DNA of 21,979 nt from a virus, in IMG/VR virus record IMGVR_UViG_3300032665_000216, positions 1 to 21,979 of that record; one strand, given 5' to 3'. Below are positions 1 through 21,979 of this stretch, piece by piece. Each line of letters starts with the position of its first letter. Position 1 is the first letter of the stretch. Both the position numbers and the translations under genes were made by a program. Under the pieces are notes generated by a model. That model worked only from the letters and a program-made list of their open reading frames with translations, had not been told where the DNA came from and searched no databases.

Positions 1-737
1 GCCATGTCGAATTCTGGCATGAATTCCTTAGAATCACTAACAAGGTGCCGCATACGTTCCACTTTCTGCTCTGTAGTCATATTCAAATCAACAGCCATGG
101 ATCTAGTGATGATAGCTTGGTCTAGTTTGTCACTAGCAAGGTTTGAAATGAAAACCACACGACCCTTAAACTCAAATGATTGTGGCAGCTCATCGTCTTT
201 CATATCTGCTCTCCATGAAATGATACGGCGAGAATAGGAATCTAATGCGCCTTTTAACAGGTTCAAGGATACTGGATCTTTAAGCACGGAGTCACAATCA
301 TCAAATACAATAACGCCATCTTTATTCTCATATAAAACCCTATAAAGTCCTTTAGGTGTAGAGTAACCCTTGATTACTGTAAAGGACTTTAAGGTATTAA
401 GTTTGGTACCAACAGCAAAATCTTCGAGCAAGGAGATATCGGTAAAACCTGCATTGGTCAAGGACTTCATTACTGTATGAGATTTACCAAGTCCGCCAGG
501 ACCTGTGACAACTACGGATGCTTGGTCGCCTTTTGCTAACATAAGGACCATATCTGATAGGAATCCGAATCGCTCGTTGATAGTAAAACGGGACTGGACT
601 GGTTCAGCAACAGCGGACTCGGTAGAGACACCGGCTTTACGTAGCACATATTCTAAGTGCTTGAGTTTGGAACGCTTAACGATTTTGCCATTAATTGTGG
701 CCTGGAACATATCACCGACTTTTTTAATTGTACTCAT
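1..737 (-). CDS. AAA+ ATPase, C-terminus cut by window edge
   Basis: An AAA+ family ATPase of which 245 residues are visible. It starts at ATG 737 and reads leftward off the window. Walker A is GPGGLGKS (residues 79-86), Walker B is VIVFDDCD (142-149), a sensor-1-like Asn lies in VVFISNL (about 199), and TRS near 211-213 could supply an arginine finger. The first 60 residues precede the P-loop and resemble no domain I can name. Family knowledge: ATPases of this kind act as hexameric remodelling motors and often pair with VWA proteins (CobS/CobT, MoxR/VWA). A CobT-like VWA protein lies at 16907-19111, so a partnership is possible but inferred. A strong promoter (765-792) sits just upstream, so this starts its own transcription unit. 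A helicase-loader or other AAA+ role cannot be excluded. Confidence 0.85.
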   Translation of the reverse strand, partial: MSTIKKVGDMFQATINGKIVKRSKLKHLEYVLRKAGVSTESAVAEPVQSRFTINERFGFLSDMVLMLAKGDQASVVVTGPGGLGKSHTVMKSLTNAGFTDISLLEDFAVGTKLNTLKSFTVIKGYSTPKGLYRVLYENKDGVIVFDDCDSVLKDPVSLNLLKGALDSYSRRIISWRADMKDDELPQSFEFKGRVVFISNLASDKLDQAIITRSMAVDLNMTTEQKVERMRHLVSDSKEFMPEFDM

Positions 738-764
738 AATTAATTTCTCTCATTTAAAACAATA

Positions 765-792
765 ATTATACCAGAACCACGGAATTTGGCAA
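765..792 (-). promoter_or_regulatory. sigma70-type promoter of the AAA+ ATPase gene
   Basis: On the minus strand, TTGCCA (787-792), a 16-bp spacer ending in TGG, and a perfect TATAAT (765-770) form an extended -10 promoter. The start is expected near 758, giving a 5' leader of about 20 bases. The same architecture recurs at most transcription units in the window. Confidence 0.85.
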
Positions 793-798
793 CCAATA

Positions 799-817
799 CC
801 CGACCGAATTGGTCGGG
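799..817 (-). terminator. Hairpin after the 825-1346 gene
   Basis: CCCGACC (799-805) and GGTCGGG (811-817) form a perfect 7-bp stem with a 5-base loop, eight bases past the stop of the upstream gene and just before the next promoter's -35. It lacks a clean T-run on the minus strand, so termination would be weak; it could also be an operator. Confidence 0.45.
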
Positions 818-824
818 ATTGGAA

Positions 825-1346
825 TTACTCAATTATGATTACATCCTTAAATGAGTACTTTTTCTCTAAGAATTTGATACAAGCTTCCTTGGTTGGACGG
901 GCGGCTTCTTGTTTTCCGTCCCATACCGCAACCCATTTAGCACGGTCGGCACGATAGAAAACTGTACCATTAGCCATAGTAGGTTTGGATGATTTTGGCG
1001 CCTTGGAGACTGTCCTGGTGCGTTGCTTTTCTACAACATCTTGTTGCTTTGGTACAACAGTTTTGGACTTTTTACTTGCCAATGGAAGTTTAGCAACTAC
1101 TGGTGCTTCCATGCGGATATTTTTGTTGAATTCTGGATCTGTAATCTTAACAGGACCAGCCCAGCCAAAGAAACCTACACCTGAGCGGGTGTCTCGCTTC
1201 TCATATGCTTCCGCTTTGTCAAATGAGCAGAAACCCCAATTCTTGGTTTCAGCATTATAATAGCGGTAAAAATGTCCAGCTTTCTCACGGTTGATAACAT
1301 ATAAACCGGACTCTGTAGGCATAGCCTGATTCTCAAAATTAATCAT
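825..1346 (-). CDS. Hypothetical protein with possible C-terminal AP2-like DNA-binding fold
   Basis: A 173-residue protein with no named family that I recognise. It has an N-terminal aromatic-rich domain (about 1-75: GLYVI, YRYYNAETKNWGF), a basic Ser/Lys-rich linker (about 85-122), and a C-terminal segment (about 127-165) with FYRADRAKWVAVWDGK, then AARPTKEACIKFLEK. That tail, three short strands and a helix with Trp and Gly in place, resembles AP2/integrase arm-type DNA-binding modules; this is inference from pattern only. It stands alone behind a consensus promoter (1373-1400) with a palindromic site upstream, so it could be a regulator. Confidence 0.8.
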   Translation of the reverse strand: MINFENQAMPTESGLYVINREKAGHFYRYYNAETKNWGFCSFDKAEAYEKRDTRSGVGFFGWAGPVKITDPEFNKNIRMEAPVVAKLPLASKKSKTVVPKQQDVVEKQRTRTVSKAPKSSKPTMANGTVFYRADRAKWVAVWDGKQEAARPTKEACIKFLEKKYSFKDVIIIE

Positions 1347-1372
1347 AATAACTCCTCACATTTAAAACATCT

Positions 1373-1400
1373 ATTATACCAGAACCAAGGAAATTGTCAA
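1373..1400 (-). promoter_or_regulatory. Consensus sigma70 promoter for the 825-1346 gene
   Basis: TTGACA (1395-1400) and TATAAT (1373-1378) on the minus strand are both perfect hexamers, separated by 16 bp with an extended TGG. The palindrome at 1407-1424 lies six bases upstream of the -35. Confidence 0.88.
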
Positions 1401-1406
1401 CCATCG

Positions 1407-1424
1407 TGTTGTATTTTTACAACA
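1407..1424. promoter_or_regulatory. Palindromic operator candidate TGTTGTA-N4-TACAACA
   Basis: TGTTGTATTTTTACAACA is a perfect inverted repeat with 7-bp arms. It overlaps the stop codon of the 1417-1665 gene and lies six bases upstream of the -35 of the next promoter. The same core, GTTGTA-N4-TACAAC, occurs at 19949-19964 with nearly the same spacing to a minus-strand -35, which argues for a protein-binding site rather than a chance hairpin. Confidence 0.6.
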
Positions 1425-1665
1425 GATTGATTTGAAAATCCACAATTTTAGCAATCATTTTATAGTCATAAACTCTGCTTTGGCCGCCATAACCTTGGAT
1501 CTTCTCACGACCAATCACTTCCAAAGCGTTCCAAACAGCGACCCGTTGCTCGGTGAATGGCATTTCAGTAGCGTCCTGGACTGTGGTAATGAAGCCTACA
1601 CCGTCCACGATAACACGGATACGCTGTGAGTTTTTCAACCCTTGGATAATCTGTTTTCTTCTCAT
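1417..1665 (-). CDS. Hypothetical small phage protein
   Basis: 82 residues, not recognised. The N-terminus is basic (MRRKQIIQG), followed by alternating hydrophobic strands (IRVIVDGVGFITTVQ) and a segment RVYDYKMIAKIVDF that could form a small beta-rich fold. The start at 1665 is supported by AAGGA five bases upstream and by promoter 1693-1720. It is a single-gene unit lying between an intrinsic terminator and the next promoter. Confidence 0.75.
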   Translation of the reverse strand: MRRKQIIQGLKNSQRIRVIVDGVGFITTVQDATEMPFTEQRVAVWNALEVIGREKIQGYGGQSRVYDYKMIAKIVDFQINLL

Positions 1666-1692
1666 ATCATTCCTTAATCAATCTAAGCCTCT

Positions 1693-1720
1693 AGTATACC
1701 ATAACCAAGGAATTTGGCAA
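1693..1720 (-). promoter_or_regulatory. sigma70-type promoter for the 1417-1665 gene
   Basis: TTGCCA (1715-1720), 16-bp spacer and TATACT (1693-1698) on the minus strand. It lies directly after the terminator of the upstream operon. Confidence 0.82.
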
Positions 1721-1723
1721 CAT

Positions 1724-1759
1724 AAGAAAAAAGTTCTCACATTTTTCAATGGAGAACTT
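1724..1759 (-). terminator. Rho-independent terminator of the 1813-6728 operon
   Basis: On the minus strand AAGTTCTC (1752-1759) pairs perfectly with GAGAACTT (1731-1738). Inner CATT/AATG pairs extend the stem with one bulge, and the run TTTTTTCTT follows. This is the clearest intrinsic terminator on the minus strand and closes the long small-gene operon. Confidence 0.85.
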
Positions 1760-1812
1760 AAGTATTCATTTTAAATTGTCAATGATTAGAATCAATGCCA
1801 TTGCTATTATAT

Positions 1813-1995
1813 TCATTCCTTATCCTTTAACCTTTCTATTTCATTAGCTGCTTCATCGAGCAAATCAGCAATTCTATCAGCTTTACCTTCTGTGGCTGAT
1901 AATCTGCCTGGTATCTGCCTTCGAATCTCTGCACGCTTTCTCAAACGGTACACTAAACTTTGCTCTGTTATTGGTAAATGACTTTCATCATTCAT
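1813..1995 (-). CDS. Small conserved phage protein (RLRKRAEIRRQI type)
   Basis: 60 residues. The core RLRKRAEIRRQIPGR, then GKADRIADLLDEAANEIERL, is a pattern I know from many small phage proteins of unknown function; it should form a helical hairpin. Start ATG 1995 overlaps the end of the upstream gene by 8 bases. It is the last gene of the operon; about 50 bases separate it from the terminator. Confidence 0.85.
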   Translation of the reverse strand: MNDESHLPITEQSLVYRLRKRAEIRRQIPGRLSATEGKADRIADLLDEAANEIERLKDKE

Positions 1996-2260
1996 TCTTT
2001 TCTCCTGTTCTAATTGCTTTATTAATTACATTGACTCGTGTTGCTAGGGTTTCATCCAATTCCATCACCCTCTTTTCAATTGCCTCACGTTCGGCTTTAA
2101 CGGCATCATCAATTCTCTTTAACCACAATCGAGCATGTTTTTTGCTATAGTCATCTCTAACCATTTTCTCGAAGGCTTCAAGTTCATCCAGTGAAAACTC
2201 ATAAGAATCGTTCACACTACCATTAAGTTCAAGCAATTTAATTATTTTTTGTTTGTTCAT
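1988..2260 (-). CDS. Hypothetical helical protein
   Basis: 90 residues, largely charged and helical (SLDELEAFEKMVRDDYSKK, then KAEREAIEKRVMELDETLA), with probable coiled-coil character in the C-terminal half. No family recognised. ATG 2260 overlaps the upstream TGA as ATGA, so translation is probably coupled. Confidence 0.8.
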   Translation of the reverse strand: MNKQKIIKLLELNGSVNDSYEFSLDELEAFEKMVRDDYSKKHARLWLKRIDDAVKAEREAIEKRVMELDETLATRVNVINKAIRTGEKNE

Positions 2261-2466
2261 TCTTTAAGTCCAAAATATACTAGAATGTTTCCGCCAACCC
2301 ACTCAACTTTATTTTCACTAACCATATCAGCAATTCTTGCCGATTCTCGAATAAGCAACTCGGCGAACTTGTTCAATTCATTGAGCGTAACAGTTGTTTG
2401 TGGGGAAAGGTCTGGTTCTAGTCCAACGGTTGCTTCATTTAATATTCGTCTAATTCGTTCATTCAT
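2257..2466 (-). CDS. MNERI-family small phage protein
   Basis: 69 residues from ATG 2466; a GTG at 2472 is an alternative. It shows the family pattern of this window: MNERIRRIL at the start, KFAELLIRESARIA in the middle, and a short VYFGLKE end in place of the usual HFGVE. At least five relatives lie in the window (4860, 5081, 5505, 7497 and 9079). Function unknown. Confidence 0.85.
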   Translation of the reverse strand: MNERIRRILNEATVGLEPDLSPQTTVTLNELNKFAELLIRESARIADMVSENKVEWVGGNILVYFGLKE

Positions 2467-2992
2467 GTTCACTACACCTCACACGCAACCAACCACCATC
2501 ATTGCTTTGACCTGGATTACCACATTCTTCACAAGTAGTAAGACTCATAGCCTCTGCCATTGATATTGCACCTCTAATGTAATCATCGGATAGGTTTGTA
2601 TAGAACCTCAATGTACCAAACTTCTCTTTGACCTGCTCTGCCACCACCTGAGGCATTGGTTCAACAATGTCCCACAATCTATGTGTCATTATTTTTTCTT
2701 TAGTAGTTGCGATGTATTCTGGGTTATAACCAGCATAGTATGCATCAAACAATGTAAAATCACCTGCCTGAGCCTGTTTAATCATCTCATTGTATTTGAT
2801 GGCACGTTCACGTTTACTATTGCGCCAATCAATATGGCCTTGTATTAGGTAACATAGGTTGTTGATAATGTTGTACCAACCATCACCACATTCAAACCCC
2901 CAGCACATGGCCGTGGTCATTACATCACCATTACGATTTGCAAATATCTTTGGATGATCCTTGCATAGTTTTTCATCTAATTCTTTTCTCAT
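2459..2992 (-). CDS. Conserved hypothetical with C-terminal zinc-ribbon-like Cys pairs
   Basis: 177 residues. The N-terminal part holds CGDGWYNIINNLCYLIQ, the middle EQVKEKFGTLRFY, and the C-terminal part CEECGNPGQ then a later C-S-E-H, which together could bind one zinc ion (Cys-x2-Cys and Cys/His). I recognise this as a widespread phage/prophage protein (GDGW, KEKFGTLRFY, tCE.CG.pG) without known function. ATG 2992 overlaps the upstream stop as ATGA. Confidence 0.88.
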   Translation of the reverse strand: MRKELDEKLCKDHPKIFANRNGDVMTTAMCWGFECGDGWYNIINNLCYLIQGHIDWRNSKRERAIKYNEMIKQAQAGDFTLFDAYYAGYNPEYIATTKEKIMTHRLWDIVEPMPQVVAEQVKEKFGTLRFYTNLSDDYIRGAISMAEAMSLTTCEECGNPGQSNDGGWLRVRCSEHE

Positions 2993-3195
2993 TCTTCTGC
3001 CTCAAAATTTCCATTTGTATTAATAAAATACCATGCTCTATAGATTATAAACTTATAAATTCTGTAGTATTGGTTCCATGTATATGACCTCATTCTGAAT
3101 ATATTAAAGAGTATTATGGACACCATAACATTCTTAAACCTTTCCCATATGGTCACATCGGTAGGTACTGGTAGACCATCATCATCAAGTATCAT
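2989..3195 (-). CDS. Small protein with hydrophobic/aromatic C-terminal half
   Basis: 68 residues from ATG 3195, which overlaps the upstream TGA as ATGA; a longer frame upstream would need a TTG start inside the neighbour. It begins MILDDDGLPVPTDV. It continues with a hydrophobic stretch (NVMVSIILFNIF) and many Tyr/Trp residues (YTWNQYYRIYKFIIYRAWYF), suggesting membrane association. Not recognised. Confidence 0.72.
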   Translation of the reverse strand: MILDDDGLPVPTDVTIWERFKNVMVSIILFNIFRMRSYTWNQYYRIYKFIIYRAWYFINTNGNFEAEE

Positions 3196-3572
3196 TCTAC
3201 TTTGGTAATTTCGGGGTCGCAACCAATAATCATTTCAGTATGACCCATATCCCAACCATGTTCTTCTAGGTCAAAATATGAATTGCCTTCATCAAAGTAA
3301 TTCTCCAACCATTCTGTGGTTTCTTCATCACATTCATCATAATCATAGTCTTCACCACAACCATCTTCACATTCTACCAATTCAACCTGATATTCACAAT
3401 CGTAGAGGTCTGTACCATCTACAATATCAGGTGGTGTGTCATCTTCGGTGTATGTTGTGAATTCACCCCAACGCCATGTAGTTTCAACAATTAATAAATT
3501 ATCACCTTTGGTGAAATGCTGGCGCTCATACAATGATTTCTTCCAACTCGGTTTGATTGACCATTCTACCAT
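3192..3572 (-). CDS. Very acidic conserved phage protein
   Basis: 126 residues with a basic, Trp-rich start (MVEWSIKPSWKKS) and then an extremely acidic second half (VECEDGCGEDYDYDECDEE, later EEHGWDMGHTEMI). Acidity at this level can mean DNA mimicry or metal binding, but that is speculation. Start ATG 3572 has a strong AGGAGA ribosome site eight bases upstream. Confidence 0.82.
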   Translation of the reverse strand: MVEWSIKPSWKKSLYERQHFTKGDNLLIVETTWRWGEFTTYTEDDTPPDIVDGTDLYDCEYQVELVECEDGCGEDYDYDECDEETTEWLENYFDEGNSYFDLEEHGWDMGHTEMIIGCDPEITKVE

Positions 3573-3581
3573 AATATTCTC

Positions 3582-3863
3582 CTATTTGTTTGCAAAGTGC
3601 TTTTCACTACTAGAGTTGGTTCTCCAACTGGTCTTGGCATATGCCTCCGCTCTTTGTGCGTTGATTGTATCTTCTAACAGTTTCTTGGCTGGTGTTGCTT
3701 CTGCCTCTAATCGTTCGGTGAGTTTCTCATATTTTCTACGGTCAACAATCTTACCAACGGTCATGGTCACCATTGTATTAGCAACCATCTCACCAGTGCC
3801 AGGTGGTTGTTCTTTGTTTATTGAGGCCAACGTGGCACACATCAAATCCCATCTTGCGTTCAT
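3582..3863 (-). CDS. Hypothetical small protein
   Basis: 93 residues, not recognised. A hydrophobic N-terminal third (MCATLASI, MVANTMVTMTVGKIV) is followed by a charged helical region (DRRKYEKLTERLEAEATPAKKLLED) and a polar tail. ATG 3863 overlaps the upstream TGA as ATGA and has AAGGA eight bases upstream. Confidence 0.78.
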   Translation of the reverse strand: MNARWDLMCATLASINKEQPPGTGEMVANTMVTMTVGKIVDRRKYEKLTERLEAEATPAKKLLEDTINAQRAEAYAKTSWRTNSSSEKHFANK

Positions 3864-4093
3864 ATGGCGTTCCTTTTAATATTTTGAATCTCACCAATGT
3901 ATTTGTAAGCATATGGAAACAATGAGGCATACAATAACAATGCTTCTTCTTCATCACGTTTGAAGTGCCTTGCAGCTGCACCACACCAATAACTAGAATC
4001 GGTTGGTACTGTACCATCTCTGTAAAATTCTCCGGCATATGATACCGCAAATTCTTCTATATGATCCTCAAAACTCATTAATTGTTCTCTCAT
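3860..4093 (-). CDS. Hypothetical small protein
   Basis: 77 residues from ATG 4093, preferred over the in-frame ATG at 4105. It has GGAG six bases upstream and forms an ATGA overlap with the previous gene. The sequence runs MREQLMSFEDHIEEFAVSY, then YWCGAAARHFKRDEEEALLLY and FPYAYKYIGEI. No family recognised; mixed helical, probably soluble. Confidence 0.78.
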   Translation of the reverse strand: MREQLMSFEDHIEEFAVSYAGEFYRDGTVPTDSSYWCGAAARHFKRDEEEALLLYASLFPYAYKYIGEIQNIKRNAI

Positions 4094-4410
4094 GCTACAC
4101 TCCATATAATTCCATCTTTATAACGGATGCTTTCGGCACCGTCATATTCTTCCACAATAAACTCTTTACCTTGGTCTACCCAATGTACCTCTAAGTCTTC
4201 AAGACCACCAAAAGAACCACTTTCATCCGGATATCTTAATCGTGCCACTTCTTCCATCTCATCAATATCGGCATGATTTAATACCATTTGAGCAATGACT
4301 GGATCAAATAACAATTCATCAGAGTTACCAAATACCCATGTAGACCAACCCGCACCATAACCAGGGGATATCAATACGGCAACTTTACCATCTTTAATTA
4401 GTTTTTTCAT
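4090..4410 (-). CDS. Conserved phage protein (MKKLIKDGKVAVLISPGYGAGW type)
   Basis: 106 residues. The start KDGKVAVLISPGYGAGWST, then LLFDPVIAQMVL and the Trp/Tyr-rich end, match a widespread phage/prophage hypothetical family of which I know no function. Start 4410 has GAGGA upstream and overlaps the previous gene by 17 bases. Confidence 0.87.
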   Translation of the reverse strand: MKKLIKDGKVAVLISPGYGAGWSTWVFGNSDELLFDPVIAQMVLNHADIDEMEEVARLRYPDESGSFGGLEDLEVHWVDQGKEFIVEEYDGAESIRYKDGIIWSVA

Positions 4411-4738
4411 TTTTTAATTCCTCTAATTGTTTCTTTAATTCTTCAATCTCCCTTTGGAGAACTTTATTCTGGTATTCAGCCAAACCTAATTTATCATATA
4501 TCTTACCAATTGAATCACCAAGTAATTTCTCATATGGTGTTAGAGGTTCATCAGTACTCAATATGATTTTGCCTTTTTCCCAATCAAATCCTTGCATAAT
4601 GCCTGTGATTGGTTTCATTGGTCTTGCACCAACGGTAGCGTAAGGCAATTTGATTGCAATCATAACCTCTGAGTTTGCATCACGTGGTGCATATTCCATG
4701 ATACGGTCAATGTATTCTTTTAATTCACTTAGTTTCAT
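4394..4738 (-). CDS. Conserved phage protein with C-terminal coiled coil
   Basis: 114 residues from ATG 4738, chosen because AAGGA lies six bases upstream and the ATG overlaps the preceding TGA; an in-frame ATG at 4756 has no ribosome site. The N-terminal part (MKLSELKEYIDRIMEYAPRD, then MIAIKLPYATVGARPM) is a pattern I know from T4-like phage small proteins. The end (about 85-114, QREIEELKKQLEELKNEK) is a clear heptad coiled coil. Function unknown. Confidence 0.85.
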   Translation of the reverse strand: MKLSELKEYIDRIMEYAPRDANSEVMIAIKLPYATVGARPMKPITGIMQGFDWEKGKIILSTDEPLTPYEKLLGDSIGKIYDKLGLAEYQNKVLQREIEELKKQLEELKNEKTN

Positions 4739-4863
4739 TCTAATTCCTTTTGACACGAGACTTTACTCGGACTATAAATCAACACAAAATTACCAATACC
4801 AAAAGAACCAAGAATAGACAGAGTAAGCACAAATGCGCCAACTATAGCTAACATTGTTTTCAT
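4735..4863 (-). CDS. Tiny single-pass membrane protein
   Basis: 42 residues: M-K-T then LAIVGAFVLTLSILGSFGIG, a single hydrophobic segment (residues 4-30), then a short polar tail with one Cys. Both ends fit the operon: its ATG 4863 overlaps the upstream TGA, and its own TGA overlaps the downstream ATG at 4738. Such proteins are often accessory lysis or envelope factors, but nothing here shows which. Confidence 0.7.
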   Translation of the reverse strand: MKTMLAIVGAFVLTLSILGSFGIGNFVLIYSPSKVSCQKELE

Positions 4864-5084
4864 TCTTGAACTCCGAAATGTTCTGAAATCTTTTTCATAG
4901 CATGAACGCCAATCATTCCCGGAACTTCAATATCAACAATATCCAAACACTCAGAGACAATCAACTCGGCGAACTTTTCTAAATCTGTTTCTTTACCATC
5001 CACAACAGGAACCATTGGATTGCTCATCAATTGAGTAAATCTCAAGCCAGCCTTTTCAGCAAGTTGTCGAATTCGTTCTTTCAT
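4860..5084 (-). CDS. MNERI-family small phage protein
   Basis: 74 residues: MKERIRQLAEKAGLRFTQL, KFAELIVSECLDIVD, and the typical end KKISEHFGVQE. Positions 4962-5062 are identical over 101 bases to 7641-7741 in another family member, so part of this gene was duplicated or exchanged recently. Function unknown. Confidence 0.87.
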   Translation of the reverse strand: MKERIRQLAEKAGLRFTQLMSNPMVPVVDGKETDLEKFAELIVSECLDIVDIEVPGMIGVHAMKKISEHFGVQE

Positions 5085-5284
5085 AAGTCAATATTCCATT
5101 TCTTGGCAACCATTAAAATGCGTTCATTGCCGCCGGTAATATCTAAACAATCATAGGCAAATTCTCGGACAATCATCTTTCCAAACTTTTCAGCAAAGAT
5201 ATTGGTATATTCAAGTGTAACAGGATAACCGTCGCTGTTGTCTTTGCTAGCCTCTTCGGCAATCTGTTTGATTCTCTTATTCAT
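5081..5284 (-). CDS. MNERI-family small phage protein, divergent
   Basis: 67 residues: MNKRIKQIAEEASKDN, then FAEKFGKMIVREFAYDCLDI and an unusual end NERILMVAKKWNIDL in place of HFGVE. That 3' end reappears at 9301-9347 as a remnant without its 5' part. It overlaps neighbours by ATGA at both ends. Confidence 0.85.
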   Translation of the reverse strand: MNKRIKQIAEEASKDNSDGYPVTLEYTNIFAEKFGKMIVREFAYDCLDITGGNERILMVAKKWNIDL

Positions 5285-5505
5285 TCTTCAACTCCAACAC
5301 ATTGTTCCACATCTTTGAGGATCTTCTTGAGTTCGGCAATGTTGATTTCAAGAAACTCAATAGTAGCGTGAAGTGTAGCCTGTTTATTCAAGTCGCTTTG
5401 CCAACTACCATCACCAAATGCCATATTGAACTTTGTGTCCTTTAGCATCCGTTCCTTGCCCTCAATTGTTTTACGTAGATTTTCTTCTACGGTATGGATG
5501 TTCAT
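5281..5505 (-). CDS. Hypothetical helical small protein
   Basis: 74 residues, mostly helical (TVEENLRKTIEGKERML, then ATLHATIEFLEINIAELKKIL), ending CVGVEE. It resembles generic phage helical-bundle proteins but belongs to no family I can name. The ATG at 5505 overlaps the upstream TAA by one base. Confidence 0.8.
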   Translation of the reverse strand: MNIHTVEENLRKTIEGKERMLKDTKFNMAFGDGSWQSDLNKQATLHATIEFLEINIAELKKILKDVEQCVGVEE

Positions 5506-5831
5506 TATTCAACTCCAAAATGTTCTCTAATCTGTGTAGCCAGATAACCTGCTTCACCTGCTTCCATTAGATATCCTTTCTCGGCCCACCATCTGCCATC
5601 TTTTTCACAGATGCCAGCACATTCTAACACAAGCAACTCGGCGAATAAATTCAATCCCTCTTGATCTGGGTTATCATCAATGCCAGCCTGTTGTTTAAGC
5701 CTTTGAATTCTTGCTTCCGCCAATGACTTATTGCGAATCTTTACAAACTCGTCATACTTTTCTTTGGTGCCTATACTATAACCACCATCACCTGCATGTA
5801 TATCACCACCTGCTTTAATTTGTTCGTTCAT
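5505..5831 (-). CDS. MNERI-family protein with N-terminal extension
   Basis: 108 residues. A Gly-rich head (AGGDIHAGDGGYSIGTKEK) precedes a family core, ARIQRLKQQAGI, NLFAELLVLECAGICE and the end QIREHFGVE. The extension makes it the longest family member in the window. It looks like a fusion or insertion relative to its paralogs. Function unknown. Confidence 0.83.
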   Translation of the reverse strand: MNEQIKAGGDIHAGDGGYSIGTKEKYDEFVKIRNKSLAEARIQRLKQQAGIDDNPDQEGLNLFAELLVLECAGICEKDGRWWAEKGYLMEAGEAGYLATQIREHFGVE

Positions 5832-5833
5832 TC

Positions 5834-6025
5834 TTACGCTCCGAAAAGTTCTGTGCCTGCTGGAACTTGTCCACTGATAAGTGCCTTACCATCACGCACA
5901 ACCATTTGATCCCACATTTTCAGTTCAAAGTTCCAGCGGATATATTGTTTGTTCGGCAACTCATACCATTCCCCGTTTCGGGGAGTAAGGGCAAATCGTG
6001 TTCTGGTTTCAACTTGTTCGTTCAT
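5834..6025 (-). CDS. Hypothetical small protein
   Basis: 63 residues from ATG 6025 (MNEQVETRTRFALTPRNGEW). A longer frame from 6070 lacks a ribosome site and would overlap the frame upstream; at 6025 the ATG overlaps a TGA, as elsewhere in the operon. Trp/Tyr-rich core (WYELPNKQYIRWNFELKMWDQM) and end VPAGTELFGA. Not recognised. Confidence 0.72.
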   Translation of the reverse strand: MNEQVETRTRFALTPRNGEWYELPNKQYIRWNFELKMWDQMVVRDGKALISGQVPAGTELFGA

Positions 6026-6135
6026 TCTTTGGACTTTGCTCCAATTAAATCTAAAAATTCTTTGCCCCATTGTTCATAAGTTTTAATGTCGTTGGGTTTA
6101 TCTTCTAGTTGGACAGGGAGTGCAACATCACCGCA
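6022..6135 (-). pseudogene. Open frame without start codon, probably displaced end of the gene at 6105-6272
   Basis: An open frame of 37 codons (DVALPVQLEDKPNDIKTYEQ, then WGKEFLDLIGAKSKE) ends in a TGA that overlaps the next ATG as in the rest of the operon, so it looks translated. It contains no ATG, GTG or TTG and is closed upstream by TGA at 6136-6138. It would join the 6105-6272 frame after a -1 shift or loss/gain of a base near 6129. A real mutation, an assembly error or recoding are all possible. Confidence 0.5.
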
Positions 6136-6272
6136 TCAGCAATACTACTGGCTGAACTCCATAGTTCTCCATGGCCATTGTCATTATGTAAATGTATCTC
6201 GAACCTATCATCCGAATACATCAAGGTAATAACAGTTTGGTCTTTGCCTCTGCTTATGAATAGTACTTTCAC
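6105..6272 (-). CDS. Hypothetical small protein, possibly truncated by frameshift
   Basis: 55 residues starting at GTG 6272, which overlaps the upstream TGA as GTGA. Sequence: VKVLFISRGKDQTVITLMYS, DDRFEIHLHND, ELWSSASSIADAVML, ending HSLSN. A protein-like continuation lies in the -1 frame (6022-6135), so the native product may be about 85 residues. No family recognised. Confidence 0.65.
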   Translation of the reverse strand: MKVLFISRGKDQTVITLMYSDDRFEIHLHNDNGHGELWSSASSIADAVMLHSLSN

Positions 6273-6430
6273 TTTTCAGAATCCCATTGTTCAAGTAATA
6301 AACCAATATGTAACACACCAAAGGCTATTGCTTGAGTCCATTGGTTTTGGAATAAATTCATACAAACGACCACCAAGGCTGCCATTCTGCCTACAAAATT
6401 TAGGCCACTCAACATCTTTTCTTTACTCAT
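6269..6430 (-). CDS. Tiny hydrophobic protein
   Basis: 53 residues: MSKEKMLSGLNFVGRMAALV, VVCMNLFQNQ, then WTQAIAFGVLHIGLLLEQW. Two hydrophobic stretches (about 10-27 and 33-47) suggest a membrane hairpin. The ATG overlaps the upstream TGA and its TGA overlaps the downstream GTG. Confidence 0.7.
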   Translation of the reverse strand: MSKEKMLSGLNFVGRMAALVVVCMNLFQNQWTQAIAFGVLHIGLLLEQWDSEK

Positions 6431-6555
6431 TTAGATAACTCCACAGTTTCATGTTTAACGATACCGGTCGCATTGTCTAATATCTTAGCAACACCACTAA
6501 AACCTGTGGTGGCAACCATAATGCCAAGAATAAAACCTAATATAAAATTCATCAT
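6427..6555 (-). CDS. Tiny single-pass membrane protein
   Basis: 42 residues from ATG 6555 (a second ATG follows at 6552). MMNFILGFILGIMVATTGF is a clear N-terminal membrane segment, followed by a polar tail to VELSK. Overlaps on both sides are of the ATGA type. No specific family. Confidence 0.7.
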   Translation of the reverse strand: MMNFILGFILGIMVATTGFSGVAKILDNATGIVKHETVELSK

Positions 6556-6728
6556 AATGCCCATCTTTCAGGTGAATCGTATGAGGCTTCTAATTGCTCA
6601 TCCATTGTATTATCAACCTCTTTAATTACCGACCTTGGTACACCTAGAATGGCTGATATATCTTCATGATCATAACCATTCAATAACATATCCTGGATAC
6701 TGGCATACAATTCTTTCATCTTACCCAT
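6552..6728 (-). CDS. Small helix-turn-helix-like phage protein
   Basis: 58 residues. MLLNGYDHEDISAILGVPRS then VIKEVDN has the spacing of a helix-turn-helix (helix, Gly turn, recognition helix), similar to short phage proteins I know of this form. It may bind DNA. It is the first gene of the long operon, with AGGAGA six bases before ATG 6728 and a promoter at 6763-6791, a place suited to an autoregulator; that role is inferred. Confidence 0.75.
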   Translation of the reverse strand: MGKMKELYASIQDMLLNGYDHEDISAILGVPRSVIKEVDNTMDEQLEASYDSPERWAL

Positions 6729-6762
6729 AATTATCTCCTATACATCATTGGACTACACCGTG

Positions 6763-6791
6763 ATTCTAACATGCCAAAATAACCTTGGCAA
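6763..6791 (-). promoter_or_regulatory. sigma70-type promoter of the 6728-1813 operon
   Basis: TTGCCA (6786-6791), 17-bp spacer with TGT, and TAGAAT (6763-6768) on the minus strand, directly after the lysin stop codon and ahead of about 20 coupled small genes. Confidence 0.75.
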
Positions 6792-6795
6792 GCCA

Positions 6796-7437
6796 TTAAA
6801 ACGGTACATTTTTATAAAATAAGTGAGCACCTGCCTGTGCTACCATTTGACCTTGCTTGGCCCACTTTGGTTGTACATAAGTGGCATGGTAGTGTAGGAT
6901 ATCCTCAGAGTCTAATTTCTTAACTCTCAACCCACTTATCAATGCCTTGGCTTCGGCAACAAACCTATCGTGCTGGGATTGTGACCATTGTACCACCTTC
7001 TCAGAAGTCCATGAGAATTGGTGCGGTGAATATACCACATCACACATTTTATTGCCCCAGGTACCTTCTTTCAATCGGTTAACGTGAACCTGACCGACTG
7101 CCAATTGAGCATTTTCGGACAATGTACCTGCTTCTCTAAAAATAGAGTATGCCAGGCACTCCACATCTTTGTTGGATTGACCTGCAACCTTTTGACCTTT
7201 GTGGTCTACTGCCAACTCACCAGGTTTTGTTGCCTCTAGTTTAGCTACAGGTTTGGTAACATGAACAGGTTTAACCACAGCTTTGGTATCATTGAATGTA
7301 ATCTCGATAACATAAGACTGTGGTTTGGCCTTGGCAGTAGTCCGGGGTTTGATACTATTCCCATGTGCATCCTCGGTCCACATTGCATGGACCGATCCTG
7401 ATGCTATTAATAGGGACAATAATACTGTATACTTCAT
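6796..7437 (-). CDS. Exported SleB-type cell wall hydrolase (endolysin candidate)
   Basis: 213 residues. Residues 1-18 (MKYTVLLSLLIASGSVHA) form a signal peptide with an A-x-A-like cleavage site (V-H-A). A Lys/Pro/Val-rich linker (about 30-75) follows, then a Hydrolase_2 (SleB/CwlJ) domain: CLAYSIFREAG with the putative catalytic Glu102, AVGQVHVNR, MCDVVYSPHQFSW, and LHYHATYVQPKW plus GAHLFYK near the end. Family knowledge: these enzymes cut peptidoglycan as muramidases/lytic transglycosylases. With a signal peptide it could reach the periplasm through host Sec without a holin, acting as an endolysin. Strong GAAGGAG ribosome site before ATG 7437. Confidence 0.9.
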   Translation of the reverse strand: MKYTVLLSLLIASGSVHAMWTEDAHGNSIKPRTTAKAKPQSYVIEITFNDTKAVVKPVHVTKPVAKLEATKPGELAVDHKGQKVAGQSNKDVECLAYSIFREAGTLSENAQLAVGQVHVNRLKEGTWGNKMCDVVYSPHQFSWTSEKVVQWSQSQHDRFVAEAKALISGLRVKKLDSEDILHYHATYVQPKWAKQGQMVAQAGAHLFYKNVPF

Positions 7438-7495
7438 ACAAACTCCTTCACATCATCAAACCTGGTGTTGGCAGGCACCCACTTAAATTGTTGCC

Positions 7496-7524
7496 ATTAT
7501 ACACCAAAATGTTTTGCATTGTAT
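7496..7524 (-). promoter_or_regulatory. Possible weak promoter before the lysin
   Basis: A perfect TATAAT (7496-7501) overlaps the stop codon of the upstream gene, 59 bases before the lysin start. The -35 region (ATACAA, 7519-7524) is poor and there is no extended TGn, so read-through from the upstream unit may be the main source of lysin transcript. Confidence 0.3.
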
Positions 7525-7763
7525 AGTTTACCATAGCCAAACTCTAATTGAATCCAAGGACGATCCACTTCATCGCTCCAGTCTCTGTCCCCCGTATAGT
7601 ATGCACGCTCTTTAACTTGATCCAAAACCGCCTCAACAAGCAACTCGGCGAACTTTTCTAAATCTGTTTCTTTACCATCCACAACAGGAACCATTGGATT
7701 GCTCATCAATTGAGTAAATCTCAAGCCAGCCTTTTCAGCAATATCTTTAATTCGTTCGTTCAT
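7497..7763 (-). CDS. MNERI-family small phage protein
   Basis: 88 residues: MNERIKDIAEKAGLRFTQL and KFAELLVEAVLDQV, then a different C-terminal part (AYYTGDRDWSDEVDRPWIQL) ending NAKHFGV. The first half is identical at DNA level (7641-7741) to 4962-5062, while the second half is unrelated, a mosaic made by recombination. Confidence 0.87.
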   Translation of the reverse strand: MNERIKDIAEKAGLRFTQLMSNPMVPVVDGKETDLEKFAELLVEAVLDQVKERAYYTGDRDWSDEVDRPWIQLEFGYGKLYNAKHFGV

Positions 7764-7960
7764 TTTACCACTTCAAAGGTTCTAAATTTAAAATCAATCG
7801 TCAACGGTTTGCTGAACATCTTTGGCTCTTTGGCACCTTTCGCAATAAAACCAATGGCCTTGGCTGTACGGCCGGTTGGTTTACTTTCAAAGATATAGAT
7901 GCCATTAGATACAGGCACATCCCATTCCGTAGTCTCTCTTAATTTAACCATAGTACTCAC
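7760..7960 (-). CDS. Hypothetical small protein, GTG start likely
   Basis: 66 residues if it starts at GTG 7960, which overlaps the upstream TGA as GTGA; ATG 7951 (63 residues) is the alternative. Sequence: MVKLRETTEWDVPVSNGIYI, FESKPTGRTAKAIGFIAKG, ending FKFRTFEVVK, probably a small beta-rich fold. Not recognised. Confidence 0.78.
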   Translation of the reverse strand: MSTMVKLRETTEWDVPVSNGIYIFESKPTGRTAKAIGFIAKGAKEPKMFSKPLTIDFKFRTFEVVK

Positions 7961-8370
7961 TCACTTACAGCAAGGGGTTTATTCAACAGTTTAATAGACA
8001 AGCAAAAGTCTTTAAACTCTGGCCATGTACCATTGAATAGTTCATTGCCACGGTCATCCTTTAATACCAATTTATCTTGGTATACATGGTACTCGTATTC
8101 CTGACCACAATCACCACAATCTATCGGGTAAATGTAGAAATTGCCAACAGCAACCTTGAAATTGGCAACCAACTGAGCTGCCAGGCAACCCATACCATTA
8201 GCAACCTTACGGTCTTCCTGTGTGCTATAACCATTCACAATGGCATCAAAACTGGTCAAAAAATTGGCCAATTCTAACCCATGACCAGCAGGATAACCAT
8301 CAAACTGGCGGTACATACACATCAAAGGGGTATTGTCCTCGTAGACGTATGTAAGTGACCTTGTTCCCAT
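7957..8370 (-). CDS. Conserved phage protein (MGTRSLTYVYE type)
   Basis: 137 residues from ATG 8370, with AGGAGA six bases upstream; it overlaps the upstream TGA by one base. MGTRSLTYVYEDNTPLMCMY, then RQFDGYPAGHGLELANFL and CGDCGQEYEYHVY are marks of a conserved bacterial/phage hypothetical family. The RQFDGYPxGHG motif is highly characteristic, but I know no assigned function. The C-DC pair might bind metal. Confidence 0.88.
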   Translation of the reverse strand: MGTRSLTYVYEDNTPLMCMYRQFDGYPAGHGLELANFLTSFDAIVNGYSTQEDRKVANGMGCLAAQLVANFKVAVGNFYIYPIDCGDCGQEYEYHVYQDKLVLKDDRGNELFNGTWPEFKDFCLSIKLLNKPLAVSE

Positions 8371-8561
8371 CAATTATCTCCTATTGTATTCAAAATTTCA
8401 TCAATTTCCAGCAACTCAATATCCTCATATTCATTGCCTTCCGTGTATAAACTCACGGTCACAGCATTTCGGTAGTATTCCAATGCATCTCTCAATATCT
8501 GCCTATTGGACTCTGACAATTTTACCGTTTTATAATTCTCAAACTGTTCTAATAACATCAT
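8370..8561 (-). CDS. Hypothetical small helical protein
   Basis: 63 residues: MMLLEQFENYKTVKLSESNR, then QILRDALEYYRNAV and an acidic end (EDIELLEIDEILNTIGDN). GGAGA lies seven bases before ATG 8561. No family recognised. Confidence 0.78.
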   Translation of the reverse strand: MMLLEQFENYKTVKLSESNRQILRDALEYYRNAVTVSLYTEGNEYEDIELLEIDEILNTIGDN

Positions 8562-8574
8562 AAAATATCTCCAA

Positions 8575-8796
8575 TCAATCTAATAAAATCATATATTCTT
8601 CAGGAAAGTGTTCCATGAACCAATCCAGTCCTTTTCTCACAATACTATAGTTACCAGTTAAATTGGCACCTGTAATGGTATCATACACAGCAACAGCCTC
8701 TGGTACCAATGTGCAGGATTGTCCTGAGAATGGGTTAGTGACTACTACTGGTTCTGTATCATACAAAGCACACTCAAACGGTAATTTTAAACTCAT
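8575..8796 (-). CDS. Conserved small phage protein (TNPFSGQSCTL type)
   Basis: 73 residues. VTNPFSGQSCTLVPEAVAVY, then VRKGLDWFMEHFPEEYMILL match a small family frequent in phage genomes, function unknown. First gene behind promoter 8824-8851, with AGGAG seven bases before ATG 8796. Confidence 0.87.
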   Translation of the reverse strand: MSLKLPFECALYDTEPVVVTNPFSGQSCTLVPEAVAVYDTITGANLTGNYSIVRKGLDWFMEHFPEEYMILLD

Positions 8797-8823
8797 AATA
8801 ACTCCTAATCAATTTATGGTATA

Positions 8824-8851
8824 ATTATATCAGAACCAACGGGTTTGGCAA
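8824..8851 (-). promoter_or_regulatory. sigma70-type promoter for the 8796 operon
   Basis: TTGCCA (8846-8851), 16-bp spacer ending TGA, TATAAT (8824-8829) on the minus strand. The palindromic half of a composite element (8855-8890) begins three bases upstream of the -35. Confidence 0.88.
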
Positions 8852-8854
8852 CCT

Positions 8855-8890
8855 GAGTACTATAGTATTACTTTGTTCCGGTCAAGTATT
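8855..8890. promoter_or_regulatory. Composite upstream element, copy 1
   Basis: GAGTACT-AT-AGTATTA (8855-8870), eight bases, then CGGTCAAGTATT (8879-8890). The first part is an imperfect copy of the palindrome GAGTACTAAAGTACTC. Three bases (AGG in the sense direction) separate it from the minus-strand -35. Candidate activator or repressor site. Confidence 0.6.
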
Positions 8891-9082
8891 CTGGTATTCA
8901 TACACGGCAAAATACACGGCATTGGCCTTGAGACAGGTACTAGACCTATTCGTCCGACTTCTACCAATATCCAATGCCGTGTTCCTAGGTCCACGATACC
9001 GAATTTTATAATACTTACCATTCAAGGCATTCAACTTACGGAATAGTTCCAATGCCTCAATAGGATACTTTGCTATACTCAC
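8882..9082 (-). CDS. Small basic conserved phage protein
   Basis: 66 residues starting at GTG 9082, which overlaps the upstream TGA as GTGA. GKYYKIRYRGPRN, then CLKANAVYFAVYEYQ is a pattern known from small basic phage proteins of unknown function. Net positive charge could mean nucleic acid binding. Its 3' end overlaps composite element copy 1. Confidence 0.8.
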   Translation of the reverse strand: MSIAKYPIEALELFRKLNALNGKYYKIRYRGPRNTALDIGRSRTNRSSTCLKANAVYFAVYEYQNT

Positions 9083-9303
9083 TTTTCAACTCCGAAATGT
9101 TCCATAATCACAATATCAGGCAAGGAATTAATCTCACCACAGTCTCCAATGTATTCTTCTACACGGCGTTGACATTCTTTCACAATCAACTCACCGAATA
9201 CGTCCATCATCCTAGCAACTCCAACGTTCATATCATCATTGGGATATTTTGATTTTACAATTTTTTCAGCCTGTAGAGCTAGTTTTTTAATTTGTTCGTT
9301 CAT
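9079..9303 (-). CDS. MNERI-family small phage protein
   Basis: 74 residues: MNEQIKKLALQAEKIVKSKY, FGELIVKECQRRVEEYI, ending IVIMEHFGVEK. The ATG at 9303 directly adjoins a remnant of another paralog (9301-9347). Confidence 0.87.
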   Translation of the reverse strand: MNEQIKKLALQAEKIVKSKYPNDDMNVGVARMMDVFGELIVKECQRRVEEYIGDCGEINSLPDIVIMEHFGVEK

Positions 9304-9347
9304 AAGTCAACATTCCATTTCTTGGCAACCATTAAAATGCGTTCATT
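9301..9347 (-). pseudogene. Remnant of the 3' end of a 5081-5284-type gene
   Basis: These 47 bases match 5082-5128 with one mismatch and would encode the end NERILMVAKKWNVDL of that paralog, followed by its stop overlapping the next ATG. There is no usable start in this frame: a TGA lies only a few codons upstream. The rest of the gene seems to have been lost by recombination at the end of the 9370-9639 gene. Confidence 0.7.
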
Positions 9348-9369
9348 CCATTCTCTGCTTCGTCAATAT

Positions 9370-9639
9370 TCATTCCCATTCTCCAACCATATGAGTATTA
9401 CCAAAATTGTCCCGTACAGTAAAACCAACCACATCCAAAGGCACCGACCACTTAGGTTCGTCCAAGGAAATAACATCAATTAGTTCCGCTGTCTCCTCAT
9501 ACAATACACCCATAAAGGTATAGTTAAAAAGATGCTCCTCGTCCTTCACCAATACCTCATGCACAATATTATGCTTAAACCGTTTAGAGTAGGTAGAATA
9601 GATTATCTTACCAACAAAAGGTTTCTTATAAGAATCCAT
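9370..9639 (-). CDS. Hypothetical small protein
   Basis: 89 residues from ATG 9639, preceded by GGAG five bases upstream; a longer frame begins inside the promoter and is rejected. Sequence: MDSYKKPFVGKIIYSTYSKR, then beta-like stretches (EHLFNYTFMGVLYEETAELI) and end HMVGEWE. Not recognised. Driven by promoter 9669-9696. Confidence 0.78.
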   Translation of the reverse strand: MDSYKKPFVGKIIYSTYSKRFKHNIVHEVLVKDEEHLFNYTFMGVLYEETAELIDVISLDEPKWSVPLDVVGFTVRDNFGNTHMVGEWE

Positions 9640-9668
9640 ATAATCTCCAATATCAATTAACATTAACC

Positions 9669-9696
9669 ATTCTAACATAACCACCTGATATGGCAA
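9669..9696 (-). promoter_or_regulatory. sigma70-type promoter for the 9370-9639 gene
   Basis: TTGCCA (9691-9696), 16-bp spacer ending TGT, TAGAAT (9669-9674) on the minus strand. Composite element copy 2 starts three bases upstream. Confidence 0.82.
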
Positions 9697-9699
9697 CCT

Positions 9700-9735
9700 G
9701 AGTACTAAAGTAGTCCATTATCCTAGTCAACTATT
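9700..9735. promoter_or_regulatory. Composite upstream element, copy 2
   Basis: GAGTACT-AA-AGTAGTC (9700-9715; one mismatch to a perfect palindrome), eight bases, then TAGTCAACTATT (9724-9735). The layout and 24-base offset match the other copies. Confidence 0.62.
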
Positions 9736-9741
9736 ACCAAG

Positions 9742-9856
9742 TTATCCACAGCCATTTACCATAGACGGCACCTCAAAGTTATTCACAGAGTTATCCACAG
9801 CATATTGACAGAAAATTACCTGAATTTTACCTGAAGTGTGGATAAGTTGTGGATAT
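9742..9856. other. Candidate replication origin: DnaA-box cluster
   Basis: Five DnaA-box-like nonamers lie within 115 bases: TTATCCACA at 9742-9750, TTATTCACA at 9779-9787, TTATCCACA at 9791-9799, the reverse of TTATCCACA at 9837-9845, and the reverse of ATATCCACA at 9848-9856. Three point right and two left, flanking a 37-base AT-rich stretch (9800-9836) with a TTACCTGAATT direct repeat that could melt. No gene occupies 9697-9926. Two exact matches and three copies with at most one mismatch are far more than chance in so short a stretch. Use of host DnaA by the phage is inferred. Confidence 0.68.
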
Positions 9857-9906
9857 GTCGCCTGCTGTGTCGCCAGTAGGTGAGGGGCTTTGGGACTTAG
9901 TTTCTG

Positions 9907-9924
9907 TGTTGTACCTAAACAACA
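9907..9924. promoter_or_regulatory. Third, imperfect copy of the GTTGTA/TACAAC palindrome
   Basis: TGTTGTACCTAAACAACA differs from the palindrome at 1407-1424 by its spacer and one arm base. It lies two bases past the stop codon of the 9927-10130 gene and 50 bases from the DnaA-box cluster, but no -35 follows at the usual distance. Confidence 0.35.
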
Positions 9925-9926
9925 TC

Positions 9927-10130
9927 TCAGAACCTTTCATCAAACTCACAACCAATTTCCAAGCACTTTTCACGGTCCGCCATGTAATTCACCCAGAGAT
10001 CCTCCAATTGGTTTCCAAGACCCCGGCGAACTAATTCCGTTGCCAGCGATTGTGAGTTTTTCGCATGGGGACCATTAATATACAAGCTTACCTCATAAGC
10101 TTCTAAAAGACTTACCTGTGTTTTTCGCAT
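9927..10130 (-). CDS. Hypothetical small protein
   Basis: 67 residues: MRKTQVSLLEAYEVSLYING, then AKNSQSLATELVRRGLGNQL, EDLWVNYMADREKCLEIGCE. Helical, not recognised. A GAGGT ribosome site precedes ATG 10130. It borders the putative origin, so a replication link is possible but only by position. Confidence 0.78.
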   Translation of the reverse strand: MRKTQVSLLEAYEVSLYINGPHAKNSQSLATELVRRGLGNQLEDLWVNYMADREKCLEIGCEFDERF

Positions 10131-10143
10131 ATTTTTTACCTCA

Positions 10144-10171
10144 ATTATACCTGAACAGCACCTGTTGTCAC
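10144..10171 (-). promoter_or_regulatory. Promoter overlapping a stop codon, for the 9927-10130 gene
   Basis: GTGACA (10166-10171), 16-bp spacer, perfect TATAAT (10144-10149) on the minus strand. The -10 overlaps the TAA of the upstream gene, so the start is expected just before ATG 10130 with almost no leader. Confidence 0.6.
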
Positions 10172-10432
10172 TACCGCTTTGGAAGGTTTACGGTTTGCTT
10201 TAATTGCTTTAGACCCTACTGGTGCTAATAGCTTCTCTAATTTTGCTCTTGCTTTGGCAATGGCAGCTTCTTTTCTTAACTGAGCATTTTGTGCTTTCAG
10301 TACTTTGGCGGCAACCTTAAGGTCACGCTGGAATGCCATTTCAATCCGAATTGCTTCTTTTAACTCTTTAATCAGAGCACGCTTGGAGTTGGTGGAAAGT
10401 CCCTTAAGGGATAAATCGTTGACTAATGACAT
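10145..10432 (-). CDS. Small basic Ala/Lys-rich helical protein
   Basis: 95 residues, rich in Ala, Lys and Arg: IKELKEAIRIEMAFQRDLKV, then AAKVLKAQNAQLRKEAAIAK and ARAKLEKLL form a long amphipathic or coiled-coil helix, with a basic flexible tail (SKAIKANRKPSKAV). The composition resembles histone-like nucleoid proteins (H-NS-like or phage DNA-compaction factors), but no defining motif is seen. GAGGTAA precedes ATG 10432. Confidence 0.8.
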   Translation of the reverse strand: MSLVNDLSLKGLSTNSKRALIKELKEAIRIEMAFQRDLKVAAKVLKAQNAQLRKEAAIAKARAKLEKLLAPVGSKAIKANRKPSKAVVTTGAVQV

Positions 10433-10493
10433 AATTTTTACCTCACTTTTTACCTAAATTGTTAACTAAATTCTTACCTGAGCGATACCTTGC

Positions 10494-10694
10494 TCACACC
10501 TCATATTCCATTATATCATACCCAGTAGCATCGGTGTAATCAATAACACCACAGCGATACCCGGTTGGATCTAATTCTCTGAGGATTCTAGAGCGGTCAA
10601 AGGTAATCCCGTCAATAACCACCGGACCATGCTCATCCAGCATAGCGTCAAAATGGTAGCAAGCGACCTCATATGATATACATTCTCTATTCAT
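10494..10694 (-). CDS. Hypothetical small acidic protein
   Basis: 66 residues: MNRECISYEVACYHFDAMLD, EHGPVVIDGITFDRSRILRE, LDPTGYRCGVIDYTDATGYD. Compact beta/alpha pattern, not recognised. GAGG before ATG 10694, and the promoter at 10722-10750 is strong. Confidence 0.8.
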   Translation of the reverse strand: MNRECISYEVACYHFDAMLDEHGPVVIDGITFDRSRILRELDPTGYRCGVIDYTDATGYDIMEYEV

Positions 10695-10721
10695 AATCTT
10701 TACCTCACTATTAAAACACCA

Positions 10722-10750
10722 ATTATACCAGAATTTTACCTACTTGTCAA
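10722..10750 (-). promoter_or_regulatory. Consensus sigma70 promoter for the 10494-10694 gene
   Basis: TTGACA (10745-10750), 17-bp spacer ending TGG, TATAAT (10722-10727) on the minus strand; both hexamers are perfect. Composite element copy 3 begins three bases upstream. Confidence 0.88.
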
Positions 10751-10753
10751 CCT

Positions 10754-10789
10754 GAATACTAAAGTACTCCAGTACCTCAGTCAAGTATT
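10754..10789. promoter_or_regulatory. Composite upstream element, copy 3
   Basis: GAATACT-AA-AGTACTC (10754-10769; one mismatch to the palindrome), eight bases, then CAGTCAAGTATT (10778-10789). It overlaps the stop codon of the 10788-10961 gene. Confidence 0.62.
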
Positions 10790-10961
10790 ATATCACCAAA
10801 TCTTCGTCACCAATGTATCCGATACAGTCTTGAATATCTCCGCCTGCATTGTAAATTGTACTTTCCAAATCAGAGTCACAATTCTCCGATAATTCCTGTG
10901 CTACTGAATCAATCAACGCTAACGCTTGATCCAGTTTTTCTATCATTTCATCTCTAGTCAT
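10788..10961 (-). CDS. Small helical protein, paralog of the 11475-11636 gene
   Basis: 57 residues: MTRDEMIEKLDQALALIDSV, AQELSENCDSDLESTIYNAG, GDIQDCIGYIGDEDLVI. It aligns with the 53-residue product of 11475-11636 on the opposite strand (MTxxExIExLxxAxxLIxSV at the start, NAxGDIxD near the end). No known family. It follows the 10965 gene by three bases, so the two share a transcript. Confidence 0.75.
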   Translation of the reverse strand: MTRDEMIEKLDQALALIDSVAQELSENCDSDLESTIYNAGGDIQDCIGYIGDEDLVI

Positions 10962-10964
10962 AAT

Positions 10965-11129
10965 TTACTCACTTTTAAAATATTTGAACTTTTGTACTAA
11001 TTCTCTGTAAACTTCGTTTGATTTTTGATCAATAATCATTCTATCGTCATCGTTAGTAAATAATTCTTCATTATCTCTAATAAATGATTCTAATAATAAG
11101 TACTGATTCTCTGTTAATTCGATTTTCAT
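10965..11129 (-). CDS. Hypothetical small helical protein
   Basis: 54 residues: MKIELTENQYLLLESFIRDN, EELFTNDDDRMIIDQKSNEV, YRELVQKFKYFKSE. Soluble, helical, unrecognised. First gene after promoter 11162-11189 and before 10788-10961. Confidence 0.74.
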   Translation of the reverse strand: MKIELTENQYLLLESFIRDNEELFTNDDDRMIIDQKSNEVYRELVQKFKYFKSE

Positions 11130-11161
11130 ATAATCTCTGTTTTTTGTGTTTCTAAGTCTCT

Positions 11162-11189
11162 ATTCTATCAAAATTGGAGAAATTGTCAA
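11162..11189 (-). promoter_or_regulatory. sigma70-type promoter for the 11129-10788 genes
   Basis: TTGACA (11184-11189), 16-bp spacer ending TGA, TAGAAT (11162-11167) on the minus strand. A composite element begins two bases upstream. Confidence 0.82.
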
Positions 11190-11191
11190 GC

Positions 11192-11227
11192 GTAGAATAA
11201 AGTATTACAGCATTCCGGTCAAGTATT
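11192..11227. promoter_or_regulatory. Composite upstream element, copy 4 (divergent module)
   Basis: A degenerate left arm plus AA-AGTATTA (11192-11207), eight bases, then CGGTCAAGTATT (11216-11227). A minus -35 (TTGACA) sits two bases to its left and a plus -35 (TTGCCA, 11230) two bases to its right. Confidence 0.55.
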
Positions 11228-11229
11228 GC

Positions 11230-11259
11230 TTGCCAATATTGCGCAAAGTATGATACAAT
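11230..11259 (+). promoter_or_regulatory. Weaker plus-strand promoter
   Basis: TTGCCA (11230-11235), an 18-bp spacer ending TGA, and TACAAT (11254-11259). The spacer is long, so activity may depend on the element upstream. No good gene directly follows; a transcript would run through the next promoter toward 11475. Confidence 0.45.
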
Positions 11260-11343
11260 GGTGGTAGCATGCGCACGGAAATGCTGTTGTTTTTTTACTA
11301 CGCAGCCCCAGCGTCCACCCCAGTACTGCTTTCGAATGATTCC

Positions 11344-11371
11344 ATTATACCAGAATCCGAAAATTTGGCAA
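11344..11371 (-). promoter_or_regulatory. Strong leftward promoter of the divergent module
   Basis: TTGCCA (11366-11371), 16-bp spacer ending TGG, TATAAT (11344-11349) on the minus strand. It leads into non-coding DNA and then the 11162-11189 promoter, so it may make a long leader or a separate RNA. Confidence 0.8.
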
Positions 11372-11373
11372 TA

Positions 11374-11409
11374 TAACACTAAAGTACTCAAGCAGTCCGG
11401 TCAAGTATT
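11374..11409. promoter_or_regulatory. Composite upstream element, copy 5 (divergent module)
   Basis: TAACACT-AA-AGTACTC (11374-11389), eight bases, then CGGTCAAGTATT (11398-11409). Outward-facing TTGCCA hexamers stand two bases away on both sides (11366-11371 minus, 11412-11417 plus), so one element can govern two promoters. Confidence 0.62.
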
Positions 11410-11411
11410 GG

Positions 11412-11439
11412 TTGCCAAACCCCTGGATTCTGGTATAAT
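11412..11439 (+). promoter_or_regulatory. sigma70-type promoter for the 11475 gene
   Basis: TTGCCA (11412-11417), 16-bp spacer ending TGG, TATAAT (11434-11439). First of five similar rightward cassettes. Confidence 0.88.
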
Positions 11440-11474
11440 TACTCCATAAATTGAAAAACACGTAAGGAAATAAA

Positions 11475-11636
11475 ATGACTAACCAAGAGAAAATCGAAGC
11501 ACTATCAAAAGCAATGGAATTAATTGAATCAGTTATGGATACAATTGACCCCGATTTGGAAGAAAATGAGGAATTAATTATGTTCTTGAGCAATGCTTGT
11601 GGAGATATCTCCGATTCCCAGAACATGATAGAATAA
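11475..11636 (+). CDS. Small acidic helical protein, paralog of the 10788-10961 gene
   Basis: 53 residues: MTNQEKIEALSKAMELIESV, MDTIDPDLEENEELIMFLSN, ACGDISDSQNMIE. It is related to the product on the opposite strand at 10788-10961, so the pair arose by duplication with inversion or by module exchange. AAGGA six bases before ATG. Function unknown. Confidence 0.76.
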   Translation: MTNQEKIEALSKAMELIESVMDTIDPDLEENEELIMFLSNACGDISDSQNMIE

Positions 11637-11668
11637 CCACACGGAATGGTCAAGTATTAAAACAATGC

Positions 11669-11696
11669 TTGCCATTTCCACCAATTCTGGTATAAT
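11669..11696 (+). promoter_or_regulatory. sigma70-type promoter for the 11725 gene
   Basis: TTGCCA (11669-11674), 16-bp spacer ending TGG, TATAAT (11691-11696). Positions 11666-11712 are identical to 11941-11987, promoter and leader included. Confidence 0.88.
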
Positions 11697-11724
11697 TACT
11701 CCATCAAATCAAAAAGGAAATAAA

Positions 11725-11919
11725 ATGCTATCATACAAAAAAATGATTCTACAATTAGCGAAAACCAAAGCAGCTTCCGAATTGAGCGGTGGCTCTGGTT
11801 TTATAGGCGAGGAGCTGGAAATGGTTGCCAGAGTATACCAAAAGGAGACAAGCAAAGTAGCGAAAGCCGTGCTTGCCGTATATCCAGAGGTTATGGCAAA
11901 ATTGGCAGGCGGACAATAA
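11725..11919 (+). CDS. Hypothetical small helical protein
   Basis: 64 residues from ATG 11725, with AAGGA six bases upstream; a longer frame would need TTG inside the promoter. MLSYKKMILQLAKTKAASEL, a Gly-rich turn, then ELEMVARVYQKETSKVAKAV and AVYPEVMAKLAGGQ. Basic and helical, unrecognised. Confidence 0.78.
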   Translation: MLSYKKMILQLAKTKAASELSGGSGFIGEELEMVARVYQKETSKVAKAVLAVYPEVMAKLAGGQ

Positions 11920-11943
11920 TCGACCATTCCGGTACAGTATTGC

Positions 11944-11971
11944 TTGCCATTTCCACCAATTCTGGTATAAT
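11944..11971 (+). promoter_or_regulatory. sigma70-type promoter for the gp88-family gene
   Basis: TTGCCA (11944-11949), 16-bp spacer ending TGG, TATAAT (11966-11971). CGGTACAGTATT lies two bases upstream of the -35. Confidence 0.88.
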
Positions 11972-12003
11972 TACTCCATCAAATCAAGAAATAAAGGTTT
12001 AAA

Positions 12004-12744
12004 ATGAAATTACTCTCCACTGGCAATCCGAAGATCCTCAAGGGTATCGCTCAAGGTTATAACACTTACATTCTCCACTTGGCGCCTTCCACATTATCTG
12101 GTAAGAATACTTGCCCTAAAGCAACCCCTGGATGCATAGCGGCTTGCTTGAATACTGCTGGACGTGGCGGTATGTTTAAAAAAGGCGAGACAACCAATAC
12201 CATCCAACAAGCAAGAATCCGTAAAACCAACCTATTCTTCCAAGACCGTGATGCTTTTTTTGTTGGTTTAATTAATGATATTAAATTGGCAATAAGACAA
12301 TCCAAGCGCTTAGGTTTAACTCCTGTATTCCGCTTAAACGGCACCAGCGATATCGCCTGGGAAAAATATAGCGTATTGGATACAGGTAATACCATTTTCG
12401 AATTGTTTCCAGAGGTCCAATTCTATGATTACACCAAGATATTGGGGCGCAAGTTTAAACACATTTCCAATTACACCCTTACATTCTCAGCGGCGGATGG
12501 CAATGATGCTGACGTAGCAGAAGCAATTGCTCAGGGTTACAATATAGCGGTTGTATTCGGTATCAAGAAAACACTACCGATGCCAGAGCGCTATATGGGT
12601 TTACCCGTGTTTAATGGCGATGAGTCCGACCTCCGCTTCCTGGATCCAAAAGGCGTGGTTGTTGGTTTATATGCCAAGGGTAAGGCAAAAAAGGACGCTA
12701 CTGGTTTTGTAAAATATCCAGTAATAACCTTAAAAGCTGCTTGA
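12004..12744 (+). CDS. Gp88-family phage protein with conserved Cys cluster
   Basis: 246 residues. HLAPSTLSGKNTCPKATPGC, IAACLNTAGRG (Cys37, 44 and 48), RLNGTSDIAWEKYS, FYDYTKI, NYTLTFSA, VFNGDESDLRFLDPKGVVVG and a final GFVKYP are the hallmarks of the gene-product-88 family, named after a mycobacteriophage protein and found in many unrelated phages. Function is unknown. The Cys-x6-Cys-x3-Cys cluster suggests metal or iron-sulfur binding, which I infer. The gene is full length and has its own promoter; AAAGG lies six bases before ATG. Confidence 0.88.
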   Translation: MKLLSTGNPKILKGIAQGYNTYILHLAPSTLSGKNTCPKATPGCIAACLNTAGRGGMFKKGETTNTIQQARIRKTNLFFQDRDAFFVGLINDIKLAIRQSKRLGLTPVFRLNGTSDIAWEKYSVLDTGNTIFELFPEVQFYDYTKILGRKFKHISNYTLTFSAADGNDADVAEAIAQGYNIAVVFGIKKTLPMPERYMGLPVFNGDESDLRFLDPKGVVVGLYAKGKAKKDATGFVKYPVITLKAA

Positions 12745-12758
12745 GAACTAAAGTATTC
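12743..12758. promoter_or_regulatory. Isolated palindrome of the composite element upstream of a plus promoter
   Basis: GAGAACT-AA-AGTATTC, with 6 of 7 bases matching the consensus in each arm, followed by AGG and then TTGCCA. The orientation and three-base gap to the -35 equal those of the minus-strand copies. It overlaps the stop codon of the gp88-family gene. Confidence 0.6.
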
Positions 12759-12761
12759 AGG

Positions 12762-12789
12762 TTGCCAAATCTACCAAATCTGGTATAAT
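12762..12789 (+). promoter_or_regulatory. sigma70-type promoter for the 12818 gene
   Basis: TTGCCA (12762-12767), 16-bp spacer ending TGG, TATAAT (12784-12789). Confidence 0.87.
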
Positions 12790-12817
12790 AAACCCATCAA
12801 ATCAAAAAGGAAATAAA

Positions 12818-13048
12818 ATGTACAACCGAGAAAAAGCCATCCAAGAATTATGCGCCGCCGATTTTGAATACATTATGCACGGCTCAGGTGCCGAACTATT
12901 GGATTCCTATCTGGAATTTGGGTTTGTTGGTTATTTCAATATGACGGACGACCAATTGATCCAAGAATTAAAGGACCGAGATATATCCGAACTATTTGAG
13001 GAAAACTTGGAAATTGAGCTGGACGACCTTTCCCATATCGGAGAATAA
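12818..13048 (+). CDS. Hypothetical acidic small protein
   Basis: 76 residues: MYNREKAIQELCAADFEYIM, HGSGAELLDSYLEFGFVGYF, NMTDDQLIQELKDRDISELF, then an acidic end. Helical and soluble. No family recognised. AAGGA six bases before ATG. Confidence 0.8.
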   Translation: MYNREKAIQELCAADFEYIMHGSGAELLDSYLEFGFVGYFNMTDDQLIQELKDRDISELFEENLEIELDDLSHIGE

Positions 13049-13081
13049 CCGACCATTCCGGTAGACTATTGGGCGAAGCGC

Positions 13082-13109
13082 TTGCCAAATCCACCAATTC
13101 TGGTATAAT
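13082..13109 (+). promoter_or_regulatory. sigma70-type promoter for the 13140-13520 genes
   Basis: TTGCCA (13082-13087), 16-bp spacer ending TGG, TATAAT (13104-13109). CGGTAGACTATT (13059-13070) lies 11 bases upstream of the -35, about one helical turn further than in the 11944 copy. Confidence 0.87.
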
Positions 13110-13139
13110 TACTCCATCAAATCAAAAAGGAAACAAAAA

Positions 13140-13295
13140 ATGACTAAAAAGCACTTTATCGCCATGGCTGATGCCTTCCGTCAAATCCAAAGCTACGAAG
13201 CTAGGAACGCTGCTGTAGTTGCTTTCTCCGAAGTAGCAAAGCAGTTTAATGCTAATTTTGACGTGATCCAATTCCGCATTGCTTGTGAGGTGTAA
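13140..13295 (+). CDS. Small phage protein (MTKKHFIAMAD type)
   Basis: 51 residues: MTKKHFIAMADAFRQIQSYE, then AVVAFSEVAKQFNANFDV and a short IQFRIACEV end. I know near-identical short proteins in many phages, often annotated as hypothetical. Helical, soluble. First gene of a four-gene cassette. Confidence 0.8.
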   Translation: MTKKHFIAMADAFRQIQSYEARNAAVVAFSEVAKQFNANFDVIQFRIACEV

Positions 13296-13296
13296 T

Positions 13297-13353
13297 ATGG
13301 TTATAATCTACATTGCTGGTTGTGTCGTTGCTTACTTTATACTAGGGAGATAA
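13297..13353 (+). CDS. Possible 18-residue hydrophobic micro-protein
   Basis: MVIIYIAGCVVAYFILGR: almost entirely hydrophobic with an Arg end, enough for one membrane helix. GAGGTG lies five bases before the ATG, which follows the preceding stop by one base. It is supported by two similar tiny frames directly after it. Confidence 0.45.
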   Translation: MVIIYIAGCVVAYFILGR

Positions 13354-13354
13354 T

Positions 13355-13438
13355 ATGGACCTATTCTTATGCTTGGCTGGTGCAGGCGTTGTGGTATTAT
13401 TGCCACTTGTAATAAATTGCTTTAAATTAAGGAAATAA
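13355..13438 (+). CDS. Possible 27-residue membrane micro-protein
   Basis: MDLFLCLAGAGVVVLLPLVI, then NCFKLRK: one hydrophobic helix with a basic C-terminus, placing the tail in the cytoplasm by the positive-inside rule. GGGAGA lies five bases before ATG, one base after the previous stop. Confidence 0.5.
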   Translation: MDLFLCLAGAGVVVLLPLVINCFKLRK

Positions 13439-13439
13439 A

Positions 13440-13520
13440 ATGGCAGAATTAGTAGCGGCTTTGGTTATGGCTGGTGCGGTTGTAATGGCTTATATTGCTG
13501 TGGCTGGCATGGGTATATAA
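13440..13520 (+). CDS. Possible 26-residue membrane micro-protein
   Basis: MAELVAALVMAGAVVMAYIA, then VAGMGI: a single small-residue hydrophobic helix. AAGGA six bases before ATG, one base after the previous stop. Third in a row of coupled tiny membrane frames. Confidence 0.5.
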   Translation: MAELVAALVMAGAVVMAYIAVAGMGI

Positions 13521-13580
13521 TAGGAGTAGGCGGAAGCCTCTTGGACTTAAAGTCTATTCCTATTCCCCTTAGGGGGTTTT
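13519..13580 (+). ncRNA. Candidate structured RNA ending in a terminator hairpin
   Basis: AATAGGAGTAG (13519-13529) pairs with CTATTCCTATT (13554-13564) over 11 bp including one G-U. Inside are a GC-GGAA-GC mini-hairpin with a GNRA-type loop (13530-13537) and an ACTT-A-AAGT hairpin (13545-13553), giving a three-way-junction shape. CCCC-TTA-GGGGG plus TTTT (13565-13580) follows as a short terminator-like hairpin. It may be a processed small RNA or a 3' stabiliser of the micro-protein mRNA. Confidence 0.42.
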
Positions 13581-13612
13581 GAATTATCGTGGCTGATTGT
13601 GGCCCGTTTACG

Positions 13613-13647
13613 CCCGCCGATGGAGCTTGCTCTCGGTGGGTCTTTTT
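13613..13647 (+). terminator. Intrinsic terminator of the rightward genes
   Basis: CCCGCCGA (13613-13620) pairs with TCGGTGGG (13633-13640) over 8 bp with one G-U. An inner GAGC/GCTC stem extends it, and TCTTTTT follows. It ends the plus-strand block before the convergent minus-strand genes. Confidence 0.82.
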
Positions 13648-13810
13648 ATGGTGGAATGGCAAGCGCTTAGTGTTATAGGAAAAAAAGCCCCTGGTGGTCG
13701 GACTCTTTCTTTTGGTTTTTTATTTTTACCGGAATCCCACCAACCACGAAATTTTTCCCAGGACCCCCTACCAGTCCCATAATTTTTTCCAGAGCCCCCT
13801 CTAAGAAATA
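13648..13810. other. Convergent non-coding region with three T-rich/C-rich repeats
   Basis: No credible gene. Three imperfect units beginning ATTTTT and continuing with a C-rich block start near 13722, 13751 and 13782. On the minus strand AGTCC/GGGCT (13686-13704) followed by seven T's could be a weak terminator for the 13811 gene group. Confidence 0.45.
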
Positions 13811-13981
13811 CTAAATTCTCTCTACTTTACCACACATCCAGCCATTAGGTGTTTGTATCATAGTACCACCCCTTTCTGAGCATTTGTCTGTTATACTTGA
13901 GAATCTTACCATTAGAAAACCCGAACCAACAACAAAGACTATACAGAATATTAACAGAAATTTATCAAAAGTCATTTTCAT
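13811..13981 (-). CDS. Single-pass membrane protein with a two-Cys tail
   Basis: 56 residues from ATG 13981, which overlaps the upstream TGA and has GGAG eight bases before it. MKMTFDKFLLIFCIVFVVGS then GFLMVRF is one membrane helix; the exported tail has SITDKCSERGGTMIQTPNGW and a second Cys, which could form a disulfide. This resembles small phage envelope proteins, without a specific name. Confidence 0.72.
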   Translation of the reverse strand: MKMTFDKFLLIFCIVFVVGSGFLMVRFSSITDKCSERGGTMIQTPNGWMCGKVERI

Positions 13982-14232
13982 TCTTTTACTCCAATTCGTA
14001 AGTCTTTTGGTAATCTTATACACTCTACAGTTATTTTTGTGTAGGGATGTTTTTTCGATTGTTCTAGAGCAAACCTTTCAGCTTTTTCTTGGGTTGTATA
14101 TTCTCTCTTAATATAAGCATCATTATTTTGTGGGTATATGATGACTTTCCATGGAAAAGTATTAGGATGATAATTACCTTTTACTGGTTTCTTTTTCAGT
14201 TTATCTAATACCAATTGAATACCTTCTGACAT
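13978..14232 (-). CDS. Hypothetical small basic protein
   Basis: 84 residues: MSEGIQLVLDKLKKKPVKGN, WKVIIYPQNNDAYIKREYTT, QEKAERFALEQSKKHPYTKI, then TVECIRLPKDLRIGVKE. A strand-helix-strand pattern, unrecognised. No clear Shine-Dalgarno before ATG 14232, so coupling with 14234-14545 is likely. Confidence 0.76.
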   Translation of the reverse strand: MSEGIQLVLDKLKKKPVKGNYHPNTFPWKVIIYPQNNDAYIKREYTTQEKAERFALEQSKKHPYTKITVECIRLPKDLRIGVKE

Positions 14233-14233
14233 A

Positions 14234-14545
14234 TTACTTTTTTCTTATTCTCGCATCTTCGAAAGCATCTTTGACACATGCTTTGATTGTTTCGTTATCC
14301 CACTTTTTGATATTCCAGAGGTGCTGGACAAGAACTTTCCAGTATACTTCAAAATATTCGTATTGGTAAGGAGGGTTAGTGACTACTTTGGTCTCTGGAA
14401 TCTGGTGGAATTTCTTCCAATGCTCATAGAGAAGCTCTGTGTAGATAGATTCGAAGGAGGAAAGCAGCTCATGCCATCCTCTAGTGGATTGTTCTGTAGC
14501 CTTCCTCCACGCTTGGTCTCTTATCTGTAGTTCCTCATTGGTCAT
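14234..14545 (-). CDS. Hypothetical protein rich in Trp and Tyr
   Basis: 103 residues: MTNEELQIRDQAWRKATEQS, ELLSSFESIYTELLYEHWKK, PPYQYEYFEVYWKVLVQHLW, ending CVKDAFEDARIRKK. Helical and aromatic-rich. Not recognised. Overlaps the upstream gene as ATGA. Confidence 0.78.
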   Translation of the reverse strand: MTNEELQIRDQAWRKATEQSTRGWHELLSSFESIYTELLYEHWKKFHQIPETKVVTNPPYQYEYFEVYWKVLVQHLWNIKKWDNETIKACVKDAFEDARIRKK

Positions 14546-14718
14546 CTACGGACTCCAGCATAGAGGTCGGATGCCACATTGGCTTTATCGGATCGGAGTT
14601 GTTCGATTTCTAGTATGGCAAGTTCCAGTATCTCAGCAAGCGCAGAGCCTTTAAAAAGTTCTCTGGCTTGGTTAAGTTGGACTACCACATCATTTTGTTT
14701 GGTTGTTGATTGTGTCAT
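14542..14718 (-). CDS. Hypothetical small coiled-coil-like protein
   Basis: 58 residues: MTQSTTKQNDVVVQLNQARE, LFKGSALAEILELAILEIEQ, LRSDKANVASDLYAGVRR. Amphipathic helical. AAGGA eight bases before ATG 14718, which lies 29 bases inside the preceding gene; its TGA overlaps the next ATG. Confidence 0.7.
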   Translation of the reverse strand: MTQSTTKQNDVVVQLNQARELFKGSALAEILELAILEIEQLRSDKANVASDLYAGVRR

Positions 14719-15202
14719 TGATATAATCCTTCACTTCATTTGGGTCTACTAATGATGATAATGAGTTCAATTTCTGTAGTACTTCATTGTAAACTTCTAG
14801 GTTCGTTTTGGTCTGTCCTGGTAGGAACCCTTGGCGTGCCCAGTATTCATTGGCTGTTACTGGTTGTTGACCTATACCACCATTAGAAATTGGAATTGGT
14901 GTGAAAGTGGATACAGGTTTGATTGTCTGTACTCTTTTTACTTCCATTTCATGTAGTTTATCTACCACTTGCATAGGAAGTCCACCTTTGATAACACTAA
15001 TTGCATCAACAATGTCGTGAATATCGGATCTATTATACCAAGTACCAATAAAGACACCTTTCAGGTCATCTTTCAAAAGACCATTAAATTTATAAGTTCC
15101 GTCTATGTAAGCGTAAACTGTAGAGATAGATTTCTTCTCTTTCAGGTATTGGTGGAATTCTTCCACAGTACCGGCAACGACCATCACCTTGTTAATATTC
15201 AT
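14690..15202 (-). CDS. Hypothetical protein
   Basis: 170 residues. The N-terminal domain (about 1-95: KVMVVAGTVEEFHQYLKEKK, STVYAYIDGTYKFNGLLKDD, GVFIGTWYNRSDIHDIVDAI) has an alternating strand-helix pattern. A Pro/Gly-rich linker follows, then a helical tail (LEVYNEVLQKLNSLSSLVD). Not recognised. Overlaps the upstream gene as ATGA. Confidence 0.8.
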   Translation of the reverse strand: MNINKVMVVAGTVEEFHQYLKEKKSISTVYAYIDGTYKFNGLLKDDLKGVFIGTWYNRSDIHDIVDAISVIKGGLPMQVVDKLHEMEVKRVQTIKPVSTFTPIPISNGGIGQQPVTANEYWARQGFLPGQTKTNLEVYNEVLQKLNSLSSLVDPNEVKDYINDTINNQTK

Positions 15203-15420
15203 TTTGTGTTGGCTTTATCTTTGGCCTCAGTAGTTACAATTACCGTATTGGATTCTTCATGTGGAGCCACATCATAATTGTACAAGTTAACTAATTGTAT
15301 AGTTCTCCAATATTTCACATACAGGTGGTTAATCAGTAAGGCGGCCATGGCTAACACCACAATACCTAAAGATACCAAAATAGAACCCACTAAAAACAAT
15401 CCATAATATTCTAAGTCCAT
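15199..15420 (-). CDS. Small inner-membrane protein
   Basis: 73 residues. YYGLFLVGSILVSLGIVVLA then MAALLI (about 5-30) is a single long membrane helix; the rest is polar (KYWRTIQLVNLYNYDVAPHE) with an acidic/Lys end. No family recognised. Confidence 0.75.
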   Translation of the reverse strand: MDLEYYGLFLVGSILVSLGIVVLAMAALLINHLYVKYWRTIQLVNLYNYDVAPHEESNTVIVTTEAKDKANTK

Positions 15421-15423
15421 AAT

Positions 15424-15552
15424 TTACTCCTTTGGTTTAACATCTTCATCTTTTGGTTCCTCTTTCTTCTTACCGAATATAAGGTCCCAATTCTCATCAA
15501 ACTTTTTCTTGTCTACTGGTCTTGGTGCAGACCCTTTACCACCATCACTCAT
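15424..15552 (-). CDS. Small conserved phage protein (MSDGGKGS type)
   Basis: 42 residues: MSDGGKGSAPRPVDKKKFDE, NWDLIFGKKKEEPKDEDVKP. The opening and the NWDxIFGKKK core are familiar from many unrelated phages; function unknown. Highly charged, likely disordered at its end. AAGGA upstream of ATG 15552. Confidence 0.82.
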   Translation of the reverse strand: MSDGGKGSAPRPVDKKKFDENWDLIFGKKKEEPKDEDVKPKE

Positions 15553-15688
15553 GGTTAAATTCCTTATAATATTTGTACATTTTTACCAGATAGGCAAACT
15601 GTATTGGCTGATGTTCCGGATTGGGTAAATCCCTTCCGTAGAACTCTACCATTTTGTTATAAAACTCTAAAATTTCTTCGTTTGTCAT
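15545..15688 (-). CDS. Small conserved phage protein (MTNEEILEFYNKMVEFYG type)
   Basis: 47 residues from ATG 15688; a longer frame reaching 15742 is rejected because its extension is the divergent promoter region. MTNEEILEFYNKMVEFYGRD, LPNPEHQPIQFAYLVKMYKY is well known among phage small proteins of unknown function. Confidence 0.82.
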   Translation of the reverse strand: MTNEEILEFYNKMVEFYGRDLPNPEHQPIQFAYLVKMYKYYKEFNHE

Positions 15689-15744
15689 CGTATTGAAATA
15701 TAAATCTTGTCTATATATTAGTATAAACACTAATAAGGACAATC
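15689..15744. promoter_or_regulatory. Divergent AT-rich control region with inverted repeat
   Basis: The 56 bases between two divergent genes hold TATTAGT-ATAAAC-ACTAATA (15716-15735; perfect 7-bp arms), a possible operator. Candidate promoter pieces are present on both strands (TTGTCC with TAATAT leftward, TTGAAA with TATTAG rightward), all poorer than the usual promoters of this window. Confidence 0.45.
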
Positions 15745-15912
15745 ATGGAATTCATTAAATCTATTGTATCATTTTTTCAATATATTAGCAAGCGTGCTTC
15801 ACAATCGGAGTTGGAACTTTACATCGAAACCAGAAAGCCATCCACAAATGCGGATGTTGAGCGTTTAGTGAGAGAGTTCCATTCTAAGCAATTATTCCGT
15901 AATTTTGCCTAA
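15745..15912 (+). CDS. Small phage protein, lone rightward gene
   Basis: 55 residues: MEFIKSIVSFFQYISKRASQ, SELELYIETRKPSTNADVER, LVREFHSKQLFRNFA. Basic amphipathic start, then helices; I know similar short proteins (SELE.YI...P...ADVE...REF) in tailed phages. AAGGA five bases before ATG. Its TAA interlocks with the stop of the convergent gene (4-base overlap). Confidence 0.8.
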   Translation: MEFIKSIVSFFQYISKRASQSELELYIETRKPSTNADVERLVREFHSKQLFRNFA

Positions 15913-16439
15913 GGACGTTCTAAGGGAAATGGCCAAACTCCTTGCTCGGGCATTACTGCTGATTCATCGGGTTCAGGCCAGTAACGCTTATCCAGCACTT
16001 CTAAGATTTTTAATGCCCGCTTGGCAGTCATTTCACCTTTACCTGGGCTTACTCCTTCGGTAACAACATACCAAGATTCTTCATTGACATCCCACCATCC
16101 ATAAACGTGTAGTTCTTCCTTTGGTCTGTGGTAAATCATAGAACCAAAGGTAAAGGCCGCCACATCATGTTCAGGGAATTCAAAATTCTCTTTGTGTGAA
16201 TTCTTATGTATGAATAGGCAAAAAGAACGGCTGTCTTGATTACCTCCTTCTTCATATACATAATTACCTTCTTCATCTTCGGTTTCTAAATCAGCGAAGC
16301 CCTCAAATGTGAGTTTTACTTCCGGAAACGGAGATATATTCTCACCAATTACCAAATCATCTGGATGAATAAAGGCGGCATCCGAACAATCAAAGTGTTT
16401 CTCTACCAATTCACCGAATCTGGACCAATCCATCACCAT
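15909..16439 (-). CDS. Hypothetical acidic protein
   Basis: 176 residues: MVMDWSRFGELVEKHFDCSD, an acidic stretch (DLETEDEEGNYVYEEGGNQD), GWWDVNEESWYVVTEGVSPG, AKRALKILEVLDKRYWPEPD, ending VWPFPLERP. Mostly beta with many aromatics; no family recognised. ATG 16433 is an alternative start. Confidence 0.8.
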   Translation of the reverse strand: MVMDWSRFGELVEKHFDCSDAAFIHPDDLVIGENISPFPEVKLTFEGFADLETEDEEGNYVYEEGGNQDSRSFCLFIHKNSHKENFEFPEHDVAAFTFGSMIYHRPKEELHVYGWWDVNEESWYVVTEGVSPGKGEMTAKRALKILEVLDKRYWPEPDESAVMPEQGVWPFPLERP

Positions 16440-16440
16440 A

Positions 16441-16719
16441 TTATAACCCCTTAATTGTAGACCAAGTTTTCAATTTCTCTCGCTTGGCCATTCTCGCTTC
16501 ATTGACCGCAGAATCAGAGATAATACATTTCTCCATCATTATCTCAATCATAGCTAGTAAGTCACCGGTTTCTTCCTCCAGTCTCTCTTTGTTGGTACGG
16601 TCATTGTGAATTGACTCCATACCAAACCGAAATACTTTCGAAATCGCCTGTGTTACTTCGGCACATTCTTCCTGTGTAATACAGAAAATCTCTTTGGTCT
16701 CATTATCAATCTTTTTCAT
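16441..16719 (-). CDS. MazG-like nucleoside triphosphate pyrophosphohydrolase
   Basis: 92 residues. ITQEECAEVTQAISKVFRFG with Glu17, Glu18 and Glu21, then RLEEETGDLLAMIE with Glu50 and Asp53, gives the EExxE...ExxD metal-binding pattern of all-alpha NTP pyrophosphohydrolases (MazG/dUTPase-like). These hydrolyse NTPs or related nucleotides, including alarmone precursors, to monophosphates; phage copies are common. The exact substrate cannot be read from sequence. Confidence 0.85.
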   Translation of the reverse strand: MKKIDNETKEIFCITQEECAEVTQAISKVFRFGMESIHNDRTNKERLEEETGDLLAMIEIMMEKCIISDSAVNEARMAKREKLKTWSTIKGL

Positions 16720-16720
16720 A

Positions 16721-16898
16721 TCAGCCGTTCAACAATCTAGGTTCTGCTTTCGCCTCCGTTAACAGACTTTCAGCAATTGAGGTTGCCTGTTCATGTGTAC
16801 CGGGTACGATAGTTGATTTGATTACCTTACCATCTTCTGTGATAGAGACTACCCAAGAAGATTGGTCGGCCGACTTTTCTATACTTGCAATTTTCATA
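16721..16898 (-). pseudogene. Small gene broken by a one-base frameshift
   Basis: ATG 16898 has a strong AAGGAG and opens MKIASIEKSADQ, but that frame stops after 23 codons. From about 16858 another frame continues as SWVVSITEDGKVIKSTIVPG, THEQATSIAESLLTEAKAEP to a TGA at 16721. The total of 178 bases is one more than a multiple of three, so a single extra base around 16857-16862 (in a CCTTC run) explains it. The intact product would be about 58 residues. True mutation, sequencing error or +1 recoding are open. Confidence 0.6.
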
Positions 16899-16906
16899 AT
16901 TTCTCC

Positions 16907-19111
16907 TTATGCAATTAAACTAATAAAACGGTTTAGAACAACACGGTTATTTAACCTGTTGCCGGTGTACTTAGTGAAAGCAGTAACCAGACCACGAGTG
17001 GTTGCGTTTTCTTTCACTTCTAGTTCACCATCATCAATGGCCATGCCTTGTGAACGTAACAGGTAGTACTCATCAAAACCTGCGGAAGTTACCACAGAGT
17101 AATTGTTTTTCCTAAAATCAGCAGTCAAGTTGTCTAGTTTATTATTATCCAATCTTTCAAAGTATCTATGAACCTTACGGTTGAATTCATTACCAGCAAG
17201 AATGTAGAAACCAACAACATTACAATTTGCTACAGACTTAAACAACTTGATAAGTCCATTTGTCACATTAACACCATGGTAACATTCATCAATCGTCACC
17301 TGTTGTTTGGTTTTAGGATCACGGACTACTAATGTGTCATAACCATGTAAGCCTCTTTCTGTAAGGTAATCTTTACCCATAAAATTTCTGTTTACAACAT
17401 ATACGCCTTGAATACCATCAGATTCACCATCAGTCAGAAAAACCGTGTTTACAATTTGTAATTTGTTTTTCTTTTGAAATTCTGGCACAATTTTCATCAA
17501 AGCCACAATTGCTTGATTCAATGGTGTACTTGATAGTGTAGTCCACCAGCAACTTGTCTCACCTTGTTTACGACCAATGTGTGCAAGTGAGCAAAGAACA
17601 GCACCAGCATACATGAATTCAGAAGCGGACATTCTACTTGATAGAATATTCATCATGGCAAAATTACTTAAAGCCAAATCATCTTTCTTTGGTGTGGATG
17701 TGATTATGAATTCAGTTGGAGAATCAACCGAGAAAGCATATACTTCATAAGGAATATTAACCTTCTTACAGAATAACACCAGGTTGAATAGTTGCTTCAT
17801 AGTATTAGCAATATGGTTACCCATAGAACCTGACCAATCTAATACCATTACAAGACCGTGAGACTTGCCGTTAGGTGTGATTGATATTTTTTTGAAGATA
17901 TCATCATTGAATTGGTAAGAGAAAATTTTACTCATATTCAAATCACCAGTTTTTGCCATTGAAGCCTTCTTCATTTGGTCGGCATTTTTGCGTAATTCAA
18001 ATTCTTTTACAAGATAAGACACAACTTTTGATGATTCTTGGCGAATTTTGTTGAAATCTTCTTTGCTGGAGAAATATTGATAGCCGTCAGGACTGCCTTT
18101 TTTGTAAATTGCATACAAATCTTTGTAATCAAAGACAATTTTCTTAGCATCCATATCAGGAATGTTAGCATACAAGAATTCTCTCGCTTTAGAATCGAAC
18201 AATTTTGACTCATTTTTGCGGAAAGCTTCATCCGTATGAGCTTTTAACTGCTCTTGAGTGCCTCTGTTACCATGTCCTTTCTCGGAATCACTTCCGGACT
18301 TATTCGGTTCTTCTTCTTTGTCGTTTTTTTCGTCTTTAGAATCAGATTTTTCAGCGTTTTGTCGTGAATCGCCTTCACCGTCTTCTTTTTTGTCGCTTTC
18401 CTTAGAGTTAGGAACGCCGGAACTTTTCTGTTCATCTTTTTCTTGCTCTTCCTGATTGGCAGAAGCAGAATTTTCAGCAGGAACGTCATCATCTCCTAGA
18501 TTTTCATCAGGATTTTGCTTTTGTTGACCTGCTTTCTTGCGTTTTTCTTTTTCCTCTTGCTCTTTTTTCATGTATTCGACAATTTCCTTGGAAACTTCGA
18601 TTACCTCATCAAAGGTTTGAGTACTTTCAACTTTATCAAGCAAGTAACGCTCTACTCCGTTGAATTTAATGCCTTGAGCAGGACCACCTTTACAATGAAT
18701 ATTGATTCTATCAATTAAATTCATATCATTCAGGTCTTTGTTGTTGGTTTCAAAGAAATCACGTTCAACCAACTCGGTATATCCTTTGACAAATGACTTA
18801 GATAGACCTGGATATTTTTGTTTGATTTTACGCTCAATACGGGAATCTTCAACCACGTTTATAATAGTTGGATCAACGCCTGCTTCTAAATTAGTTTTAA
18901 GACCATCGGCAGGTGTATAGAGAGCATGGCCAACCTCATGTCCCATAAAAAGGTCATACAGTTGGCTAGATATTTTATTGTCCAAAATTGGAACGGTCAA
19001 TACTCGATTCTCAACATCAAAGAAAGCCGTACGGACTGCTCTCTGTTCAACGGTAAGATTTTCGGTTGCCATCAACTTGGCCAATATTGATTTGGAATTA
19101 ATTAGTTCCAT
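16907..19111 (-). CDS. CobT-like protein with HExxH metallopeptidase-like head and VWA domain
   Basis: 734 residues. N-terminal domain (about 1-180) with HEVGHAL (His58, Glu59, His62) and a downstream NVVEDSRIERKI (Glu88 as possible third ligand). A very acidic/Lys-rich low-complexity linker spans about 180-290. The C-terminal VWA domain (about 415-720) has the MIDAS motif DWSGS (Asp425, Ser427, Ser429) and TDGES (Asp561). Family knowledge: the order matches phage 'CobT-like' and VWA proteins that work with MoxR/CobS-type AAA+ ATPases; cobalt chelation itself is not implied. The AAA+ protein at 1-737 is the obvious candidate partner in this window. It may act in protein remodelling or virion maturation; that is inference. 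Confidence 0.88.
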   Translation of the reverse strand: MELINSKSILAKLMATENLTVEQRAVRTAFFDVENRVLTVPILDNKISSQLYDLFMGHEVGHALYTPADGLKTNLEAGVDPTIINVVEDSRIERKIKQKYPGLSKSFVKGYTELVERDFFETNNKDLNDMNLIDRINIHCKGGPAQGIKFNGVERYLLDKVESTQTFDEVIEVSKEIVEYMKKEQEEKEKRKKAGQQKQNPDENLGDDDVPAENSASANQEEQEKDEQKSSGVPNSKESDKKEDGEGDSRQNAEKSDSKDEKNDKEEEPNKSGSDSEKGHGNRGTQEQLKAHTDEAFRKNESKLFDSKAREFLYANIPDMDAKKIVFDYKDLYAIYKKGSPDGYQYFSSKEDFNKIRQESSKVVSYLVKEFELRKNADQMKKASMAKTGDLNMSKIFSYQFNDDIFKKISITPNGKSHGLVMVLDWSGSMGNHIANTMKQLFNLVLFCKKVNIPYEVYAFSVDSPTEFIITSTPKKDDLALSNFAMMNILSSRMSASEFMYAGAVLCSLAHIGRKQGETSCWWTTLSSTPLNQAIVALMKIVPEFQKKNKLQIVNTVFLTDGESDGIQGVYVVNRNFMGKDYLTERGLHGYDTLVVRDPKTKQQVTIDECYHGVNVTNGLIKLFKSVANCNVVGFYILAGNEFNRKVHRYFERLDNNKLDNLTADFRKNNYSVVTSAGFDEYYLLRSQGMAIDDGELEVKENATTRGLVTAFTKYTGNRLNNRVVLNRFISLIA

Positions 19112-19274
19112 CTTTTTTCCTTAGGTGTATTGCACCGTCAATTATTTCAATTTCAATCGTATCACCTTCTTTCCAACCAGATTCTTTGAGCATCTCTGGA
19201 GGAAAAGTGAACATTACATTAGCAGAATCGCCAGGTATATCCTGAAATAAATCTTCATAATTATAAACTGTCAT
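19098..19274 (-). CDS. AbrB/MazE-like swapped-hairpin protein
   Basis: 58 residues: MTVYNYEDLFQDIPGDSANV, then MFTFPPEMLKESGWKEGDTI and EIEIIDGAIHLRKKD. The PPEMLKxxGWKEGDxIEIE...GxIxLRKK stretch is the beta-hairpin pattern of AbrB-type DNA-binding domains, also found in antitoxins. It may bind DNA and regulate its operon. It overlaps the start of the VWA gene by 14 bases. No toxin gene is evident beside it. Confidence 0.78.
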   Translation of the reverse strand: MTVYNYEDLFQDIPGDSANVMFTFPPEMLKESGWKEGDTIEIEIIDGAIHLRKKDGTN

Positions 19275-19419
19275 TCTTTTCCTTCAACTCATGGTAAGCT
19301 TCCAAATCTTTTTCATACAATGACATAATAGCCCATTGCTTGGTCACATCTTCTAATGCGTCCAACTCGGTTTGATAAGGTGTAGGTTCACGTTGAAGTT
19401 TATTTGTATATTCACTCAT
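19261..19419 (-). CDS. Hypothetical small charged protein
   Basis: 52 residues from ATG 19419: MSEYTNKLQREPTPYQTELD, ALEDVTKQWAIMSLYEKDLE, AYHELKEKNDSL. The in-frame extension to 19533 overlaps the neighbouring gene and is rejected. Helical, unrecognised. Overlaps both neighbours. Confidence 0.73.
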   Translation of the reverse strand: MSEYTNKLQREPTPYQTELDALEDVTKQWAIMSLYEKDLEAYHELKEKNDSL

Positions 19420-19552
19420 AACAATTTTCTCTCTTTGGATGTTTAGGCTTACGATTGTATTGTACACTACTCTTATGAGTTTGTAAAGGTTTAATTGGTG
19501 TCCGACAATGTGGACGTTGTAATTTAACAACAAGTGTAACTTTAGTATTCAT
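19412..19552 (-). CDS. Tiny highly basic protein
   Basis: 46 residues: MNTKVTLVVKLQRPHCRTPI, KPLQTHKSSVQYNRKPKHPK, RENCYE. Strongly positive; reminiscent of small basic phage proteins that may bind RNA or DNA. It overlaps the 19419 ATG by eight bases and follows the 19554 gene by one base. Confidence 0.65.
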   Translation of the reverse strand: MNTKVTLVVKLQRPHCRTPIKPLQTHKSSVQYNRKPKHPKRENCYE

Positions 19553-19553
19553 T

Positions 19554-19886
19554 TTATCTTCTCATTCTAGAAATGTCCACGGCCTGCTCATCGGTGAAAA
19601 CCGGTACGGCATTGGACTTGTGCATTGTAGCAATACCTTTGACCATTGAACCTGTATAGACTTTAGGTGCAGGTTTAGTTGCAACACCTAGTCCAGTATT
19701 CAATGACGGATGGCGTACCGTATCACGACCTGGCGGTGTGGATAAACTATACGACCAGTTACTGGTATTTACTGGTTTTAATTTTTTAGTGGGGGAATGT
19801 TGAAGCAACCACTGGTCGTACTGCTCTCTCACAGCCTTCGGTGGTTTCTTTTTCTTGGATTTTGGTGGCGAACCATAAAATATCAT
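19554..19886 (-). CDS. Conserved phage protein (GVATKPAPKVYTG type)
   Basis: 110 residues from ATG 19886, which has AAGGAG five bases upstream; GTG 19892 is less likely. A basic head (MIFYGSPPKSKKKKPPKAVR) is followed by PGRDTVRHPSLNTGLGVATK, PAPKVYTGSMVKGIATMHKS and NAVPVFTDEQAVDISRMRR. The second half is a strongly conserved motif of tailed-phage proteins of unknown function. First gene after promoter 19913-19941. Confidence 0.87.
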   Translation of the reverse strand: MIFYGSPPKSKKKKPPKAVREQYDQWLLQHSPTKKLKPVNTSNWSYSLSTPPGRDTVRHPSLNTGLGVATKPAPKVYTGSMVKGIATMHKSNAVPVFTDEQAVDISRMRR

Positions 19887-19912
19887 AGACACTCCTTGCT
19901 AACAGAGTATCT

Positions 19913-19941
19913 ATTATACTACACTACGGGCACCAAGTCAA
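19913..19941 (-). promoter_or_regulatory. sigma70-type promoter for the 19886 operon
   Basis: TTGACT (19936-19941), 17-bp spacer, perfect TATAAT (19913-19918) on the minus strand. A 16-bp palindrome starts seven bases upstream of the -35. It probably drives the lysine-rich small genes, the AbrB-like protein and the VWA gene. Confidence 0.85.
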
Positions 19942-19948
19942 GAGTTGT

Positions 19949-19964
19949 GTTGTATTAATACAAC
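19949..19964. promoter_or_regulatory. Perfect 16-bp palindrome GTTGTATTAATACAAC
   Basis: A perfect 16-bp palindrome that overlaps the stop codon of the 19955 gene and lies just upstream of a promoter -35. It shares GTTGTA-N4-TACAAC with 1407-1424 and has nearly the same distance to the -35 (seven versus six bases). Confidence 0.62.
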
Positions 19965-20134
19965 GCTTTACGGTTTCTAGGTCTTAGAGATATAGATTCC
20001 TGTCCGGAATAATCCATATCCTCAAAATGTTTAAAATTCTTATTTTGTTTGAACTTCTTAGGTTTCTTTTGAGTTTGATTATAGTCTTCAAAAGTATCCC
20101 TATCTTTACGAAACTTACCTACAAATTTTGACAC
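19955..20134 (-). CDS. Small basic phage protein, GTG start
   Basis: 59 residues from GTG 20134 with GGAGAAG a few bases upstream: VSKFVGKFRKDRDTFEDYNQ, TQKKPKKFKQNKNFKHFEDM, DYSGQESISLRPRNRKALY. Highly positive and probably disordered; resembles short KFVGKFRK proteins found near replication genes of T4-like phages. Function unknown. Confidence 0.72.
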   Translation of the reverse strand: MSKFVGKFRKDRDTFEDYNQTQKKPKKFKQNKNFKHFEDMDYSGQESISLRPRNRKALY

Positions 20135-20146
20135 ACACTTCTCCGT

Positions 20147-20572
20147 TTACGGCAATAAATCCTTAAAAGCCTCTTTTACAAATTTGTAATCTAGACCTTT
20201 AACGCCTTGGTCTTTCCGTAAAATGCCGGCTATAATTTCGGCTTCACGGGGTTCCAACGATTCTAACATTTGAATCATCAATTCATTTCTTCGTCTTGGT
20301 GTTAGTGCTTCTGCTGTAGGGTGTCCTTTTTGGACAATGTAAATTCTACGTATTTGATTACCTAGAGTATCGTGTGTAATTCCTGGTAATACATCATTTG
20401 GAATTTTATAGTTATCTGGAATGTCATCAATCATCCATTGATAATGTGGATGAAAAGTCAGCTTAAGCACTTCTACTAAGATAGGGCTTAGGTTTTTTCC
20501 AATTACATTCATGCGTTCTTTTTTATTCTTGGCTTCCTCGAACTCATCGAATACTTCATATATGTGTTTCAT
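20147..20572 (-). CDS. DUF6433-family T4-like phage protein
   Basis: 141 residues. MKHIYEVFDEFEEAKNKKER, IDDIPDNYKIPNDVLPGI, IRRIYIVQKG, then RRRNELMIQMLESLEPREAE and GVKGLDYKFVKEAFKDLLP follow the pattern of DUF6433, a family typical of T4-like and cyanophage genomes and often found near RNase H and replication genes. The EPREAExxxGxLRKD part recalls phage proteins that touch nucleic-acid enzymes, but function is unknown. Starts at 20572, overlapping the RNase H stop by one base. Confidence 0.82.
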   Translation of the reverse strand: MKHIYEVFDEFEEAKNKKERMNVIGKNLSPILVEVLKLTFHPHYQWMIDDIPDNYKIPNDVLPGITHDTLGNQIRRIYIVQKGHPTAEALTPRRRNELMIQMLESLEPREAEIIAGILRKDQGVKGLDYKFVKEAFKDLLP

Positions 20573-21435
20573 TAGAATTCCTCAATTACTTCCATTAAAT
20601 TTGTCAGTTTGTTTTCAACAAAATAGTTGAACATCTTTCCTCTAGATGGTGGTTTAATATCATCGTAAGTATTTATAATTTTTGATTTTATTTCGTCTGG
20701 TATCATTGTCAGGTCAATAAGCATCTTATTGCGTGACCAACCAACTAATGCTTCGGCATCTTCCCATTGTTCTGGTGGTGTAGTCATTAATTTCTCCAAG
20801 ACGCCTTTGGTAATTGGCTTCTGTCTCAACTCATTGACAAAACAATCTGCTGGTGATAGTACATTAGGAATGCCATCACCTTTATCGCCACGGATAATTT
20901 TCTCTTTCAAATCTTCTAATGGATTCTCAGACACAACATACTTCTTCAATGAAGGATTATACTGTTTAATTTTGTACTTAGATTGACCGTTGTATTGTTG
21001 TAACTGTGGAAAGTCACCGTCACTTGATAGAATCAAAATGTTTTCATGCATAACATGGCGTGGTGCTAATGTACCAATGATATCATCGGCTTCGGCACCT
21101 TCAACGTCAATACACTTGTATGGGAAATATTCTTTTAGTTCCAATTTAAACTTGGCTAACATATCAAAGATTAAGTGCCAATCTAAATCAGACTTATCTC
21201 TTGCCTTTTTACGGCCTGCCTTGTAATGTGGGAACCATTCTTTGCGCCAGTACTTGCGGTTGTCACAACATAGTACTACTTCTCCGTATTCTTCACGGAA
21301 GTTCTTTAGGTGAGTCCTGATGATGTTCAGGATCATGTGACGTATTAAGTCTTCTTCTAACTTAACACCTTTGGAATTGTTAATCTGTGCCATTAGGCCA
21401 GACAGTAACACTTGGTTCAAATCAACGAGTATCAT
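20572..21435 (-). CDS. rnh: RNase H, T4-type 5'-3' exonuclease (FEN-like)
   Basis: 287 residues, close to the T4 enzyme. MILVDLNQ (Asp5), CCDNRKYWRKEWFPHYKAGR (Asp58), EADDIIG (Glu115, Asp117, Asp118), SSDGDFPQL (Asp139, Asp141) and RGDKGDGIPN (Asp184, Asp187) give the two-metal active site and the helix-hairpin-helix-like GDxxDGIPN of the FEN/RAD2 superfamily. In T4 this enzyme removes RNA primers and adjacent DNA from lagging-strand fragments. The catalytic set looks complete. The paired 20147-20572 gene has only its start/stop overlap with it, indicating one transcript. Confidence 0.93.
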   Translation of the reverse strand: MILVDLNQVLLSGLMAQINNSKGVKLEEDLIRHMILNIIRTHLKNFREEYGEVVLCCDNRKYWRKEWFPHYKAGRKKARDKSDLDWHLIFDMLAKFKLELKEYFPYKCIDVEGAEADDIIGTLAPRHVMHENILILSSDGDFPQLQQYNGQSKYKIKQYNPSLKKYVVSENPLEDLKEKIIRGDKGDGIPNVLSPADCFVNELRQKPITKGVLEKLMTTPPEQWEDAEALVGWSRNKMLIDLTMIPDEIKSKIINTYDDIKPPSRGKMFNYFVENKLTNLMEVIEEF

Positions 21436-21459
21436 TTTAATCTTTCATAACGAACGTCT

Positions 21460-21488
21460 ATTCTAACACACTTTTTTCAAATTGTCAA
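21460..21488 (-). promoter_or_regulatory. sigma70-type promoter of RNase H
   Basis: TTGACA (21483-21488), 17-bp spacer ending TGT, TAGAAT (21460-21465) on the minus strand, placed in the last codons of the upstream gene. Start expected near 21453, about 18 bases before ATG 21435. Confidence 0.78.
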
Positions 21489-21807
21489 GTATATCCTGGA
21501 ATATTGGCCCGGATTTTGTGGTTTTTCGTACAGCAACACCATACCAATCCTGGGGAATTAGATTTGAAATGTACTCTCGAATATCGGCAAATACGGCCTC
21601 AAAACTATCAATATGTGTAGGTTTTTCTTCGTCCCATTTGAACAATACAATATGGTATGAAGGACCTACGGAAGTTTCATCTACCGGTTCACCTTTAGAT
21701 TCGTCTTTATATTCCTGACTTATAACAGCCAAAGCATTATCATCATCTTCATGAGGTAAAAAAGAAATAAAGTCAAATTCTTTTATTTCTTTCATAAAGT
21801 CTAGCAT
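21463..21807 (-). CDS. Hypothetical phage protein
   Basis: 114 residues: MLDFMKEIKEFDFISFLPHE, ISQEYKDESKGEPVDETSVG, PSYHIVLFKWDEEKPTHIDS, then DIREYISNLIPQDWYGVAVR and the helical end. Mixed alpha/beta, unrecognised. Its start overlaps the end of the partial upstream gene by seven bases (21801-21807). Confidence 0.78.
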   Translation of the reverse strand: MLDFMKEIKEFDFISFLPHEDDDNALAVISQEYKDESKGEPVDETSVGPSYHIVLFKWDEEKPTHIDSFEAVFADIREYISNLIPQDWYGVAVRKTTKSGPIFQDILDNLKKVC

Positions 21808-21979
21808 TGTAATCCTTTAATGTGTGATTTTCGTACTCTTACCATAATCCATGTATTATAATAATCGTCACTCTCAAGTGCACCTTTTAGAAACTGTTCT
21901 TTAGCTTCGAGATAACCACATTCACCTTTTGATTTACAAAGGTAGATAATCTCTCGGTTAAAGTTCTCTTGGCCCAATT
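21801..21979 (-). CDS. C-terminal part of an unknown protein, cut by window edge
   Basis: The last 59 codons of a gene that starts beyond the right edge: LGQENFNREIIYLCKSKGEC, GYLEAKEQFLKGALESDDYY, NTWIMVRVRKSHIKGLQC. Alpha-rich with Trp and Cys; not recognised from this fragment. Confidence 0.65.
   Translation of the reverse strand, partial: LGQENFNREIIYLCKSKGECGYLEAKEQFLKGALESDDYYNTWIMVRVRKSHIKGLQC

Follow-up and report, generated by a model that had tools for sequence, protein, structure and literature searches.

T4-type replication is the textbook case of phage DNA synthesis that starts from R-loops and recombination with the phage's own proteins. The locus described here raises the question of why a phage of this kind carries, in a segment without genes, a compact array of boxes for DnaA, the replication initiator of the bacterial host, and whether this array serves as a replication origin, as an earlier note on the same DNA had proposed.

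The array and its genomic setting

The window, that is, the whole stretch of DNA analysed, is a virus contig fragment of 21,979 bases with a mean AT content of 61.5%. Its genes include those for a T4-type RNase H (PF09293 and PF02739), a 734-aa phrog_459 peptidase and a GP88 protein, and it is part of an uncultivated T4-like myovirus genome. Isolates match at best at about 46-48% identity in RNase H and about 35% in the peptidase; these best matches come from T4-like cyanophages and Methylophilales phages, and by the peptidase the cyanophages are nearest. Among GenBank phages, no match was found by megablast of the window or by a search with the 73-aa neighbour protein. The GP88 gene (PF17338; 12004-12744, plus strand) is oriented opposite to nearly all other genes of the window, and in several relatives it likewise lies on the opposite strand near the array. 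Additionally, small related proteins of the form MNERIK...EKFAELIV.EC...EHFGVE occur in at least five copies in the window, all on the minus strand (4860-5084, 5081-5284, 5505-5831, 7497-7763 and 9079-9303), and are also found in relatives.

The array itself comprises the following features:

9742-9750, plus strand: DnaA box 1, TTATCCACA, exact
9779-9787, plus strand: DnaA box 2, TTATTCACA, one mismatch
9791-9799, plus strand: DnaA box 3, TTATCCACA, exact
9837-9845, minus strand: DnaA box 4, TTATCCACA, exact
9848-9856, minus strand: DnaA box 5, ATATCCACA, one mismatch
9779-9799, plus strand: double box formed by boxes 2 and 3, TTATTCACA-gag-TTATCCACA, 3 bp gap
9837-9856, minus strand: double box formed by boxes 5 and 4, ATATCCACA-ac-TTATCCACA as read on the minus strand, 2 bp gap
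9816-9823 and 9827-9834, plus strand: TTACCTGA repeated at a distance of 11 bp, in the interval between the converging box groups

The five boxes with at most one mismatch that the earlier note had placed in 9742-9856 were all recovered (three exact, two with one mismatch), as was their division into three on the plus strand and two on the minus strand. The number of boxes in the whole window is unremarkable (10 found, 9.0 expected); their clustering is extreme, given that the largest number in any 115 nt of shuffled sequence was three, a value reached in 2 of 400 shuffles (200 order-1 and 200 order-3 Markov), and no second place in the window resembles 9742-9856. The array is thus genuine, intergenic and far beyond chance. 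The same note had described an AT-rich core with repeats, of which the repeats hold, TTACCTGA occurring twice, and the AT-richness is only mild: the inter-box core at 9790-9839 is 68-70% AT, compared with the window mean given above and a 95th percentile of 75%. The TTACCTGA repeats are probably not diagnostic of the site, since the motif is common in the genomes of relatives; a reading of TTACCTGA/TCAGGTA as site-specific iterons was rejected, since a single strand already contains 21-28 copies of TCAGGTA in three complete relatives.

Box spacing and predicted binding of host DnaA

The arrangement of boxes was summarized over 23 representative arrays, which provide 64 neighbouring box pairs. 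Spacings of 11 or 12 bp, corresponding to gaps of 2 or 3 bp, account for 39 of the 64 adjacent pairs, and the two double boxes of the window, which face each other, represent one pair of each spacing. Pairs with a spacing of 2 or 3 bp are the main in vivo binding sites of E. coli DnaA (PMC11317965). Mismatches are likewise unevenly distributed, falling at position 1 or 5 in 33 of 39 mismatched array boxes versus 111 of 510 single-mismatch boxes elsewhere (Fisher p 3e-15, a value that ignores the shared ancestry of the arrays); position 5 is unconstrained in the E. coli consensus TTWTNCACA (PMC5835720). Based on the double-box spacing and the concentration of mismatches at positions 1 and 5, host DnaA very probably binds the array. 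The ligand would be the host protein because a DnaA domain IV protein is encoded in none of the seven relatives examined, and a phage-encoded DnaA was accordingly rejected. An attempt to infer the host from the double-box sequence failed, the same 23-mer being present in many bacterial phyla.

A conserved noncoding element beside the array

Immediately next to DnaA box 5 lies a second component of the locus:

9853-9903, minus strand: conserved element AAACTAAG-TCC...CACC...GCGAC-N7-GCGAC, noncoding, single-copy, abutting box 5

Its two GCGA copies (9870-9873 and 9858-9861) have a spacing of exactly 12 bp. In relatives, the consensus covers about 45 bp and reads AAACTAAG-nCC...CACC...GCGAC-N7-GCGAC (ACTAAG...GCGA-N8-GCG), with two GCGA copies in most members; the GCGA period is exactly 12 bp in all members found by pattern, although the search pattern, derived from the relatives inspected first, fixes this spacing by design. 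The pattern is present in 28 of 161 loci, compared with one match in a reversed-sequence control, and as a single copy in each of seven near-complete relatives, while a scan of the T4 genome returned no copy. A profile search also detected the element in many relatives (31.2 bits for the window, 44.2 for the best). We infer that a phage protein binds this ACTAAG/GCGA element.

DnaA arrays, where present, lie only downstream of the element and never upstream in gene direction (minus strand). Members with or without DnaA boxes include L293, L297, L088 and L287, among others; conversely, L092, L096 and L159 have arrays and no detectable element. After the element, some relatives carry GACACTTT/GCACTTT repeats and others have neither these nor DnaA boxes. 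The GACACTTT/GCACTTT repeats, which are possible alternative iterons, are tandem copies with a period of 10-11 bp that directly follow the element in relatives without DnaA boxes (L287 at 3188-3300; also L290, L323, L326, L090 and L104).

Several other accounts of the element were rejected. An RNA element was dismissed on finding no Rfam match in the window and no RNA covariation in the element; the repeats of T4 oriE differ from the GCGA element; and a gene strand switch at the element is not a constant feature, as G032 has none nearby.

Promoter, melting-prone DNA and flanking reading frames

Around the array, listed in gene direction, the following features were identified:

9927-10130, minus strand: 67-aa ORF upstream of the array
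9700-9714, minus strand: ACTACTTTAGTACTC motif just upstream of the -35 hexamer, common to other promoters of these phages
9669-9696, minus strand: sigma-70-type promoter TTGCCA-N16-TAGAAT, downstream of the array
9600-9680: duplex of lowest stability around the site (98-99th percentile of the window), directly after the promoter, a possible unwinding element
9370-9639, minus strand: ORF of 89 aa downstream of the promoter, counted from ATG 9639, without a family match

The left ORF had been bounded by a TTG 'start' at 9696, which is the first codon of the TTGCCA hexamer. As this TTG opens a -35 sequence with a TAGAAT -10 sequence sixteen bases on, ATG 9639, which follows TTGGAGATTAT, is preferred as the likely start. 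The segment given in the earlier note as free of genes, 9697-9926, is therefore gene-free indeed and even somewhat larger. The least stable DNA is found about 60-140 bp from the boxes, after the promoter and not in the inter-box core; among relatives, this post-promoter instability varies from 0.50 to 0.999 as a percentile rank, the window being at the 98th percentile. A search of 8800-11000 found no transcription terminator, and a terminator at the site was rejected. Promoter-like repeats of the form GAGTACTWTAGTA...TTGCCA-N16-TATAAT are present on both strands at 11150-11480, 13080-13140 and other intergenic spots, where they also yield false ORFs with the peptide WQY.TKVL.

The promoter is the basis of the main rival to an origin, which accounts for nearly the same facts: host DnaA bound to the array might switch the nearby sigma-70-type promoter and thereby tie first expression of the early block to host DnaA and its ATP state, with no origin role. 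Each of the 17 arrays tested has a TTG[C/A]CA-N15-17-TA...T promoter on the same strand, beginning 98-169 bp beyond the start of the array, early-type promoters are concentrated directly downstream of the array in G025, and DnaA is known to regulate host promoters through double boxes (PMC11317965). However, the same promoter type occurs many times elsewhere without DnaA boxes, the distance from the array to the -35 sequence varies among arrays, and the ORF downstream in the window is one small gene without a family match. We regard promoter control as a realistic possibility, though clearly a minority one.

Distribution among relatives

Loci of relatives were collected through the phrog_459 peptidase and through the 73-aa neighbour protein. 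Many relatives carry DnaA arrays at the syntenic position, roughly 4-7.5 kb 3' of the peptidase gene. Of the 80 loci retrieved with the 73-aa protein, 15 have at least three boxes within 80 nt upstream of its gene; some of the others end before this position. The array is the sole DnaA cluster in four near-complete genomes:

G022, 176,024 b: at most 4 boxes in 80 nt
G023, 176,978 b: at most 5 boxes in 80 nt
G025, 179,754 b: at most 5 boxes in 80 nt
G034, 166,193 b: at most 3 boxes in 80 nt

Order-2 shuffles gave 1-2 boxes, with 3 in one shuffle, so that the margin of G034, taken alone, is thin. Genome-wide box scans found no cluster in the near-complete G024, G026 and G032, which have kept the ACTAAG/GCGA element and lack the array, and none in T4. 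In L082, which shares about 80% DNA identity with the window over shared stretches, homology ends at window position 9858, where the array has its edge; other DNA takes the place of both the array and the 89-aa gene, and the 67-aa ORF is kept. The L082 contig is partial, so that an array elsewhere in that genome is possible. The missing array in L082, G024, G026 and G032 indicates that DnaA is dispensable for such phages.

This patchy presence and the sharp homology breakpoint in L082 would also suit a chance cluster, or a functionless leftover of acquired plasmid or host DNA. That explanation is largely refuted by conservation of the array across diverged relatives, together with the shuffles, the phased spacing and the position-specific degeneracy, and we consider it scarcely credible.

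The distribution also bears on the idea of a decoy or nucleotide-state switch, by which replicating phage genomes would titrate or convert host DnaA in the manner of datA or DARS, halting host initiation or altering the regulon. The datA and DARS loci are compact DnaA-box groups that include pairs, a likeness to the phage array; they combine the boxes with sites for IHF (or IHF and Fis) and change the nucleotide state of DnaA. At four to five boxes in each genome, times the phage copy number, a large share of host DnaA could be bound, the E. coli pool being about 200 monomers per origin (PMC5835720). Nevertheless, a pure decoy does not need a fixed position beside a conserved element and a promoter, titration explains the box number only, several relatives have no array, and the phage array, unlike datA and DARS, adjoins a phage promoter. 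Such a role appears rather improbable.

Replication initiation as the likeliest role

Taken as a whole, the site is best described as a host-DnaA array of two double boxes and one single box within a conserved phage control locus, for which starting phage replication is the likeliest role, at about even probability. The combination of a unique array, a phased element, a promoter and melting-prone DNA at one place makes replication initiation the best single reading; on this evidence, the chance that the array functions in initiation is roughly balanced. In the proposed mechanism, the helically phased double boxes would be occupied by host DnaA, which, together with a phage protein on the adjacent ACTAAG/GCGA element, could bend or open the DNA. 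Transcription from the downstream sigma-70-type promoter would enter easily melted DNA and could provide an R-loop primer or opening, after which the phage's own gp59/gp41/gp43-type replisome would take over.

Several points count against an origin of this kind. Relatives encode a gp41-like helicase and a gp59-type loader, the array is patchy, the inter-box core is not notably AT-rich, and three relatives have arrays with no detectable element. The check by cumulative GC skew, suggested in the earlier note, lent the origin no support, as complete relatives show neither a cumulative extremum nor a third-position flip at the array. The skew test is a weak one here, since T4-like phages use several origins as well as recombination for their replication, and nearly all genes lie on one strand. 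The candidate origin of that note is upheld as a non-random intergenic array, conserved in relatives and with spacing and degeneracy of a functional type, and finds no backing in GC skew. We also consider, at somewhat less than even probability, that a clade of T4-like phages has a modular origin: some lineages would combine the ACTAAG/GCGA site with a host-DnaA double-box array and a dedicated promoter, DnaA having been adopted despite T4-type replication genes and the array gained or lost as a module.

A conserved DnaA array next to a conserved single-copy element would point to the place at which a large, uncultivated T4-like group links its replication or early transcription to the host cell-cycle regulator. 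The natural gain and loss of the array among relatives offers a ready comparison, and the element is a means to locate the matching locus in relatives without DnaA boxes.

Comparison with known systems

The suggestion that a box cluster is unusual for T4-like phages agrees with the lack of a cluster in T4 and with a review of T4 replication initiation that does not mention DnaA (PMC3016281). In the open-access literature, of which coverage was incomplete, no paper was found that links DnaA boxes to T4-like origins. DnaA boxes predicted by Ori-Finder were used in a report on a Pseudomonas phage (PMC11512268), and DnaA-box arrays are already known in other lytic phages, e.g., T5-like phages (PMC13250531). 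What the analysis adds to the earlier note is the adjacent conserved element, the conserved downstream promoter and the double-box spacing. These phages probably recruit host DnaA at the array, perhaps for the start of replication or for an early promoter, which is undescribed for T4.

T4 belongs to the same broad phage group, with gp41, gp59 and RNase H homologues in common. Its oriF (ori(uvsY)) and oriG (ori(34)) consist of a promoter with a downstream unwinding element, and oriE of 12-nt repeats with an early promoter, so that the order of promoter and easily melted DNA, as well as the combination of 12-nt repeats and promoter, resembles the present locus (PMC3016281). In contrast, the T4 genome lacks both a DnaA cluster and the element, and oriE lies inside gene 5. 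Origins of the oriF/oriG type have a MotA-dependent middle promoter; the -35 sequence here, TTGCCA, is sigma-70 like.

In iteron plasmid origins (P1, F, RK2, pSC101 and R6K), initiator repeats in helical phase accompany DnaA sites and a region that melts (PMC5043065), an organization similar to the phased repeats, DnaA boxes and melting region of the phage locus. In contrast to these plasmids, most phage members have only two GCGA repeats, the candidate element has no assigned phage initiator, and helicase and loader come from the phages themselves. Bacterial oriC likewise has several intergenic DnaA boxes, including double boxes with 2-3 bp gaps; the phage locus differs in that it lacks an established unwinding element within the array as well as a skew switch, and in that the relatives have no dnaA gene.

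Injection from a fixed end does not occur in T4-like phages whose genomes are circularly permuted, and two of the relatives have overlapping contig ends. Both points argue against a DNA-entry pause or other architectural site like the proposed T5 injection stop signal, which we hold to be very unlikely here, even though T5-like phages have 12-bp-spaced double DnaA boxes in a noncoding terminal repeat and the T5 stop signal has been described as holding DnaA boxes (PMC13250531). The T5 signal, a gene-free region with repeats and DnaA boxes, belongs to the first-step-transfer end of a fixed-end genome with A1/A2 genes. The T5-like region, compared on a T5-like record, shares with the array its occurrence in a lytic phage, its noncoding position and its double-box spacing, and differs in phage family, in its location in terminal repeats and in the proposed role in DNA entry. 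Beyond these systems, an intergenic DnaA-box group with a 12-bp double box was observed in the unrelated Lactococcus phage AM4 (L363) at 1505-1595, and the same double box was also matched in Streptomyces and Microbacterium phage records.
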